DNA of 64,000 nt from Variovorax sp. MHTC-1 (GTDB lineage: Bacteria; Pseudomonadota; Gammaproteobacteria; Burkholderiales; Burkholderiaceae_C). The position numbers and the translations under genes are program-made. The notes under the pieces are model-generated. The model searched no databases. It was not told the DNA's origin and saw only the letters and a list, made by a program, of their open reading frames with translations. Shown here piece by piece: positions 1 through 64,000 of this stretch; the stretch's first letter is position 1; the number at the start of each line of letters is the position of its first letter. The stretch is from positions 62,001 through 126,000 of the forward strand of contig NZ_RWKI01000004.1 of the NCBI RefSeq assembly GCF_003984645.1. The letters run 5' to 3'.

Positions 1-1182
1 GACTGGCTGTTGGCCCGCCACGCGTTGCCCGCGCTGGCCGACGGCACGGTCATGGCCTGGACCGATGCGCTGGATGCGGGACACGCGCCGCCCGAGCACG
101 TGGTCGGCGCCGACGACATGGCCCTGCTGCCCTACACCAGCGGCACCACCGGCCTGCCCAAGGGCTGCGTCCACCACCATTCGAGCCTGATGCACAACGC
201 CTTCGCAGGCCAGCTCTGGGGCCTGGGCTCGTCCGAGGCGGTGGTGCTGGCCGTGGTGCCGATGTTCCACATCACCGGCGTGGTGAGCATGATGCACACC
301 ACGATCCTGGTCGGGGGCACGCTGGTCATCATGCCGCGCTGGGACCGCGAGGTGGCGGGCCGCCTGATCTCGCGCCGCAAGGTCACGAGCTGGACCAACA
401 TCCCGACCATGGTCATCGACCTGATGGCCAGCCCCAACTTCGCAAGCTTCGACTTGAGCAGCCTGACCTACATCGGCGGCGGTGGGGCCGCGATGCCGCA
501 GGCGGTGGCGCAGCGGCTGCTCGAGCAGTACGGGCTGAAGTACCAGGAGGGCTACGGCCTCACCGAGACCGCGGCCCCTTCGCACACCAACCCGTTCGAG
601 AACCCCAAGCAGCAGTGCCTGGGCATTCCCTACCTGAGCACCGACGCGCGCGTGGTCGATCCCGACACCTTGAAGGAGATGCCGATCGGCGAATCGGGCG
701 AGATCATCATCCACGGCCCCGAGGTGTTCCAGGGCTACTGGAAGCGGCCCGACGCCACGGCCGCGGCCTTCGTCGAGTTCGAGGGCAAGCGCTTCTTCCG
801 CTCCGGCGACATGGGCCGCATGGATGAGGACGGCTACTTCTTCATGACCGATCGCCTCAAGCGGATGATCAACGCCAGCGGCTTCAAGGTCTGGCCGGCC
901 GAAGTCGAGCTGCTGATGTTCCGCCACCCGGCGATCCAGGAAGCCTGCGTGATCTCGATGAAGGACAGCTACCGCGGCGAATCGGTCAAGGCCGTGGTGG
1001 TGCTGCGCGCCACGCACAAGAACACCAGCGAAAAGGACATCATCGACTGGTGCCGCGAGAACATGGCGGTCTACAAGATTCCGCGCGCGGTGCAGTTCGT
1101 CGATGCGCTGCCCAAAAGCGGCAGCGGCAAGGTGATGTGGCGGCTGCTGCAGGAGGCGGAGAGCAAGCCAAGGGCGGCCTAG
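1..1182 (+). CDS. AMP-dependent acyl-CoA synthetase (5' end outside window)
   Basis: ANL-superfamily ligase that activates a carboxylic acid as acyl-AMP and transfers it to CoA. The frame is open to base 1, so only the last 393 residues of a protein usually 530-560 long are present. Visible core motifs are the P-loop YTSGTTGLPKG (about residues 46-56), YGLTETA (about 186), the hinge block RSGDMGRMDEDGYF, and the C-terminal catalytic lysine in LPKSGSGKVMW. The substrate cannot be read from sequence; medium- or long-chain fatty acids are the default guess. It ends against the convergent RidA-like gene, sharing 4 bases including both stop codons. Confidence 0.9.
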   Translation, partial: DWLLARHALPALADGTVMAWTDALDAGHAPPEHVVGADDMALLPYTSGTTGLPKGCVHHHSSLMHNAFAGQLWGLGSSEAVVLAVVPMFHITGVVSMMHTTILVGGTLVIMPRWDREVAGRLISRRKVTSWTNIPTMVIDLMASPNFASFDLSSLTYIGGGGAAMPQAVAQRLLEQYGLKYQEGYGLTETAAPSHTNPFENPKQQCLGIPYLSTDARVVDPDTLKEMPIGESGEIIIHGPEVFQGYWKRPDATAAAFVEFEGKRFFRSGDMGRMDEDGYFFMTDRLKRMINASGFKVWPAEVELLMFRHPAIQEACVISMKDSYRGESVKAVVVLRATHKNTSEKDIIDWCRENMAVYKIPRAVQFVDALPKSGSGKVMWRLLQEAESKPRAA

Positions 1183-1664
1183 TCGCGGATTTCGACTTCG
1201 GCTTCGATCTCCACAGGAATATCGAAGGGCAGCTCGGCCAGCCCGACCGCGCTGCGCGCATGCGCGCCGACCTCGGGCCCGTAGAGCGTGAGGATCAGGT
1301 CGGAGAAGCCGTTGATCACGGCCGGCATGCGGTCGAAGCCGGGTGCCGCGTTGACCATGCCGAACACGCGCACCCAGGCCGTGATGCGGTCCAGGTCGCC
1401 GAGCGCACGCTTCAGGCTGCCGAGCATGCCCAGCGCGGTCAGGCGCGCCGCCTCGTAGCCCTCCTCGAGCGTGAGCTCGCGCCCGACCTTGCCGAGCGGC
1501 TCGGCCAGCGAGCCGTCGGCATGCTGCGGCCCGTGGCCAGAGATCAGCGCCCGCTGTCCGACGATGCGCACCCAGGGGAAGGGCAGCACCACGCCGGAGG
1601 GCATCGCAACGGGCGGCGGGAGAACCAGGCCCAGGGATTCGAGCTTGTTTTCAATCTGCGTCAT
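1179..1664 (-). CDS. RidA/YjgF-family protein
   Basis: A 161-residue protein of the RidA (YjgF/YER057c/UK114) superfamily, whose best-known members hydrolyse reactive enamine/imine intermediates released by PLP enzymes. The family pattern is seen in the ISGHGPQ segment, the central LGDLDRITAWVRVFGMVNAAPGF block and the C-terminal AVGLAELPFDIPVEIEAEVE strand. It is longer than classic RidA (about 130), matching the longer subgroup seen in proteobacteria, so deaminase activity is not guaranteed. Its start overlaps the stop of the upstream GNAT gene by 4 bases, so the two are probably translationally coupled. Confidence 0.82.
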   Translation of the reverse strand: MTQIENKLESLGLVLPPPVAMPSGVVLPFPWVRIVGQRALISGHGPQHADGSLAEPLGKVGRELTLEEGYEAARLTALGMLGSLKRALGDLDRITAWVRVFGMVNAAPGFDRMPAVINGFSDLILTLYGPEVGAHARSAVGLAELPFDIPVEIEAEVEIRD

Positions 1665-2083
1665 GGGGTGTCATGAATGAGTCGTCGACCGAGGCTGACC
1701 ACGTCGTCCTGCGTGTACCCGAGCTTGCGGTAGAACGCGATGACCTCGGTATTCGACGATCGGACCAGCAGATTGATCTTGGGGCAGCCGCGCTCGACAA
1801 GCAACTGCTCCGCTTCCTGCATGAGCGCGCGGCCGATGGACAGCCTGCGGTGCTGCGGCGACACCGCGAGGTAGTAGACCCAGCCTCGGTGGCCGTCGAA
1901 GCCGACCATCGCGGAGCCGACCAGCGCGTCCTTCTCGGTGGCGACCAGAAAGAGCTCGGGCTGCTCGCTCAGCTTGCGCTCGATGTCGCGGTGCGGATCG
2001 TTCCACGGCCGGGTGAGGCCGCAGGCGTGCCAGAGTTCGATGACGCTGGCTTCGTCGGCGGGGCGGAAGGGGCGAATTTTCAT
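1661..2083 (-). CDS. GNAT-family acetyltransferase (YpeA-like)
   Basis: A 140-residue single-domain GCN5-related N-acetyltransferase. The acetyl-CoA pyrophosphate loop is seen as SPQHRRLSIGRALMQEAE (R/Q-x-x-G-x-A type), followed by the terminal NTEVIAFYRKLGYTQ motif. The opening MKIRPFRPADEASVIELWHAC and the overall length resemble E. coli YpeA, whose substrate is unknown. It lies 34 bases after the VOC gene and overlaps the RidA-like gene by 4, inside a reverse-strand run beginning at the NDH-2 gene. Confidence 0.85.
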   Translation of the reverse strand: MKIRPFRPADEASVIELWHACGLTRPWNDPHRDIERKLSEQPELFLVATEKDALVGSAMVGFDGHRGWVYYLAVSPQHRRLSIGRALMQEAEQLLVERGCPKINLLVRSSNTEVIAFYRKLGYTQDDVVSLGRRLIHDTP

Positions 2084-2117
2084 TCTCTCGAACAGCGTGG
2101 TGAAAGTCTGAGTCGCA

Positions 2118-2534
2118 TCACGTGACGGCGCGTGCGGGCGGTCCCTTGAGCTCGATCACGTTGCCTTCCGGATCGCTGAGGTAGATGGAAGGCCCTTCGC
2201 CCTCGGCGCCGTTTCGGGTCGCCAGCGGGCCGGCTTCGACCTCGTGGGCTTCGAGGTGGCGGCGAATGGCGGCTTCGTCGAAGGGCTCGACGCGAAAGCA
2301 GAAGTGATCGAGGTTGCGCCCCTCCTTGCCCGGCGCAGCACCGCCGGCGCGGCCGAGTTCGCCGTCCACGGGAACGAGGTCGACGAGCGAGCGCCCGGCG
2401 CGGAGCTGAACGAGGCCGATGGCATCGAGCCGCCGCTCGATGGTGCAGCCGAGCACCTCGCAGTAGAAGCGAAGCATCCGGTCCAGATCGATGACGCGCA
2501 GGACGAGGTGGTCGATGTCGCGGATGTGGATCAT
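2118..2534 (-). CDS. VOC-family (glyoxalase/dioxygenase fold) protein
   Basis: A 138-residue vicinal-oxygen-chelate protein made of two beta-alpha-beta-beta-beta modules. Probable metal ligands are visible at His9 (IDHLVLRV), His77 (NLDHFCFRV) and Glu128 (GNVIELKG). The reading frame extends much further upstream, but the start ATG at 2534 is chosen because it gives the standard VOC N-terminus (HIRDIDHLVLRV) and because it overlaps the stop of the acetyltransferase by 4 bases (ATGA). The substrate is unknown; family members include glyoxalase I, thiol transferases such as fosfomycin resistance proteins, and ring-cleavage dioxygenases. Confidence 0.85.
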   Translation of the reverse strand: MIHIRDIDHLVLRVIDLDRMLRFYCEVLGCTIERRLDAIGLVQLRAGRSLVDLVPVDGELGRAGGAAPGKEGRNLDHFCFRVEPFDEAAIRRHLEAHEVEAGPLATRNGAEGEGPSIYLSDPEGNVIELKGPPARAVT

Positions 2535-3085
2535 CGTGTGCTCCAGGTGGATGGATCGCCGGTCGATCGCGTGCGCAGCATGAGCAGGGCAGGGCCGTCG
2601 GGCGTCATGACTTCTTCGCGCGCAACGAAGCCGGCCTTCGCGTAGCTGCGGATGGCGCGCCCGTTGTCCGGCGAAGGATCGGTTTGCACTTTGCTGACCT
2701 CGGGGTCCAGCAACAGGCGGTCGACGAATGCGCGCACCATCGCGCTGCCGAGGCCCGCTCCGAGCTCTTCCGCGTTGGCAAGGAACTGGTCGATGCCGCG
2801 CGCACCGGGGTCGGTTTCCTCCGCCCACCAGCCGTCGCCGGAACCCATGACCACGTAGCACTGGATGAAGCCGATGGGGCGAGCTCCGAGCAGGGCGATA
2901 TAGCCGCGCGTCGTGTCGCGGCCGGCGACGGTCAACGGCGCGAACTCCTCTTCGACCTCGGCTCGCGTGGGGGTGGGTTGCCACCATTCGCTGACGTGCG
3001 GACGGCACAGCCATTCGTGAAGCATCGGAAGGTCCGCCATCTCGAGCGGCCGGAACGACAGGGATTCAGACGGTTTCTGGCTCAT
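2531..3085 (-). CDS. AAC(6')-Ib-like N-acetyltransferase
   Basis: A 184-residue GNAT protein closely patterned on aminoglycoside 6'-N-acetyltransferase Ib. As I recall that enzyme, the shared blocks are LHEWLxRPH, EWW, GSGDGWW, EETDPG, RGIDQ, KVQTDPSP, AIRSY and TPDGPA, in the same order and spacing. Trp86 and Asp163 correspond to Trp102 and Asp179, the positions changed in the fluoroquinolone-modifying cr variant, and both are in the non-cr state. No integron attC site or mobile element flanks it, so it looks chromosomal and resident. The start at 3085 overlaps the Nudix gene by 20 bases. Whether it modifies aminoglycosides in the cell is not shown. Confidence 0.8.
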   Translation of the reverse strand: MSQKPSESLSFRPLEMADLPMLHEWLCRPHVSEWWQPTPTRAEVEEEFAPLTVAGRDTTRGYIALLGARPIGFIQCYVVMGSGDGWWAEETDPGARGIDQFLANAEELGAGLGSAMVRAFVDRLLLDPEVSKVQTDPSPDNGRAIRSYAKAGFVAREEVMTPDGPALLMLRTRSTGDPSTWSTR

Positions 3086-3548
3086 GGTGGATCACATGTT
3101 CGAACGGAAGCGCGGGCGACGCCAGCGCCCGCGCCAGGAACGACGGCCGGATATCGAGTTCGCGAAGTCTTGCGCAGGCGAACCACGCGAAGGTCAGCGC
3201 GAGTTCGCCCTCGCTGCCCACGAAGGGCCCAGGTCCTGCGAGCAGGCGCGAACCCGGGGAGAGCTCTGCCAGGAAGTACAACCCGACTTCGTGGTGCTCC
3301 CGCCCGCGGTAGTTGAAGAAGTTCTCCACCACCCACAGCATGCGTTCGCAATGCACGGTCTCCGCCAGTTCTTCCTGCAGCTCGCGCACGACTGCAGCGG
3401 CAGCGGTCTCGCCGGGCTCGACCCGTCCGCCGGGCACCGACCAGAACGGATCGCCCTCGATGCGGTGCAGCAGCACAGCGCCCTCGTGCAGCACGACCGC
3501 TGCGGCGCGCAGGTTGAAGCGATGCGTGTCGGCGTCGAAAGAGATCAT
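3066..3548 (-). CDS. Nudix hydrolase
   Basis: A 160-residue Nudix-fold pyrophosphohydrolase. The Nudix box is seen as GRVEPGETAAAAVVRELQEE, fitting G-x5-E-x7-R-E-x2-E-E; the following conserved Gly is replaced by Ala. The RE..EE residues that bind metal are intact. An upstream strand (FNLRAAAVVLHEGAVLLHRI) and the PFWSVPGGRVEPG entry are typical. Substrate unknown. It lies 23 bases after the NDH-2 gene and overlaps the AAC(6')-like gene, so it is probably part of the same reverse-strand transcript. Confidence 0.88.
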   Translation of the reverse strand: MISFDADTHRFNLRAAAVVLHEGAVLLHRIEGDPFWSVPGGRVEPGETAAAAVVRELQEELAETVHCERMLWVVENFFNYRGREHHEVGLYFLAELSPGSRLLAGPGPFVGSEGELALTFAWFACARLRELDIRPSFLARALASPALPFEHVIHHEPETV

Positions 3549-3571
3549 GGCCGCCGGCGGAACGCGTCCGC

Positions 3572-4918
3572 TCAGGACTCCCCCCTGCCCCTGACCTCCG
3601 CCACCACTCGCGCATGCCGCTGAAAGCTCCAGTACGCGCTGGCCCAGTCCATCAGCACCACGATGCGGTTGCGGAACCCGATCAGGAAATAGGCGTGCGC
3701 GAACAACCAGAACAACCAGGCCAGCCGGCCCGAGAAACGCAGCGGCCCGAAGGGCGTGCCGAGGTCGACCACCGCCGAGTTGCGGCCGATGGTCGCGAGG
3801 TTGCCGTAGTCGCGGTAGCGGAAGGGCACGGTCTCCTTGCCCGCGATCCGGCGCAGGATGTTCGCCGCCGCGGCGCGGCCCATCTGCTTGGCGCCGGGCG
3901 AGACGCCGGGCACCGGCTTCGGCTCCTTGCCCGGCCGGTGGCTCATGGCGGCCGCGAGATCGCCGACCACGCTGATGTCCGGATGGCCAGGCACGCTGAG
4001 GTCGGGCAGCACCTTGACGCGGCCGGCGCGGTCGGTCTCGGTGCCGGTCGCCTCACCCAGCAGCCGGCCCAGCGGCGAGGCGGCCACGCCGGCGGCCCAG
4101 ATCACGCAGTGGCAGTCGATGCGGTGGCTGCCGGCGCCGGCACCGCCGTCGCTGAAGGGCGATTCGACCGTGAGCCCGGTCTCGTCGATGGCCGTGACCT
4201 TGGCATTGAGGCGCACCTGCACGCCGAGCTTCTGCAACTGCTCCAGCGCGCGCTGGCTCAAGCTTTCGGGCATGGCCTGCAGCACGCGCGGGCCACCCTC
4301 GATCAGCAGCACCTCGGCGCTGCCCGGATCGATGCGGCGGAACTCGCCTTCCAGCGTGTGGCGCGCGATCTCCGCCAGCGTGCCGGCCATCTCGACGCCG
4401 GTGGGGCCGGCGCCGATCACCGCGAAGGTCAGCAATGCACGGCGCCGCACCGGGTCGGCTTCGATCTCGGCGGCCTCGAAGCTCATCAGCACGCGGCGGC
4501 GGATCTCGAAGGCATCGGCCAGCGTCTTGAGGCCCGGCGCCATCCGGGCCCAGCCGTCGTTGCCGAAGTAGCTGTGGGTGGCGCCGGCCGCCACGATCAG
4601 GTGATCCCACCCGAGGCGCGTGCCGTCGGCCAGCTGCACCTCGTGCGCAAGCGGATCGATGTGCGCGACTTCGCCGAGCAGGGTGGTGATGTTGGGCTGG
4701 CGGCGGAACAGGAGGCGCACCGGCGCCGCGATCGAGGGCGCCGCCAGCCCGGCGGTCGCCACCTGGTAGAGCAGCGGCTGGAACAGGTGGTGGTTGGTCT
4801 TGTCGACGATGGTGACGTCGACATCGGCGCCCTGCAGCTTTCGCGCCGCCTCCAGGCCCCCGAAGCCGCAGCCGACGATGACGATACGGGGGCGGCTGGA
4901 AGGGGTTGTCGTACTCAT
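3572..4918 (-). CDS. ndh: Type II NADH:quinone oxidoreductase (NDH-2)
   Basis: A 448-residue two-dinucleotide-binding flavoprotein of the NDH-2 family, which passes electrons from NADH to the quinone pool without pumping protons. The FAD-binding fold is at the N-terminus (IVIVGCGFGGLEAARKL, residues about 11-27) and the NAD(P)H fold in the middle (FAVIGAGPTGVEMAGTLAEI). The NHHLFQPLLYQVATAGL segment and the C-terminal membrane-anchoring helices with LAWLFWLFAHAYFLIGF are characteristic. It is probably the first gene of the reverse-strand run down to 1179 and is divergent from egtB across 137 bases. Confidence 0.9.
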   Translation of the reverse strand: MSTTTPSSRPRIVIVGCGFGGLEAARKLQGADVDVTIVDKTNHHLFQPLLYQVATAGLAAPSIAAPVRLLFRRQPNITTLLGEVAHIDPLAHEVQLADGTRLGWDHLIVAAGATHSYFGNDGWARMAPGLKTLADAFEIRRRVLMSFEAAEIEADPVRRRALLTFAVIGAGPTGVEMAGTLAEIARHTLEGEFRRIDPGSAEVLLIEGGPRVLQAMPESLSQRALEQLQKLGVQVRLNAKVTAIDETGLTVESPFSDGGAGAGSHRIDCHCVIWAAGVAASPLGRLLGEATGTETDRAGRVKVLPDLSVPGHPDISVVGDLAAAMSHRPGKEPKPVPGVSPGAKQMGRAAAANILRRIAGKETVPFRYRDYGNLATIGRNSAVVDLGTPFGPLRFSGRLAWLFWLFAHAYFLIGFRNRIVVLMDWASAYWSFQRHARVVAEVRGRGES

Positions 4919-5055
4919 CCGGCGGATGATACGCAGGGCTCTGGCACGCGCCAGCGTCTTGTGCCAAAGTGTCGCGTTCGACTGCGCGGGCTTGTCCTAC
5001 GGCGCCTGCCTGCCTCCATGGGCTAAAACCTTTCGATCCAAAAATTGGAGACCCG

Positions 5056-6306
5056 ATGAACCTCATCCGGCCGGCCGCGCCCGCTGCAGACGCGCTGCGC
5101 GATCAGTTCCAGGCGGTGCGTGCGCAAAGCCTCGCGCTCGCGGCGCCTCTCTCGGCCGAAGACCAGTGCATCCAGTCGATGCCCGATGCCAGTCCGACCA
5201 AATGGCACCTGGCCCACACCACCTGGTTCTTCGAGACCGTGCTGCTGCAGCCGCATGCGACGGGCTACCGCATCTTCGATCCGCGTTTTCACTATCTCTT
5301 CAACTCCTACTACGAGGCGCTGGGGCCGCGCCATCCGCGCCCGCAGCGCGGGCTCCTGACGCGGCCTTCGCAGGGCGAGGTGCACGCGTACCGGCGCCAC
5401 GTCGACGAGGCGGTGCAGGCGCTGCTCGAGACGGCGGGCGAGGGCGGGAATTGGGATGCGATCGCGGCGATCGTCACGCTCGGCCTGCATCACGAGCAGC
5501 AGCACCAGGAGCTCATCGTCACCGACATCCTGCATGCGCTGTCGTGCAACCCGCTGCTGCCCGCGTACCGGGCCGCGGCAGGGCCGGCGCTGCGGCTCGC
5601 CTCGGTGCCGCCACCGATGCAATGGCTGCCGCAGCCAGGCGGGCTGCTCGAGGTCGGCCACCGTGGCGACGGCTTCGCCTTCGACAACGAGACGCCGCGC
5701 CATCAGGCGCTGCTGCGGCCCTATGCCATCGCCGACCGGCTGGTGAACTGCGGCGACTACGCGCAGTTCATCGCCGACGGCGGCTACCAGCGGCCCGAGC
5801 TCTGGCTGTCCGATGGCTGGGCCGCAGTGCAGGCGCAGGGCTGGCGCTGTCCGGCCTACTGGCTCTCGCCCGACGATCCGCGGCTCGCCCACCAGGGCAC
5901 GACCGCTGGCTGGCAGGTCTTCGGCCTGCACGGCGTGCGGCCGCTGGAACCCGAGGCGCCGGTGGCTCAGCTGAGCTTCTACGAAGCCGCGGCCTTCGCC
6001 GAATGGGCCGGTGCGCGGCTGCCGACCGAATTCGAATGGGAGGCCGCCCATGACGCGCCCGGCATCACGCAGATGAGCGGCCACGTGTGGCAGTGGACGC
6101 GTTCTTCCTACGACCCGTATCCGGGCTTTCGCCCGCTCGCGGGCATCGCGGCGGAGTACAACGGCAAGTTCATGGTCGGCCAGCTGGTGCTGCGCGGCGG
6201 CAGCGTCGCCACGGCCGAAGGGCACACGCGCCCCAGCTACCGCAACTTCTTCCCGCCGGCCGCGCGCTGGCAGTTCTCCGGGCTGCGGCTCGCGAAGGAG
6301 CTCTGA
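5056..6306 (+). CDS. egtB: EgtB, ergothioneine-forming sulfoxide synthase
   Basis: Non-haem iron enzyme that joins hercynine to a thiol donor (gamma-glutamylcysteine or cysteine) with O2, forming the C-S bond of ergothioneine. The start ATG 5056 is preceded by GGAG at 5047-5050 and gives 416 residues. The N-terminal DinB-like domain carries the iron triad, read as His54 (KWHLAHTTWFFE) and His146/His150 (HHEQQHQE). The C-terminal half is the FGE/sulfatase-modifying-like fold, ending in RPSYRNFFPPAARWQFSGLR as in proteobacterial EgtB. It shares one base with egtD (TGATG), so the pair is coupled. No egtA, egtC or egtE is nearby. Confidence 0.93.
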   Translation: MNLIRPAAPAADALRDQFQAVRAQSLALAAPLSAEDQCIQSMPDASPTKWHLAHTTWFFETVLLQPHATGYRIFDPRFHYLFNSYYEALGPRHPRPQRGLLTRPSQGEVHAYRRHVDEAVQALLETAGEGGNWDAIAAIVTLGLHHEQQHQELIVTDILHALSCNPLLPAYRAAAGPALRLASVPPPMQWLPQPGGLLEVGHRGDGFAFDNETPRHQALLRPYAIADRLVNCGDYAQFIADGGYQRPELWLSDGWAAVQAQGWRCPAYWLSPDDPRLAHQGTTAGWQVFGLHGVRPLEPEAPVAQLSFYEAAAFAEWAGARLPTEFEWEAAHDAPGITQMSGHVWQWTRSSYDPYPGFRPLAGIAAEYNGKFMVGQLVLRGGSVATAEGHTRPSYRNFFPPAARWQFSGLRLAKEL

Positions 6307-7292
6307 TGGGCAATCCTGCATTCAACCTCCACGCGTTCCGCACCGCGCAGCGGGCCGCGCCGCTTTCCAATTTCGGCCGCGAGCTGTTCGCGGGCCTGAG
6401 CCGTCCGGCGCGCAGCATCCCGCCGAAGTTCTTCTACGACGTCGCGGGGTCGGCGCTGTTCGACCGCATCTGCGAGCTGCCCGAGTACTACCCGACGCGC
6501 ACCGAGCTTCGAATCCTCACCGAGTGCGCCTCCGAGATCGCGGCCCAGATCGGTCCGAAGGCAGAGATCATCGAATTCGGCGCCGGCTCGCTCACCAAGG
6601 TGCGGCTCCTGCTCGACGCGCTCGATGCGCCGAAGCGCTATGTGCCGATCGATATTTCCGGCGCGCATCTCGAAGCGGCGGCCGAGCGCCTGCGCGACGA
6701 CTATCCGCGGCTCGCGGTGCAGCCGCTCGTGGCCGACTACACCATGCCGCTGGTGCTGCCCGCGCGCGGCGAAGGCATGGGCCAGCGCGTCGGCTTCTTT
6801 CCCGGCTCGACCTTGGGCAACTTCAGTCCCGATGAAGCGCTCGCCTTCCTGCAGCTGGCCCAGCGCCTGCTGCGCGGCGGCGGCCTGCTGCTCGGTGTCG
6901 ACCTGGTCAAGGACCCGGCACTGCTGCATGCGGCCTACAACGATGCGCAGGGCGTGACCGCGGCCTTCAATCTCAACCTGCTGCGGCGCGCCAACGCCGA
7001 GCTCGACACCGACTTCGACCTCGACGGCTTCACGCACGCGGCCTTCTACAACGCGCCGCTGCGGCGCATCGAGATGCATCTGGTGAGCCGCCGCGCGCAG
7101 ACCGTCACGCTCGACGGCCAACGCTTCTCTTTCGACGAAGGCGAAACCATCCACACCGAGAACTCGCACAAGTTCACCGTCGATGGCTTGCGTGCGCTCG
7201 CGGTGAAGGCCGGCTTCAGGCCGGCCGCGGTATGGACCGATCCCGAGCGCCTGTTCAGCGTCCACTGGCTGCAATCGCCCGCGGCACAATGA
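6306..7292 (+). CDS. egtD: EgtD, L-histidine N-alpha-methyltransferase
   Basis: SAM-dependent enzyme that trimethylates histidine to hercynine, the substrate of EgtB. The protein is 328 residues, the usual size. Visible signatures are KFFYDVAGSALFDRICELPEYY, PTRTE, the SAM loop EFGAGSLTKVRLLL, and FFPGSTLGNF. The start ATG at 6306 overlaps the egtB stop; the frame is open further upstream, but only this start gives the standard EgtD N-terminus. Together with EgtB it is enough to reach hercynylcysteine-type sulfoxide; the lyase step must be supplied elsewhere. Confidence 0.94.
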   Translation: MGNPAFNLHAFRTAQRAAPLSNFGRELFAGLSRPARSIPPKFFYDVAGSALFDRICELPEYYPTRTELRILTECASEIAAQIGPKAEIIEFGAGSLTKVRLLLDALDAPKRYVPIDISGAHLEAAAERLRDDYPRLAVQPLVADYTMPLVLPARGEGMGQRVGFFPGSTLGNFSPDEALAFLQLAQRLLRGGGLLLGVDLVKDPALLHAAYNDAQGVTAAFNLNLLRRANAELDTDFDLDGFTHAAFYNAPLRRIEMHLVSRRAQTVTLDGQRFSFDEGETIHTENSHKFTVDGLRALAVKAGFRPAAVWTDPERLFSVHWLQSPAAQ

Positions 7293-7329
7293 GGCCCTGT
7301 CCGCGCTCCGCGGGCATGGAGACCTTGTC

Positions 7330-7611
7330 ATGAAAGCAACCTGGAACGGCGTCACCATCGCCGAGAGCGACGACACCGTGCTCGTCGAGGGCAACCACTA
7401 TTTCCCCATGAGCTCGCTCAACCGCGACCACGTGACCTTCAGCAACCACAAGACCACCTGCCCCTGGAAGGGCAGCGCGAGCTACTACTCGCTGCTGGTC
7501 GACGGCGAGCTCCACACCGATGCCGCCTGGTACTACGCCGACCCCAAGCCCGAAGCCGAGATGGTGCGGGACCGCGTCGCCTTCTGGAAGGACGTGAAGG
7601 TGACGGAGTGA
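7330..7611 (+). CDS. DUF427-family protein
   Basis: A 93-residue cytosolic protein of the DUF427 family, a small beta-rich fold of unknown function. Typical signatures are ATWNGVTIAESDDTVLVEGNHYFP, KTTCPWKGSASYYS and AAWYYADPKPEA. A GGAG ribosome site lies just before the ATG. It sits 37 bases after egtD and overlaps the next gene by 4 bases (GTGA), so it is most likely in the same transcript as egtBD. Its conserved Cys-Pro-Trp-Lys could be functional, but no activity can be assigned from sequence. Confidence 0.88.
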   Translation: MKATWNGVTIAESDDTVLVEGNHYFPMSSLNRDHVTFSNHKTTCPWKGSASYYSLLVDGELHTDAAWYYADPKPEAEMVRDRVAFWKDVKVTE

Positions 7612-8351
7612 GCGGCGGCCTCTTCAATCCGCCCTTCACGCCGCCCGATCGACTCGTCGCCGCCTTGCGTCAGGACGGCTACGCCATTCTGAGTCCGCAG
7701 GGCGTGGCCGAGTGGCAGGGGTTCTCGCTCGCCGAATTCGATGTGCTGTGCGGCGACTGGGATCAGCTGCCGCCCGACGACTACCTGAAGGACGGCGGCC
7801 GCTATCGCACGCGGCGCCATGCCTGCTTCACGGTCGACGACGCAACGCTCGAACAGGTGCCGCACCGCGCGCACTGGCAGCCGGTGGAATACAACGCGCT
7901 GCACGGCGGCATGCAGCGCTGGTTCGCGCCGATGGAAGCGGGGACGCTGGCGCAGCCCGCGTGGCAGCGCCTGATACGGGGTCTGGGCAGCGTGGCGAGC
8001 GGCCTGCGCGGCACGCAGCGCTGGTACGTGGAGGCGCACCAGTTCCGCATCGACACCGCCGACGGCATCGGCCGGCCGACGCCGGAAGGCGCGCACCGCG
8101 ACGGCGTCGACCTGGTGGCGGTCGCGCTGGTCCGGCGCCACAACATCAAGGGCGGCGAAACGCGCGTGTTCGAGGCTGCGGGCCGCCGCGGCGAACGCTT
8201 CACGATGACCGAGCCCTGGACACTGCTCCTGCTCGACGACGCGCGCGTGATCCACGAATCGACGCCGATCCAGCCGCTGGTGGAGGGTCAGCCGGGCTGG
8301 CGCGACACCCTGGTCGTGACCTGCCGCGCCGGCGCATTTCAAGGCGATTGA
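7608..8351 (+). CDS. 2OG-Fe(II) oxygenase family protein (isoleucine-dioxygenase-like)
   Basis: A 247-residue protein matching the 2OG-Fe dioxygenase group (PF10014 type) that includes free L-amino-acid hydroxylases such as isoleucine 4-dioxygenase. The iron-binding HxD is seen in GAHRDGVDLVAV and the distal His in DDARVIHESTPI, with Arg in WRDTLVVTCR as likely 2-oxoglutarate contact. The GTG start at 7608 overlaps the DUF427 stop. Its place behind egtB, egtD and DUF427 suggests it may act on an imidazole amino acid or ergothioneine-related compound, but that is only inference from position. Confidence 0.8.
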   Translation: MSGGLFNPPFTPPDRLVAALRQDGYAILSPQGVAEWQGFSLAEFDVLCGDWDQLPPDDYLKDGGRYRTRRHACFTVDDATLEQVPHRAHWQPVEYNALHGGMQRWFAPMEAGTLAQPAWQRLIRGLGSVASGLRGTQRWYVEAHQFRIDTADGIGRPTPEGAHRDGVDLVAVALVRRHNIKGGETRVFEAAGRRGERFTMTEPWTLLLLDDARVIHESTPIQPLVEGQPGWRDTLVVTCRAGAFQGD

Positions 8352-8454
8352 CGCCACCTGCCGGGCCGTAGCCGTCCTACAGTCCGGCCCTCTCCCTGGA
8401 TGTAAATTCGGGGTCCGGCTTGCCTGCGAGCCTTGCGAACGAAAGAGGTCTGCC

Positions 8455-8892
8455 ATGTTCAATCACATCCTGGTCCCGATCGATGGATCCGAAACGTCGA
8501 TGCTTGCGGTCAGCAAGGCCAGTGGACTGGCGCTGGCCTTCGGCAGCCGCATCACCCTGATCCACGTGGTGGACAACTATCCCTTCATCGGCGTGGGCGC
8601 CGACTATGCGCTCGGCCAGAACGAATACCTTGCAGCCGCCACCAGCAGCGCCAATGCGGCGCTGGCGCGCGGCGTCGCTGCGCTGGCGGCCGAGGGGCTG
8701 CACAGCGACCAGCGCGTGATCGACGGCCACGTGGTGCACGAAGGCATCGTCGACACCGCGGAGGCAATCGCGGCCGACCTGATCGTGATGGGCTCGCACG
8801 GGCGCTCCGGTATCGAGAAGCTGCTGCTCGGCAGCGTGACGCAGCGCGTGCTGCAGGATGCCAAGATCCCCGTGCTGGTGGTCAAGGGCTGA
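8455..8892 (+). CDS. Universal stress protein, UspA family
   Basis: A 145-residue single-domain universal stress protein. The ATP-binding signature G-x2-G-x9-G-S is intact in GSHGRSGIEKLLLGSVTQ, so this is the nucleotide-binding subtype. The N-terminus MFNHILVPIDGSETSMLAV and C-terminus KIPVLVVKG are standard. An AGAGG ribosome site precedes the ATG. It appears monocistronic, between the ergothioneine-linked run and a repeat-like intergenic stretch. Confidence 0.93.
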   Translation: MFNHILVPIDGSETSMLAVSKASGLALAFGSRITLIHVVDNYPFIGVGADYALGQNEYLAAATSSANAALARGVAALAAEGLHSDQRVIDGHVVHEGIVDTAEAIAADLIVMGSHGRSGIEKLLLGSVTQRVLQDAKIPVLVVKG

Positions 8893-9069
8893 AATGCTGC
8901 TCACCCCCAGGCTCCCCCACTTCGTGTGGTCCGCCAACCCCCTCACCGGGGGCAACACCAGCGGCCCGGCAGAGCCGGTTCCGCGGTGTTTCCCGACTGA
9001 CATACGCAGCTTGATGCGCTGCGGGTCGCGCATCGTGCGGCGGAGCACCTGAGGAGGAGAGCAGGGCTT
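8893..9069. repeat. Intergenic repeat-like stretch with small hairpins
   Basis: Non-coding gap between uspA and the convergent RluA-type gene. It holds the phrase CCACTTCGTGTGGTCCGCC near 8917-8935, a CCCCC-TCACC-GGGGG hairpin (8938-8952) and a CCGGC-AGA-GCCGG hairpin (8965-8977). From memory, very similar text recurs between genes of Comamonadaceae, so this is probably a dispersed REP-like unit. Only one copy occurs in this window, so its repeat status cannot be shown here. The hairpins could end transcripts arriving from both sides, although no T-run follows them. Confidence 0.35.
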
Positions 9070-9714
9070 TCAGCAAAACGGCGGCGGACTTTCGAAGCGG
9101 CGCATCCGCCCGTCGGCAGGGTGCTCGAATTCGAGCGCACTCGCGTGCAGCAGCAGCCTGGCCGCGCGCTGCCGCACTTCCTCGCCGCCGTAGAGCGCGT
9201 CGCCGAGGATCGGATGGCCGATCGACAGCAAATGAACCCGCAACTGATGGCTGCGGCCGGTCAGCGGCTCCAGCCACAGGTGGCTGGCATGGCGCTCCGC
9301 CAGCTGGCGCTTCACGCGCCATCGCGTCTGGCTGGGCTTGCCTGATTCGAGGTCGATCTTCTGCAGCGGCCGGCGTGGCCAATCGGCGGCCAGGGGCGCG
9401 TCGATCAGCGCCCATTCATCGGACAGCGGCAGCAGCCCGTCGACGATGGCTTCGTACACCTTGTGCATGCGCCGCTGGGCGAATGCATCGCCCAGCGCGC
9501 GCTGCATCGCCGGGCTGCGCGCCATCAGCACCAGGCCGCTGGTGGCCATGTCGAGCCGGTGCACCACCCGCGCATCGGGCCAATGCGCGACGGCGCGCGC
9601 GCTGAGGCAGTCCTGCTTGTCCTCGCCGCGGCCGGGCACGCACAGCAGGCCGGCCGGCTTGTCGAGCACCAGCAGATGGGGGTCTTCGTGAATCACGTTG
9701 AGTGAAGTCGTCAC
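9070..9714 (-). CDS. RluA-family pseudouridine synthase
   Basis: A 214-residue pseudouridine synthase lacking an S4 domain, the architecture of RluA (23S rRNA U746 / tRNA U32). The catalytic motif HRLDMATSGLVLMA carries the conserved Asp. The start LNVIHEDPHLLVLDKPAGLLCVPG and the LTGRSHQLRVHLLSIGHPILGD block are diagnostic. RluA, RluC-like or TruC-like targets cannot be separated by eye; the size favours RluA. It is divergent from the MFS gene with only 44 bases between. Confidence 0.9.
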   Translation of the reverse strand: MTTSLNVIHEDPHLLVLDKPAGLLCVPGRGEDKQDCLSARAVAHWPDARVVHRLDMATSGLVLMARSPAMQRALGDAFAQRRMHKVYEAIVDGLLPLSDEWALIDAPLAADWPRRPLQKIDLESGKPSQTRWRVKRQLAERHASHLWLEPLTGRSHQLRVHLLSIGHPILGDALYGGEEVRQRAARLLLHASALEFEHPADGRMRRFESPPPFC

Positions 9715-9758
9715 CGAGCGAGTCTAGGAGCCTTTGGCGCTCGGCTATCCTCGACGCG

Positions 9759-10997
9759 ATGTCCGCCCGCGCCGCCTCGCCGAATTTTTCCGATCTCACG
9801 CGCGAGCGGCCCTTCATGCGGTTGTGGACTGCGCGGCTGTTCGGCAGCGCGGCCGCCCAGATGCAGCTGGTCGCGATCGGCTGGCACATGTACGAGCTGA
9901 CCGGGAGCGCCTGGGACCTCGGCCTGGTCGGGCTCTACCAGTTCGTGCCGGCGCTGCTCTTGGCCCTGCTCGCGGGCCACGTCGTCGATCGCCACCATCG
10001 CGGCCGCATCGTCTCTGCCTGCCTGGCGGTGCAAGGCGTGGTCGCGCTGGTGCTGCTCGGCGCCGTCTACACGCAGCAGGACTCGCGCGGACTGCTGCTC
10101 GGACTGTCGCTGGTGCTGGGCGCGGTGCGCGCCTTCCAGATGCCGGCGCAGCAGGCGCTGACGCCGCTGCTCGTGCCGCCGCTGATGCTGCCGCGCGCAA
10201 TGGCCTTCAGCTCGGCTGGCATGCAGGGCGCGATCATCGGCGGGCCGGCGCTGGGCGGCCTGCTGTTCGTCGCGGGCACGGGCGTGGTGTACGGCGCGAG
10301 CCTGCTGTTCTTTGCCGTCGGCAGCGTGCTGCTGGCGCGCCTGCGCTACGACCATGCGCCGGCGCCGCGCGAGCCGGTCACGCTCGCCACGGTGCTGGCG
10401 GGCGTGAACTTCATCTGGAATCGCAAGCCCGTGCTCGGCGCTGTCTCGCTCGACCTCTTCGCGGTGCTGCTCGGCGGCGCAGTCGCGCTGCTGCCGATCT
10501 TCGCCAAGGACATCCTGCACACCGGCCCCTGGGGACTGGGCCTGCTGCGCAGCGCGCCGGCAGTCGGCGCGCTGGCCATGTCGATCATGCTGACGCGCCG
10601 GCCCATCGAGCGCCACGTGGGGCGCACGCTGCTGATGGCGGTGGCGGCGTTCGGGCTCTGCATGATCGTGTTCGGCTTCTCACGGAGCTTCCTCGTCTCG
10701 CTCATCGCGCTCGCGGTCTCGGGCGGGGCCGACATGGTCAACGTCGTGATCCGGCAGACGCTGGTGCAGCTCGAAACGCCGGATGCGATGCGCGGGCGCG
10801 TGAGCGCCGTCAACTCGATCTTCATCGGCGCCAGCAACCAGCTCGGTGAATTCGAGTCGGGGGCCACGGCGGCGCTGCTGGGGCCGGTCGGCTCGGTGGT
10901 GACGGGCGGCGTCGGCACCGTGCTGGTGGCGCTCGCATGGTTCCGGCTCTTCCCCTCGCTTGCGCAGCGCGACCGGATCACCAGGTCAGAAGTTTGA
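9759..10997 (+). CDS. MFS transporter, EntS-like group
   Basis: A 412-residue inner membrane major facilitator with about 12 hydrophobic segments. The start RPFMRLWTARLFGSAAAQMQLVAIGWHMYELTGSAW and the VDRHHRGRI loop resemble the MFS_3 (enterobactin exporter EntS-like) group, usually drug or siderophore exporters. ATG 9759 is chosen because residues before it have no family likeness. The end overlaps the convergent ferredoxin gene by 12 bases. Substrate unknown. Confidence 0.85.
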   Translation: MSARAASPNFSDLTRERPFMRLWTARLFGSAAAQMQLVAIGWHMYELTGSAWDLGLVGLYQFVPALLLALLAGHVVDRHHRGRIVSACLAVQGVVALVLLGAVYTQQDSRGLLLGLSLVLGAVRAFQMPAQQALTPLLVPPLMLPRAMAFSSAGMQGAIIGGPALGGLLFVAGTGVVYGASLLFFAVGSVLLARLRYDHAPAPREPVTLATVLAGVNFIWNRKPVLGAVSLDLFAVLLGGAVALLPIFAKDILHTGPWGLGLLRSAPAVGALAMSIMLTRRPIERHVGRTLLMAVAAFGLCMIVFGFSRSFLVSLIALAVSGGADMVNVVIRQTLVQLETPDAMRGRVSAVNSIFIGASNQLGEFESGATAALLGPVGSVVTGGVGTVLVALAWFRLFPSLAQRDRITRSEV

Positions 10998-11267
10998 GAA
11001 TGCGTATGGGACATCGAGCGTGACATCGCCGATCGGCTCGGCCACGCAGGGCAGGATCCAGCCCTCGGCCTTCTCGTCGGCGCTCACGCCCGGCCACTCG
11101 ATGCGGTAGCGGATCTCGCCGGCGCTCAGCTTGCAGATGCAGGTGCGGCAGGTGCCGTTGCGGCAGGAGCTCGGCAGCTCGATGCCGGCCGCATCGGCGG
11201 ACTGCAGCAGCGTGAGCCCGGACTCGGTGTCGAAGTCGAAACCGCCGGGCTCGATGCGCGCCTTCAT
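10986..11267 (-). CDS. [2Fe-2S] ferredoxin-type protein
   Basis: A 93-residue plant-type ferredoxin domain. Cluster ligands are visible as the [10 protein letters not shown] motif (C-x4-C-x2-C) and a fourth Cys in WILPCVAEP. It probably works as a small electron carrier; its partner reductase is not obvious nearby. The start ATG at 11267 overlaps the stop of the VF530 gene by 4 bases. The frame is open further upstream, but that part has no ferredoxin likeness. Confidence 0.85.
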
Positions 11268-11524
11268 GGCGGCGTGCCGCGCGAGGCTTGGCGGCGTTCT
11301 TCGCGCAGCATGAAGAGGTAGAGGCTTTCCACCTTCTCGCGCGCCCACGGCGTCTTGCGCAGGAACTTGAGGCTGGAGGCCACGCTCGGGTCGCTGGTGA
11401 AGCAGCGCAGAGGGATCCGCTCGCCCAGGCCCTGCCAGCCATAGTGCGCCGCCAGCGCCGTCACGATGGCCTCGAGCGTGAGCCCGTGCAGGGGATTTCG
11501 GGGCTGCTGCGGCGCCGTCGTCAC
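11264..11524 (-). CDS. VF530-family DNA-binding protein (DUF2132)
   Basis: An 86-residue protein of the VF530/DUF2132 family, small helical proteins reported to bind DNA. Signatures are [55 protein letters not shown] and LYLF. The GTG start at 11524 is chosen because it directly precedes the conserved part and overlaps the stop of the upstream small gene by 4 bases (GTGA). It belongs to a three-gene reverse operon 11667 to 10986. Confidence 0.87.
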
Positions 11525-11667
11525 TTGTTCTTGAGTTTGCCGCGCGGGATCACTGCGGTGGTGATGGTGCGCACCGGCTCGATGCCTGCGCCCGGCGGCT
11601 TCGGCGGGGAGCTGTCCTTCTTGGGTTTCTTGGCTTCCTTGTTGCTGCGCTGCTGACTCTTTGCCAT
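11521..11667 (-). CDS. Small basic conserved hypothetical protein
   Basis: A 48-residue Lys/Pro/Ser-rich protein ([20 protein letters not shown]...PRGKLKNK), probably disordered and possibly nucleic-acid-binding; function unknown. The ATG at 11667 has a clear GGAG ribosome site 7 bases upstream on the reverse strand. Its stop overlaps the GTG of the VF530 gene, which supports it as a genuine first cistron despite its size. Similar short peptides beginning MAKSQQ occur in other Burkholderiales as far as I recall. Confidence 0.72.
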
Positions 11668-11761
11668 GGTGATTCTCCGGATGATTCGAAATGCAGGCGG
11701 GAAGTTTAGGGCCTGTGGACGCAGCGACAATACGGCCCTTTACCGCTCGTTCCCTGCATCC

Positions 11762-12277
11762 ATGTCCGACTACGAAGTTCGCCCCGCCACGATGCGCGAT
11801 GCCAAAGCCATCGCCGAAGTCCACGCCGCCGCCGCCCGAGCCGCCTACTCGGGCATCCTGCCCGAAGACCAGTTGCGCGCGCTGGCACCGTCCACGCGCG
11901 AGGCGAAGTGGCGCGAGGCGATCGAGTTCAGCGAGCCGCAGGTGCATGTGGCGGTGCTGGGCGAGGAGGTGGTCGGCTTCGTCGGCTTCGACCGATCGCG
12001 CGATGCCAAGACGCCTTCGACCACCGGCGAGATCTGGGCCATCTACGTCAAGCCCGAACACTGGGGCAAGGGCGTCGGTGTCGCGCTGTGGGACGCCGCG
12101 CGCGATGGCCTCGAGGATGAGGGCTGCACGCTGGTCACCATCTGGGTGCCGCTGCGCAACGACCGCGCGATGCGCTTCCACGAATTGGCCGGCTTCAAGC
12201 GCGAGATGAAGACCGCCAAGACGACCTCGATCGGCGGCATCAAGATCGAAGAGATCCGCCTCAAGAGAAACGTCTAA
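11762..12277 (+). CDS. GNAT-family N-acetyltransferase
   Basis: A 171-residue acetyltransferase. The acetyl-CoA loop is visible in [20 protein letters not shown], with the later [16 protein letters not shown] motif typical of GNAT motif B. The N-terminal [29 protein letters not shown] fits the family's substrate half. The start ATG 11762 gives the standard N-terminus. The gene is divergent from the small basic protein gene and lies just upstream of the DUF808 gene (12 bases), perhaps co-transcribed. Substrate unknown. Confidence 0.87.
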
Positions 12278-12289
12278 AAGAACAACCCG

Positions 12290-13195
12290 ATGGCCACCAG
12301 TCTGCTGCTCCTGCTCGACGACATCGCGACCGTTCTCGACGACGTTTCCATCCTCACCAAGCTTGCCGCCAAGAAGACCGCCGGCGTGCTGGGCGACGAC
12401 CTGGCGCTGAACGCGCAGCAGGTCTCGGGGGTCAAGGCCGAGCGCGAGCTGCCGGTGGTGTGGGCGGTGTGCAAGGGCTCCTTGATCAACAAGGCGATCC
12501 TGGTGCCCGCGGCGCTGGCCATCGGCACCTGGCTGCCCTGGCTGGTGACGCCGCTCCTGATGATCGGCGGCGCCTTCCTGTGTTTCGAAGGCTGCGAGAA
12601 GCTCGCGCACAAGTTCCTGCACAAGGAGGAGCACGCGGCCGAGGTCTCGAAGCACGAGCGCGCAGTCGCCGATCCGGCGATCGACGTGGTCGCGGTCGAA
12701 AAGGACAAGATCAAGGGCGCGGTCCGCACAGATTTCATCCTCTCGGCGGAAATCATCGCGATCACGCTGGGCACGGTGCAGGGCCAGCCTTTCGTGACGC
12801 AGCTGAGCGTGCTGATCGGCATCGCGCTGCTCATGACCGTCGGCGTCTACGGCCTGGTCGCGGGCATCGTGAAGCTCGACGATGCCGGGCTCCACCTGAG
12901 CCAGCGCGGCGACGCGGGCTCGCGCGCGCTCGGCCGCGCCATCCTCGCGGCGGCGCCCTGGCTCATGAAGGGCCTGTCCGTCGCCGGTACCGCCGCCATG
13001 TTCCTGGTCGGCGGCGGCATCCTGGTGCATGGCGTGCCGGCCCTGGGCCATGCGGTCGAGGCCTGGGCCGTGGACGCGGGCAGCCTGGTCGGCGGGCTCG
13101 GTTCGATGGGCCTCAATGCCGGCGTCGGCATCGTGGCCGGCGCGATCGTGCTGGGCGTGGTCGAGCTCGTGAAGAAGGCGTTCAAGAAGCGCTGA
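12290..13195 (+). CDS. DUF808-family inner membrane protein (YedI-like)
   Basis: A 301-residue inner membrane protein of the DUF808 family (E. coli YedI), function unknown. The N-terminal signature [36 protein letters not shown] is typical. Several hydrophobic helices are visible (about residues 72-100, 145-190 and 225-300), and a charged loop with [14 protein letters not shown] lies between. It overlaps the convergent mnmH gene by 14 bases. Confidence 0.88.
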
Positions 13196-14243
13196 GTTCC
13201 CCGGCCGCCGCGGCCACGCGGCGCGCGATCGCCTCGACGCCTTCGTCCGAGAGATCGTCGGCGCGCAAGACCTGCCGTTCGTCCCAGCGCGCGAAATGGC
13301 TGGCCTGCGATCGCTTGTAGGCCGGGTCGTAGTGAAGCGCGGTCAGCTCCGCGAACAGCGAAGGCAGGTCGCGCTCGGCTGCCCACTGCTGCCAGCGTGC
13401 GATCACGGCCTTGCCGTGCAGCTCCTTCAGCATCGCGAGCTGGCGCGAAAGCGCTTCCGGATCGTCGCCGAGGTAGGCGTAGTCGCGCAGCAGGTAGGCC
13501 AGGCGCGCCTCGGGTGTGGCGTCGATCTCGATGACGCGGCTCGCGCGCATGCGCTCCACCAGCGCCGTCGGCACGTTGAGGCGGCCGATGCGGCGGCTCT
13601 CGCCCTCGACGTAGAGCGGCTTTTGCGGATCGATGCGGTCCAGCAGCTCGGCGATGCGCGTCTCGAAGGCGGTCTGCGACGGCTGCGGCACGCCGGGCAG
13701 GGCGCCGAGCAGCGAACCCTTGTGGGCGGCGAAATTTTCGAGGTCGAGCACCTGCTCGCCCTGCGCCGCCATGGCCTGCAGCACGCGCGTCTTGGCACTG
13801 CCGGTGGCGCCGCACAGCACATGCAGCTCGAGCCGCGGGCACAGGGTCTCGATCTGCGTGATCACGTGGCGGCGCCAGCTCTTGTAGCCGCCCGCGAGCT
13901 GCTGCGCGTCCCAGCCCACGAGGCGCAGCCAGGTCGTCATCGAGCCGCTGCGCAGGCCGCCGCGCCAGCAATAGATGAGCGGCTTCCAGTCGGCCGGCCG
14001 GTCGGAGAACCGCTCCTTCAGGTGCCGCGCGATGTTCGCGGCCACCATCGCACCGCCGACCCGGCGCGCCTCGAAGGCCCCCTGCTGCTTGTAGAGCGTG
14101 CCGACGATGCGGCGCTCCTCGTCGTCCAGCACCGGGCAGTTGATCGCGCCGGGGATGTGATCGAGCGCGAACTCGGCCGGCGAGCGCGCATCGATGAGCG
14201 TGTCGAAGCGGTCGCGGTCGCCGACGCGCACCGGGTCGCGCAT
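13182..14243 (-). CDS. mnmH: tRNA 2-selenouridine synthase (MnmH/SelU)
   Basis: Converts 2-thiouridine at the tRNA wobble position to geranylated and then selenated forms. The protein is 353 residues. The N-terminal rhodanese domain has the catalytic Cys92 in [13 protein letters not shown]; a P-loop follows at residues 145-152, GATGSAKT, with Ala where the consensus has Gly. ATG 14243 is chosen since it gives the usual rhodanese start and shares one base with the stop of the upstream small gene. No selD is present in the window, so selenophosphate supply cannot be judged. Confidence 0.9.
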
Positions 14244-14464
14244 CAACGGCCTCCGGACTTTTTCACGCGCTGGAACAGGTCGACCGCGACCAGCGCCACG
14301 CCGAGCACCAGCGCGAACCAGCCGACCACGTAGGCCCCGCCGATGGTTTCGCGCCAGGCGGGCGACTGCAGGAAGTGCGGTGCGAGCAGCACCGCCGCGC
14401 CGATGAGGATGCACATGAGACCGCGCTCCAGCATGCGCGGCGCTCTGGGAGATCTGGAAACCAT
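14243..14464 (-). CDS. Small two-helix membrane protein
   Basis: A 73-residue predicted inner membrane protein with two hydrophobic helices (about residues 15-32 and 42-62) and a basic C-terminus. An internal Met at residue 11 (14434) is an alternative start that removes an Arg-rich leader. It shares one base with mnmH (TGATG), which suggests coupled expression. No function can be assigned. Confidence 0.65.
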   Translation of the reverse strand: MVSRSPRAPRMLERGLMCILIGAAVLLAPHFLQSPAWRETIGGAYVVGWFALVLGVALVAVDLFQRVKKSGGR

Positions 14465-14533
14465 GCCCCGAGTTTACGGGGCGGCCTTGCGCACCGACTG
14501 CAGGCGATCCGGGCCGATTCCGTGAATTACTTC

Positions 14534-14578
14534 CTTAAGAAATGTAAACCTAAGAACTACAGTCTTAAGTATTCATTT
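14534..14578 (+). promoter_or_regulatory. Three CTTAAG-like repeats at exact 15-bp period, possible promoter
   Basis: An AT-rich patch upstream of the autotransporter holds CTTAAG at 14534, CCTAAG at 14549 and CTTAAG at 14564, an exact 15-bp period. A weak sigma-70-like pair can be read as TTAAGA (14535-14540), 17 bases, TACAGT (14558-14563). The arrangement looks like a tandem operator for a response regulator, but the regulator cannot be named. An AAGGAAG ribosome site follows at 14583-14589. Confidence 0.4.
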
Positions 14579-14595
14579 TCATAAGGAAGAAGCGC

Positions 14596-17500
14596 ATGAA
14601 CCGCGTTTTCCGCGTGGTCTGGAATCCTTCCCAAGGGATCTGGGCCGTGGCCTCCGAGCTGGCGCGCGGCGTCGGCAAATCGGGCACCAAAGCACCCCTC
14701 GTGGCCATGGTTCTGCTGGGCATGGCCGGTACAGCCGCCGCCGATTGCGCCAGCAGCGGCAGCAACGCCATCACCTGCAGCGCCGGCGCGCCGGAGACCT
14801 TCGTCGTCATCGGCGGCTACGACGCCACGCCCGGCGGCTCGGTGGACGTGCAGCCCAACGCGGTGATCAGCACCATCGACCTGCCCGCCATCAGCATGGG
14901 CGACAACGGCACGATCCTGATCCAGCGCGATGCCACGGTGCAGAACAATGCGGCGGGCAGCGCCAACGGCCACTACGGCACCGGCGCCAACACCATCGAA
15001 TTCCGCTCGGGCACCACTCTCACTGTCGAGGAGGGCGCCAAGGTCCTGTCGAACGGCACGGCCCACAACGCCGAGGCCGTCAACGCGCACGGCAGCGCCA
15101 ACCTGATCGTCAACCACGGCGAAATCCGTTCGCAAGCCGGCGGCGCGGCCATCTGGTTCGAATCGTCGGACGGCGCGAACACGGTGGTCAATGGCGCAAG
15201 CGGCGTCATCGAATACAAGGGCGGCGCTGGCAACATCATGGGCGTCGCCGGCACCATGGCGATCGCTTTCACCAACCAGGGGCAGCTCATTGGCTCGCTG
15301 AACTTCGCCAATGCGAACGACACGTTCAACGTCCACACCGGCTCGTCGATCACCGGCAGCATCGACGGCGGCGGCGGCAGCAACCTGCTGACCCTGAACG
15401 GCAGCGGCAGCGACACCTTCGCGCAGACGCTGTCGAACTTCCAGACGCTGGTGAAGAACGACAGCGGCACCTGGACCTTCGCCAACGCGCTGCCCGGCTC
15501 GGGCATCACCAGCACGCGGGTGGCCGGCGGGACGCTGATCCTCGGCGCCGACGCCAGCGGCTACACGGGCAGCATGACAGTGGACGCGGCCGGCATCCTG
15601 CAGACCAGCGCGCAGTTCGCGCCGCTGGCCATCGCCGACAACGGCCTGGTGCGCTTCGCGCAGCCCGACGACGCGACTTACACCGGGCTGCTGTCCGGCA
15701 CCGGCGGCATCGAGAAGACCGGTGCCGGCCGGCTGACCTTGACGAGCGACCAGGCGATCAGCGGCACCACCACCATCAGCGCCGGCACGCTGCAGCTCGG
15801 CGACGGCGGCACCACCGGCATGGTGAGCGGCCCCATCGTCGACAACGCGGCACTGGTCGTGAACCGGTCGAATGCCGTCGGCTTCGGCGCGCCGATCAGC
15901 GGCACGGGCAGCGTCACGCAGCTCGGCACCGGCACGACCACCTTCACGGCCGACAACAGCTATACCGGCGGCACCATCATCACGGGCGGCACGCTGCAGC
16001 TGGGCAACGGCGGCACGAGCGGCAGCGTGGTGGGCGACATCGTCAACAACGCGACGCTGATCGCGAACCGCTCGAACACCTTGAACCTGACGGGCGCCAT
16101 CAGCGGCAGCGGCTCGCTGCGCCAGGTGGGCAGCGGCACCACGGTGCTCTCGGGCGCCAACAGCTACAGCGGCGCGACCATGGTCGCGGCGGGCGCCTTG
16201 AAGGCCGGCGCCGACCACACCTTCAGCGCCGCCTCCGCGCACACCGTGGCCTCCGGCGCGACGCTCGATGCCGCGGGCTTCCACCAGCGCGTCGCCTCGC
16301 TCGACAACGCGGGCACCGTCAACCTGCTGAGCGCGGCGGCGGGCAGCACGCTCACCGTCACCGGCGCCTACGTCGGCAACCGCGGCGTGCTGCAGCTCGG
16401 CACGGTGCTCGGCGGCAGCAGCAGCCTGAGCGACCGCCTGGTGCTGAGCGGCCCCGCTGCCAGCGCGAGCGGCAACACCACGGTTCGCATCACCAATCTC
16501 GGCGGCCTCGGCGCCCAGACCACCGGCAACGGCATCGAGGTGGTGAGCGCGCGAAACGGCGCCACCACCACCGCCCAGAGCACGCGCGACGCCTTCGCGC
16601 TGGCCGACGGCCACGTCGATGCGGGCGCCTACGAGTACCGCCTGTACGCGGCGGATGCGCAGGGCGCCGGCGAGAACTGGTACCTGCGTTCCGAGACCAC
16701 CATCGCGCCACCGGTGGCGCCCGTGGATGCGGATGCGCCGACCACCACGACCGCGGACAGCACCGTCAAGCTGGCCCTGCCGCTGGTGACCGTGCCGACC
16801 TATCGCGCCGAGGTCCCGCTGTTCGCCGCACTGCCGGCGCAACTGCGCCAGGCCGACCTCGGCATGCTCGGCAACCTGCACCGCCGCATCGGCGATGAGG
16901 CGGCCGCGGCGCCCGGCGACGCCGGCCAAGCCGCGCCGCGCCGCGCCTGGGCCCGTGCCGTCTACAGCGACCTCGACATCGGCCAGGTGGGCGTCGCCAG
17001 CGCACACAGTCGCGGCCATGTGAGCGGCCTGCAGGCCGGCACCGACCTGCTGGCCATCGGCAACTGGCGCGCCGGCCTCTACGTCGGCTTCCTGGACGGC
17101 GGCGCCGGCGTGAGCGGCAATGCGCGCGGCACCCTTGGGCGCGTCGGCAGCACCGACTTGCAGTCACGCTACCTCGGCGGCTACGCCACCTGGATGGCGG
17201 CGAGCGGCCTGTACGCCGACGCGGTGCTGCAAGCCGGCCGCCATCGCAGCACCGTGCGCCCCGACGGCAACCCGAACGCCTCGGGCAAGGCCGAGAGCCT
17301 CACGGCCTCGATCGAAGCCGGCAAGTCTTTCCCCCTGGCCGCGAACTGGACCCTCGAGCCGCAGGCGCAGCTCATCTACCAGCGCACGCGCTTCGACGAC
17401 GTGCTGATCGGCGGCGCGGCCGTGCGCCAGCATGCCGACGGCGGCTGGATCGGCCGCCTGGGCGCACGCATCAAGGGCGACATCGCCACCGGTGCCGGGC

Positions 17501-17760
17501 GGTTGCAGCCCTACGTGCGCGCGAACCTGTACCGCGCGAGCGGCGGCACGGACGTGGCCGAGTTCATCGGCCCGGCGGCCACCACCCGCATCGCCAGTGC
17601 GAGCGGCTACAGCTCGGGCGAAGTGGCGGGCGGCTTCACGCTGGCCGTGACGCCCGCGACCAGCATCTACGGCGAAGTGGGGCGCGTCTTCGCGCTTGGC
17701 GGCGATGCACGGGTGAAGTCCTCGGTGCAAGGCTCGGTGGGCGTCAAGCTGCGCTGGTAG
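14596..17760 (+). CDS. Type Va autotransporter with ESPR signal and PATR passenger repeats
   Basis: A 1054-residue surface protein. The first 30 residues ([21 protein letters not shown]...) are an extended signal peptide region (ESPR), followed by a hydrophobic signal core ending near the AAADC segment (about residue 49). The passenger is Gly/Thr/Asn-rich, as in a beta-helix, and contains autotransporter-associated (PATR) repeats; [13 protein letters not shown] and [13 protein letters not shown] recur 204 bases (68 residues) apart. The last 265 or so residues are the beta-barrel, ending in the aromatic VGVKLRW needed for BAM recognition. Role (adhesion, aggregation or other) cannot be told from sequence. 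No protease or lipase motif was seen. Confidence 0.92.
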
Positions 17761-17859
17761 ATCTGGTAGGTCTGGTGGATGGGTTTTCGCGGGCCCGAGG
17801 CGCGCGGCGGTGTTTGGGTTCAAATATCGCTTCCGCGTCCACCCGCCATATCGCCGACC

Positions 17860-18279
17860 ATGGGATCCATCCGCCACCGCCTCCTCGCCGCTTTCGCACG
17901 AACGCTCGCCCCCTTTCTGCTGACCGTCGGCGCGGCCGGCGCAGCCGCTCAGCAGCAGGATGCCGACCGCTTCCCGGCCGCCGCCATGAACTTCCTCGGC
18001 ACCGAGCTGCCCGCGATGGATGCGGCCGTCGCCAACAAGGACCGCGACTACTTCGAGGAAGCGATGGGCCGCATGCTCGACTTCTCCGACAGCTGGGGCT
18101 TCAAGACCCGCGCCAACCCGGCGCTGGCGCGCTATTCGATGTGCACCGAGGCGGTGACCGAGTTCCTCGTGGTGGGCCTGTGCCGCTTCAAGCTCTCGGC
18201 CGAGACCTGCCAGCCGACCCTCAACACGAACTTCAACAACAACCTGCAGCGCTGCCGCGAGCTGGCCGCGCGCAACTGA
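17860..18279 (+). CDS. Secreted hypothetical protein with four C-terminal-half cysteines
   Basis: A 139-residue protein with a typical Sec signal peptide (basic start, hydrophobic [16 protein letters not shown], cleavage likely near residue 30). The mature part has [26 protein letters not shown] and NLQRC, giving cysteines that may form disulfides in the periplasm. No known domain was recognised. ATG 17860 is chosen because it begins the signal peptide. It ends 11 bases before the enoyl-CoA hydratase gene, so the two may share a transcript. Confidence 0.7.
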
Positions 18280-18290
18280 GAAGAGACGCC

Positions 18291-19088
18291 ATGGACTACG
18301 CCCGCTACCAGACCCTCGCGATCACGCGCCGCGGCGACGGCGGCGCGGTGCTCGACATCCAGATGCGCGCGCTGAACGGCAAGCTGCCCACCGCGGGCCA
18401 TGACGGCCACCGCGAGCTGGCCGAGATCTGGCGCGACGTGTCGGCCGACGACACGGTGCGCTGTGCCGTGCTGCGCGGCGAGGGCATGGGCTTCTCGGGC
18501 GGCGGCGACCTGGCGATGGTCGAGCAGATGAGCACCGACGACGCCACGCGCGTGCGCGTGTGGAAGGAAGCGCGCGACCTGGTCTACAACCTGGTCAACT
18601 GCGACAAGCCGATCGTCAGCGCGATGCACGGGCCGGCCGTGGGCGCCGGCCTGGTGGCGGGCCTGCTGGCCGACATCTCGATCGCGAGCAAGGGCGCGAA
18701 GATCGTCGACGGCCACACGCGGCTGGGCGTCGCGGCCGGCGACCATGCGGCAATCGTCTGGCCCCTGCTGTGCGGCATGGCGAAGGCCAAGTACTACCTG
18801 CTGCTGTGCGAAGCGGTAAGCGGCGAGGAGGCCGAGCGCATCGGCTTGGTCTCGCTCGCGGTCGAAGAGGCCGAGCTGCTGCCGCGCGCCTACGAAGTCG
18901 CCGACAAGCTGGCCGCCGGCAGCCAGAGCGCGATCCGCTTCACCAAGTACGCGCTCAACAACTGGCTGCGCCTGGCCGGCCCGAGCTTCGACGCCTCGCT
19001 GGCGCTCGAGTTCATGGGCTTCGCGGGGCCCGACGTGCGCGAAGGCGTGGCTTCCTTGCGCGAGCGCAGGGCGCCGCGCTTTTCCTAG
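18291..19088 (+). CDS. Enoyl-CoA hydratase/isomerase family protein
   Basis: A 265-residue crotonase-superfamily enzyme. The oxyanion-hole segments are seen as [14 protein letters not shown] and [23 protein letters not shown]. The conserved acid residues of true hydratases are not clear: the position after GPAVGAG lacks the usual Glu, while the later segment reads [19 protein letters not shown]. It may therefore be an isomerase, decarboxylase or other crotonase rather than a 2-enoyl-CoA hydratase. It overlaps the convergent metallopeptidase gene by 4 bases. Confidence 0.85.
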
Positions 19089-20176
19089 GCGTTCTTCAGG
19101 CCCTGCACGGTCTGCAGCAAGGCGGTGCGCGCCTGGCCCAGCACCATGCCTTTCCACTCCTCGTTGTCGCAGTAGAAGGCGTCGCGCAGCTGCTGGCGAA
19201 TGCTGCGCTGCTGTTCGGCCGGCGCTTGCGCGTGGCTGCGCAGCCAGGTGTCGGCGCGCAGGCGGTTCAGCACCTCGAGGTCGGGCAGAGTGCCGAACTC
19301 CAGGCCCATCAGCGCCACGCTGGCCTGCGGGCATTCGTCGTAGACCGCCGAAACCACCGGTCCCGACACGTCGGCCGATGCCGACTGGCCGTCGAAGGGC
19401 GCGAACACGTCGGCGCCCCACCAGGCCCGCGCCTGGGCCAGGCCGTCCGGGCGCCCCGGGTAGATCTTCTCGCCGTGGCCGTAGGGCCCGAGGCCGGTGT
19501 GGATGTCGATCCAGCCGATGTGCGTGGCGGCGCCGCCGAACTTGCGCAGGATGCCGCGCACGGTGCGGTTGCTCCACGACGGCGCCTGGCCGCCGTAGAA
19601 CAGCCCGTCGGGCGCGACGTATTGGCCGGTCGTGACCGCGGCGCGGTAAGCGCGCAGGCCATGCTTGTCGATGTAGGCGGCCATCGCAGCCTCGTCGGCG
19701 GCGCTGGGCGGCCAGGTGGCCGGCAGCACGAAGGGCTCGACCTCCGCATAGGCCGCATTGCCAGGCAGCGGCGCATCGAAGTCGATGTGGTTGCGGTTCA
19801 GGTCGATGTTGTCTTCGTTGGTGCGGTGCAGGTGCGAGAAGCCGTGCGGATTGATCGCATGCACAAGCAGCAGCCCGACGCCCGCCTGTTCGATGCGCGA
19901 GAGCAGGTCGTCATCGTGCAGCGTCGCGATCTGGCAGGCCGAGCCGCAAAAGCCCTCGGGCCCGTGCGTGCCGGAACTGACGATCAAGAGCCGGGCCGCG
20001 CCCGGCGTGCCGAGGTAGGCCGTGTCGGTCGCCAGCGTTTCGCCCAGGGCGCCGCGATGGGCTTCGAGCACGAAGGATTCGACGGCCGCGCCGCGCGCCG
20101 CGGCGGCGTCGAGGAACTTGCGGCGGGCTTCGGCATAGCTGCCGGAGAAACAGCGGGCGGCCGCGCTGCTATGCAC
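19085..20176 (-). CDS. M14-family zinc carboxypeptidase-like protein (DUF2817)
   Basis: A 363-residue protein of the DUF2817 branch of M14 metallopeptidases. Zinc ligands are visible as His71 and Glu74 in [13 protein letters not shown] and a distal His in [13 protein letters not shown]; the [21 protein letters not shown] motif is a family hallmark. No signal peptide, so it is cytosolic; substrate unknown, possibly an N-acyl or amidated amino acid. Its start overlaps the MFS gene by 8 bases, suggesting that the transporter imports its substrate. Confidence 0.85.
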
Positions 20177-21506
20177 GGGCGGTCCTCGAAGAAGGTTCGA
20201 CGTCCGGCCGGTGGGCCGCGGCGTCGTCGATGTCCTTGCCGGTGAAGTCCTTGAGCCACAGCAGGCCGATGAAGGACACCAGCGTCATCGCGAACAGGTA
20301 CCAGGCCGGCGCCAGCTTGCTGCCGGTGGCGTTGACCAGCCAGGTGCTGACGAAAGGCGAGAAGCCGCCGAACACCGAGACGCCCACGCTGTAGACCAGC
20401 GACATGCCGCTCGCGCGCACGTGCTTGGGGAACATCTCCGGCAGCATCGTGATGGCGGGCACGGTCTGCACCACCAGCGCGATGCTCAGCAGGCCGACCA
20501 CGGTGAACAGCACGGCCGGCGTCGGCGACATGTTGAGCCACAGGAAGCCCGGATAGATCAGCAGCATCAGCGCGACGCGGCCCCAGACGATCAGCGGCTT
20601 GCGGCCGACGCGGTCGGACAACAGACCAACCAGCGGCGAGAGCGCGAAGGACAGGAGCCCGGTAAGCGCGGCGCCGAACAGCGCCACCGTCGGCGGCAGC
20701 CCCAGTTGGCGCACCGCATAGGTGGGCATGTAGAAGGTCACGACATAGGCGGCGGCGGTGCCGCCGGTGATGGCGAGGATCGCAGACAGCACCGTCTTCC
20801 CATGCTCGCCACACACCTCGGAGAGGCTGCTGCGGCGCGGCGCCGCACAGGCCGGCTCGACCTCGACGTCGAGCGATTCCTCGAGGTGGCGGCGGATGTA
20901 CATGCCCACCGGCGCGATCAGCATGCCGAGCACGAATGGCACGCGCCAGCCCCAGCTCTCCATGCCCTGTGGCCCGAGCGCGAAGGAGAGCCCGCCCACC
21001 ACAGCGGCGCCGAGCAGGATGCCCAGGCCCTGGCTCGCGAACTGCCAGCTCGCCAGGTAGCCGCGGTTGGCCGGCGTGGCGTGCTCGACCAGCAGGGTGG
21101 TGGATGCGCCCACTTCACCGCCGGCCGAGAAGCCCTGCAGCAGCCGCGCCAGCACGATGAGCACCGGTGCCGCGACGCCGATCTGCGCATAGGTGGGCGC
21201 GACGGCGATCATGGCGCAGCCCAGCGCCATCAGGAAGATCGTCAGCGTCATCGCCTTCTTGCGGCCGGCGCGGTCGGCATAGGCGCCGATCACGATGCCG
21301 CCCAGCGGCCGCATGATGAAGCCGACGCCGAAGGTCGCCACCGTCAGCAGCAGCTGGCCGTAGCTGTCGAAGGTCGGGAAGAAGAGTTTGCCGATTACCA
21401 GGGCCAGAAAGCCGTAGACGGTGAAGTCGAAGAACTCGAGCGCGTTGCCGATGGTGGTGGCCACGATGGTCCTGCGCCGGCTGATCGGCGTGATGGAAGG
21501 GGTCAC
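20169..21506 (-). CDS. MFS metabolite:H+ symporter (MHS family)
   Basis: A 445-residue inner membrane symporter of the MHS group (relatives carry citrate, proline/betaine, shikimate or dicarboxylates). Signatures are TTIGNALEFFDFTVYGFLALVIGKLFFP in helix 1 and the GAYADRAGRKKAM loop. The GTG start at 21506 is chosen because AGGAG lies 5 bases before it; longer frames upstream have no family likeness. It overlaps the DUF2817 gene, pointing to an uptake-and-hydrolysis pair. Substrate not identifiable. Confidence 0.87.
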   Translation of the reverse strand: MTPSITPISRRRTIVATTIGNALEFFDFTVYGFLALVIGKLFFPTFDSYGQLLLTVATFGVGFIMRPLGGIVIGAYADRAGRKKAMTLTIFLMALGCAMIAVAPTYAQIGVAAPVLIVLARLLQGFSAGGEVGASTTLLVEHATPANRGYLASWQFASQGLGILLGAAVVGGLSFALGPQGMESWGWRVPFVLGMLIAPVGMYIRRHLEESLDVEVEPACAAPRRSSLSEVCGEHGKTVLSAILAITGGTAAAYVVTFYMPTYAVRQLGLPPTVALFGAALTGLLSFALSPLVGLLSDRVGRKPLIVWGRVALMLLIYPGFLWLNMSPTPAVLFTVVGLLSIALVVQTVPAITMLPEMFPKHVRASGMSLVYSVGVSVFGGFSPFVSTWLVNATGSKLAPAWYLFAMTLVSFIGLLWLKDFTGKDIDDAAAHRPDVEPSSRTARA

Positions 21507-21615
21507 ATGAACTCCTGTTGTTGTTGGCGCATCGCGCCGGATGCTAGCAGCCGGTGGCGACAAGTGCCGCAGGCGAGGCACACTCGCGGCATCCAGGCAA
21601 CCAAGACTTTTGATC

Positions 21616-22278
21616 ATGTCCCTCGCTCCCATCGAAATCGAAACCGGACCCCAACCCACCGCCACCGTGCTCCTCATGCACGGCCTCGGCGCCGACGGCA
21701 ATGACTTCGTGCCGATCGCCAATGAGCTCGACCTGTCGGCCGTCGGGCCGGTGCGCTTCGTGTTCCCCAACGCGCCGGTGATTCCGGTCACCATCAACGG
21801 CGGCTACCGCATGCCGGCCTGGTACGACATCGCTGGCGCCGACCTCGTGAAGCGCGAGGACGAAGCCGGCCTGCGCCGTTCGCAGGCCGCGATCGAGGCG
21901 CTGATCGCGAACGAGAAGGCCCGCGGCATCGCGGCGAGCCGGATCGTGGTCGCCGGCTTCTCGCAGGGCTGCGCGATGGCGCTCCTGACCGGACTGCGCC
22001 ATGCCGAGCGGCTGGGCGGCATCGTCGGCCTGTCGGGCTACCTGCCGCTGGCTGCGACGACGGCCGCCGAGCGCCATGCGGCCAATCACGACACGCCGGT
22101 CTTCCTGGGCCACGGCACGCGCGACGGCGTGGTGCAGATCGAGCGCGCCCGGGCCTCGCGCGACGCGCTGGCCGCGCTCGGCTACGCGGTCGAATGGCAC
22201 GAGTACCCGATGGAGCACTCGGTGTGCATGGAAGAGATCGCCGATCTCAACCGCTTCCTGCTGCGCGTGCTGGCCTGA
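21616..22278 (+). CDS. Alpha/beta hydrolase, carboxylesterase (EstB/YpfH-like)
   Basis: A 220-residue cytosolic serine esterase of the phospholipase/carboxylesterase family. The nucleophile is in GFSQGCAMAL, the acid in HGTRDGVVQIE and the His in YPMEHSVCMEE. The N-terminal TVLLMHGLGADGNDFVPIA with the oxyanion loop is diagnostic. ATG 21616 is chosen as it starts the conserved fold. Family members prefer short-chain esters; some deacylate proteins. Confidence 0.9.
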   Translation: MSLAPIEIETGPQPTATVLLMHGLGADGNDFVPIANELDLSAVGPVRFVFPNAPVIPVTINGGYRMPAWYDIAGADLVKREDEAGLRRSQAAIEALIANEKARGIAASRIVVAGFSQGCAMALLTGLRHAERLGGIVGLSGYLPLAATTAAERHAANHDTPVFLGHGTRDGVVQIERARASRDALAALGYAVEWHEYPMEHSVCMEEIADLNRFLLRVLA

Positions 22279-22403
22279 GGTTCGTATGCCGGAAGGCGCT
22301 TTTGCCTAGCAGAACGGGCATTTCGGCTCTAAATACCGCCGCCAGCAAGCCGCACGCGACCGTGCTACCTTCCGCCCCACAACGATTCACGGGTCATAAC
22401 GAC

Positions 22404-23984
22404 ATGAGCAAACTGCACGAGCGCCTGGGAGCGCTCACACCCGCGCGACTGAAGGGAGTCCGCAGAGGCATCGAGAAGGAGAGCCTGCGCGCCGAACCCG
22501 ACGGCATGCTGGCGCTGACGCCGCATCCGGCCGCGCTCGGCTCGGCGCTTACCCACCCGCACATCACCACCGACTTCAGCGAGTCGCAGCTGGAGCTCAT
22601 CACCGGCGTGCACAGCGACGTGGAGGCCTGCCTGGCCGAGCTCACGCAGGTGCACCAGTTCACCTACCGCGTGCTTCATGAAGCCGGCGACGAACGGCTG
22701 TGGGTGTCGAGCATGCCCTGCGGCCTGCCGGCCGACGAGACCATCCCGATCGGGCGCTACGGCGCCTCCAACGTGGGGCGCGCCAAGAGCGTCTACCGCA
22801 TGGGCCTGAGCCATCGCTACGGCCGGCGCATGCAGACCATCTCGGGCATCCACTACAACTGGTCGATGCCCGAGGTGTCGAGCGAGCAGTACTTCGCGCT
22901 GATCCGCAACTTCCGCCGCCACGCCTTTCTGCTGCTCTACCTGTTCGGCGCTTCGCCGGCGCTGTGCTCGAGCTTCGTGGCCGGCCGGCCGCACGAGCTG
23001 CAGCCGCTGGGCGAGGGCAGCATGCACATGCCGCACGGCACCTCGCTGCGCATGGGCCGGCTGGGCTACCAGAGCGAGGCGCAGGCCTCGCTGGCGGTGA
23101 GCTACAACAGCCTCGACGGCTACGGCGCCTCGCTGCAGGACGCGCTCACGCGGCCCTGGCCGGCCTACGAGGCCATCGGCATCCGCAATCCCGGCGGCGA
23201 CTACAACCAGCTCGCCACCAGCCTGCTGCAAATCGAGAACGAGTTCTACGGCACCATCCGCCCGAAGCGCGTGATCTACCCCGGCGAGCGGCCGCTGCAT
23301 GCGCTGCGCGAGCGCGGCGTCGAATACGTGGAGGTCCGCCTGATGGACCTCGATCCCTTCGAGCCGATCGGCATCGCCGCGCCGACCATGCGCTTTCTCG
23401 ACGTCTTCCTGCTGCACTGCCTGCTGGCCGACAGCCCCTCCGACACGCGCGAGGAGATCGCCGAGCTGGCCCACAACCAGCACCTCACGGCGGCGCGCGG
23501 CCGCGAGCCCGGTCTCGCGCTGCAGCGCGGCGGGCGCGACGTGCCGCTCACCGAATGGGGTGCCGAGCTGCTGGAGCAGTTCGGCCCGATCGCTGCCGCG
23601 CTCGACGCCGCGCACGGCGGCACCCGGCATGCCGAAGCGGTGCGCGCTGCAGGGAAGGCCCTGGCCGACCCGGCCATCCTGCCTTCCGCGCGCGTGCTCG
23701 AGGCGATGGCGCGCGCGCACGACAACTCCTTCATCAGCTTCGTGCGGGCGCAGTCCGAACGCACCCGCACCGAGCTGCTGGCCTTGCCCTTTTCCGCCGA
23801 GGAGCGCGCGAACTTCGAGCGCATGACGCAGAGTTCGATCGATGCCCAGAAGGAGATCGAGGCCAACGACAGCATGCCCTTCGAGATCTACCGCGAGCAG
23901 TACGTCTCGCCCTTGCGCCTGGGCTTCAAGAATCACTGGGCGGAGATGCCGTCGCTCGCTATGACCCAGCCTGCGGCCTGGTGA
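22404..23984 (+). CDS. gshA: Glutamate-cysteine ligase (class I GshA)
   Basis: First step of glutathione synthesis: ATP-dependent joining of glutamate gamma-carboxyl to cysteine. The protein is 526 residues, close to the E. coli enzyme (518). Class I features are GIEKESLRAEPDGMLALTPHP, the TTDFSESQLELITG segment, GIHYNWSMPE and YVEVRLMDLDPFEPIG. ATG 22404 gives the usual N-terminus. Its product gamma-glutamylcysteine is also one possible sulfur donor for the EgtB encoded at 5 kb. The 3' end overlaps the convergent cyclodeaminase-family gene by 26 bases. Confidence 0.94.
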   Translation: MSKLHERLGALTPARLKGVRRGIEKESLRAEPDGMLALTPHPAALGSALTHPHITTDFSESQLELITGVHSDVEACLAELTQVHQFTYRVLHEAGDERLWVSSMPCGLPADETIPIGRYGASNVGRAKSVYRMGLSHRYGRRMQTISGIHYNWSMPEVSSEQYFALIRNFRRHAFLLLYLFGASPALCSSFVAGRPHELQPLGEGSMHMPHGTSLRMGRLGYQSEAQASLAVSYNSLDGYGASLQDALTRPWPAYEAIGIRNPGGDYNQLATSLLQIENEFYGTIRPKRVIYPGERPLHALRERGVEYVEVRLMDLDPFEPIGIAAPTMRFLDVFLLHCLLADSPSDTREEIAELAHNQHLTAARGREPGLALQRGGRDVPLTEWGAELLEQFGPIAAALDAAHGGTRHAEAVRAAGKALADPAILPSARVLEAMARAHDNSFISFVRAQSERTRTELLALPFSAEERANFERMTQSSIDAQKEIEANDSMPFEIYREQYVSPLRLGFKNHWAEMPSLAMTQPAAW

Positions 23985-24996
23985 AGCGGAACAGGTCCTT
24001 GGGGTCGCCTGCGGACGGCACGAGCTCGATGTCCCGGCCCGCGCCATGCTGCAGCGCGAGCGCGTGGATCAGGCGCAGCGCGGAATAGTCCTCCAGCGCG
24101 AACCCCACCGAGTCGAACACCGTCACCTGGTCCTCGCTCTGCCGGCCGGCCTCGGCGCCGGCGAGCACGCGCCACAGCTCGACCACCGGGAAGCCGGCGG
24201 CCATCTGCTGGATCTCACCCTCGATCCGCGTCTGCGGCTCGTACTCGACGAACACGCGTGCAGCGCGCAGCACGTCCGCATGCAGCTCGGTCTTGCCCGG
24301 GCAGTCGCCGCCCACCGCGTTGATGTGCATGCCGGGTTCCAGCATCTCGGGCGTGACGATGGTGGCGCGCGCCTTGCGCGCCGTCAGCGTGCTGACGATG
24401 TCGGCGCCGCGCACCGCTTCGGCGATGCTCGCGGCACGCTGCACCCGCAGGCCCGGAAAGGCCGCCAAGTTGCGCTCCAGCTTGTCCATCGCCTGGGCAT
24501 CGATGTCGTGGATCCGAAGTTCGTCGATGCCCAGCAGCGCGTGGAAGGCCAGCGCCTGGAACTCGCTCTGGGCGCCGTTGCCGATCAGCGCCATGCGGCG
24601 CGATTGCGGGCGCGCCACGGCCTGCGCGGCCAGGGCCGACATGGCGGCGGTGCGCAGCGCGGTGGTCAGCGTGAGCTCCGACAGCAGCACCGGCTGGCCG
24701 GTCTCTACCTCGGCCAGCACGCCGAAGGCCATCACGGTCGGCAGGCCATGCGCCGTGTTGCCGGGGTGGCCGTTGACGTACTTGAAGGCGTAGCGCTGTC
24801 CGTTCGACACCGGCATCAGCTCGATCACGCCGAGCGCCGAATGGCTGGCCAGCCGGGCCGATTTGTCGAACTCGGGCCAGCGTAGGAAATCTTCCCGCAT
24901 GGTGTCGGCCAACGCCTCCAGGAAGCGGGATGTTCCGAGGGCCCGAACCAGGCCTGCAAGCGCCTGGACATCTACGAAGCGTGTTGTTGTTGCCAT
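23959..24996 (-). CDS. Ornithine cyclodeaminase/mu-crystallin family protein
   Basis: A 345-residue NAD-dependent enzyme of the ornithine cyclodeaminase family, which makes proline from ornithine with loss of ammonia; close relatives are alanine dehydrogenases, 2,3-diaminopropionate-linked enzymes and ketimine reductases. Visible are KYVNGHPGNTAHGLPTVMAFGVLAEVETG, the Rossmann loop MALIGNGAQSEFQALAF and HINAVGGDCPGKTELHADVL. The pattern is of the bona fide ornithine cyclodeaminase subgroup, but substrate is inferred. Divergent from the response regulator across 148 bases. Confidence 0.85.
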   Translation of the reverse strand: MATTTRFVDVQALAGLVRALGTSRFLEALADTMREDFLRWPEFDKSARLASHSALGVIELMPVSNGQRYAFKYVNGHPGNTAHGLPTVMAFGVLAEVETGQPVLLSELTLTTALRTAAMSALAAQAVARPQSRRMALIGNGAQSEFQALAFHALLGIDELRIHDIDAQAMDKLERNLAAFPGLRVQRAASIAEAVRGADIVSTLTARKARATIVTPEMLEPGMHINAVGGDCPGKTELHADVLRAARVFVEYEPQTRIEGEIQQMAAGFPVVELWRVLAGAEAGRQSEDQVTVFDSVGFALEDYSALRLIHALALQHGAGRDIELVPSAGDPKDLFRFTRPQAGS

Positions 24997-25023
24997 GTCT
25001 TGTTGCAGAACTTCCGTGCTAGT

Positions 25024-25127
25024 CGGGTAGGCCTGCGCCTACCCGCATTGGCCGAGAAGACTCACCGAGGCGGTCAAGTCTCGCAGCTCATCATGACATC
25101 AACTTTCTCTTACTCATCTACTCATCT
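25024..25127. other. Hairpin and tandem octamer between divergent genes
   Basis: The gap between the cyclodeaminase-family gene and the response regulator has a perfect hairpin, CGGGTAGGC-CTGC-GCCTACCCG (25024-25045), and two abutting copies of ACTCATCT (25112-25127) in a locally AT-rich stretch. The hairpin lies in the presumed leader of the reverse gene and has no T-run. A regulatory role is plausible but unproven. Confidence 0.3.
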
Positions 25128-25144
25128 GCATCCATGCGCCCCCC

Positions 25145-25525
25145 ATGACAACGAAGACCTATCTGGTCGAAGACAACGCCGTGATTCGCGAGAACCTCGT
25201 TGGATTCCTCGAAGATATTGCCGATGCGACCGTGGTCGCCCATGCGAGCGGCGAGGCCGAGGCGGTGGACTGGCTGCGCAATCATCGCGACAGCTGGGAC
25301 GTGGCCATCGTCGACCTGTTCCTGAACCAGGGCAACGGCCTTGGCGTCCTCAATGCCTGCCGTGAGAGGTCGAGGCATCAGAAGGTGGTAGTCCTGAGCA
25401 ACTACGCGACGCCCGACATGCGCGCGCGCACCAAGGCGCTGGGCGCCGATGCCTTCTTCGACAAGTCGGCAGAAATCGAATTGCTGCTCGACTACTGCGA
25501 GAAGCTGAGTCGCTGCAACGACTGA
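25145..25525 (+). CDS. Single-domain response regulator (receiver only)
   Basis: A 126-residue CheY-like receiver with no output domain. The acidic pair is in YLVEDN, the phospho-acceptor Asp in VAIVDLFLNQG, the switch Ser in VVVLSNYA and the Lys in FFDKS. Without an output domain it probably acts by protein contact or phosphotransfer. No histidine kinase is encoded nearby, so it is an orphan here. The ATG has no Shine-Dalgarno match; it is preceded by a run of C. Confidence 0.88.
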   Translation: MTTKTYLVEDNAVIRENLVGFLEDIADATVVAHASGEAEAVDWLRNHRDSWDVAIVDLFLNQGNGLGVLNACRERSRHQKVVVLSNYATPDMRARTKALGADAFFDKSAEIELLLDYCEKLSRCND

Positions 25526-25629
25526 GGGCCGCGCTTCCGCGCTGGCGGAGAAATCGCTCTTGACCTAGAGTGCGCGCTAGCATTTCCAATGGTTTCGCCG
25601 GGTCGTCCGGTGAACACGGGAAATACGCC

Positions 25630-26043
25630 ATGACCGCCATTGAGAACAAGAGATTCATCCAGGGCATCCACGCCGAGCTCGCCAAGGGCAACGGCAAGCC
25701 TTTCGTCGACAGCCTCGCCGATGATTTCAGCTGGATCATGAAGGGACGCACGCCCTGGTCGCGCGCGTACAACGGCAAGCAGGCCGTGCAGAACGAACTG
25801 CTCAAGCCCCTGTACGCGCAATTCGAAGGCCGCTACGTCAACACGGCCGAGCGCTTCATCGCCGAAGACGACTTCGTCGTCGTGCAGTGCAGCGGCGACG
25901 TCGTCACCAAGCGCGGCAAGCGCTACGACAACCAGTACTGCTTCATCTACCGGCTGGCCGGCGGCAGGGTGGTCGAGCTCACGGAGTATCTCGATACCGC
26001 GCTCGTCGACGAGGCGCTGGAGGCGCCCGCGCGTGCCGGGTAG
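25630..26043 (+). CDS. SnoaL/NTF2-like (DUF4440-type) protein
   Basis: A 137-residue protein with the cone-shaped SnoaL/NTF2-like fold, seen in IHAELAKGNGKPFVDSLADDFSW, the WSRAYNGKQAVQNELLKPL turn and the terminal strands VVQCSGDVV and CFIYRLAGGRVVELTEYLDT. Such proteins bind small hydrophobic molecules and can be isomerases, hydrolases or mere binders; the activity is unknown. Its stop overlaps the following MerR gene by 11 bases, suggesting a functional pair. Confidence 0.8.
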   Translation: MTAIENKRFIQGIHAELAKGNGKPFVDSLADDFSWIMKGRTPWSRAYNGKQAVQNELLKPLYAQFEGRYVNTAERFIAEDDFVVVQCSGDVVTKRGKRYDNQYCFIYRLAGGRVVELTEYLDTALVDEALEAPARAG

Positions 26044-26488
26044 CGCTTTCCGCATCGGCGAACTGGCCGCGCGCACCGGCCGCAGCGTGCACGCCATCCG
26101 CTGGTACGAGGCCCAGGGCCTGGTGCCCGGCGTGGCGCGCGACGAAGGTGGGCGGCGCGTCTACGGCGAGCTGCACGTGAGCTGGCTCGACCTGATGGAG
26201 CGCTTGCGCGCGACCGGCATGTCGATCGCGGAGATGCGCGAATACACGGCCCTGGTGATGCAGGGCAGCCGCACGCTGCGCCAGCGCCGCGACATGCTGT
26301 CCGACCATCGCGAGCGTGTGAACGCCACCATCGCCGAATGGCGGCGCGCGCTGATGCTGGTCGACAAGAAGATCGATTTCTACGACGCCTGGATGCAGAC
26401 CGGCCAGCGCCCGCCGCTGATTCCAGCCGACACGCCGCGCGCCGTGCGCAAGAAGGCGCTGCCCGCGCCCGCGATCAGGAAGCGATGA
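26033..26488 (+). CDS. MerR-family transcriptional regulator
   Basis: A 151-residue regulator with the MerR winged-helix at the N-terminus (FRIGELAARTGRSVHAIRWYEAQGLV...DEGGRRVYGE) and a coiled-coil helix after residue 70. The effector region is short and has no metal-binding cysteine cluster, so metal sensing is unlikely; the family fits organic-ligand or stress-type MerR. The GTG start at 26033 lies inside the SnoaL-like gene. MerR proteins usually act at promoters with long spacers; none was found upstream. Confidence 0.88.
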   Translation: MPGSAFRIGELAARTGRSVHAIRWYEAQGLVPGVARDEGGRRVYGELHVSWLDLMERLRATGMSIAEMREYTALVMQGSRTLRQRRDMLSDHRERVNATIAEWRRALMLVDKKIDFYDAWMQTGQRPPLIPADTPRAVRKKALPAPAIRKR

Positions 26489-26497
26489 AGTTGGCGC

Positions 26498-26854
26498 TTA
26501 TTCGACGACCGTGCCCCCGTCCTTGCGGATCGATTCGCGCCCGTGCTTGCCGAGGCGGCCCAGCGCGTTGTCGAGTGCGCGCTTGAGCTTGTCGGCGGCA
26601 CCGCGGAAGGCTTCGTCCAGATTCGATGCGTGCTGCGTCACGGCCACCGGATGATGGCGCGCGAGGCGCGCCTCCATCGCGCAGCGCTTGTCGCCGCCGC
26701 CGCTCTTGTCATGGTTCTCGTCGCTCAGGTGCACCTCGACGCGCGTCACGTCGGCCGCGAAACGGCTCAGTGCCTGCCTGATCTCCTCGTTGGCCCAGCG
26801 TTCTAGTGCATCCTTGTTCTCGATGCCGTTGCTGGTGTTCACTTGTATTTGCAT
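26498..26854 (-). CDS. HPF/RaiA-family ribosome-associated protein
   Basis: A 118-residue ribosome hibernation-type protein of the HPF/RaiA (YfiA) fold. The start MQIQVNTSNGIENKDALERWANEEIRQALSRF and the strand TRVEVHLSDENHDKSGGGDKRC fit the family, which inactivates ribosomes in stationary phase. It lacks the long C-terminal domain of long-form HPF. The C-terminal tail is basic (LGRLGKHGRESIRKDGG). Stands alone, convergent with MerR across 9 bases. Confidence 0.85.
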   Translation of the reverse strand: MQIQVNTSNGIENKDALERWANEEIRQALSRFAADVTRVEVHLSDENHDKSGGGDKRCAMEARLARHHPVAVTQHASNLDEAFRGAADKLKRALDNALGRLGKHGRESIRKDGGTVVE

Positions 26855-26962
26855 GTCACGTACCTTTCGTGCTCATCTGCCTATGAGCAAGCCCGACTTT
26901 GCGCCCAACCCTGGCTCCCTGCGTAAGCATTTGGAGCATGCAGCCGAAGGAGATTCCAAACC

Positions 26963-27871
26963 ATGCCCTCCGTGTCCGACCTTTCCGCCGGTGTTGCCTT
27001 CGTCGGCGGCAGCTACGTGCCCATCGCCGAGGCCGCCATTCCCATCACCGACTGGGGTTTCCTGCGCTCCGACGCCACCTACGACGTGGTCACGGTGTGG
27101 GACGGCGCCTTCTTCCGGCTCGATGCGCATCTGGAGCGCTTCATGCGCAGCTGCGAGCGCTTCCGGCTCGACCCCGGCCTCACGACAGCACAGATCACCG
27201 AGGTGCTGACCGAATGCGTGCGCAAGAGCGGCCTGCGGAACTCCTATGTCGAGATGATCGTCACGCGCGGCCAGCCGCCCTGGGGCTCGCGCGATCCGCG
27301 CCAGGCGGTCAACCGCTTCTACGCCTTCGCCGTGCCCTTCGTGTGGATCGCCAACGACGCGCAGCGCGAGCGCGGCCTGCATCTGAAGGTGAGCGAGGTG
27401 CAGCGCATCCCGGCGAGCTCGGTCGATCCGAAGGCCAAGAACTACCACTGGAACGACCTCACCATGGGCCTGCTGGGCGCGCTCGATGCGGGCGCCGACA
27501 CCGTGGTGCTCGGCGATGCGGCCGGCAACGTGGTCGAAGGCCCGGGCTTCAACGTCTTCTGCGTGCAGGGCGGCACGATCGTGACGCCGAGGGACGGCGT
27601 GCTCGAAGGCATCTCGCGCCGCACGGTGATCGAGATCGCAGAGACGCTCGGCATGCCGGTCGAGCTGCGCGCGCTGCCGGCCGAGGAACTGCGCAGCGCC
27701 GACGAAGCTTTTCTAAGTACCTCGGGCGGCGGCGTGCTGCCGGTGACGCGGGTGGACGGCCGGGTGCTGGGCGACGGCGCGCCCGGCCCCGTCACGCAGC
27801 GCCTGCTCCAGGCCTACTGGGACTGGCATCGCGATCCGGCCTACAGCCGGCCCATCGACTACGGCCGCTGA
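26963..27871 (+). CDS. PLP aminotransferase class IV, possibly (R)-selective amine type
   Basis: A 302-residue fold-type IV PLP enzyme. The Schiff-base lysine is Lys159 in DPKAKNYHWNDL and the cofactor glutamate lies in VVEGPGFNVF. Most relatives are branched-chain or D-amino-acid aminotransferases. Here the opening TDWGFLRSDATYDVVTVWDG and the block SYVEMIVTRG recall, from memory, the (R)-amine transaminase branch more than IlvE. That assignment is tentative. It is monocistronic and convergent with the BamE-domain gene, 1 base apart. Confidence 0.85.
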   Translation: MPSVSDLSAGVAFVGGSYVPIAEAAIPITDWGFLRSDATYDVVTVWDGAFFRLDAHLERFMRSCERFRLDPGLTTAQITEVLTECVRKSGLRNSYVEMIVTRGQPPWGSRDPRQAVNRFYAFAVPFVWIANDAQRERGLHLKVSEVQRIPASSVDPKAKNYHWNDLTMGLLGALDAGADTVVLGDAAGNVVEGPGFNVFCVQGGTIVTPRDGVLEGISRRTVIEIAETLGMPVELRALPAEELRSADEAFLSTSGGGVLPVTRVDGRVLGDGAPGPVTQRLLQAYWDWHRDPAYSRPIDYGR

Positions 27872-27872
27872 A

Positions 27873-28463
27873 TCAGGGCAGCGAGACGCGGTTCAGCGTC
27901 GCCGGATCGGCGACGATGTTCTTGACCGTGCCCCCCGGCTCGAACACCACCTGGTACTCGGCCCAGGTGTCGAGCCAGTAGCGCCACACGGGCGCGTCGA
28001 GCTTCGGCGTTTCGCTGCTGACGGGGTAGCCCAGCGCCATCAGCACCTGCTCTCGCGTCATGCCTGGCGTCACCTTCATGGCGGCGATGGCTGCGCGCGT
28101 CTTCTCCGGGTAGCCGGCCAGCTTGATCTTCGGGTCCTCGGTCACGACATAGCGCGGCCCGAACGCGGTGGTCGGGAGGTCGCGGCTGTAGTCGTTCTTG
28201 AGCCGTTGCGGGCGGCCGCCGATGTCCATGTCGACCCAGCGGAAGTCGTAGCCGGTGATGCGCGCGGGCGTGCCCGCGGCCACGATGCTCATGCCTTGCT
28301 CGTCGTAGTTGATGTCGCTGATCTGCTTGCCGTAGCTGCGCATGTTGCAGCACAGGTAGCCCTGGATCATCGGGCCCTGGGGCGGCGCCGGACGCTGGGC
28401 ATGGGCGGCGGACATGGGAAGGGTGGCCGCCAGGACGGCGGCCAGGGCGAAGCGCTGGAACAT
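27873..28463 (-). CDS. Secreted protein with BamE/SmpA-like C-terminal domain
   Basis: A 196-residue exported protein: signal peptide residues 1-22 ending AHAQ, then a novel N-terminal part with adjacent cysteines (GYLCCNMRSYG), and a C-terminal SmpA/OmlA-type fold visible as VTPGMTREQVLMALGYPVSSETP followed by the WRYWLD and VVFEPGGTVKNI strands. It lacks a lipobox, so unlike BamE it is probably soluble in the periplasm. True bamE is normally shorter and a lipoprotein, so this is a relative rather than BamE itself. Confidence 0.78.
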   Translation of the reverse strand: MFQRFALAAVLAATLPMSAAHAQRPAPPQGPMIQGYLCCNMRSYGKQISDINYDEQGMSIVAAGTPARITGYDFRWVDMDIGGRPQRLKNDYSRDLPTTAFGPRYVVTEDPKIKLAGYPEKTRAAIAAMKVTPGMTREQVLMALGYPVSSETPKLDAPVWRYWLDTWAEYQVVFEPGGTVKNIVADPATLNRVSLP

Positions 28464-28496
28464 GGGAACTCCCTTGTTTTTGAGTTGAAGTGTTCG

Positions 28497-29669
28497 CTAC
28501 CCGCGGCGGGCGCCGGCAGCGCGGGGCATTCTAGATGCGCGCGCGTGGCCCTTGAGCCCGAACAGCGGGCGGAGCCAGCCGATGCGGCGGATCAGCCCGT
28601 CGCAGAGCGCCCAGCAGCCGAGCACCGTCAGTGCCGCCAGCAGCGCGGGCTCCAGCACCGGGCCGAGCCGCCACGGCGCGAGCGCGACGGCGCCGGCGAC
28701 GATCAGCGTCTGGTGCAGCATGTACCAGGGGTAGACCGATTCGTTGGCCCAGCCCAGCCAGGGCCAGGGGCGGTCGAGGTGACGGTGCGCAAAGCCCAGG
28801 ATCACCGCGAGCGCGCTCCACAGGTAGAGCGCGCGCAGCACCCGCAGCAGCCATGCGTCGGCGCCGCTCAGCTTGAGCGCGAAGTAGGCCGCGAGCAGCC
28901 CCGCCGCCAGCGCCAGCGCCCAGCCGCGCAGCCGCGCCAGCTCGCGCCAGAGTCCGGCATCGATGCCCATCCAGTAGCCGTAGAGAAAGACCGTGAAGTA
29001 GAGCGCGTGCAGGTACCAGTCGTGGATCAGGTCGTGGGTGGCCGGGAAGCGCGGGCCGAGCACCAGCGTGAAGAGCACGAGCGGCAGCGCCGGCAGCACC
29101 AGCAGCCGCCAGCGACGCAGGCCGGTGAAGGCGGTGCGCAGGCGCTGCCCCGCGGCCGAGCGCAGCACCGGCAGCAGCAGCGCCACCAGCACGGTGTAGG
29201 CGAAGAGGTAGGGCAGGTACCACAGGTGGTTCCAGGTCATGCCGAAATCGGAACCGGCGAAGGCGCCCTTCGGCCAGGGGCCCATCGCGAGGTAGCGCGC
29301 CATGAAGGCGCCGAACCCCGGCGCCACCAGCCCCTTGGCCACGGCTTCGGCGTAGGCCTGGTAGGGCACCACCACCGTCATCCCCACCGCCAGCGGCAGC
29401 AGCAGCCGCAGCGCGCGCTGCCCCACCAGCCGCAGCGGGTCCTGGCCGCGCAACAGGAATCCGAGCGCCACGCCAGACACCAGGAACACCAGGTCCATGC
29501 GCCAGATGTTGACGGCCTGCATCGGCCATTGCAGCCAGCGCGCGGCATGCGGGCTCTTGAGGTGCCAGGGCCAGTCGGCCACGTAGTACATCGCCACGTG
29601 GTAGAGGATCAGCAGCAGGAAGGCGAGCGCGCGCAGCGCGTCGATGTCGTGTCGTCGGTCGGGGCTCAT
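28497..29669 (-). CDS. Acyltransferase-3 family membrane protein (OpgC-like)
   Basis: A 390-residue inner membrane protein of the acyltransferase-3 family, with about ten hydrophobic helices. The start RHDIDALRALAFLLLILYHVAMYYV contains the family's R-hydrophobic-hydrophobic helix and catalytic His region. These enzymes O-acylate exported glycans such as periplasmic glucans (OpgC) or peptidoglycan; the acceptor here is unknown. It is divergent from the membrane-anchored LytTR gene across 152 bases, an arrangement suggesting regulation by it. Confidence 0.85.
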   Translation of the reverse strand: MSPDRRHDIDALRALAFLLLILYHVAMYYVADWPWHLKSPHAARWLQWPMQAVNIWRMDLVFLVSGVALGFLLRGQDPLRLVGQRALRLLLPLAVGMTVVVPYQAYAEAVAKGLVAPGFGAFMARYLAMGPWPKGAFAGSDFGMTWNHLWYLPYLFAYTVLVALLLPVLRSAAGQRLRTAFTGLRRWRLLVLPALPLVLFTLVLGPRFPATHDLIHDWYLHALYFTVFLYGYWMGIDAGLWRELARLRGWALALAAGLLAAYFALKLSGADAWLLRVLRALYLWSALAVILGFAHRHLDRPWPWLGWANESVYPWYMLHQTLIVAGAVALAPWRLGPVLEPALLAALTVLGCWALCDGLIRRIGWLRPLFGLKGHARASRMPRAAGARRG

Positions 29670-29821
29670 GGTCCGGCTCCTTGGATGGCGAGGCGGCGAT
29701 GGTGGCGTGCGCCGCTGCGCGCAGGCGCGGCCCGGGGACGATTCGCCGTCGCTTTGTGACGAGCGGCGGCTCCGAGGGATGAAATTCGGCCGTCCCGATC
29801 CGGATTCACGAGAATCCCGCC

Positions 29822-30691
29822 ATGCCGAAGAACCTGTTCGAGCGCTACCAGCCTTACCGGCGGCGGGCCGAGATCGCCTTCTGGGTGATCGTGATGGCGC
29901 TGCAGGCGGCGTCCAACAGCGTGGTCGCGGTGATCGATGCGGCCAAGGCCGGCCGGTCGCTGCCGGTCTGGCAGCCGGTCACCTGGGAGCTTTCGAGCCA
30001 CCTTGTGCTGCTGGCACTGGTGCCGGTGGTGTTCGCCTTCGAGCGCCGCTTTCCGCTCGACTTCGCCCACCTCAGGCGCAACTGGCCCTGGCACGTGGCA
30101 GGCAGCGTGGTGTTCAGCGCCGTTCACGTCGCCGGGATGATCGCCTTGCGCCACCTCGTCTATGCCTTGGCCGGAAGCCGGTACGACCCCGGGCCCTGGG
30201 CCGAGACCTGGTTCTACGAATACCTCAAGGACGTGCGCACCTACGCGCTGTTCCTCGTGGCCTTGCTGAGCTACCGGCTTTTCATGCTGCGGCTGCAGGG
30301 CGAGGCGCGCGTGCTCGATGCGCCGGAAGGCGCGGCCGAACCCGCGCCGCCCGCGCCCGAGGCGGCGCCGCAGCGGCCCGAGCGCTTCCTCGTGCGCAAG
30401 CTCCGGCGCGAGTTCCTGATCGCGGCCAGCGACATCGACTGGCTGCAGGCCCAGGGCAACTACGTCGGCCTGCGCGTCAATGGCCACGACTACTTGCTGC
30501 GCGCCACGCTGACCGACTTCCTGGCTCAGCTCGATCCGGCGCGCTATGCGCGCGTGCACCGCAGCTACGCGGCCAACCTGGACCGGGTGGCCGAGATCGA
30601 GCCGCTGGATGGCGGCGACGCCCGGCTGCACATGCGCGACGGCACGCAGATCCCCTGCAGCCGGCGCTACCGCGACGCGCTGCGGGCCTGA
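29822..30691 (+). CDS. Membrane-anchored LytTR-domain regulator
   Basis: A 289-residue protein with about four transmembrane helices in the first 165 residues, an Ala/Pro/Glu-rich linker (about 166-183), and a C-terminal LytTR DNA-binding domain (FLVRKLRREFLIAASDIDWLQAQGNYV...RVHRSYAAN). There is no receiver domain, so it is not a classic response regulator; the membrane part probably senses the signal directly. Lies 47 bases upstream of ylqF on the same strand and is divergent from the acyltransferase gene, its most likely target. Confidence 0.86.
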   Translation: MPKNLFERYQPYRRRAEIAFWVIVMALQAASNSVVAVIDAAKAGRSLPVWQPVTWELSSHLVLLALVPVVFAFERRFPLDFAHLRRNWPWHVAGSVVFSAVHVAGMIALRHLVYALAGSRYDPGPWAETWFYEYLKDVRTYALFLVALLSYRLFMLRLQGEARVLDAPEGAAEPAPPAPEAAPQRPERFLVRKLRREFLIAASDIDWLQAQGNYVGLRVNGHDYLLRATLTDFLAQLDPARYARVHRSYAANLDRVAEIEPLDGGDARLHMRDGTQIPCSRRYRDALRA

Positions 30692-30738
30692 GGCGACAAT
30701 CGCCAGCCTTCCCCGCAGCAAGAGAAAGAACATTCCCG

Positions 30739-31686
30739 ATGGCCATCCAGTGGTTCCCCGGTCACATGCACCTGACCCAGAAGGCCATCGCCGAGCGGAT
30801 CAAGGACATCGACGTCGTCATCGAGCTGCTCGATGCGCGCCTGCCGGGCTCCAGCGCCAATCCGATGCTGGCCGAGCTCACCGGCCACAAGCCGGGGCTC
30901 AAGGTGCTCAACAAACAGGACCTGGCCGACCCCGAGCGCACGGCGCTCTGGCTCGCGCATTACAACGCGCAGCCGGCGACGCGCGCGATCGGCCTCGATG
31001 CCAGCCAGACCACGCCGGCGCGCCAGCTGATCGAGGCCTGCCACCAACTCGCGCCGAACCGCGGCGGCATGGCCAAGCCGATGCGCGTGCTGATCTGCGG
31101 CATTCCCAACGTCGGCAAGTCCACGCTGATCAACACGCTGACCGGCAGCCGCAAGGCCAAGACCGGCGACGAGGCCGGCATCACCAAGCTCGAGCAGCGC
31201 ATCGTGCTGGCCGACGACTTCTACCTGTGGGACACGCCCGGCATGCTGTGGCCGCGCATCATCGTGGCCAAGAGCGGCTACAACCTGGCTGCCAGCGGCG
31301 CCATCGGCCGCAACGCCTTCGACGAGGAAGAGGTGGCGCTGGAACTGCTCGGCTACCTGAAGCGGGACTACGCGGGCCTGGTCGAGGCGCGCTTCAAGCT
31401 CGAATCGATCGAGGGCTTCAGCGACGAGCAGGTGCTCGAAGCCATCGGCCGCAAGCGCGGCGCGCTGCTTGGCCGCGGCCGCGTGAACCTGCAGAAGGCG
31501 GCCGAGGTCGTGATGCACGAGTTCCGCAGCGGCAACATGGGCCGCATCACGCTGGAGACGCCAGAGGAGTTCGCAGATTGGCTCGTGGCGGGGCAGTTGC
31601 TCGATGCGGAGCGCCGGGCGAAGAAGGAGGCGCGCTCGCGCAAGAAGCGGCCGGCCGAGCGGGAAGACAGCCCGCCCGACCCCTGA
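30739..31686 (+). CDS. ylqF: Ribosome biogenesis GTPase YlqF/RbgA
   Basis: A 315-residue circularly permuted GTPase acting in late large-subunit assembly. The motif order is rotated as expected: G4 NKQDL (about residue 60) comes before G1 GIPNVGKST (about 123) and G3 DTPG (about 170). The start WFPGHMHLTQKAIAERIKDID is the family hallmark. ATG 30739 is chosen accordingly; upstream codons in the frame belong to an overlapping shadow. The tail is Lys/Arg-rich and likely binds rRNA. Confidence 0.92.
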   Translation: MAIQWFPGHMHLTQKAIAERIKDIDVVIELLDARLPGSSANPMLAELTGHKPGLKVLNKQDLADPERTALWLAHYNAQPATRAIGLDASQTTPARQLIEACHQLAPNRGGMAKPMRVLICGIPNVGKSTLINTLTGSRKAKTGDEAGITKLEQRIVLADDFYLWDTPGMLWPRIIVAKSGYNLAASGAIGRNAFDEEEVALELLGYLKRDYAGLVEARFKLESIEGFSDEQVLEAIGRKRGALLGRGRVNLQKAAEVVMHEFRSGNMGRITLETPEEFADWLVAGQLLDAERRAKKEARSRKKRPAEREDSPPDP

Positions 31687-32084
31687 ATCATTGAAATCGG
31701 TCGGTGCCGTCCACCCGATACGGGCGCACCGTCGCCGTCCAGGGCAAGAGCCGCAGCCCGGCGTCGAGCGACGCGCCGGTCATGAGCAGCACGGCGAAGC
31801 TCAGGTTCAGGCATTGACGGTCCATTCCCGCGCCTCGATGGAGGCACCGAAACCGCGGCCGATGGCGCTCAGCGCGGTCGTGACGAACGTGGCAGGGGAA
31901 ACGATGCGGTGCGGCTCATCATTCGGGCCGAAAGCGCGCAATTTCGCCTCAAACTCATCCGTATGGAGGATGGAGGCTGCGGGCCCGCCGACGGGAAAAT
32001 GCAGGACCCACCCACCCTCGCCTGGTGGAGATGGCGATATTCCCGAATCAACTCGAATCAAACCCAACAAGCTGGAGCCGCCCC
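31687..32084. other. Gap without a convincing gene; possible gene remnant
   Basis: A 398-base gap. On the reverse strand, 31686-31810 can be read as a hydrophobic stretch (NLSFAVLLMTGASLDAGLRLLPW) and, in another frame, about 31807-31950 as FEAKLRAFGPNDEPHRIVSPATFVTTALSAIGRGFGASIE. The frames are broken by stops, so this may be a decayed membrane-protein gene. A GGAG at 32074-32077 belongs to the next gene. No tRNA, terminator or repeat was recognised. Confidence 0.3.
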
Positions 32085-32372
32085 ATGCACTATGTCCTGG
32101 CACGCATCAAGGTCAAGCCCGAGGTCGCCGAGCTCGCCAGGGGGATCCTTGTCGACCTGGCGGCCAAGTCGCGACAGGAGCCGGGCTGCGTGGCCTACGA
32201 GCTCTACCAGCAGGCCGAGGCGCCGCATGTGTTCCAGACCATGGAGCAGTGGAAGGACAAGGCGGACGCCGACGCCCACATGGCGTCCCTGCACGTGGGC
32301 GCGGCGCTCGCGGCCGCGGGCCCGCTGCTGGCCGAGGCGCCGGAGATCGTCGCCTGTCGCAGGCTGCTCTAG
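32085..32372 (+). CDS. ABM-domain protein, putative quinol monooxygenase (YgiN-like)
   Basis: A 95-residue dimeric alpha-beta barrel protein of the antibiotic-biosynthesis-monooxygenase (ABM) fold. Signatures are YVLARIKVKPEVAELARGILVDLAAKSRQEPGCVAYELYQ and HVFQTMEQWKDKADADAHMAS. Family members such as YgiN oxidise quinols, although many have no proven activity. ATG 32085 has GGAG 8 bases upstream. It stands alone after a gap and 88 bases before a small disordered-protein gene. Confidence 0.87.
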   Translation: MHYVLARIKVKPEVAELARGILVDLAAKSRQEPGCVAYELYQQAEAPHVFQTMEQWKDKADADAHMASLHVGAALAAAGPLLAEAPEIVACRRLL

Positions 32373-32460
32373 CGGGACGACGACGCCACGGGGTGCCGCT
32401 CTCCGACACGACGCCCGCCGCACCCGCGCGTAGCGTCGGTGTTTTGAAGGAGCGATCCAC

Positions 32461-32775
32461 ATGGCCAGCCACAACCAGGTGAGCACCAGCGGCGAGGGCA
32501 CCCGTCCGACCACCAGCGGCGGGGTCGACAACATCGGCGCCGGCGAGAAGCTCGGCACCAAGCGCAATGCGGCCGGCGAGGAAGTCGGCGGCGGCCCGGC
32601 GCCCGCCGAGCGCATGAGCGCCAAGCGGCGGGACGTCGAGAACAACAGCCGCAACGACCTCGACGCCTTCGGCATGCGCGAAGACCTTTCGAGCGAACCC
32701 AATACCGAGCCGGAGCCGGCGCCCGAGGGAATGCCGGCGAATCAGCCGAAAGGCCCGGCCAAAGACCCGGAATGA
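32461..32775 (+). CDS. Hydrophilic, probably disordered hypothetical protein
   Basis: A 104-residue protein with almost no hydrophobic residues; rich in Gly, Pro, Glu, Asn and Lys (SHNQVSTSGEGTRPTTSGG..., ending PANQPKGPAKDPE). Such composition suggests an intrinsically disordered, perhaps stress-related protein, but no family was recognised. A ribosome-site-like AAGGAG lies just upstream of the ATG. It converges on the GDSL hydrolase gene. Confidence 0.6.
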   Translation: MASHNQVSTSGEGTRPTTSGGVDNIGAGEKLGTKRNAAGEEVGGGPAPAERMSAKRRDVENNSRNDLDAFGMREDLSSEPNTEPEPAPEGMPANQPKGPAKDPE

Positions 32776-32802
32776 ACCTGCCGCGCTCGACGGGTCGACC
32801 GG

Positions 32803-33537
32803 TCAAGGGCGGCAAGTGGCGCAGACCTGATGGAGGAAGGCGCGCCGCACCTCCGACGCGCCTAGCAGGCTGGGCTCGATCGTGCGCGTGAACCAGGCCG
32901 GATTGCCGAGCAGGAAGTGCGCATGCAGGTCCACCAGCCGCCCGTGGCGTTGCGCGAGGCGCGCGATGACCTCGTTCACGCGGCGATGATTGGCGCGCGC
33001 GATGCTCGCCGGCACGGGGAGGAAGTTGCGGCTGTCGTCGCCGAAGGTCGGGTCGTACACCGTGCCGACGTAGACCGGCCGCACCGGCAGGGACACCAGG
33101 AAGGCGTCGAGCTTTCTTTCGAAGGCACGCACGCCCGGGCCCGTGTCCGAGACCAGGCCGCGCAGCAGGTCGTTGCCGCCGACGGTGAGGAGCGCGATGC
33201 CCCGGTTCGTCGGCGGGCGCCGCGGCAGCTGCGCCGGCAGGCTGTCGACCGTCGCGCCGTCCAGCGCGCAATGCAAGAGCCTCGTCGGGCCGAGCGTCTG
33301 CAGGTCGCGTCCCTTGAACTCGGGGAAGAGCGCATCGTCGTTGCGCACCAGCAGCTCGCCCGGCGTGATGCCGCGGTCGTTGTAGTGCCCACAGTCCAGC
33401 ACCGAATCGCCGAAGGTGAACACCGTCAGCGGCTCGGCGCGGCCTTCTTCGACACCGCGGGCGCGGTCGTGCATCGCCATGGCGCCCAGCGAGGCCGCGG
33501 CTGCGAGCATCCAGTGCCTGCGGGCCGGCGAGCTCAC
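32803..33537 (-). CDS. SGNH/GDSL-type hydrolase
   Basis: A 244-residue SGNH hydrolase. The nucleophile Ser45 is in FTFGDSVLDCGHYN (GDSV variant of GDSL) and the oxyanion Asn122 in TVGGNDLL. The usual C-terminal D-x-x-H block is not clear; the tail has VDLHAHFLLGNPAWFTRTIEPS instead. A short twin-Arg-like RRHWMLAAAASLGAMA leader could direct export. The GTG start at 33537 overlaps the stop of the ferritin-like gene by 4 bases, so the two form an operon. Substrate unknown. Confidence 0.8.
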   Translation of the reverse strand: MSSPARRHWMLAAAASLGAMAMHDRARGVEEGRAEPLTVFTFGDSVLDCGHYNDRGITPGELLVRNDDALFPEFKGRDLQTLGPTRLLHCALDGATVDSLPAQLPRRPPTNRGIALLTVGGNDLLRGLVSDTGPGVRAFERKLDAFLVSLPVRPVYVGTVYDPTFGDDSRNFLPVPASIARANHRRVNEVIARLAQRHGRLVDLHAHFLLGNPAWFTRTIEPSLLGASEVRRAFLHQVCATCRP

Positions 33538-34334
33538 GGCATCTGCGCGGAGGCGGCCTGGGCGTCGATCGCGTCGGCCGAGCCGGTGAGGCTCGCATCC
33601 TGCAGCGTCAGGCGCCGCACCAGTTCCCTGACATGCTCGAGGTGCTGCGCCTCCTGCTCGGCAGCCAGCGTGCAGCGCTGCGCAATGTCGGTGTGTCCGC
33701 CTTCGTTCGCGAGCTCGACCAGCAGTTCCCAGCCGGCGTTGTCGAAGAGCTCGGCGTCGAGCATCACGTTGAGCGACTGCACCAGCGAGGTCCGGGGATC
33801 GTTCATGGCCTGAACCAGGCCCATGCTCTGCACGCCGACCAGATCGGCGCAGGGCGTCTGCGCGGTCGGATCGGCACCGAGCGTCTCCAGTGCCTCCACC
33901 AGGATGTCGAGCAATGCCGAGTAGCGGTACATGTGGTCGAAGTCCTCCAGCAGCCCGAAGCGATAGACCTGCGCCAGGTAAGGATCCGGCTCCCGCATCG
34001 CGACGCCGGCCGTGATGTCGATCGCCACCTGTTCGTAGGCGATGGTCGTCTCCAGCGGCGAATGGTCGGCGCCGATCAGCCAGTTGATGGTGGTCGCCTG
34101 GTGCTGCTCCACGCGCCGCAGCATGCCGAGCACCGGCTGCAGCTCGCGGCTCATGCGCGCGCACGCATGCTTGAAGTGGAGCGCCTCGAGCTCGATGCCG
34201 TTCATGAGGATGATACGCACGCGCGTGTAGGCATCGTCGTCCAGCTTGCTGATCGGCTTCTGGACCATATCGCGCCAGGTGAAGCGTTGCCGTTCGAGCG
34301 CAACGCCTCGGTTGTCCATGATGTTCAGTGTCAT
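33534..34334 (-). CDS. Ferritin-like (putative di-iron) conserved hypothetical protein
   Basis: A 266-residue mostly helical protein. Segments GIELEALHFKHACARM, TIAYEQVAIDI, LLEDFDHMYRYSALLD and LAAEQEAQHLEHVREL look like the E-x-x-H helices of ferritin-like di-iron proteins. No specific family was identified and the metal site is inferred. ATG 34334 has GGAG upstream on the reverse strand. It overlaps the GDSL hydrolase gene. No homologous neighbours or signal peptide hint at a role. Confidence 0.62.
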   Translation of the reverse strand: MTLNIMDNRGVALERQRFTWRDMVQKPISKLDDDAYTRVRIILMNGIELEALHFKHACARMSRELQPVLGMLRRVEQHQATTINWLIGADHSPLETTIAYEQVAIDITAGVAMREPDPYLAQVYRFGLLEDFDHMYRYSALLDILVEALETLGADPTAQTPCADLVGVQSMGLVQAMNDPRTSLVQSLNVMLDAELFDNAGWELLVELANEGGHTDIAQRCTLAAEQEAQHLEHVRELVRRLTLQDASLTGSADAIDAQAASAQMP

Positions 34335-34521
34335 CGGATGACTCCAGGATGGGGGTGGATGAAAAGGCCGTCGGTCCGGCGAACAAGAAGCGGGCAAGGG
34401 GTGTGCCCGGCGGCAAGCCGCGCCGGGCCGTGCGCAGCTGCGCGCCGGCGCTGCCTCTGGCGCCGGCTGCGGCAACTTTTGCCGCAGGAAGCGCGGCGGT
34501 GCGCTCGGCCTGCTTCAGGTA

Positions 34522-35733
34522 CTAGCTTGGGACGAAGGTCCGCGCGAGCAGGGCCTCGAAGGTCGCCTCGGCATTGGCCAGCGCGGCCTGCTGCTGGAGC
34601 GAGATTGCGTGCAGGGCCGTCGCATGTCCAGCAAACGCCTGCTGCTGCGCGAGCGGCGCAACCATGATGGGGAGCGTGCGCAGACGCGCCTTCGAGATAT
34701 TGGGCATCGATGCCGCCGTTCCGCTGGCCATCAGCCGAAGCCGTCTTCGCATGGCCGGCGCCATCAGCAGTGCCCAGAGGTAGAGCGGATGCACGCCAGC
34801 CTCCGCCCGCGGGCAGAGGCGGAAGATCAGGTCGGGCAGCAGGATGCGGCCCTGCGTTTCCCAGACGTAGGCCGGCGTGCCCACCAGCTCCGGCGTGTTC
34901 TTGCGGCTGAGCAGCAGATCGCCGCGCCGGATCTCGCTGCGCACATCGGGCACTTCCTTCTCCGGCAAGGTCTTGTGCTCCGACTCGTCGTAGGCGCCAT
35001 TCTTCAGCGCGCTCAGGCGCAGCACGCCCCATTCATCGGGGGCCCTGGGCCGGTCGTGGCAGCGCGGGCTCTTGCCGCTGTCGATGCTCGCGAGCACATC
35101 GCCCAGCATCGCCACCGGCCAGCCCTTCGAATTGGCGGCGGCGTCGCCGAACATGTCGGCGTGGATGGCGAGAAGCAACTGCCCGGTCTTCTTGCGCGCC
35201 TCGCGCCGCAGCCGGACGATGCCTTCCGCGCAGGACAGCAGGTCGACCATGCGGCGCTGCTCGGCCAGCGCCGGCACCGGAATGGCCGTGCGCGCCATGA
35301 AGGCGGCGGGCACGCGCTGCTGGCCGGCGGTGCCGGTGAAGCTCCTGCGCGCCTCGCGCCTGAAGCGCTGCTGGCGCACGAAGTAGTAGAGCCACTCGGG
35401 GAGCACCGATTCCTTCGCGCGCAGCACGTGGAACTCGGTGGAGCCGAAGCCTCTGCCTCCGGCCAAGCCGCGCGCGATGGCTGCCTTGCCGTTTTCCATG
35501 CACGGCGTGATCTTGGCGAACAGCACGTCGTCTTCGGCGAAAGAGGTGTAGCCCTTCTTCACCTCGGCGAAGCGGCGCGTCAGGCGCTGCTCGATGGTGC
35601 CGGAGACCTCGTTCACCGCCGCCATCGGAACGAAGCCGACCTCGCAGTCGTCCTGCAGGCCATGCGACTTCGGCAGGCGCGGGTTGATGTCGCAGACTTC
35701 GCCGAGCAGCGCGATGCGCGGCGCCGGCGTCAC
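34522..35733 (-). CDS. hsdS: Type I restriction-modification specificity subunit HsdS
   Basis: A 403-residue specificity subunit, which supplies the two target-recognition domains that set the DNA sequence methylated. The two half-repeats are visible: RIALLGEVCDINP...AIPVPALAEQRRMVDLLSCAEGIVRLRREARKK and PVAMLGDVLASIDSGKSP...LPIMVAPLAQQQAFAGHATALHAISLQQQA. The GTG start at 35733 overlaps the hsdM stop by 4 bases. The open frame extends over hsdM in antiphase, but that part is a shadow. No hsdR follows it. Confidence 0.9.
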   Translation of the reverse strand: MTPAPRIALLGEVCDINPRLPKSHGLQDDCEVGFVPMAAVNEVSGTIEQRLTRRFAEVKKGYTSFAEDDVLFAKITPCMENGKAAIARGLAGGRGFGSTEFHVLRAKESVLPEWLYYFVRQQRFRREARRSFTGTAGQQRVPAAFMARTAIPVPALAEQRRMVDLLSCAEGIVRLRREARKKTGQLLLAIHADMFGDAAANSKGWPVAMLGDVLASIDSGKSPRCHDRPRAPDEWGVLRLSALKNGAYDESEHKTLPEKEVPDVRSEIRRGDLLLSRKNTPELVGTPAYVWETQGRILLPDLIFRLCPRAEAGVHPLYLWALLMAPAMRRRLRLMASGTAASMPNISKARLRTLPIMVAPLAQQQAFAGHATALHAISLQQQAALANAEATFEALLARTFVPS

Positions 35734-37397
35734 GGAATGCGCTCCGCCAGGGCGGCGCGCAGCGCCTCGATCTCTTCCACGATCTCGGCCTCGATCGCCG
35801 CCAGCTCGCCGAGCAGCTCGCGCGGGTCCTGGTGCTCGACCTGTGCCTGGCTCATCGGACGGTAGCGGCTGGCCGACAGGTTGAAATCGCTGGCGCGCAG
35901 CGCGGCCGCATCGGCGAACCACCATTTCTCGGTCCACTCGGCCTCCGCATCCCGCGCCTGCCAGCGCGCCCACGCCGCATCGCGGCACGCGTAGGCCTGC
36001 GCCAGTGCGGGCAAGTCGTCGGCTTCGATCGGCGTGTCGTGGTTGGCGTCGAGCCGGTAGCCGTCGTCGTCGGCATGCAGGAACTGGACCCGCTGGGTGC
36101 AACCGCCGCGGCAAAAGAACAGCACCGAGGTCTTGACGCCCGAGTAGGGCTGGAACACGCCGCTGGGCAGGCTCAGCACGGCCTCGACGCGATGCTGCTC
36201 GATCAGCTGGCGGCGCAGCTCGCGGTGCGCCAGCGTGGAGCCGAAGAGCACGCCCTCCGGCACCACCACCGCGGCGCGGCCGTCGTGGCGCAGGCTGTCG
36301 AGCATGTACTTGAGGAACAGCAGCTCGGTGGCGCTGGTGCTGCCGATCTTCACCTCCTCGACGATGCGGTCCCTGTCGACCCGGCCCGAGAAGGGCGGAT
36401 TCGCCAGCACCACGTGGAAGCCTTCGGCCGGCAGGCCCAGCGCCGCCTTGCAGCCGGCGTCGAGCGAGGTGGTCAGCACGTTGCGCTGCAGGATGCGCAC
36501 GGTGGCCAGGCCGCGCAGCGTGAGGTTCATGGTCGCCAGCCGCACCATCTTCGGATCGACGTCGTTGCCGAAGAAGGTGGCGGTCTGCAGCGTGGCCAGC
36601 TGGTCGGCCGAAAGCTGGTCGCCCAGGCCGCGCCGGTGCGTCTTGCCGTCGAGCTCGGCCTCCACGATGCCGCCGGGCGAGGAGTTCGCGAGCCGGATCT
36701 GGTTGTAGGCTGCTACCAGAAAGCCCGCGGTGCCGGCTGCCGGGTCGTAGACGGTCTCGCCGACCTGCGGATCGACCATCTCGACGATGGTGCGGATGAT
36801 GTGGCGCGGCGTGCGGAACTGGCCCAGTTCGCCGGCCTGCTTCATCTGGCGCAGCACGTGCTCGAACAGGTCGCCCTTGGTGTCGGCATCGGCCTGGTCG
36901 AGCCTGAGGCCATCGACCAGGCGGATGACCTGCGTCAGCACTGTGGGGTCGTCGATGCCCAGGCGCGCGCCGCGCATGAAGTCGTAGGCCGAGGCTTCGC
37001 CGATCTCGGCGAAGAAGGGAAACACCTCGTCGCGCACGAAGCGCACCAGCGCCTCGCCCGCGAGCTCCCGCGACCAGTGCGACCAGCGAAAGCGGCTGCG
37101 CGCGATGGTCGGCGCGCCGGTCTGCAGCACGGTGGCGGCCAGGTTGCCTTCGCGGACGGACGGGACGAAGGCATTCAACGGATTCCTCAATTCCCATTCG
37201 CCGTCGAACAGGCTGATGGAGCGCGTCTTCAGCATGCGGGCGCGCGCCTTGGCCTCGGCGTCGATGCCCTCGACGAGATAGAAGAAGAACAGGAAGGACA
37301 GCTGCTCGGCGTTGTTGACCGGGTCCGGGTAGCCGCCGCCAAAAAGGTAATCGCGAATCTGGTCAATGGACCGTCGCATGTCGGCAGTCAGGGGCAT
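35730..37397 (-). CDS. hsdM: Type I DNA adenine methyltransferase subunit HsdM
   Basis: A 555-residue N6-adenine methyltransferase subunit. An N-terminal HsdM helical domain (SIDQIRDYLFGGGYPDPVNNAEQLSFLFFFYLVEG) precedes the SAM-binding core with motif I VYDPAAGTAGFLVAA and catalytic motif IV ANPPFSG. The ATG at 37397 fits family length; an ATG at 37379 is the alternative. It is followed by hsdS, but the nuclease-motor hsdR is missing on both sides: the divergent neighbour is a desuccinylase-family gene and downstream are the ferritin-like and GDSL genes. Confidence 0.92.
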   Translation of the reverse strand: MPLTADMRRSIDQIRDYLFGGGYPDPVNNAEQLSFLFFFYLVEGIDAEAKARARMLKTRSISLFDGEWELRNPLNAFVPSVREGNLAATVLQTGAPTIARSRFRWSHWSRELAGEALVRFVRDEVFPFFAEIGEASAYDFMRGARLGIDDPTVLTQVIRLVDGLRLDQADADTKGDLFEHVLRQMKQAGELGQFRTPRHIIRTIVEMVDPQVGETVYDPAAGTAGFLVAAYNQIRLANSSPGGIVEAELDGKTHRRGLGDQLSADQLATLQTATFFGNDVDPKMVRLATMNLTLRGLATVRILQRNVLTTSLDAGCKAALGLPAEGFHVVLANPPFSGRVDRDRIVEEVKIGSTSATELLFLKYMLDSLRHDGRAAVVVPEGVLFGSTLAHRELRRQLIEQHRVEAVLSLPSGVFQPYSGVKTSVLFFCRGGCTQRVQFLHADDDGYRLDANHDTPIEADDLPALAQAYACRDAAWARWQARDAEAEWTEKWWFADAAALRASDFNLSASRYRPMSQAQVEHQDPRELLGELAAIEAEIVEEIEALRAALAERIP

Positions 37398-37526
37398 GAG
37401 GGCAGGGCGCTCGAAGAATTTGTGTTTGTGGGTCGCGAGTCTACGAGGCAATTGGAGGGGGTTGACGGCCTCCCCAGCGGCGCCGCCGCTGTAGCAAACT
37501 CGGGAACCTCTCAAGAACACCCCGCC

Positions 37527-38465
37527 ATGCCGCCCACACCGCCCCTGCTAGAAGTCACCCAGCCCGACCTTTCCGCCTACCGCCAGGGCAACACCGGCGT
37601 CGACTATGTCCATCGCTTCGAATCGGGCCAATCCGGGCCGCATGTGCTGATCAATGCGCTGACCCACGGCAACGAGATCTGCGGCATGGTGGCCGCCACC
37701 CATCTGCTCGACAGCGGCGTGCGCCCGAAGATCGGCACGCTCACCGTGAGCTTCGCCCACGTGGAGGCCTACAACGCCTTCGACCCCGCTCAGCCTTTCG
37801 AGAACCGCCAGCTCGTCCACAACCTCAACCGCGTCTGGTCCGACGAATGGCTGGACGGCCCCGAGGACAGCCCCGAGCTGCGCCGCGCCCGCGAACTGCG
37901 GCCGGTGGTGGCCGCGGCCGATCACATCCTGGACATCCACTCGACCAGCCAGCCGGTGGCGCCTTTCTGGGTCTACCCGGCCTTCGCACGCAACACCGCT
38001 GTGGCGCTGGCGATCGGGCGCCCCCCGATCCACCTGCTCATGCCCAAGGGCCTGGGCTCGGGCACGCCGCTGATCCAGCATGGCCGCCACGGCGAGGACG
38101 AGAGCCCGGCCGGCGCCGCCATGGTGGTCGAGTGCGGCCAGCACTTCCTGCAGGCCACGGCCGATCTCGCCACCGTCGTGAGCCTGGATTTCCTGGCCCA
38201 TTTCGGCCTGATCGAGCGCGACCCGGCCACGCCGGCGCCCGGCCCGCAGCAGCGCTTCGAGCTGCTGGAAACGCGCATGGTCAAGACCGAGGAATTCCGC
38301 TTCGCGCGGCCGCTGCTCGGCTTCGAAGTGTTCGCCAAGGGCGAGCTGATCGCGACCGATGGGACGGAGGAGATTCGCGCGCCCTGCGACGACTGCACGG
38401 TGCTGATGCCGGCGCGGGTGCCGATCGTGGGGCGGGAAGCGGTGTACCTGACCCGGCCGCTGTAG
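37527..38465 (+). CDS. Succinylglutamate desuccinylase/aspartoacylase family protein
   Basis: A 312-residue zinc-dependent amidohydrolase of the M14-like AstE/AspA group. Zinc ligands His47 and Glu50 lie in NALTHGNEICG and the distal His in HILDIHSTSQPV; VVECGQHF carries the probable catalytic Glu. The real substrate may be an N-acylated amino acid; AstE proper is normally in an ast cluster, which is not seen here. Divergent from hsdM across 129 bases that include a CAGCGGC-GCC-GCCGCTG hairpin (37475-37491). Convergent with glnS. Confidence 0.86.
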   Translation: MPPTPPLLEVTQPDLSAYRQGNTGVDYVHRFESGQSGPHVLINALTHGNEICGMVAATHLLDSGVRPKIGTLTVSFAHVEAYNAFDPAQPFENRQLVHNLNRVWSDEWLDGPEDSPELRRARELRPVVAAADHILDIHSTSQPVAPFWVYPAFARNTAVALAIGRPPIHLLMPKGLGSGTPLIQHGRHGEDESPAGAAMVVECGQHFLQATADLATVVSLDFLAHFGLIERDPATPAPGPQQRFELLETRMVKTEEFRFARPLLGFEVFAKGELIATDGTEEIRAPCDDCTVLMPARVPIVGREAVYLTRPL

Positions 38466-38478
38466 AGCCGGGGCTGGG

Positions 38479-40272
38479 CTACTTGCCCCAGCTGTCCTTC
38501 ATGCCGGCCGCGCGATTGAACACCAGCCCGTTGCCTTGGCGCGTGTCCGGCACGAAGTAGCCGTGCCGTTCGAACTGGAAGCCAGCGCCGCCGGCGGGGC
38601 TTGCCAGTGCGGGCTCGACATAAGCGCTGGCCGTGGTCAGGCTCGTGGCATTGAGTTCTTCCTCCAAACCGCCGCCCCCCGGCTGCGGCGCCGCGAACAG
38701 CCGCTCGTACAGCCGCACCTCGGCCGGCACCGCATCCGCCGCCGCCACCCAGGTGATGTTGCCCTTGACCTTGATCGCGTCCGCGCCCGGCGTTCCGCTC
38801 TTGGTGTCCGGCACCAGCTTGGCCTGTACTTCGACCAGCTTGCCGTCCGCGTCCCGGGTGCCGCCGGCGCATTCGATGACGTGGCCGTACTTCAGGCGCA
38901 CCTTGTTGCCTGGGAACAGGCGGAAGAAGCCCTTGGGCTGCACGTCCTCGTAGTCGGTGCGCTCGATCCAGACCTCGCGGCCCAGCTTGAAGCTGCGCTT
39001 GCCCATCTCCGGATGGTGCGGATGCACGGGTGCCGTGCATTCGTCGAGGAAGCCGGCGCCCATCAGCTCGTCCCAGTTGGTGATGACGAGCTTTACCGGG
39101 TCGAGCACGGCCATGGCCCGCGGGGCGATCGGGTCCAGGGTGTCGCGCAGCGCGGCTTCGAGGCTCGCGTAGTCGATCCAGCCGCCGGACTTGGTGACGC
39201 CCGAGCGTTCGCAGAAAAGCTTCAGCGCCTCGGGCGTGTAGCCGCGGCGGCGCAGGCCGGCCAAGGTCGGCATGCGGGGGTCGTCCCAGCCGTCGACATG
39301 GCCTTCCTCGACCAGCTGGCGCAGGCGGCGCTTGCTGGTGATCACGTGGGTCACGTTGAGGCGCGCGAATTCGTACTGGCGCGGGTGCGGCGTGGCGATC
39401 AGGCCGCCTTCGGCCAGGCGGTCGAGCAGCCAGTCGTAGAAGGGGCGCTGGTCCTCGAATTCCAGCGTGCAGATGCTGTGCGTGATCTGCTCCAGCGCGT
39501 CCTCGATCGGGTGCGCAAAGGTGTACATCGGGTAGATGCACCAGGTGTCGCCGGTGTTGTGGTGCGTGGCGCGGCGGATGCGGTAGAGCGCCGGATCGCG
39601 CATGTTGATGTTGGGGCTTCCCATGTCGATCTTGGCGCGCAGCACGGCGGCGCCGTCGGCGAGCTGGCCGTCGCGCATGGCGCGGAAGCGCTCGAGGTTC
39701 TGCTCGGGCGTGCGGCCGCGGAAGGGGCTGTCGGTGCCCGGCGTGTTGAAGTCGCCGCGGGTGGCGCGGATCTCCTCGGCGCTCTGCTCGTCGACATAGG
39801 CCAGGCCGGCGCCGATCAGGTACTCGGCGGCGCGGTACATGAAGTCGAAATAGTTGCTCGCGAAGTAGACGTGCTCGTTGGGCGCGCCGAGCCGGGCCGG
39901 ATCGTCGGCCAGCACGGTGTCGTATCCCAGCCACTTCACGGCGTCGCGGATCGCGTCGACGTATTCCTGCTCTTCCTTCTCGGGGTTGGTGTCGTCGAAG
40001 CGCAAATGGCACACGCCGCCGTATTCCCGGGCGAGCTCGAAGTTGAGCCAGATGCTCTTGGCGTGGCCGATGTGCAGATAGCCATTGGGTTCGGGCGGGA
40101 AGCGCAGGCGCACCCGGGCCGGGTCCTGCATGCCCTGGGCATGGTGCGCCGCGTCGCCGGGAGAGCCGCCCCACTGGCGGCCCGCGTAGTGGCCCTGTTC
40201 GAGGTCGTTTTCGATGACGTGGCGCAGAAAATTGCTCGGTTTGGCGGTGTCGTGGTCGGCAGGGGAAGTCAT
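38479..40272 (-). CDS. glnS: Glutaminyl-tRNA synthetase
   Basis: Class I aminoacyl-tRNA synthetase charging tRNA-Gln directly. The protein is 597 residues, somewhat longer than E. coli GlnRS (554). The HIGH motif is seen in PEPNGYLHIGHAKSIWLNF, the KMSKS-like segment as VITSKRRLRQL, and the RFDDTNPEKE, YFDFMYRAAEYLI and KSGGWIDYASLE blocks are typical. The C-terminal anticodon-binding beta-barrels include LFPGNKVRLKYGHVIEC. Divergent from the PXPV gene. Confidence 0.95.
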   Translation of the reverse strand: MTSPADHDTAKPSNFLRHVIENDLEQGHYAGRQWGGSPGDAAHHAQGMQDPARVRLRFPPEPNGYLHIGHAKSIWLNFELAREYGGVCHLRFDDTNPEKEEQEYVDAIRDAVKWLGYDTVLADDPARLGAPNEHVYFASNYFDFMYRAAEYLIGAGLAYVDEQSAEEIRATRGDFNTPGTDSPFRGRTPEQNLERFRAMRDGQLADGAAVLRAKIDMGSPNINMRDPALYRIRRATHHNTGDTWCIYPMYTFAHPIEDALEQITHSICTLEFEDQRPFYDWLLDRLAEGGLIATPHPRQYEFARLNVTHVITSKRRLRQLVEEGHVDGWDDPRMPTLAGLRRRGYTPEALKLFCERSGVTKSGGWIDYASLEAALRDTLDPIAPRAMAVLDPVKLVITNWDELMGAGFLDECTAPVHPHHPEMGKRSFKLGREVWIERTDYEDVQPKGFFRLFPGNKVRLKYGHVIECAGGTRDADGKLVEVQAKLVPDTKSGTPGADAIKVKGNITWVAAADAVPAEVRLYERLFAAPQPGGGGLEEELNATSLTTASAYVEPALASPAGGAGFQFERHGYFVPDTRQGNGLVFNRAAGMKDSWGK

Positions 40273-40408
40273 CCTTTCATTCTAGGTGGCGCCCTCGTGG
40301 AGTTACCTTTTGCAACTTTCTTCACCTGGCAATGTGAACGGCGTTGACACTTGGCGCGTTCAATAACGGCATGGGCGGTTTGCGCCCTCCCCACAAGGAG
40401 TCCACAAA

Positions 40409-40759
40409 ATGAGCCTCACTCGTTCCACTTTCTTCAAATGGGCTGCCGCCGGTGCGGTCGCAGCGGGCGCATTGTTCACCGCGGCTTCGGCCAGCGCCGG
40501 CAATGTGAACTGGTCGGTCGGCATCCACACCCCTGGCGTGGTCGTGGGCGTGGGAGGTCCTCCGGTGTATTACGCGCCGCCTCCGGTCTACTACGCGCCG
40601 CCGCCGCCGGTCTACTACCGTCCGGCACCGGTGTACTACGGTCCGCCGGCACCGGTTTACTACCGTCAGCCGCATGGCTACTACCGCCATCATTACTACC
40701 GCGGTCACGGCCACCGCCATGGTCATCGCCACGGCCATCGCCACGGCCACTGGCGCTAA
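40409..40759 (+). CDS. Secreted PXPV-repeat, Tyr/Pro- and His-rich small protein
   Basis: A 116-residue exported protein: Sec signal about residues 1-31 (ALFTAASASAG), then PPVYYAPP-type repeats (PXPV family, about residues 51-86) and a C-terminal tail of alternating Gly/His/Arg (YRGHGHRHGHRHG). Members are common in Burkholderiales and have no known role; the His-rich end could bind metals. A TTGACA at 40344-40349 upstream lacks a good -10 partner. The gene is followed by a strong terminator. Confidence 0.8.
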   Translation: MSLTRSTFFKWAAAGAVAAGALFTAASASAGNVNWSVGIHTPGVVVGVGGPPVYYAPPPVYYAPPPPVYYRPAPVYYGPPAPVYYRQPHGYYRHHYYRGHGHRHGHRHGHRHGHWR

Positions 40760-40792
40760 GCGCGAGCAGTCACGATTTCCTGCTGTCACATG

Positions 40793-40822
40793 AAAAACCG
40801 GCCCTCGAAGGGCCGGTTTTTT
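40793..40822. terminator. Strong bidirectional rho-independent terminator
   Basis: A GC-rich stem with AAAAACC on the left side and GGTTTTTT on the right, pairing around a short loop (GGCCCT-CGA-AGGGCC core). It works in both directions, with a T-run on each strand, and separates the PXPV gene from the convergent LytTR response regulator gene. Confidence 0.92.
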
Positions 40823-40838
40823 CATGGGCGCCTCGTTC

Positions 40839-41669
40839 TTACATGGCGCGGAACAGATGAGCGTAGAGGCGGCTGACCGGGATTTTTTCCTGGCGGCCGC
40901 GCAGCACCAGGTGCAGCTTGCCGGCCTCGTCGCGATGCACCGACTCGACCGCATCGCTGCGCACCACGATCGCGCGGTGCACCTGCCAGAAGACGCCGGC
41001 GTCGAGCTGCGGCAGCAGCTGCCTGAGCGGCGTGCGGATCAGGTATTCGTGGCTGGCGGTCAGCACGCGCACGTACTTGTCGGCCGCCTCGAAATACTGC
41101 ACCTCGTCGATCGGGATCATGCGCACCATGTTGCCGGATGAGCCGGCCTCGCTGGCGGCGATCAGCTTGAGCGGCGCGGTGGCGCTTTCGGCGCCCTGCG
41201 GGGCCGCCGCCGCCAGCAGCTTGCGCCACTGCGAAAGGGTGCTGGCCAGTGCGTCGTCAGCCGGTACCGCAGGTGAATTGCGAAGTTCCAGCGCATCCTT
41301 CAGGCGCGCGACGGTGCGCTGCAGGCGTTCGGGCTGCACCGGCTTCAGCACGTAGTCGATGGCCTGGGCGTCGAAGGCGCGGGCCGCGTATTCGTCGTAG
41401 GCGGTCACGAACACCAGTTGCGGCATCGGCGTCTCGTCGGCGGGCCAGGCATCGGCCAGTTCGGCGGCGGCGGCCAGGCCGTCTTGGCCCGGCATGCGGA
41501 TGTCGAAGAACAGCACATGCGGCAACAGGCGCAGCGCCTCTCGCACCGCGCTCCGGCCGTCGCCTGCAATGGCAAGCACCTCCAGTTCGGGCCAGGCGGC
41601 GGCGAGTTCGGCGTGCAGGGCCTGGGCCAGCAGCGGCTCGTCTTCGGCGATGAGGGCGGTGGGCTTCAT
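40839..41669 (-). CDS. LytTR-family response regulator
   Basis: A 276-residue response regulator: receiver domain residues 1-120 with phospho-acceptor Asp56 (LFFDIRMPGQDG) and Lys109 (VLKP), then a linker, then the LytTR DNA-binding domain from about residue 165 (PIDEVQYFEAADKYVRVLT...QVHRAIVV). The start ATG at 41669 overlaps the upstream kinase stop by 4 bases. AlgR/LytR type. Target genes are unknown; its own operon is the first candidate. Confidence 0.92.
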   Translation of the reverse strand: MKPTALIAEDEPLLAQALHAELAAAWPELEVLAIAGDGRSAVREALRLLPHVLFFDIRMPGQDGLAAAAELADAWPADETPMPQLVFVTAYDEYAARAFDAQAIDYVLKPVQPERLQRTVARLKDALELRNSPAVPADDALASTLSQWRKLLAAAAPQGAESATAPLKLIAASEAGSSGNMVRMIPIDEVQYFEAADKYVRVLTASHEYLIRTPLRQLLPQLDAGVFWQVHRAIVVRSDAVESVHRDEAGKLHLVLRGRQEKIPVSRLYAHLFRAM

Positions 41670-42730
41670 GCGGACAAGGGCAGGGTGATGGTGGCGCAGG
41701 TGCCGCCGGCCGGAAGCGCGCTCAGGCTCAGCGTACTCAGCGGGCCGTACACGGTGGCCAGCCGCTCGCGCACCTGCGCGAGGCCGAAGCCGCCATCTTC
41801 GGACGGTGCCCCTGCTTTGTCGATGCCCGCGCCGGTGTCGCGCACGTCGATCAGGAGGCGCTGGCCGTCGCGCCGTGCGCCGACCGTGATCTCGCCGCCT
41901 TGCACCTGGGGCTCGAGGCCGTGCCGGATGGCGTTTTCGACCAGCGGCTGCAGCAAGAGCGGCGGCACCGGCAGCTCGCGCAGGTCGTCGGGCAGGTCGA
42001 GCCGGTAGGCCAGCCGCGCGCCCATGCGCACCGACATCAGCTCGAGATAGTCGCCCAGGCGCTGGAACTCGGCCGCCAGCGGATGGGCGAGCGCGCGCGA
42101 GCCGCTGAGCGTCACGCGCAGGTAGCTGTTGAGGCGGTCGAGCATGGCCACGGCGCGCTGCGGATCGGTGGTGATCAGCGCGCGCAGGTTGGCCAGCGTG
42201 TTGAAGAGCATGTGCGGCTCGAGCTGCGTTTCGATCAGCTTGAGCCGCGCATCGGTGGCATCGCGTTCGGCGAGCGCGATCTGGCCTTCGAGGTACTTGG
42301 CCTTGCCGTGGCTGTAATAGAAGTAGCAGATCGCGATGGTCGCGACCAGCGTGATCACCAGCGTCGAGGCGAGTCGGTCCGGCGAGAGGCTCCAGAACTC
42401 CAGCATCGGCTTGCCGGTCCAGACGTCGCCGATCGCGTTGCCGCCGAGAAAGCCGATCGCTGCGCCCCCGAGGACCAGCAGGATGCCCGGCAGGCCCGTC
42501 GGCCAGCGCGGGTCGCTGCGCCCAGCGAGCAGCAGGCGGCCGATGTCGACCACGAGCCAGCTGATCAGCCCGATCGAGAGCGAGTAGACGAGCTGCGTCG
42601 CCCAACTGCTGCCGCGCGACATGGCCAGCGCCACCGCGATCACGCAGCAGAACACGGCCGTGGTGAGGCCGTGCCGCAGCAGGTCCTTGAGATTCTCCGG
42701 CGTGAAGGTGCGCGCCAGCGCGTCGATCAC
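41666..42730 (-). CDS. LytS-like sensor histidine kinase
   Basis: A 354-residue kinase with about four transmembrane helices (residues 20-135) and a His_kinase domain in the LytS/YehU style: phospho-acceptor His173 in ETQLEPHMLFNTLANL, then PLVENAIRHGL (N box), DTGAGID and GGFGLAQVRERL (G boxes). There is no PAS or 5TM-LytS module, so the membrane helices may sense directly. Overlaps the 2TM gene upstream and the response regulator downstream, 4 bases each. Confidence 0.9.
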   Translation of the reverse strand: MIDALARTFTPENLKDLLRHGLTTAVFCCVIAVALAMSRGSSWATQLVYSLSIGLISWLVVDIGRLLLAGRSDPRWPTGLPGILLVLGGAAIGFLGGNAIGDVWTGKPMLEFWSLSPDRLASTLVITLVATIAICYFYYSHGKAKYLEGQIALAERDATDARLKLIETQLEPHMLFNTLANLRALITTDPQRAVAMLDRLNSYLRVTLSGSRALAHPLAAEFQRLGDYLELMSVRMGARLAYRLDLPDDLRELPVPPLLLQPLVENAIRHGLEPQVQGGEITVGARRDGQRLLIDVRDTGAGIDKAGAPSEDGGFGLAQVRERLATVYGPLSTLSLSALPAGGTCATITLPLSA

Positions 42731-43017
42731 CGGCGGTCTCCGCCTCGCATCGCCTTCCGTTCGCGTTCCAGCAGGCGGTCGTAGAGGCTGCCGCCGGGCG
42801 CGACGAAGAACACCACCGCGCCGTGGATCAGCAGGCCCAGGCCCCAGCCGAGCAGCGGGTACATGGCCCAGTCCTGCCCGCGCGAGGTGGCCAGCAGCAC
42901 GAGGAAGAGATTGACCAGCACATAGACGGTGGCATGGATGTACCAGCCCATCTTGGCGCCGGCGCGGCGGCGGGCGAGCCGCTCGAGCTGATCATGGTTG
43001 GAGGAGTTGTCGTTCAT
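42727..43017 (-). CDS. 2TM-domain small membrane protein
   Basis: A 96-residue protein of the 2TM family: basic N-terminal helix (RLARRRAGAKMGWYIHATVYVLVNLFLVLLA), a second helix (YPLLGWGLGLLIHGAVVFFV) and a charged tail (DRLLERERKAMRGGDRR). First gene of a three-gene operon with the kinase and regulator, with 4-base overlap, so it is probably an accessory or target of that two-component system. Often found next to LytTR systems as far as I recall. Confidence 0.83.
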   Translation of the reverse strand: MNDNSSNHDQLERLARRRAGAKMGWYIHATVYVLVNLFLVLLATSRGQDWAMYPLLGWGLGLLIHGAVVFFVAPGGSLYDRLLERERKAMRGGDRR

Positions 43018-43060
43018 GGTGTCGCCTCTTTTCTGGAGGGGGAAGAAGATTCTGGCTGAT

Positions 43061-43076
43061 CCTAGGGCGCCCTAGG
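43061..43076. promoter_or_regulatory. 16-bp perfect palindrome at a stop codon
   Basis: CCTAGGGCGCCCTAGG is a perfect palindrome covering the stop codon (43072-43074, reverse strand) of the following membrane-protein gene and lying just upstream of the 2TM operon start. A protein-binding site for the 2TM-kinase-regulator operon, or a terminator stem, are both possible. Confidence 0.35.
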
Positions 43077-43605
43077 CGCGTGCCGCCGGCAGTTCGGCTT
43101 GCGTGCGGTCGGTGCGCAGCGCCAGGGTCCACATGCGCAGCGCACGGGCCGTGAAGATGCCACTGAAGCCGCCATAGAGCGCGCTGATGCCGAGCGCGAA
43201 TGCCCCCTGCTGCTTGAGCTCGGGATGCATCGCGAGCAGCACGCCGACCGCGTACTTGGTGAAGAAGATGCCCATCATGAGTGCCAGCGGGACGGCGCTG
43301 CCGGCGACATGGAACAGGCGCGCCGCGGCGTCGTAGCGCGTGCCGGCGGGCAGCGGCCTTTGCAGCACGGTCCAGAGCATCAGCGAAGCCGCCGCGGCCC
43401 AGGCCATGAGTGCCGCCGGCGAATCGCCGAAGCCGGACAGAACGCCGTAGACCGACAAAGCGGTCATGGCGATCGGCATGAGGGCGATGCGGGTCAGGCT
43501 CACGCTGCCGGCGAGCAGTTGCTTCGCGCCCAGCCACACGAGGAAGGCGAAGAGCGCGAACACCCAGCGCGGGGTATGGGCCAGGATCTGGGTCAGCATC
43601 AGCAT
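43072..43605 (-). CDS. Multi-pass membrane protein (DUF6622-like)
   Basis: A 177-residue inner membrane protein with about five hydrophobic helices (PRWVFALFAFLVWLGAKQLL, ALMPIAMTALSVYGVLSGFG and others). ATG 43605 has a good GGAG site upstream; a second ATG two codons in (43599) is an alternative. Function unknown. It ends 54 bases before the 2TM operon on the same strand and may be transcribed with it. Divergent from the efflux operon. Confidence 0.75.
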   Translation of the reverse strand: MLMLTQILAHTPRWVFALFAFLVWLGAKQLLAGSVSLTRIALMPIAMTALSVYGVLSGFGDSPAALMAWAAAASLMLWTVLQRPLPAGTRYDAAARLFHVAGSAVPLALMMGIFFTKYAVGVLLAMHPELKQQGAFALGISALYGGFSGIFTARALRMWTLALRTDRTQAELPAARA

Positions 43606-43749
43606 GTCGTTTCTCCGGGAAATGGGGTTGGAAGTCGTCGATGGAGCGGACTGTGCCGGCCGGCCGCGGCGCCCGCCACGCCCTTGCGACGAAGTGCATC
43701 GGGGCGGCGCGAGTTGCAATCCGTCGTCGCCGGACGCATAGGTCAACGC

Positions 43750-43795
43750 CGGCTTTACCTCGGCTTTACGGTTCGTAAGAACAGGGCGCTACGAT
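43750..43795 (+). promoter_or_regulatory. Direct repeat CGGCTTTAC at 11-bp period before RND operon
   Basis: CGGCTTTAC occurs at 43750-43758 and again at 43761-43769, an exact 11-bp period typical of OmpR-family response regulator sites. A -10-like TACGAT (43790-43795) follows, and the second copy overlaps where a -35 box would be; that region (TACGGT) does not resemble TTGACA. This fits an activator-dependent promoter for mdtA at 43842. The activator is not encoded nearby. Confidence 0.5.
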
Positions 43796-43841
43796 TCGGC
43801 GCTCCACTCAGGGCTGCCTCCGTACCGCCCTTTTTTGACCG

Positions 43842-45125
43842 ATGTCTTCGCCGATCCACGAGCCTTCTGACGCCATTCCTGCCGGGCAACATGCGCCGCG
43901 GCCGCCATCGCGCCGCCGGCGCTGGCTGGGCAGCCTGGCCGCGCTGGCGCTGGTTCTGGCCCTGGGGGGCGGCGCCTGGTACCTGATCAAGCGCTCGAAC
44001 GAGCCCGCTGCGGGCCGCGGCAGCTTCGGCAGTGCGAGCTCCACCGTCGGCCATGCCGCGGCGCGCCGGGCCGAGCTGCCGGTCACCATCGAGGCGCTGG
44101 GCACGGTGACGCCGCTGGCGACCATCACCCTCAAGCCGCAGGTCGGCGGCGTGCTCACCGAAGTGCTCTACACCGAGGGCCAGACGGTCACCAAGGGCCA
44201 GTTGCTGGCGCGCATCGATCCGCGCCCCTACGAGCAGGCGCTGATGCAGGCGCAGGGCACGCGCGTGCGCGACGAAGCGCAACTCGAGGCCGCGCGCGTG
44301 ACGCTGGCGCGCTACCGCACGCTGCTCGGCCAGGACTCTATCGCGCGGCAGGACGTCGACACCCAGGCCGCGCTGGTCAAGCAGCTCGAAGGCACCGTGA
44401 TCACCGACCGCGCGGCCGAGGCCGCCGCGAAGCTCAACGTCGAGTACACGCGCATCACCGCGCCGGTGGCCGGGCGCATCGGCCTGCGCACGGTCGACCC
44501 GGGCAACACCGTCACGGCCAATGCAAGCACCGGCATCGCGGTGATCACGCAGATGAATCCGATCGACGTGCAGTTCGCGGTGCCGCAGGACCGCCTGCCC
44601 GACATCCAGGCCCAGCTCGCGAAGGGCGTGCCGCTCGCGGTCAAGGCGCTCGACCGCACGCGCAGCGCGACGCTCGACACCGGCACCTTCTCCACGCTCG
44701 ACAACGTGGTCGACACCAGTACCGGCACCGTGAAGGGCAAGGCGCGCTTCGGCAACGCCGCGGTCACGCTGTTCCCGAGCCAGTTCGTCAACATCCAGAT
44801 GACGCTGCGCACGGTGAACGCGATCGTGGTGCCGGTGACCGCGGTGCGCACCGGGCCCAACGGCAACTACGTGTACGTGATCAACGAAGACCGCACGGTC
44901 TCCATGCGCGCCGTCAAGCGCGGCGAGTCCACGGTCGACGTGGTGGCGATCATCGAGGGCCTGGAGGCCGGCGAGAACGTGGTGACCGAGGGCGGCGACC
45001 GCATCAAGGACGGCGCGCGCGTGCAACTGCAGGGCGACAAGCCGGCGACCGGCCCGCGCTCCGCTGCATCGGGTCCGAGAGGGCCGCGCGGCGAAGGCAG
45101 GCGCCAGCGGCCGGCGTCCCCTTGA
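43842..45125 (+). CDS. mdtA: RND efflux periplasmic adaptor (MdtA/MuxA)
   Basis: A 427-residue membrane-fusion protein linking the inner-membrane RND pump to the outer-membrane channel. One N-terminal anchor helix (WLGSLAALALVLALGGGAWYLI, about residues 28-49), then the lipoyl and hairpin domains (LGTVTPLATITLKPQVGGVL...YTEGQTVTKGQLLARID) and the barrel (APVAGRIGLRTVDPGNTV). The C-terminus is a basic disordered tail. Drugs exported by relatives include novobiocin and bile salts in E. coli MdtABC and MuxABC-OpmB in Pseudomonas. Gap to mdtB 14 bases. Confidence 0.93.
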   Translation: MSSPIHEPSDAIPAGQHAPRPPSRRRRWLGSLAALALVLALGGGAWYLIKRSNEPAAGRGSFGSASSTVGHAAARRAELPVTIEALGTVTPLATITLKPQVGGVLTEVLYTEGQTVTKGQLLARIDPRPYEQALMQAQGTRVRDEAQLEAARVTLARYRTLLGQDSIARQDVDTQAALVKQLEGTVITDRAAEAAAKLNVEYTRITAPVAGRIGLRTVDPGNTVTANASTGIAVITQMNPIDVQFAVPQDRLPDIQAQLAKGVPLAVKALDRTRSATLDTGTFSTLDNVVDTSTGTVKGKARFGNAAVTLFPSQFVNIQMTLRTVNAIVVPVTAVRTGPNGNYVYVINEDRTVSMRAVKRGESTVDVVAIIEGLEAGENVVTEGGDRIKDGARVQLQGDKPATGPRSAASGPRGPRGEGRRQRPASP

Positions 45126-45139
45126 ACGAGGTGCTCTGA

Positions 45140-48100
45140 ATGAGCCCTTCACGTCCTTTCATCGAGCGCCCGGTGGCGACCGCGCTGCTGATGGTCGCGA
45201 TCGTGCTCGCCGGCCTGGTGGGTTTCCGCTTCCTGCCGCTGGCGGCACTGCCGCAGGTCGACTACCCGACGATCCAGGTGCAGACGCTCTACCCGGGCGC
45301 CAGCCCCGAGGTGATGAGCCGCACCGTCACCGCGCCGCTGGAGCGCCAGTTCGGCCAGATGGCAGGGCTCGATCGCATGAGCTCCACCAGCTCGGCCGGC
45401 GTGTCCATCGTCACGCTGCAGTTCGCGCTCGACCAGACGCTCGACGTCGCCGAGCAGCAGGTGCAGGCCGCGATCAATGCCGGCGGCTCGCTGCTGCCGG
45501 CCGACCTGCCGGCGCCGCCGGTCTATGCCAAGGTCAACCCGGCCGACGCGCCGATCCTCACGCTGGCCGTGAGCTCCGAGACCATGCCGCTGACCGAGGT
45601 GCAGAACCTCGTGAACACGCGGCTGGCGCAGAAGATCAGCCAGGTCGGCGGGGTCGGCCTGGTCTCGCTCTCGGGCGGGCAGCGGCCCGCGGTGCGCATC
45701 CAGGCCGACACCAACGCGCTGGCCTCGGTCGGCATCGGGCTGGACACGCTGCGCACCGCGATCGCCGCGGCCAATGCCAACAGCGCCAAGGGCAGCTTCG
45801 ACGGCCCGAAGCGTGCCTACACCATCAATGCCAACGACCAGCTGTTGACGGCGGCCGACTACAAGAACCTGATCGTCGCCTGGAAGAACGGGGCACCGGT
45901 GCGCATGACCGATGTCGCGCGCGTGATCGATGGCGCCGAGAACACGCAGCTCGGCGCCTGGGCCGCGCAGCGCGGCGAAGCGAAGGACGACGGCAGTCCT
46001 GCACCGCTCTACCGCGCGATCATCCTCAACGTGCAGCGCCAGCCGGGCGCCAACGTGATCGGCACCGTCGACGCGATCAAGAAGCTCTTGCCCGATCTCG
46101 AGGCCTCGCTGCCCGGTTCGCTCCAGGTCGAGGTGCTGAGCGACCGCACCGCCGGCATCCGCGCCTCGGTGCATCACGTGCAGCTCGAGCTCGCGCTCGC
46201 GGTGGTGCTGGTGGTGCTGGTGATCTTCTTCTTCTTGCACAGCCTGCGCGCGACCGTGATCGCGAGCATCGCGGTGCCGATCTCGCTCATCGGCACGCTG
46301 GGGCTCATGTACCTGCTGGGCTACAGCCTCAACAACCTGAGCCTGATGGCGCTGACCATCGCGACCGGCTTCGTGGTCGACGACGCGATCGTCATGATCG
46401 AGAACATCGCGCGCTATCTCGAAAAGGGCGATCCACCCTTCAAGGCGGCGCTCAAGGGCGCGACGCAGATCGGCTTCACCATCATTTCGCTGACGGTGTC
46501 GCTGGTGGCGGTGCTGATCCCGCTGCTCTTCATGGGCGACGTGGTGGGCCGGCTGTTCCGCGAGTTCGCCGTCACGCTGTCGATCACCATCCTCATCTCG
46601 GCCGTGGTCTCGCTGACGCTGGTGCCGATGATGTCGGCACGCTGGCTCAAGCCGCAGGCCGAGGAGGGCGGGCGCTTCGGCGCGCGGGTGCAGCAGTTCA
46701 TCGATCGCGTGATCGCGCGCTACGACGGCTGGCTCCAGTGGGTGTTGCGCCACCAGCCGCTGACGCTGGTGGTGGCGCTGCTCACGCTGGTGCTCACGGT
46801 GCTGCTCTACATCGCCATTCCCAAGGGCCTGTTTCCCACCCAGGACACCGGGCAGCTGCAGGCCCGCATCGAGGCGGCGCAGGACGTTTCGTTCGTGCGC
46901 ATGGCCGAGCTGCAGCAGGCCGCGGCCAACGCGATCCTCGCCGACCCCGAGGTGCGCAGCATCAGCTCGGTGGTGGGCGTGGATGCAGCCAACAACACGG
47001 CGCTCAATACCGGCCGCATGCTGGTGAACCTGCGCGCCGACCGCGGCAACCAGGAAGAGACCATGCAGCGCCTGCGCGAACGCGTGGGCGCGGTGGCGGG
47101 CGTGACGCTCTACCTGCAGCCGACGCAGGACCTGACCATCGATGCCGAGACCGGTCCGACCGAGTTCCGCGTCTCGCTCGAAGGCGTGGACACCGCGACC
47201 GTGAACGAATGGGCGAGGAAGCTGGTGGAGCGGCTGCGTACCGTGCCGGAAGTGCGCAACCCGACGACCGATGCGGGCGCGCAGGGGATGGCCGCCTACG
47301 TGGACATCGACCGCAATACCGCCTCGCGGCTGTCGGTCACGGCGAGCTCGGTCGACGATGCGCTCTACAGCGCCTTCGGCCAGCGCATCGTCTCGACCAT
47401 CTTCACCGAGACCAACCAATACCGCGTGATCCTCGAGGCCCAGCGCGAGGCGCTGTCCTCGCCGCAGGGCCTGGGCAATCTGCAGCTGCGCACCGGCGCA
47501 GGCACGCCGACGCCTCTGTCCTCGCTGGCAACGGTGCGCGAGCAGCTGGCGCCGCTGGCGGTCACGCGGGTGGCGCAGTACCCGGCCGCCACGGTGGGCT
47601 TCGACACCGCGCCGGGCGTCTCGCTCGGCAGGTCGGTATCGGAGATCCGCGCCGCGGCCAAGGACATCGCGCTGCCCGCGAGCGTGGGCATGACCTTCCT
47701 CGGCGCGGCGGGGGCCTACGAGAAGTCGCTGACCAACCAGCTGTGGCTGATCCTGGCGGCGGTGGTGTGCGTGTACATCGTGCTGGGTGTGCTCTATGAG
47801 AGCTACATCCATCCGCTGACGATCCTGTCGACCTTGCCTTCGGCGGGCGTCGGCGCGCTGCTGGCGCTGATGGTGACGGGCAACGACCTCGGCGTGATCG
47901 GGATCATCGGCATCATTCTTCTGATCGGCATCGTGAAGAAGAACGCGATCATGATGATCGACTTCGCCATCGATGCCGAGCGCCATCAAGGCAAGTCGCC
48001 GCAGGAGGCGATCCACCAGGCGGCCTTGCTGCGCTTCCGGCCCATTCTGATGACGACGCTGGCTGCCTTGTTCGCAGCCTTGCCCTTGATGCTCGGATGG

Positions 48101-48262
48101 GGCGAGGGGGCTGAGCTGCGGCGTCCTCTTGGCTTGGCGATCTTCGGCGGGCTGGTGGTGAGCCAGGTGCTGACGCTGTTCACGACGCCGGTGATCTATC
48201 TGGCTTTCGATCGGATGGGGCGGCGGTTTGGAGGAAAGCGTGAAGCGACGCATTCCGCTTGA
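45140..48262 (+). CDS. mdtB: RND efflux permease subunit MdtB/MuxB
   Basis: A 1040-residue inner membrane RND pump subunit, the same length as E. coli MdtB. Visible are the first helix and RFLPLAALPQVDYPTIQVQTLYPGASPEVM, helix 4 proton-relay pair in ATGFVVDDAIVMIENI, and the conserved DRTAGIRASVHHV and GIIGIILLIGIVKKNAIMMIDFA segments. It works as a heterotrimer with MdtC. The end is directly followed by an 821-bp palindromic repeat rather than mdtC. Confidence 0.94.
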   Translation: MSPSRPFIERPVATALLMVAIVLAGLVGFRFLPLAALPQVDYPTIQVQTLYPGASPEVMSRTVTAPLERQFGQMAGLDRMSSTSSAGVSIVTLQFALDQTLDVAEQQVQAAINAGGSLLPADLPAPPVYAKVNPADAPILTLAVSSETMPLTEVQNLVNTRLAQKISQVGGVGLVSLSGGQRPAVRIQADTNALASVGIGLDTLRTAIAAANANSAKGSFDGPKRAYTINANDQLLTAADYKNLIVAWKNGAPVRMTDVARVIDGAENTQLGAWAAQRGEAKDDGSPAPLYRAIILNVQRQPGANVIGTVDAIKKLLPDLEASLPGSLQVEVLSDRTAGIRASVHHVQLELALAVVLVVLVIFFFLHSLRATVIASIAVPISLIGTLGLMYLLGYSLNNLSLMALTIATGFVVDDAIVMIENIARYLEKGDPPFKAALKGATQIGFTIISLTVSLVAVLIPLLFMGDVVGRLFREFAVTLSITILISAVVSLTLVPMMSARWLKPQAEEGGRFGARVQQFIDRVIARYDGWLQWVLRHQPLTLVVALLTLVLTVLLYIAIPKGLFPTQDTGQLQARIEAAQDVSFVRMAELQQAAANAILADPEVRSISSVVGVDAANNTALNTGRMLVNLRADRGNQEETMQRLRERVGAVAGVTLYLQPTQDLTIDAETGPTEFRVSLEGVDTATVNEWARKLVERLRTVPEVRNPTTDAGAQGMAAYVDIDRNTASRLSVTASSVDDALYSAFGQRIVSTIFTETNQYRVILEAQREALSSPQGLGNLQLRTGAGTPTPLSSLATVREQLAPLAVTRVAQYPAATVGFDTAPGVSLGRSVSEIRAAAKDIALPASVGMTFLGAAGAYEKSLTNQLWLILAAVVCVYIVLGVLYESYIHPLTILSTLPSAGVGALLALMVTGNDLGVIGIIGIILLIGIVKKNAIMMIDFAIDAERHQGKSPQEAIHQAALLRFRPILMTTLAALFAALPLMLGWGEGAELRRPLGLAIFGGLVVSQVLTLFTTPVIYLAFDRMGRRFGGKREATHSA

Positions 48263-48268
48263 ATCCCT

Positions 48269-49089
48269 CTTGCTCCCTCTCCCTCTGGGAGAGGGTGGGG
48301 GTGAGGGCGTTGGGCCTTTGAATCGCTGCTGTTCTTTGCTGAGGCTGGAGCCGGGTCTCGCCCCGGCGGGCGAGTCACTTTCTTTTGCGTCGCCAAAAGA
48401 AAGTAACCAAAGAAAAGGCGACCCCACTGTCTGCGACCCCCTTCGGGGGCAACCTGCGGTGCTCGCGTCGCCGGCCTGCCGCAGAACTCGCTGCGTTCAC
48501 TTCGTTCACTGCGCTCAGACAGCTGCGGCAAGTCAGACCACGATGCACGCCTGTCCTTCGGCAGGCGTGCGGCCGACGCCCCTGCGCTCCTCGGCGCAGC
48601 CAGAGGGGAGTGGCTCGGGCCTTCGCTTCGCTCGGCCGCCAAGAACCCCAACAGCCAACCCCTACACAAGTACGCGCCATGGCGCGTACTTGTTCAATCC
48701 CCTCTGGGCGTGCCGAGGAGCGCAGCTTCAGGCGGAAGAAGGGGCGCGCGTGCGGCCGGCGCCGGGCCGCCCCAAGGCGGCCGAACCTCCCCCTTGGGGG
48801 GTGGCCAATTACACGCAGCGAAGCGAAGTGAAAAGCCGGGGGGCACAGGTGACCCGAAGCGAGTTTGCGCGGACCCCGCCTGAAGCGAGCACCGCAGGTT
48901 GCCCGGAACGAAGTGGAGGGACACGCACAGTGGGGTCGCCTTCTTTTGCTTACTTTTCTTGGCGAGACAAGAAAAGTGAGTCGCCCGCCGGGGCGAACTC
49001 CCGGCTTCGGCTTCAACCCAAGCGCAACGTACGAGTCAAAGGCCGAAACGCCCCCACCCCAACCCTCCCCCAGAGGAAGAGGGAGCAAG
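48269..49089. repeat. Giant palindromic repeat element, copy A
   Basis: A nearly 821-bp imperfect palindrome filling the whole mdtB-mdtC gap. The ends match as inverted repeats (CTTGC at 48269, GCAAG at 49085, with CCCTCT... / ...AGAGGG inside), and the exact middle is a 28-bp perfect palindrome with half-arm ACAAGTACGCGCCA (48666-48679). Smaller hairpins sit in each arm: CTTTCTTTTG/CAAAAGAAAG (48378-48403) and CTTTTCTTG/CAAGAAAAG (48953-48976). No transposase. ORFs in it are artefacts. Copy B lies at 53.8 kb. Confidence 0.85.
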
Positions 49090-49097
49090 GCTAAGGC

Positions 49098-52000
49098 ATG
49101 AACTTCTCCAGACCCTTCGTCGAACGCCCGATCGCCACGGTCCTGCTGACGATCGGCGTCGCGCTGGCCGGCGTCGTCGCCTTTTTCGTGCTGCCGGTCT
49201 CCCCGCTGCCGCAGGTCGATTTCCCCACCATCTCGGTCCAGGCCAGCCTCGCCGGCGCCAGCCCGAGCACGATGGCATCGAGCGTGGCCACGCCGCTGGA
49301 GCGCCGGCTCGGCATCATCCCCGGCGTCAACGAGCTGACCTCGACCAGCTCCAACGGCTCGACGCGCATCACGCTGCAGTTCGACCTGAAGCGCAACATC
49401 GACAGCGCCGCGCGCGAAGTGCAGGCGGCCATCAACGCGGCGCGCGCGGATCTGCCGGCCACGCTGCGCAGCAACCCGACGTATCGCAAGCGCAACCCGA
49501 CGGCGGCGCCGGTCATGATCCTCGCGCTGACATCCAAGACGCGCACGCCGGGGCAGATCTACGAAGCGGTATCGAACATCGTCAGCCAGCGCCTGTCGCA
49601 GGTCGAAGGCGTGGGCGAGGTCGAGATCGGCGGCGGTTCGCTGCCGGCGGTGCGGGTCGAACTCGAGCCCTTCGCGCTCAACCGCATGGGCATCAGCACC
49701 GAGGACGTGCGTGCTGCGATCCAGGCCAACAATGCGAACCGTCCCAAGGGCGCGATCGAGAGCGGCGACCGCCGGCTGCAGGTCTACACGCCCGCTCCGG
49801 GCCGCCGCGCCGCCGACTACCGCGACCTGGTGATCGCCTGGCGCAACGACTCCGCGGTGCGCCTGGGCGATGTGGCGCGCGTGATCGACAGCGTCGAGAA
49901 CACGCGCACGCTGGGCCTGTTCAACGGCGCGCCCGCCGTGGTCGTGCTGCTGACGCAGCAGCCCGGCGCCAACGTCATCGAAACCGTGGACGGCGTGCGC
50001 AAGCTGCTACCCGAATTGCGCGCGCAACTGCCGCAGGACATCGACATCCAGGTCGCCTCCGACCGCACCAACTCGATCCGCGCCTCGCTGCGCGAGATCG
50101 AGTTCACGCTGATGATCTCGATCGTGCTGGTGGTGCTGGTGGTGGGGCTGTTCCTGCGCAAGGCGCGCGCCACCATCGTGCCGGCGGTGGCTACCGTGGT
50201 CTCGCTCTTGGGCACCTTCGGCGTCATGTACCTCCTGGGCTACAGCCTCAACAACCTGAGCCTGATGGCGCTCACCGTGGCCACAGGCTTCGTGGTGGAC
50301 GACGCCATCGTGGTGCTGGAGAACACCACGCGCCACGTCGAGGCCGGCATGAACCGCGTCGAGGCGGCGCTGCGCGGCGCGCGCGAAGTGGGCTTCACGG
50401 TGCTGTCGATCAGCCTCTCGCTGGTGGCGGTGTTCATCCCGTTGCTCTTCATGGGCGACCAGGTCGGCCGGCTGTTCCGCGAGTTCGCGGTCACGCTGTC
50501 GGCGGCGGTGCTGATCTCGCTCGTGATTTCGCTGACCACCACGCCGATGATGTGCGCCATGCTGCTGCGCAGCGAGGCGGAAGAGGCGCCGGCCAAGAAG
50601 CGCGGGCGCGTGCGCGCCTGGCTCGGCAGCCGCGCCGAGCGCGCCTGGCAGTGGACCCTGCGCACCTACGCCCACAGCCTCGATTGGGCGCTGGCGAGCA
50701 AAGGCGTCGTGATGGTGGTGCTGCTGGCGGTGATCGCGCTCAACGTCTATCTCTTCAATGCCATCCCCAAGGGCTACTTCCCGCAGCAGGACAACGGCCA
50801 GCTCAACGCGGGCTTGCGGGCCGACCAGAGCATCTCCTCCGTGGCGGTCGCCGAGAAGCTGCGCCAGGCCGTGGACATCATCCGCAAGGACCCGGCGGTC
50901 GACACGGTGGTGGGCTTCTCCGGCGGCAGCCGCGCCGGCGGCGGCTTCATGTTCGTGAACCTCAAGCCGCTGTCCGAGCGCACCGAGAAGACGGCCGCGG
51001 TGATCGACCGCCTGCGCCCGCAGCTCAACCAGCTCACCGGCCTGCGCGTGTTCCTGTTTCCGGTGCAGGACCTGCGCATGGGCGGGCGCTCCAGCAACTC
51101 CAGTTACCAGTACACGCTCAAGAGCGACAACCTCGGCGACCTGCGCGCCTGGTCGACCAGGCTGGCCGATCGCCTGCGCCAGGAGACCGCGCTGACCGAC
51201 ATCGACAGCGACGATGCCGACAACGGCGTCGAGACCTATGTCGAGGTCGACCGCGATGCCGCGGCCCGGCTCGGCGTGACGTCGAGCGCGGTCGACAGCG
51301 CGCTCTACAACGCTTACGGCCAGCGCTCGGTGGCCACCATCTACGACGAGCTCAACCAGTATTCGGTGATCATGGAATGGGCGCCGCGCTTCCAGCGCGC
51401 GCCGATCGCGCTCAAGGACCTGTACGTGCCCTCGACGCTGAACGCCACCACCACCGCGAATGGGGCGACCAGCATCAGTTCGCTTCAGGCCACCACGGAC
51501 GCGGCGACCGGCACCTCCACCACCACCTCGGCCAACCCGGCGCTGCGCACCGCTTCGACCGGCCAGCAGATCGCGACCAGCGTCACCAACATGGTTCCGC
51601 TCGCGGCCTTCGCCAAGCTCAGCGAGCGGGCGGTGCCGACCTCGATCGACCACCAGGACACCGAGCTCGCGAGCACCGTCTCCTTCAGCCTGGCCGAAGG
51701 CGTGAGCCTGGCACAGGCCAAGCGCATCGTCGCTCAGGCCGAGGCCGACATCGCGATGCCGGTCAATGTGCGCGGCAGCTTCCAGGGCACGGCGCTGGCG
51801 GCGCAGCAGTCGCAGGCGCAGCAGCTGTTCCTGATCGTCGCGGCGCTGGTCGTGATCTATATCGTGCTCGGCGTGCTCTACGAGAGCCTGGTGCACCCGG
51901 TCACGGTGCTGACCACGCTGCCTTCGGCCGGCGTCGGCGCGGTGCTCGCGCTGCTGCTGTTCCGCATGGAGTTCTCGATCATTGCGCTGATCGGCGTGTT

Positions 52001-52355
52001 CCTCTTGATCGGCATCGTGAAGAAGAATGCGATCCTGATCATCGACTTCGCGCTCGAGGCCGAGCGCGCGCGCGGCCTGAGCGCGATGGAGGCGGTGCGC
52101 GAGGCCTGCCTGCTGCGCTTCCGCCCGATCCTGATGACCACGCTGGCGGCCGCACTCGGCGCGCTGCCGCTCGCGATCGGCTTCGGACAGGGCGCGGAGC
52201 TGCGCCAGCCGCTGGGCGTCGCGATCATCGGCGGCTTGATCGCGAGCCAGCTGCTGACGCTCCTGACCACGCCGGTCGTCTACGTGCTGCTCGACAAGCT
52301 GCGCCGGCGCCCGGCCAACGAAAAATACCTGAGCCGTGCCGCGAGCTCGACATGA
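49098..52355 (+). CDS. mdtC: RND efflux permease subunit MdtC/MuxC
   Basis: A 1085-residue RND permease, longer than E. coli MdtC (1025). The extra length is mostly a Thr/Ala/Ser-rich insertion at about residues 775-830 (STLNATTTANGATSISSLQ...TSTTTSANPALRTAST). Core signatures match: FFVLPVSPLPQVDFPTISVQASLAGASP, ATGFVVDDAIVVLENT and GVFLLIGIVKKNAILIIDFALEAE. It pairs with MdtB in a heterotrimer. Translation starts 8 bases after repeat A ends. The outer membrane factor gene follows after 7 bases. Confidence 0.93.
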   Translation: MNFSRPFVERPIATVLLTIGVALAGVVAFFVLPVSPLPQVDFPTISVQASLAGASPSTMASSVATPLERRLGIIPGVNELTSTSSNGSTRITLQFDLKRNIDSAAREVQAAINAARADLPATLRSNPTYRKRNPTAAPVMILALTSKTRTPGQIYEAVSNIVSQRLSQVEGVGEVEIGGGSLPAVRVELEPFALNRMGISTEDVRAAIQANNANRPKGAIESGDRRLQVYTPAPGRRAADYRDLVIAWRNDSAVRLGDVARVIDSVENTRTLGLFNGAPAVVVLLTQQPGANVIETVDGVRKLLPELRAQLPQDIDIQVASDRTNSIRASLREIEFTLMISIVLVVLVVGLFLRKARATIVPAVATVVSLLGTFGVMYLLGYSLNNLSLMALTVATGFVVDDAIVVLENTTRHVEAGMNRVEAALRGAREVGFTVLSISLSLVAVFIPLLFMGDQVGRLFREFAVTLSAAVLISLVISLTTTPMMCAMLLRSEAEEAPAKKRGRVRAWLGSRAERAWQWTLRTYAHSLDWALASKGVVMVVLLAVIALNVYLFNAIPKGYFPQQDNGQLNAGLRADQSISSVAVAEKLRQAVDIIRKDPAVDTVVGFSGGSRAGGGFMFVNLKPLSERTEKTAAVIDRLRPQLNQLTGLRVFLFPVQDLRMGGRSSNSSYQYTLKSDNLGDLRAWSTRLADRLRQETALTDIDSDDADNGVETYVEVDRDAAARLGVTSSAVDSALYNAYGQRSVATIYDELNQYSVIMEWAPRFQRAPIALKDLYVPSTLNATTTANGATSISSLQATTDAATGTSTTTSANPALRTASTGQQIATSVTNMVPLAAFAKLSERAVPTSIDHQDTELASTVSFSLAEGVSLAQAKRIVAQAEADIAMPVNVRGSFQGTALAAQQSQAQQLFLIVAALVVIYIVLGVLYESLVHPVTVLTTLPSAGVGAVLALLLFRMEFSIIALIGVFLLIGIVKKNAILIIDFALEAERARGLSAMEAVREACLLRFRPILMTTLAAALGALPLAIGFGQGAELRQPLGVAIIGGLIASQLLTLLTTPVVYVLLDKLRRRPANEKYLSRAASST

Positions 52356-52362
52356 AGACCCG

Positions 52363-53775
52363 ATGACGACGAACAGAAGAACCCACCTGGCCCTGGCGCT
52401 TGCGGCCTTGCTCGCGGGCTGCGCCGTCGGCCCGCGCTACGAGCAGCCCTCCACCGCCGTGCCCGCCACGTGGAAGGAAGCGGCCGCCGCCGAAGGCTGG
52501 CTGCCTGCCGCGCCGGCCGATGCGCTGGACCGCGGCGAGTGGTGGAAGCTGTTCGGCGACCCGGCGCTCGACGAGCTTGCGGCGCGCGTGCAGGTGTCGA
52601 ACCAGAACATCGCTGTCGCCGTGGCCAACTACGCGCAGGCCCAGGCGCTGGTACGCGAGCAGCGCGCGGCCCTGTTCCCGACCGTCACGGCCGACGGCGG
52701 CGCCCGGCGTTCCGGCGCGCGCAATACCTCGCCTTCCACCACGGCCAGCGCTTCGCTGCAGGCCGACTGGGCGCCGGACGTGTGGGGCCGGCTGCGTCAG
52801 GCAGTCGGCGGTGCGCAGGCCAGCGCGCAGGTCAGCGAGGCCGATCTGGCCTCGGCGCGCCTCTCGGCCGTGGGCGAGCTCGCGACCAACTACTTCGCGC
52901 TGCGCGAAGCCGATGCCGAGCTGCAGCTGCTGGCCGTCACGCTCCAGGGCTACGAACGCAGCCTGGAGATCGCGCGCAACCGCTACAACGCCGGCATCGC
53001 GGCCCAGACCGACGTGCTGCAGGCGCAGACGCTCTACGTCAACACCCAGGCCGAGCGTGTCGCGCTGCAGCGCACCCGCGACACGCTGGAACATGCGATC
53101 GCGGTGCTGGTCGGCGCCGCGCCGGCCGAGTTCGTCCTGAGGCCTGCCGACTGGAAGCCAATCGTGCCCGGCATCCCCGCCGGCGTGCCCTCGACCCTGC
53201 TGCAGCGCCGGCCCGACATCGCCGCAGCGGAGCGCGCGGTGGCCGTCGCCAATGCGCAGATCGGCATCGCGCGCTCGGCCTACTTTCCGAGCCTGACCCT
53301 GAATGCCGCGCTCAGCAGCAGCGCGAGCCGGGTCGGCGACCTGTTCAATGCCTCGAACATGCTCTGGTCGCTGGGCCTGTCGGTCGCGCAGACAGTGTTC
53401 GATGCCGGCGCCATCGGCGCGCGCGTCGATGCGGCCAAGGCCTCGCACGAGGCGGCGGTGGCGAGCTACCGCCAGACCGTGCTCGCTGCCTTCCAGAACG
53501 TCGAAGACCAACTCACTGCAGGCGCCAGCCTCGCGCAGCAGGAGGACCTGCGCCGCGAGGCCTCGGCCGCGGCGGACCTCACCGAGCAGCAGTTCCTCAA
53601 CCGTTACCGTCAGGGCCAGGTGAGCTACACCGACGTGGTGACGGCGCAGGTCTCGGCGCTTAACGCGCGGCGCACGCTGCTGCAACTGCAGGTCAATCGG
53701 CAGGGCGCGGCGGTGGCGTTGATTCAGGCGTTGGGGGGCGGGTGGCAGGCGGGGTGGGGCTCGTCGTCCTCCTGA
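52363..53775 (+). CDS. Outer membrane efflux lipoprotein (OprM/NodT family)
   Basis: A 470-residue TolC-like channel protein. The signal peptide ends in a lipobox LLAGCAVGPRYEQP, so the mature protein is lipid-anchored in the outer membrane, as in OprM/OpmB/NodT. The two coiled-coil repeat halves contain ANYAQAQALVREQRAALFPTV and VAVANAQIGIARSAYFPSLTL. ATG 52363 is chosen as it starts the signal peptide. Final gene of the mdtABC operon, completing a tripartite pump. It ends just before repeat B. Confidence 0.93.
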   Translation: MTTNRRTHLALALAALLAGCAVGPRYEQPSTAVPATWKEAAAAEGWLPAAPADALDRGEWWKLFGDPALDELAARVQVSNQNIAVAVANYAQAQALVREQRAALFPTVTADGGARRSGARNTSPSTTASASLQADWAPDVWGRLRQAVGGAQASAQVSEADLASARLSAVGELATNYFALREADAELQLLAVTLQGYERSLEIARNRYNAGIAAQTDVLQAQTLYVNTQAERVALQRTRDTLEHAIAVLVGAAPAEFVLRPADWKPIVPGIPAGVPSTLLQRRPDIAAAERAVAVANAQIGIARSAYFPSLTLNAALSSSASRVGDLFNASNMLWSLGLSVAQTVFDAGAIGARVDAAKASHEAAVASYRQTVLAAFQNVEDQLTAGASLAQQEDLRREASAAADLTEQQFLNRYRQGQVSYTDVVTAQVSALNARRTLLQLQVNRQGAAVALIQALGGGWQAGWGSSSS

Positions 53776-53776
53776 T

Positions 53777-54402
53777 CTATACGTTGTGCTTGAGTTGAGG
53801 CCTGGAGCCGGGAATTCGCCCCGGCGGGCGACTCACTTTCTTTTGCTTCGCCAAAAGAAAGTAAGCAAAGAAAAGGCGACCCCACTGTCTGCGACCCTCC
53901 ACTTCGTTCCGGGCAACCTGCGGTGCTCGCTTTTCGCGGGGTCTCGCTCGAACTCGCCTTCGGCTCAGACAATCGCGAGCCCTGATCCGCGAAAAGCTGC
54001 GCTCCTCGGCGCAGCCAGAGGGGAGTGGGTCGGGCCTTCGCTTTGCTCGGCCGCCAAGAACCCCAACAGCCCAAACCCAAAACACAAGGACGCGCCATGG
54101 CGCGTCCTTGTTCAATCCCTCTGGGCGTGCCGAGGAGCACAGCTTCAGGCGGATAAAGGGCCGCGCGTGTTTGAGCGCAGCGAGTTTGCGCGGACCCCGC
54201 CTGAAGCGAGCACCGGAGGTTGCCCGGAACGAAGTGGAGGGACACGCACGGTGGGGTCGCCTTTCTTTGCCTACTTTCTTTGGCGAGACAAAGAAAGTAG
54301 GTCGCCCGCCGGGGCGAACTCCCGGCTCCGGCCTCAAAAACAAGCGCAACGTACAAATCGTCGGCCGGTGTGCCCACCCCAACCCTCCCCCGGAGGGGGG
54401 GA
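53777..54402. repeat. Giant palindromic repeat element, copy B
   Basis: A relative of copy A, about 620 bp, between the outer membrane factor gene and the rpiR-like gene. Its centre is a 28-bp perfect palindrome with half-arm ACAAGGACGCGCCA (54084-54097): where copy A has T-A, copy B has G-C, a compensatory pair change. Arm hairpins are CTTTCTTTTG/CAAAAGAAAG (53836-53861) and CTTTCTTTG/CAAAGAAAG (54274-54297), the latter changed compensatorily against copy A. The left end is truncated relative to A. No ORF here is credible. Confidence 0.85.
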
Positions 54403-54412
54403 GTAAGACAAG

Positions 54413-55282
54413 TCAGCCGCCCCGTGGCCGCGGCGCCTGCAGGTAGGCACCCGATTCGAATAACTGCGACTCAGCCTCGTCGATGCGCCGGATCACCGGC
54501 CTGCCGGCGCGGCTGGCCAGCATCTCGACCAGCGCCTCGGTGACCGCCACGCCCGCCGCAACCGAAGGAAAGAAGGACGGGCTGTCGATCGCGAACAGCA
54601 AGGTCTCGTCTGCCAGCAGCGACAACGGCGAGGCGATGCTGTCCGTGACGGCCACGATGCGGCAGCCCACCGCCTTCGCGGCCTGCGCGACCTGCAGCGC
54701 TTCGCGCGAGTAGGGTACGAAGCTGGCCACCAGCAGCGCATCGCCCTTGGCGAAGGCACGCTGCTGCATCTCGAGCGAGCCGCCCTGGCCGTCGACCAGA
54801 TGCACGCTCGAGCGAAACAGGCGGTAGACATAGACGAAGGAGAAGGCGATCGAAAAGCAGGCGCGAAAGCCCGCCGCGTGCACGGTACCGGCCTTCTCCA
54901 GCACGGCGCAGGCGTTCTGCAGCGTCGGCTCGCTCTGGCGATGCGTGTTCTCGAGATTGCGCCGCTGGACTTCGAACATCTCACCGGCCAGGCCCTGGTC
55001 CTTGGCGCGGCCGATCAGGGTCTTGGCGCGCGCGCCGTAGGCATCCGAGGAGCCCAGGCCCATCTCGGTGGCCACCGCGTCCTTGAACTGCGGCCAGCCC
55101 GCGTAGCCCAGGTGCTGCGCAAAGCGCACCAGCGTGGCCGGCGTGCTGCCGGCGCGCGTGCCGACGCTGCGCATCGAGCTCGTCACCACGTCGTTCGGAT
55201 GGTCGAGCACGTGCTTCGCGACCTGCTGCAGGGCAGGGCTCAGGCTCTCGTAGCGATGGCGGAGATCGTCCTTGACACCCAT
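54413..55282 (-). CDS. RpiR/MurR-family transcriptional regulator
   Basis: A 289-residue regulator: N-terminal HTH_6 DNA-binding domain (LSPALQQVAKHVLDHPNDVVTSSMRSVGTRAGSTPATLVRFAQHLG) and a C-terminal SIS sugar-phosphate-type domain (VHAAGFRACFSIAFSFVYVYRLF...ALLVASFVPYSREALQVAQAA). SIS domains bind phosphosugars, but relatives next to amino-acid genes respond to other ligands. It is divergent from the class III aminotransferase gene, with two operator-like sites between (55302 and 55351). Confidence 0.9.
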   Translation of the reverse strand: MGVKDDLRHRYESLSPALQQVAKHVLDHPNDVVTSSMRSVGTRAGSTPATLVRFAQHLGYAGWPQFKDAVATEMGLGSSDAYGARAKTLIGRAKDQGLAGEMFEVQRRNLENTHRQSEPTLQNACAVLEKAGTVHAAGFRACFSIAFSFVYVYRLFRSSVHLVDGQGGSLEMQQRAFAKGDALLVASFVPYSREALQVAQAAKAVGCRIVAVTDSIASPLSLLADETLLFAIDSPSFFPSVAAGVAVTEALVEMLASRAGRPVIRRIDEAESQLFESGAYLQAPRPRGG

Positions 55283-55301
55283 GGGGCTTTCCTTCGTCGA
55301 T

Positions 55302-55315
55302 GGAACGAATGTACC
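55302..55315. promoter_or_regulatory. RpiR-type operator copy 1 (GGAACGAATGTACC)
   Basis: GGAACGAATGTACC, an imperfect copy of the perfect dyad at 55351. It starts 20 bases upstream of the rpiR-like start codon, a good position for autoregulation. A lone half-site GGAAC follows at 55319-55323. Confidence 0.6.
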
Positions 55316-55345
55316 GGATGGAACAGCGACGCTTCACGGTTTATC

Positions 55346-55374
55346 TTGACGGAACAAATGTTCCAGAAAATAAT
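55346..55374 (+). promoter_or_regulatory. Promoter TTGACG-N17-AATAAT with operator GGAACAAATGTTCC in the spacer
   Basis: TTGACG (55346-55351) and AATAAT (55369-55374) are separated by exactly 17 bases, close to sigma-70 consensus. The spacer carries GGAACAAATGTTCC (55351-55364), a perfect inverted repeat GGAAC-AAAT-GTTCC. A repressor bound there would block RNA polymerase. The start codon of the aminotransferase gene is at 55405. A further GTTCC half-site lies at 55390-55394. Confidence 0.72.
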
Positions 55375-55404
55375 TGAGTCAGCACATTAGTTCCAATCCT
55401 GGGC

Positions 55405-56733
55405 ATGACGCACGTCTTCCACCGCCACCTCCGCCACACGCCCCAGCTCGCCGTCGCCGCCCAGGGCATGACCATCCGCGACGCCGCGGGCCGCGAGTAC
55501 CTCGACGCCTCGGGCGGCGCGGCGGTGTCCTCGCTGGGCCACGGCCACCCGTACGTGATCGCCGCGATGCATGCGCAAATCGACAAGCTCGCCTACGCCC
55601 ACACCAGCTTCTTCACCAGTGAGGTCGCCGAGCAGCTCGCCGACGAGCTGATCCGCACCGCGCCAGAAGGCATGAGCCATGTCTATCTGGTCAGCGGCGG
55701 CTCGGAGGCGGTCGAGTCGGCGCTCAAGATGGCGCGCCAGTACTTCGTCGAGATCGGCCAGCCGCAGCGCACGCACTTCATCGCGCGCCGCCAGAGCTAC
55801 CACGGCAACACGCTGGGCGCGCTCGCGGTCGGGGGCAATGCATGGCGGCGCGCGCCTTTCGCGCCGATCCTGGTGCCGGCCACCCACGTCTCGCCCTGCT
55901 ACTCCTATCGCGAGCAGCGCGCCGATGAAACGCCCGAGCAGTACGGGCGGCGCCTGGCACATGAACTCGAAGCGGCGATCCTCGGGCAGGGGCCCGACAG
56001 CGTGATCGCCTTCGTCGCCGAAACGGTGGGCGGCGCGACCGCCGGCGTGCTGCCGCCGGTGCCCGGCTACTTCAAGGCGGTGCGCGAGGTCTGCGACCGC
56101 TACGGTGTGCTGCTGATCCTCGACGAAGTGATGTGCGGCATGGGCCGCACGGGCACGCTCTACGCCAGCGAGCAGGAGGGCGTGGTGCCCGATCTCGCGA
56201 CCATCGCCAAGGGCCTGGGCGGCGGCTACCAGCCGGTCGGCGCGGTGCTGGCGCAGCGCAAGATCGTCGAGGCGATGTCGCAGGGCAGCGGCTTCTTCCA
56301 GCATGGCCATACCTATCTTGGGCATCCGGTGGCCTGCGCCGCGGCGCTGGCGGTGCAGCAGGTGATCCATCGCGACGGGCTTCTCGCCAAGGTGCGCGCG
56401 GACGGCGAAGCCTTCGGCGCCATGCTGCGCGAGACACTGGGCGCCCATCCGAACGTGGGCGACATCCGCGGCCGCGGCTTCTTCTGGGGCGTGGAGCTGG
56501 TGGCCGAGCGCGCGAGCAAGGCGCCTTTCGCGCCGGCGCTGAATCTGCACGTCCGCATCAAGAAGGAAGCCATGGCGCAGGGCCTGCTGTGCTATCCCTT
56601 CGGCGGCACGGTCGACGGCAAGCTCGGCGACCACGTGCTCTTGGCACCGCCTTTCATCGCGACGCGGCAGGACCTGCGCGAGATCGCGACGCGGCTCGCG
56701 GCGTCCATCGACGCCGCCATGCGCGCCCTCTGA
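55405..56733 (+). CDS. Class III PLP aminotransferase
   Basis: A 442-residue class III aminotransferase. Characteristic segments are YLDASGGAAVSSLGHGHP, VSGGSEAVESALKMARQYF, ILDEVMCGMGRTGTLYASE and the PLP lysine in IAKGLGGGYQPVGAV. Substrate not identifiable; the family uses omega-amino acids, diamines or beta-alanine. First gene of an operon with a periplasmic amino-acid-binding protein and a racemase-family protein, controlled by the divergent RpiR-like regulator. Confidence 0.9.
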   Translation: MTHVFHRHLRHTPQLAVAAQGMTIRDAAGREYLDASGGAAVSSLGHGHPYVIAAMHAQIDKLAYAHTSFFTSEVAEQLADELIRTAPEGMSHVYLVSGGSEAVESALKMARQYFVEIGQPQRTHFIARRQSYHGNTLGALAVGGNAWRRAPFAPILVPATHVSPCYSYREQRADETPEQYGRRLAHELEAAILGQGPDSVIAFVAETVGGATAGVLPPVPGYFKAVREVCDRYGVLLILDEVMCGMGRTGTLYASEQEGVVPDLATIAKGLGGGYQPVGAVLAQRKIVEAMSQGSGFFQHGHTYLGHPVACAAALAVQQVIHRDGLLAKVRADGEAFGAMLRETLGAHPNVGDIRGRGFFWGVELVAERASKAPFAPALNLHVRIKKEAMAQGLLCYPFGGTVDGKLGDHVLLAPPFIATRQDLREIATRLAASIDAAMRAL

Positions 56734-56762
56734 TTTCTTCCACCCTCCCGAGGAGCTTTCCC

Positions 56763-57668
56763 ATGACCTTCCCACGCCTGTCGACCCTGGGCGCCGCGCT
56801 CGTGGCCGTCTTCAGCCTGATGCCCCCGGCCGCCGTGCATGCGCAAGACGGCAGCACGCTCGCCAAGGTCAAGGCGAGCGGCACCATCACCTTCGGCTAC
56901 CGCGAATCGTCCTTCGGCTTCTCGTACCTCGACAGCAACCTCAAGCCGGTGGGCTACAGCATCGAGATCTGCAACCGCATCGTCGAGGCGATGAAGGCCG
57001 AACTCAAGATGCCCAGCGTCGAGATTCGCTACCAGGCCGTGACCTCGGCCAACCGCATTCCGCTGGTGGCGAACGGCACGGTCGACATCGAGTGCGGCAG
57101 CACCACCAATCTGGTCGAGCGGCAGAAGCAGGTGGCCTTCTCGCCCGACATCTTCCGCTACAACGTGCGCATGCTGGTGAAGGCCGATTCGGGCATCAGG
57201 AGCGTTGCGGACCTGCAGGGCAAGACGGTGGTCACCACCACCGGCACGACGTCTTTCCGCTTGCTGCGCGAAGCCGACAAGGGCAAGAACCTCGAAGTGA
57301 CCAACCTGGCCGGCAAGGACCACACCGATTCCTTCCTGCTGGTGGAGAGCGGCCGCGCCCAGGCCTTCGTGCTCGACGACATCCTGCTCGCCGGCCAGAT
57401 TGCGAACGCGCGCAATCCCAAGGACTTCATCATCACGGGCGAAAGCCTGCGAACGGAGAACCAGTCGCTGATGTTCCGCAAGGACGATCCGGAGTTCAAG
57501 GCGCTGGTCGACCGCGTGGTGGGTGGCATGATGAAGTCGGGCGAGATGGAGAAGCTCTATGCCAGGTGGTTCATGTCGCCGATCCCGCCCAAGAACATCA
57601 ACATCAACTACCCGATGAATGCCGAGACGAAGGAGGCCTTTGCCAATCCGTCGTCGAAGGGCATCTGA
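56763..57668 (+). CDS. Amino-acid ABC transporter substrate-binding protein (GltI-like)
   Basis: A 301-residue periplasmic solute-binding protein with a Sec signal (ending AAVHAQDG, about residue 30). Family 3 signatures are GYRESSFGFSYLDSNLKPVGYSIEIC and the RIPLVANGTVDIECGSTTNLVERQKQVAFSPD block, closest to glutamate/aspartate binders. No permease or ATPase gene is adjacent, so the membrane part of its transporter must be elsewhere. It sits 29 bases after the aminotransferase gene. Confidence 0.88.
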   Translation: MTFPRLSTLGAALVAVFSLMPPAAVHAQDGSTLAKVKASGTITFGYRESSFGFSYLDSNLKPVGYSIEICNRIVEAMKAELKMPSVEIRYQAVTSANRIPLVANGTVDIECGSTTNLVERQKQVAFSPDIFRYNVRMLVKADSGIRSVADLQGKTVVTTTGTTSFRLLREADKGKNLEVTNLAGKDHTDSFLLVESGRAQAFVLDDILLAGQIANARNPKDFIITGESLRTENQSLMFRKDDPEFKALVDRVVGGMMKSGEMEKLYARWFMSPIPPKNININYPMNAETKEAFANPSSKGI

Positions 57669-57677
57669 ACCTTGTTC

Positions 57678-58319
57678 ATGACGCGCATCGCCCTGATCCA
57701 TGCATTGAGCCATTCGGTGGTGCCCATCAACGCCGCGTTCGCGCGCGATTGGCCCGAAGCGCAATTGATGAACCTGCTCGACGACAGCCTCTCGGCCGAT
57801 CTCGCGCGCGGCGGCCGCGGGCTCGACGAGGCGATGCACGAGCGCTTCCAACTTCTCGCGCAGTACGCGGTCGACACGGGGGCGATGGGCATCCTCTTCA
57901 CCTGCTCCGCCTTTGGCCCGTGCATCGAGGCGGTCGCGCGGCGGCACGCGGGCATGCCGGTGCTGAAGCCCAACGAGGCGATGATCGCGGAGGCTGCATC
58001 GGGCACAGGGAAGCTGGGGCTTATCGCGACCTTTCAGCCGACGCTCGATTCGATGCCGCCGGAGTTTCCGCCCGGCATCGAACTCGAGCTCGCGCTGGCC
58101 GAGGGCGCGTTCGATGCGCTCAACGCAGTCGACGCGGCGCGGCACGATGCGCTCATCGCGCAGCAGGCCAGCGCGCTGCGCGACCGGGGCTGCACCCGCA
58201 TCGCGCTGGCGCAGTTCAGCATGGCGCGTGCCCGCGCGGCCTGCGAAAGCGCATCGGGCCTGCCGGTGCTGACCACGGTCGACAGCGCGGTGCGCGCGCT
58301 GCATGCGCGGCTGGGCTGA
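57678..58319 (+). CDS. Asp/Glu racemase-superfamily protein with one catalytic Cys
   Basis: A 213-residue protein of the aspartate/glutamate racemase superfamily. Cys76 in ILFTCSAFGPC fits the first catalytic cysteine; the usual second cysteine near the C-terminus is missing, with IALAQFSMARAR in that place. Single-Cys members include arylmalonate decarboxylase, while racemases need two, so this is more likely a decarboxylase/isomerase or a variant. A TTG six bases upstream (57672) is an alternative start. Third gene of the RpiR-controlled operon. Confidence 0.78.
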   Translation: MTRIALIHALSHSVVPINAAFARDWPEAQLMNLLDDSLSADLARGGRGLDEAMHERFQLLAQYAVDTGAMGILFTCSAFGPCIEAVARRHAGMPVLKPNEAMIAEAASGTGKLGLIATFQPTLDSMPPEFPPGIELELALAEGAFDALNAVDAARHDALIAQQASALRDRGCTRIALAQFSMARARAACESASGLPVLTTVDSAVRALHARLG

Positions 58320-58372
58320 ACGCCAGCTGACTTCCGCCCTCGCGATAATCGGCGCTCTTACAAGGAGCGCGC

Positions 58373-59197
58373 GTGGATATCGTTTTGCTGGTCAAGGCCG
58401 CCATCATGGGCATCGTCGAGGGCCTGACCGAGTTTCTGCCGATCTCGTCGACCGGCCATCTGATCCTCGCGGGCTCGCTCCTGGGATTAAACGGCGACAA
58501 GTTCAAGGTCTTCGAGATCGCGATCCAGACCGGCGCGATCTTCGCCGTCATCCTGGTCTACTGGCAGAAGATCCATTCGACCGTCGTCGCGTTGCCGCGC
58601 CAGCCCAAGGCGCGGCGCTTCGCGCTCAACGTGCTGATCGGCTTCCTGCCCGCCGTGGTGCTGGGGCTCGTGTTCGGCAAGCTGATCAAGGCGCACCTGT
58701 TCACGCCGGTGGTCGTGGCCAGCACCTTCATCATCGGTGGCTTCATCATCCTGTGGGCCGAGAAGCGGCCGCCGGGTTCGGTGCATATCGAGAACGTCGA
58801 CGACATGACGCCGTGGGACGCACTCAAGGTCGGGCTGGTGCAGTGCTTCGCGATGATTCCCGGCACCAGCCGCAGCGGCGCGACCATCATCGGCGGCATG
58901 CTCCTGGGGCTGTCGCGCAAGGCTGCAACCGACTTCTCCTTCTTTCTCGCCATTCCGACGCTGATCGGTGCCGGCGCCTACAGCCTCTACAAGGAACGGG
59001 CGCTGCTGTCGACCGCGGACGTTCCGCTGTTCGTGGTCGGGCTGGTCTTCTCTTTCATCAGCGCGTGGCTCTGCGTGCGCTGGCTGCTGAAGTACATCAG
59101 CACGCACGACTTCGTCCCGTTCGCCTGGTACCGCATCGCCTTCGGCATCGTGGTGCTGGCGACGGCGTGGAGCGGGGCGGTGGTCTGGGCCGACTAG
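58373..59197 (+). CDS. uppP: Undecaprenyl-diphosphate phosphatase UppP
   Basis: A 274-residue multi-pass membrane phosphatase (BacA/UppP) that regenerates the cell-wall lipid carrier and gives bacitracin tolerance. The catalytic segments are [19 protein letters not shown] near the N-terminus and [18 protein letters not shown] in the middle. Start GTG at 58373 fits family length. Its TAG stop lies within the CTAG at the edge of the MITE-like element. Confidence 0.92.
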
Positions 59198-59464
59198 GGC
59201 CTGTTAACGCTATTTGCGGGGATCGCGTTGCCCAGCCAAGGGGCTGGATGCAAGGCGCCCGTGCGCAGCAAGGCTCACGCCTTGCAAGCGCGGGCAACGC
59301 CGCAGACGGCCCTTGGCTGGGCAACCCGAAGGGAAGGCCTGCCAGGGCGTGCCACTCGGCGTTGCGCTCCTTGTGCGTGCCGACGCACGCACGGCGTCGC
59401 GCGCCTTGATTGGCCCGCCCTGGCAGGCCTTCGCGACCCCGCAAATAGCGTTAACAGGCCCTAG
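59194..59464. mobile_element. MITE-like palindromic element with perfect 28-bp terminal inverted repeats
   Basis: A 271-bp element whose ends (59194-59221 and 59437-59464) are perfect inverted repeats: CTAG then GGCCTGTTAACGCTATTTGC and GGGG. Inside are two 16-bp stems, GTTGCCCAGCCAAGGG with 59310-59325, and AAGGCCTGCCAGGGCG with 59416-59431, so the whole could fold as a branched cruciform. The CTAG at both ends may be a target-site duplication, which would suit an IS5-type (YTAR target) mobiliser. No transposase is encoded. It fills the 304-base gap after uppP. Confidence 0.82.
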
Positions 59465-59501
59465 CGGGCGGCCGCCGGGCCGGCCTCTCTTACCGGCGTG
59501 T

Positions 59502-60341
59502 TCAGATGAGTTTCTCTTCCGGCGTCGAGATCTTGCGCAGCGCGCTGTGGCGCGTGGCCGGCATCTTGAGCGGATGCGCGGTGTAGGCGTCGTCCCAGAC
59601 CGGATCCTCGATGCTGTCGAACACCTCGCGCAGCTTCTGGCCCCAGCTGTTGTGCATCATGCGGTAGTAGGGGTTCTCGGCATCGATGCAGGCCACCTTC
59701 TCGGTTTCGAGCCGGTTGGCTTCGTAGACCACGAGGTCGAGCGGCAGGCCGACGGAGAGGTTCGACTTCATCGTCGAATCCATCGACACCAGCGCGCACT
59801 TCGCGGCTTCGGCGAGCGGGGTGTCGGGCGTCAGCACGCGGTCTAGCACCGGCTTGCCGTACTTGGATTCGCCGACCTGGAAGTAGGGCGTCTCGTTGGT
59901 CGCTTCGATGAAGTTGCCGGCGGCATAGACCAGGAACAGGCGCATGCCTTCGCCCTTGACCTGCCCGCCGAAGATGAAGGAGACGTTGAAGTCGAGCCCG
60001 GCGTGCTTGAGCGCCTCGGCGTCGCGGTCGTACACATGGCGCACCGCCGAGCCGAGCACGCGCACGGCGTCGAACATGCTCTTGGCGTTCCAGATCGTGA
60101 TCGGCGGGCTGTCTTCGCCGTCTTCCCTGCTCTCGCGCAGCTCCTCGATCTGCAGGATCTCGCGCACCGACTGCGAGATGCTCAGGTTGCCGGCCGACAG
60201 CAGCACCATGAAGCGATCGCCCGGCTGCTCGTAGACGATCATCTTGCGGAAGGTGCTGATGTGGTCGACGCCCGCGTTGGTTCGCGAGTCGGAGAGGAAC
60301 ACCAGTCCGGCGTTGAGTTTGATGCCGACGCAGTAGGTCAT
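59502..60341 (-). CDS. Anbu proteasome-like peptidase
   Basis: A 279-residue HslV/proteasome beta-type protein of the Anbu branch. After Met removal the nucleophile Thr leads MTYCVGIKLNAGLVFLSDSRTNAGVDHISTFRKM, the hallmark. ATG 60341 is chosen because it exposes this Thr; an upstream ATG would bury it. Anbu genes are often grouped with alpha-E, ATP-grasp and transglutaminase genes; none of these is in view here. It lies 24 bases after mutS and could be on the same transcript. Confidence 0.9.
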   Translation of the reverse strand: MTYCVGIKLNAGLVFLSDSRTNAGVDHISTFRKMIVYEQPGDRFMVLLSAGNLSISQSVREILQIEELRESREDGEDSPPITIWNAKSMFDAVRVLGSAVRHVYDRDAEALKHAGLDFNVSFIFGGQVKGEGMRLFLVYAAGNFIEATNETPYFQVGESKYGKPVLDRVLTPDTPLAEAAKCALVSMDSTMKSNLSVGLPLDLVVYEANRLETEKVACIDAENPYYRMMHNSWGQKLREVFDSIEDPVWDDAYTAHPLKMPATRHSALRKISTPEEKLI

Positions 60342-60365
60342 GAGGTCGTTTCGCACGAACCGGGC

Positions 60366-62999
60366 CTAACCCTGCTCGCGCGTGTGGAGTTTCTTGAGTG
60401 TGTAGAGCGCTTCGAGCGCTTCGCGCGGGCTCATCGTGTCGGGGTCGAGCACGGTCAGCGCGGATTCTACGGCGCTCACCGGCGGCGCATCCACCGCCGG
60501 CGGCGGCGCGAACAGGTCGACCTGGGCGCGTGTCTGCGTCTGTTGCGCCTCCAGCGCCTCGAGGGCCTGGCGCGCATGGTTGACCACCGCGGCCGGCATG
60601 CCGGCAAGCCGCGCGACCTGGATGCCGTAGCTCTTGCTGGCCGGGCCCGGCTGCATCTCGTGCAGGAACACGATGTCGCGGCCGGCCTCGGTGGCGCTCA
60701 CGTGCATGTTGACGGCGCCGTGGTGCGTGGCCGGGAACTCGGTGAGCTCGAAGTAGTGAGTGGCGAAGAGCGTGAAGGCGCGGGTGCGGTCATGCAGCTG
60801 CGCCGCGATGCCGGCGGCGAGCGCGAGGCCATCGAAAGTACTCGTTCCGCGGCCGATCTCGTCCATCAGCACCAGCGAATGGGCCGTGGCGCTGTGCAGG
60901 ATCTGCGCCGCCTCGGTCATCTCGAGCATGAAGGTCGACTGCGCATTGGCCAGGTCGTCGGCCGCGCCGATGCGCGTGTGGATGGCATCGATGGGCCCGA
61001 GCCGGCAGGCTTCGGCCGGTACGTGCGAGCCGATCGAGGCCAGCAGCACGATGATCGCGACCTGCCGCATGTAAGTCGATTTACCGCCCATGTTGGGGCC
61101 GGTGATCACCTGCATGCGTTGTTGAGGACCCATGCGGGTGTCGTTTGCAATGAACGCGCCCGATGATTTTTCTGCGAGGCGCGCCTCCACCACCGGATGG
61201 CGGCCCTTCTCGATCTCGATGCAGGGGTGGGCGACGAAGCTCGGCGCGCGCCAGTGCAGCGTGTGCGAGCGTTCGGCCAGCGCGCACAGCGCGTCGAGCG
61301 CGGCCAGGGCGCTGGCCAGCCTGCCGAGCGCCGCGACCGAGGGCTGCAGCGCGTCGAGCAGCTGCTCGTAGAGCCACTTCTCGCGCGCCAGGGCGCGGTC
61401 CTGCGCCGACAGCGCCTTGTCCTCGAAGGCCTTGAGCTCGGGCGTGATGAAGCGTTCGGCATTCTTCAGCGTCTGGCGCCGGCGGTAGTTGTCGGGCACC
61501 TTGGCGAGTGCGCTCTGCGTGACCTCGATGTAGAAGCCGTGCACGCGGTTGAACTGCACGCGCAGGTTGGTGATGCCGGTGCGCTCGCGTTCGCTCGCTT
61601 CCAATTGCAGCAGGAAGGCGTCGCTGTTCTCGCTGATGGCGCGCAGCTCGTCGAGCTCGGCGTCGTGGCCGTCGGCGATCACGCCGCCGTCGCGCACCAG
61701 CGCGGAAGGCTCGGGGCCGATGGCCGCCACCAGCAGTTCGACGCAGCCGGGCGGTGGCGCCAGCTGCTCGACGATGCGTTCGAGCAGCGAGGCCGAGGCC
61801 GGCAGGGCGGGCGCCAGCTCTTGCGCCTTCGCGAGGGCCATGCGCAGCGCGACCAGCTCGCGCGGACGCACTTGCCTGAGCGCGATGCGCGCCGCGATGC
61901 GCTCGACGTCGCTGGTGTTCTTGAGCCGCTCGCGTAGCGTGCGCCATGGCGCGGCGGTGGCGCCTGGCGCCGCGGATTGCAGCGCGTCGATGGCCTCGAG
62001 CCGCGCCTCTGCATCGCCGCGCTCGCGGCGCGGCGCCAGCAGCCAGCGCCTGAGCAGGCGGCTTCCCATGCCCGTCATGCAGGTGTCGAGCAGCGAGAAC
62101 AGCGTGGGCGAGTCCTCGCCGCGCAGGGTCTGCACCAGTTCGAGATTGCGTCGCGTGGTCGGCGGCAGCTCGATCAGCTCGCCGTCGCGTTCGACCGAAA
62201 GCCGCTGCACATGCGACAGCGTTCTGCCCTGCGTGTGCTCCGCATAGCCCAGCAGCGCCGCGGCGGCCGCATGGGCGTTGGCCAGCAATTCGGCGTTCCA
62301 GGCGGCCAGGCTGTTGCTGCCCATCTGCTCGCACAGCTTGCGCTCGCCCAGGCCGCCGTCGAATTGCCAGGCGGGCCGCACCGAGAGCGTGAAGGGCGCG
62401 CCGTTGCGCGCGGCCTTCAGGCGCTGCTCGAAGCCGGGCGTGACCTCTGCGCTGTAGAGCAGCTCGCTCGGCGCGATGCGCGCGATCCAGGCTTCCAGCG
62501 CATCGGCCGGGCACTCGGCCAGGCGCAGCTCGGCGCCCGTGACGCTGAGCCAGGCCAGGCCGCAGAAGTTGCGCGAGCCGGCGTGCACCGCGAGCAGCAG
62601 CGAATCGCTCTTGTCGTTGAGCAATTCGGCATCGGTCAGCGTGCCCGGCGTGACCACGCGCACCACCTTGCGCTCGACCGGCCCCTTGGCCGCGCCGACC
62701 TCGCCGACCTGTTCGCAGATGGCCACCGATTCGCCGAGCTTGATGAGCCGCGCGAGGTAGGTATCGACCGAGTGGAAGGGCACGCCGCACATCACCACCG
62801 GCTGCCCGGCCGACTGGCCGCGCTGCGTGAGCGTGATGTCGAGCAGGCGCGCGGCCTTCTCGGCGTCGGCATAGAACAGCTCGTAGAAATCGCCCATCCG
62901 GTAGAACAGCAGCGTCTCGGGATGGTCCGCCTTGAGCCCGAGGTATTGGGTCATCATCGGCGTATGCGAGGCGAGCTCGGCTGGGTCGCCTCGGCTCAT
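60366..62999 (-). CDS. mutS: DNA mismatch repair protein MutS
   Basis: An 877-residue mismatch recognition ATPase, close to the usual length. The mismatch-reading Phe-x-Glu is in [14 protein letters not shown], Walker A in [15 protein letters not shown] and Walker B in [16 protein letters not shown]. The start ATG at 62999 overlaps the stop of a vapC-like toxin gene by 4 bases (ATGA), so translation is probably coupled to it. This is not the usual mutS context. Downstream is Anbu. Confidence 0.95.
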
Positions 63000-63394
63000 G
63001 AGCGCTCCGTTTTCTGAAAGTACATCGTATTGCGCAAGCCTTCGAAATGGACATCGCAGGTCAGCAGATCAGCGCCCTGGTGTCGCGCCGTTGCGTAGAC
63101 GATGGCATCCGCCGTCGCCAGCTTGTGCTCGCGGTGCAGTTCGGCCGCGAGAAGAGCGATGGAGGTGTCCAGCGGCACGACCACGCATTTTTGCGTATAG
63201 GCGATGACCTGGTCCGCTTGTTCTTCGCCGACCTCGCGCATCAGCCATTTCGACAGTTCGAGTTGGACGATGGTTGGAACGATGCAGCGCGCCTTGTCGG
63301 GAAATTCCTTGCCGAGTTTCTTGCCAAGCGCGCTGCCGGCCAGCCATTCGATCCAGGCCGAGGTGTCGACCACGCGCAGTGTCGCCGTCGCCAT
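62996..63394 (-). CDS. vapC: VapC-type PIN-domain toxin
   Basis: A 132-residue PIN ribonuclease, as in VapC toxins. The acidic quartet is Asp10 (VVDTSAW), Glu46 (IVQLELSKW), Asp96 (ATADAIVYA) and Asp114 (LTCDVHF). Start ATG at 63394 shares one base with the antitoxin stop (TGATG); its own stop overlaps mutS. The set antitoxin-toxin-mutS is thus one compact operon. Whether it is an active toxin is unproven, but all active-site residues are kept. Confidence 0.9.
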
Positions 63395-63606
63395 CAATAG
63401 CGGTCCTTGCGATCGCGGTAGCCGTCTTTTCTCGCGCCCTTGGCGATGCCGGACAACTGGTCCAGTTCCGGCACCGGCATGACCAGCACACCTTTGCCCT
63501 TGGGCACGAAAACGAACTCCTGGCCTGCCTCCCAGTGCTGTTCTTCGCGAACAGCCTTGGGAATGGAGATCTGGAACTTGCTGGACAGCGTCGCGGTGGC
63601 GGTCAT
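63394..63606 (-). CDS. vapB: AbrB/MazE-type antitoxin (VapB-like)
   Basis: A 70-residue antitoxin: N-terminal SpoVT/AbrB-like DNA-binding fold (TLSSKFQISIPKAVREEQHWEAGQEFVFV) and a C-terminal tail (SGIAKGARKDGYRDRKDRY) that would block the PIN toxin. Upstream is an operator-like sequence with a TATATT -10 element. Ends on the toxin start codon. Such small antitoxins normally repress their own operon together with the toxin, and thus here also perhaps mutS. Confidence 0.87.
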   Translation of the reverse strand: MTATATLSSKFQISIPKAVREEQHWEAGQEFVFVPKGKGVLVMPVPELDQLSGIAKGARKDGYRDRKDRY

Positions 63607-63637
63607 GTTCGTACCTCGGGTTGATCGATGCGGATTT

Positions 63638-63651
63638 GGTAAGAATATACC
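63638..63651 (-). promoter_or_regulatory. vapB promoter -10 within a short dyad
   Basis: On the reverse strand GGTATATTCTTACC contains a -10-like TATATT (forward 63644-63649) flanked by GGTA/TACC arms, about 40 bases before the vapB start. No good -35 is visible. This is a likely autoregulatory operator of the antitoxin-toxin-mutS operon. Confidence 0.45.
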
Positions 63652-63717
63652 TTTGGAAGCATGAGCCCACAGGGGGATCCAAGCGACGACCGCAATACGC
63701 GAACCGGGGTCTGCGAA

Positions 63718-64000
63718 TCAGCGCCACCCGGCCGCTTGCAGCTGCTGCGCCAGTTGCTGGGCCACCTGCGCATAGCCCTGGGCGTTGGCATGGATGCGAT
63801 CGGAGCGCAAGGCGGCGTCCGAGAGCACGCGCGCATACACGTTCGGAATCAGGAGCGCCTGCTCGGCCTTGGCGACCTCTGCGTAGAACACCGCGTCGCT
63901 GAGCGAGCCGATCGCTGCGCGCATCGGTTCTGGCGCGGGAGTGGCGATCACGCCGACGTGGGGCGTGTGCGCGCGTGCCTGGCGCACGATGGCGGCGAGG
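63718..64000 (-). CDS. SGNH/GDSL hydrolase, C-terminal part (5' end outside window)
   Basis: The last 93 residues of an SGNH hydrolase (arylesterase/TesA-like), with the frame open to the window edge. The C-terminal D-x-x-H catalytic block is SDRIHANAQGYAQVAQQLAQQL. The nucleophile part lies beyond base 64000. Transcribed toward the vapBC operon on the same strand, 111 bases upstream of vapB. Confidence 0.8.
   Translation of the reverse strand, partial: LAAIVRQARAHTPHVGVIATPAPEPMRAAIGSLSDAVFYAEVAKAEQALLIPNVYARVLSDAALRSDRIHANAQGYAQVAQQLAQQLQAAGWR

Follow-up and report, generated by a model that had tools for sequence, protein, structure and literature searches.

The long palindrome between the mdtB- and mdtC-type permease genes of this Variovorax genome is a multicopy composite of REP-like outer repeats, a unit of ~216 nt (the arm) present as an inverted pair, and a core. 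On balance, we consider it to be a non-autonomous dispersed palindromic element that spreads within a genome as whole elements and recurs at few junctions, mainly mdtB-mdtC. As far as a comparison of sequences can establish them, its structure, its multiple copies, two empty sites, its nesting, its occurrence at one junction in five genera and the compensation within its arms are demonstrated below. We propose that the working part would be the inverted pair of arms, and that it may be moved by an enzyme acting in trans on folded single strands.

Long palindromes are usually unstable in bacteria. As an 18-nt arm motif is present in 22-33 copies in each of three Variovorax genomes, and as many genera carry the element, it must persist or return in spite of this instability.

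Architecture of the element

Within the window (the whole 64,000-nt stretch of DNA that was analysed), the sequence-only reading had described a giant palindromic repeat between mdtB and mdtC. The inverted symmetry is real. Its ends, 48269 and 49089, are exact, their midpoint (48679) is the axis of the perfect 28-bp core (48666-48693), and the matching inverted blocks reach both ends (48269-48311 and 49047-49089, 91% complementary). The self-alignment that had been suggested as a check, of the element with its own reverse complement, gave 554 identities in 850 positions (65%; 58 gaps; E 2e-49). The two halves of the core (48666-48679 and 48680-48693) are 100% complementary and leave no loop. 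Symmetry is imperfect in the inner half of the palindrome, where the variable-stem modules differ between the two arms. Besides these unlike modules, the inner asymmetry stems from an extra repeat of ~93 bp in the right arm (48752-48845). This GC-rich repeat, which is unrelated to the element and intruded into the right arm of the window copy, has, by manual count, at least 26 other matches in the genome. Four of its matches are clustered at C1 (C1:682326-682670, L079).

From the outside inwards, the element begins with layer A, which is a REP-like hairpin carrying a G-rich tag; modules B to F follow, and the core comes last (Table 1). Modules B to F form the arm, which has hairpins of its own. 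In module B a T-rich tract follows a GC hairpin, module C is the hairpin ACTTTCTTTTG..CAAAAGAAAGT, and module E consists of a variable stem that surrounds the conserved region AACTCG..CTCA. Terminal inverted repeats, one of the criteria for a MITE, are present.

Table 1. Positions, strands and supporting evidence of the features in the window
Feature	Position	Strand	Evidence or remark
mdtB/muxB-type RND permease gene, upstream	45140..48262	+	
Whole composite palindromic element	48269..49089	.	symmetry, copies, folding
Layer A left, REP-like hairpin CCCTCTCCC..GGGAGAGGG, tag TGGGGGTGAGGGC	48269..48311	+	
Left arm of the long-stem type, modules B to F running inwards	48349..48608	+	arm profile (L060 590-849)
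Module B hairpin and T-rich tract, left arm, terminator-like, inward	48357..48374	+	
Perfect 28-bp core palindrome on the axis	48666..48693	.	
Right arm, inner part: rest of E, F	48699..48751	-	arm profile (L060 940-992)
Separate ~93-bp dispersed repeat inside the right arm	48752..48845	.	>=26 other genome matches
Right arm, outer part: B, C, D, part of E	48855..49005	-	arm profile (L060 1096-1246)
Module B hairpin, right arm, terminator-like, inward	48981..48996	-	
Layer A right, inverted copy	49047..49089	-	
mdtC-type RND permease gene, downstream	49098..52355	+	starts 8 bp after the element
Second element copy, after the outer-membrane efflux gene	53780..54408	.	
Second copy, left arm	53806..54023	+	
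Second copy, core	54084..54111		
Second copy, right arm	54117..54327	-	

Three long reading frames that run through the palindrome had no Pfam match at an E value of 1, and on this ground we dropped the reading of the element as coding sequence. Rfam gave no match above the gathering threshold in the 64-kb window; for 48200-49150, with E values up to 1, the sole match was mir-593 (E 0.42).

Copies and dispersal within the genome

A search of the whole genome with the element gave at least 103 matches. Copy numbers are lower bounds because the best 40 of 211 candidates were scored. Read by eye, at least 11 copies are long, at about 630-860 bp (L060-L070), and about six short ones (L072-L077) are among the matches listed. 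At L071 (C61:367808-368216) there are inner parts only, a long-type module E standing in other surroundings without layers A to C. The earlier reading overlooked both the multicopy nature of the element and the second copy in the window (53780-54408), which is one of the long copies.

That reading had called for a BLASTN-type count of copies and for a search for empty sites; the first yielded the 11 or more long copies, and the second, in which two sites were tried in three relatives, showed that each lacks the element in a relative. The L063 site, between LivG- and LivF-like ABC genes, holds a copy of ~840 bp in this genome. In relative G013 the two genes overlap by 4 nt with no insert, and in G003 and G068 the site holds other, differing palindromic repeats. 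The L061 site is bare in G068 and occupied in G013. Of the differing repeats that two relatives have at this LivG-LivF-like junction (L329, L330), one has D-E-F-like modules and no B or C.

For all 20 arms of 10 two-arm elements, the closest arm in the genome sits in another element (91-99% identical; 20 other arms compared). Since the best genome match of an arm is never its own partner (0/20), it is whole elements that appear to disperse. Elements that combine the same two unlike arm types, left and right, are also found at unrelated sites of the genome. The window copy is absent from these 10 pairs, its right arm being split. We also considered homogenisation of the two arms within an element and rejected it: identity was 0.784 within elements and 0.732 between them, which 1073 of 5000 permutations matched.

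No target duplication was detected at the ends of layer A, where shared junction words were no longer than those of shuffled partners (P 0.61). This test covers layer-A-ended copies only; 15 loci were tried, of which 14 had both ends, and three further loci were left out. Short copies match long ones joined at 6-bp direct repeats (L072-L074 and L118; manual reading). The short versions probably arose by deletion between these repeats; the repeats could instead be target duplications, made when an arm pair entered a small palindrome.

Arrangement of arms and nesting of palindromes

In a scan of named genomes (80 loci), neighbouring arms within 3 kb of each other faced inward in 40 cases, inside-out in six and in tandem in five. 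All six inside-out pairs were from Pseudorhodoferax. Isolated arms accounted for 6 of the 46 full arms that lay well inside a locus. As pairs can also be inside-out or tandem, and as arms also stand singly, the unit is the arm, which most often occurs as an inward pair.

A 22-mer of layer A, with up to three mismatches, had 62 matches in the genome (control, 1), many of them as inverted pairs. Layer A usually encloses the arm pair in this genome; thus, the palindromes are nested. On the main contig of G014, a REP-like pair lies at the centre of 13 of 14 complete arm pairs, 1.5 to 36 bp off axis, a count that leaves out three unpaired motif matches on that contig. A further arm pair with a REP-like pair inside, on a second contig of G014, stands outside this count. 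Because the REP-like pair is nearly identical in all G014 copies, they would represent few independent nesting events. In G308 and G338 the arm pair is enclosed by other palindromic repeats (L163, L169).

Four wide arm pairs have 0.8-2.3 kb inside (L157, 719-2536; L323, 694-3432; L250, 734-2513; L263, 6001-7234). An autonomous parent with a gene between its arms was sought by eye among the retrieved loci and judged unlikely: these four pairs hold different ordinary-looking frames and share no gene. On manual reading, the interior of L157 resembles integron cassettes.

The mdtB-mdtC junction

The best models for the flanking genes are MdtB/MuxB (1475 bits) and MdtC (1337 bits), both under the NCBIfam curated cut-offs. 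The MdtC model matches 49098-52355 in two stretches, with an extra Ser/Thr/Ala-rich segment after about residue 780. The element splits a tight efflux operon, as the sequence-only reading had said; in relatives mdtB and mdtC can overlap by 4 nt. Among 45 mdtB-mdtC junctions of the genus, 19 are such overlaps, six have spacers of 9-58 bp, five have short inserts of 81-202 bp that are palindromic by eye, and 15 have inserts of 367-835 bp. Instead of an unrelated gap of constant length, which had been named as the observation that would speak against the element, the gaps vary from -4 to 835 bp. The range alone is usable, the fractions being biased because 18 of the 45 junctions were chosen with gap sizes already readable; three of the 27 chosen by MdtC similarity alone are long. 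In this set L125 contains N and L126 has one arm; L086, L091, L108, L113 and L116 have no complete junction. A relative with a 96% identical MdtC has a gap of just 49 bp. The layer order at this junction varies by lineage, with A outside, inside or absent.

The palindrome probably breaks assemblies, as contigs of two relatives (L113, L116) stop within the copy at mdtB-mdtC. The element may account for some contig breaks as well as for spurious long reading frames.

A location-blind scan of named genomes with an exact 19-nt arm motif gave at least 119 stretches. The genera named in the titles, among the matches listed, are ones we take to be all Comamonadaceae. Nine of the 119 matches listed adjoin mdtB, seven of these with mdtC opposite, and among the matches listed these mdtB-side stretches are from Acidovorax, Polaromonas, Variovorax, Xylophilus and Xenophilus. 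For the 18 arms at mdtB-mdtC (L294 being counted there by indirect assignment), the nearest neighbour was at another site of the same genus in 15 cases, at the same site in two, and at another site of another genus in one. Over all sites, 162 of 174 arms had their nearest neighbour in the same genus. As the arms at mdtB-mdtC resemble those at other sites of the same genus, the presence of the element there in five genera suggests repeated arrival; clustering by genus can also stem from gene conversion among the copies. The occupation of the same transporter junctions by the element across genera offers a natural experiment on how repeats reshape operons.

Other junctions and wider distribution

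A UrtD-like C-terminus flanks the element in stretches of Rhodoferax, Polaromonas, Acidovorax and Paracidovorax, in G329 and in this genome. UrtE is on the far side in four of seven UrtD-flanked loci, family models having been run on L070 and L220 only. Six of nine arms at urtD-urtE are closest to other sites of the same genus. Both mdtB-mdtC and urtD-urtE are junctions of adjacent paralogues: MdtB and MdtC are 46% identical over about 770 residues, and the urtD-urtE pair encodes two ABC ATPases. A rough gene call found divergent gene pairs at 3 of 61 element sites. Only the low divergent number is usable: several 'gene starts' reach the edge of the element, and of 78 pairs 17 were either undetermined or too short.

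With a 167-bp query from the right arm, 57 of the 150 family genomes searched gave matches, representing 51 of 141 genera. Across the order, 4 of 150 genomes matched an 18-nt motif when one mismatch was allowed; this motif is too strict because it missed the family members G109 and G153, which match the longer query. Restriction to one family was overturned by the arm profile, which detects arms of full or nearly full length in loci of three further families (G038; G172; G085 and G132), and part-arms in another two families of the order (G028, G031). These arms and part-arms outside the family are at loci L053, L131-L138, L054 and L057; the G085 and G132 loci with two arms are inside-out. By profile match, then, the arm is widespread in the order. 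The CTTTCTTTTGC..CAAAAGAAAG phrase, which the sequence-only reading had called common in betaproteobacterial genomes, turns out to be one hairpin of the arm, and it is indeed widespread, in the 57 family genomes and in loci of five other families.

Phage records had no match to the element, viral contigs had none to the exact 19-nt arm motif, and 3 of 72,556 plasmid records matched, one of them a 2.5-Mb Variovorax replicon. Spread by phage or plasmid was dropped on these counts.

Folding of the element and of its arms

It had been predicted that a single strand of the element could form one very long hairpin with side hairpins. As DNA, the strand folds at -301.6 kcal/mol, versus -183.6 +/- 5.4 kcal/mol for 20 shuffles (z -22), and the RNA check gave z -29.7 (20 shuffles). 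What is conserved is not this one very long hairpin but the fold of each arm by itself: stems within arms co-vary, and the two arms of one element often differ.

From 132 matches of the arm profile in a chosen set of loci we obtained 94 distinct full-length arms without N. With 79 of them in the folding alignment (15 long-stem arms were left out), RNAalifold predicted 31 pairs, of which 14 had changed on both sides. When stem E was tested without an alignment, the 88 arms that could be parsed (six of the 94 were unparsed) had 36 different stems, and in 61 of the 88 the stem was perfect over nine pairs. On average 8.51 of nine pairs formed, versus 5.90 after the 3' halves had been dealt anew; the highest of 300 shuffles reached 6.33. 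The 792 pairs of stem E include one T-G, 10 A-C or C-A and 32 other mismatches. Stem C (one of 94 arms unparsed) forms 11.1 of 12 pairs versus 9.0 when shuffled, and its 1116 pairs include four T-G and 59 C-A. Sequence variants of hairpins B, C and E keep their pairing.

An RNA fold selected on the arm strand would not usually lack G-T pairs almost entirely, as stem E does. This near absence fits folding of the DNA strand and repair of the hairpin by template switching alike, and the latter would require neither selection nor function. Variable stems that are nearly free of G-T pairs make folding at the DNA level testable.

Alternative explanations

The element could be an old resident with a regulatory function, which entered mdtB-mdtC, urtD-urtE and other junctions ancestrally and whose copies are gene-converted. 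Occupation of the same junctions in several genera, the same-genus nearest neighbours of 162 of 174 arms and the rarity of divergent gene pairs in the rough gene call (3/61 sites) would agree with this. We regard it as unlikely, however, because 19 of the 45 mdtB-mdtC junctions of one genus are 4-nt overlaps, the relative with the 96% identical MdtC has a 49-bp gap only, the layer order at the same site differs among lineages, and the LivG-LivF-type site has no repeat in G013 but different ones in G003 and in G068. Growth in place by inverted duplication and template switching, with no mobility, might produce near-perfect hairpin stems and short versions joined at 6-bp direct repeats. Yet it is contradicted for the long copies of this genome, in which none of 20 arms is closest to its own partner and like arm types recur together at unrelated sites, and we give it very little credence.

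Two further explanations concern the mover and the fold. The element may be a large BIME or REPIN that depends on a RAYT (Y1_Tnp) enzyme for its movement. In favour, the REP-like layer A also forms short inverted pairs elsewhere in the genome, its ends lack a target duplication, and the genome has one Y1_Tnp gene. Still, no arm was found in the 4.8 kb around that gene or in 30 Y1_Tnp loci with up to 1.5 kb on each side. Y1_Tnp is present in 47 of 57 arm-positive and 65 of 93 arm-negative genomes (Fisher p 0.12, assuming that the arm and Y1_Tnp surveys drew the same 150 genomes), and ten arm-positive genomes have no Y1_Tnp match. As Y1_Tnp is neither significantly associated with arms nor near them, a RAYT-driven REPIN is not supported, and we think it improbable. 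Selection for an RNA fold, in a structured RNA or a bidirectional terminator, would explain why hairpins B, C and E vary but keep pairing, and why a terminator-like hairpin with a T-rich tract lies at both ends. It would not explain why G-U is not favoured on the arm strand (one G-T in 792 pairs of stem E, four T-G in 1116 of stem C), although the 59 C-A pairs of stem C would be G-U on the opposite strand. An Rfam match is also absent, pairs occur in both polarities and arms also stand singly. Thus, an RNA function seems hardly probable to us, and we return to a dispersed palindromic element as the preferred explanation.

Relation to known repeat families

The earlier reading knew of no named family for the element, and none was found in Rfam or in the literature searched, with most subscription journals outside the reach of that search. 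Neither a published description, in the literature searched, nor a cognate transposase was found. According to the available text of PMC3116915 and PMC2817692, REPINs and BIMEs are likewise intergenic, dispersed, non-coding and built of inverted pairs of palindromic units, but their units are of 20-40 nt, whereas the unit here is a multi-hairpin of ~216 nt. Layer A alone resembles them; the ~216-nt arm is not a short REP, the long copies reach about 630-860 bp, and a link to RAYT was not found. Palindromic repeats within palindromes are a trait shared with GTAG/CGTC-tagged REP dimers, which sit inside palindromic targets in A. variabilis, T. roseum and H. neapolitanus (PMC3733652, available part). 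The dimers described there are small and lie in target palindromes, whereas in the present element layers from different families take turns, with the giant unit serving as host as well as guest. The Beta-proteobacterial repeat element (BRE) occurs in Betaproteobacteria including Comamonadaceae and is usually intergenic (PMC3110155). It is about 90 bp long and sometimes tandem, and the available text of that source describes no giant palindrome. Compared by description only, BRE could equal one module of the element.

ERIC and Correia-type MITEs are non-autonomous palindromic repeats near genes and are shorter than the element. Correia-type MITEs have target duplications, whereas none was found here at layer-A ends.

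We place the element among the dispersed palindromic repeats; a new mobile class is possible. Such a class of mobile DNA would consist of an inverted pair of the ~216-nt unit that lands at the hairpin tips of other palindromes and at certain stop/start overlaps of operons, nests, and repeatedly uncouples the MdtBC permease genes, a proposal that we hold to be doubtful.

Possible effects on mdtC expression

No sigma-70-like promoter was seen in 48150-49200. The same interval has three terminator-like hairpins, two in the element and one inside mdtC (shuffles, mean 1.1, sd 1.0), and the matches in the element are weak. Because mdtC starts a further 8 bp past the element, the stop/start overlap of the relatives is gone. 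We propose that the element, by breaking this overlap, may weaken or uncouple the expression of mdtC, and that this would come about through the terminator-like hairpins, which point inward, and through a highly stable structure of the mRNA. In E. coli the MdtBC subunits have a ratio of 2:1. The element is perhaps tolerated at mdtB-mdtC because the pump needs unequal amounts of its subunits.

In the window, mdtC and the outer-membrane efflux gene are bracketed by two copies of the element (45140-54408), and in relative G003 palindromes are present at both of these places.
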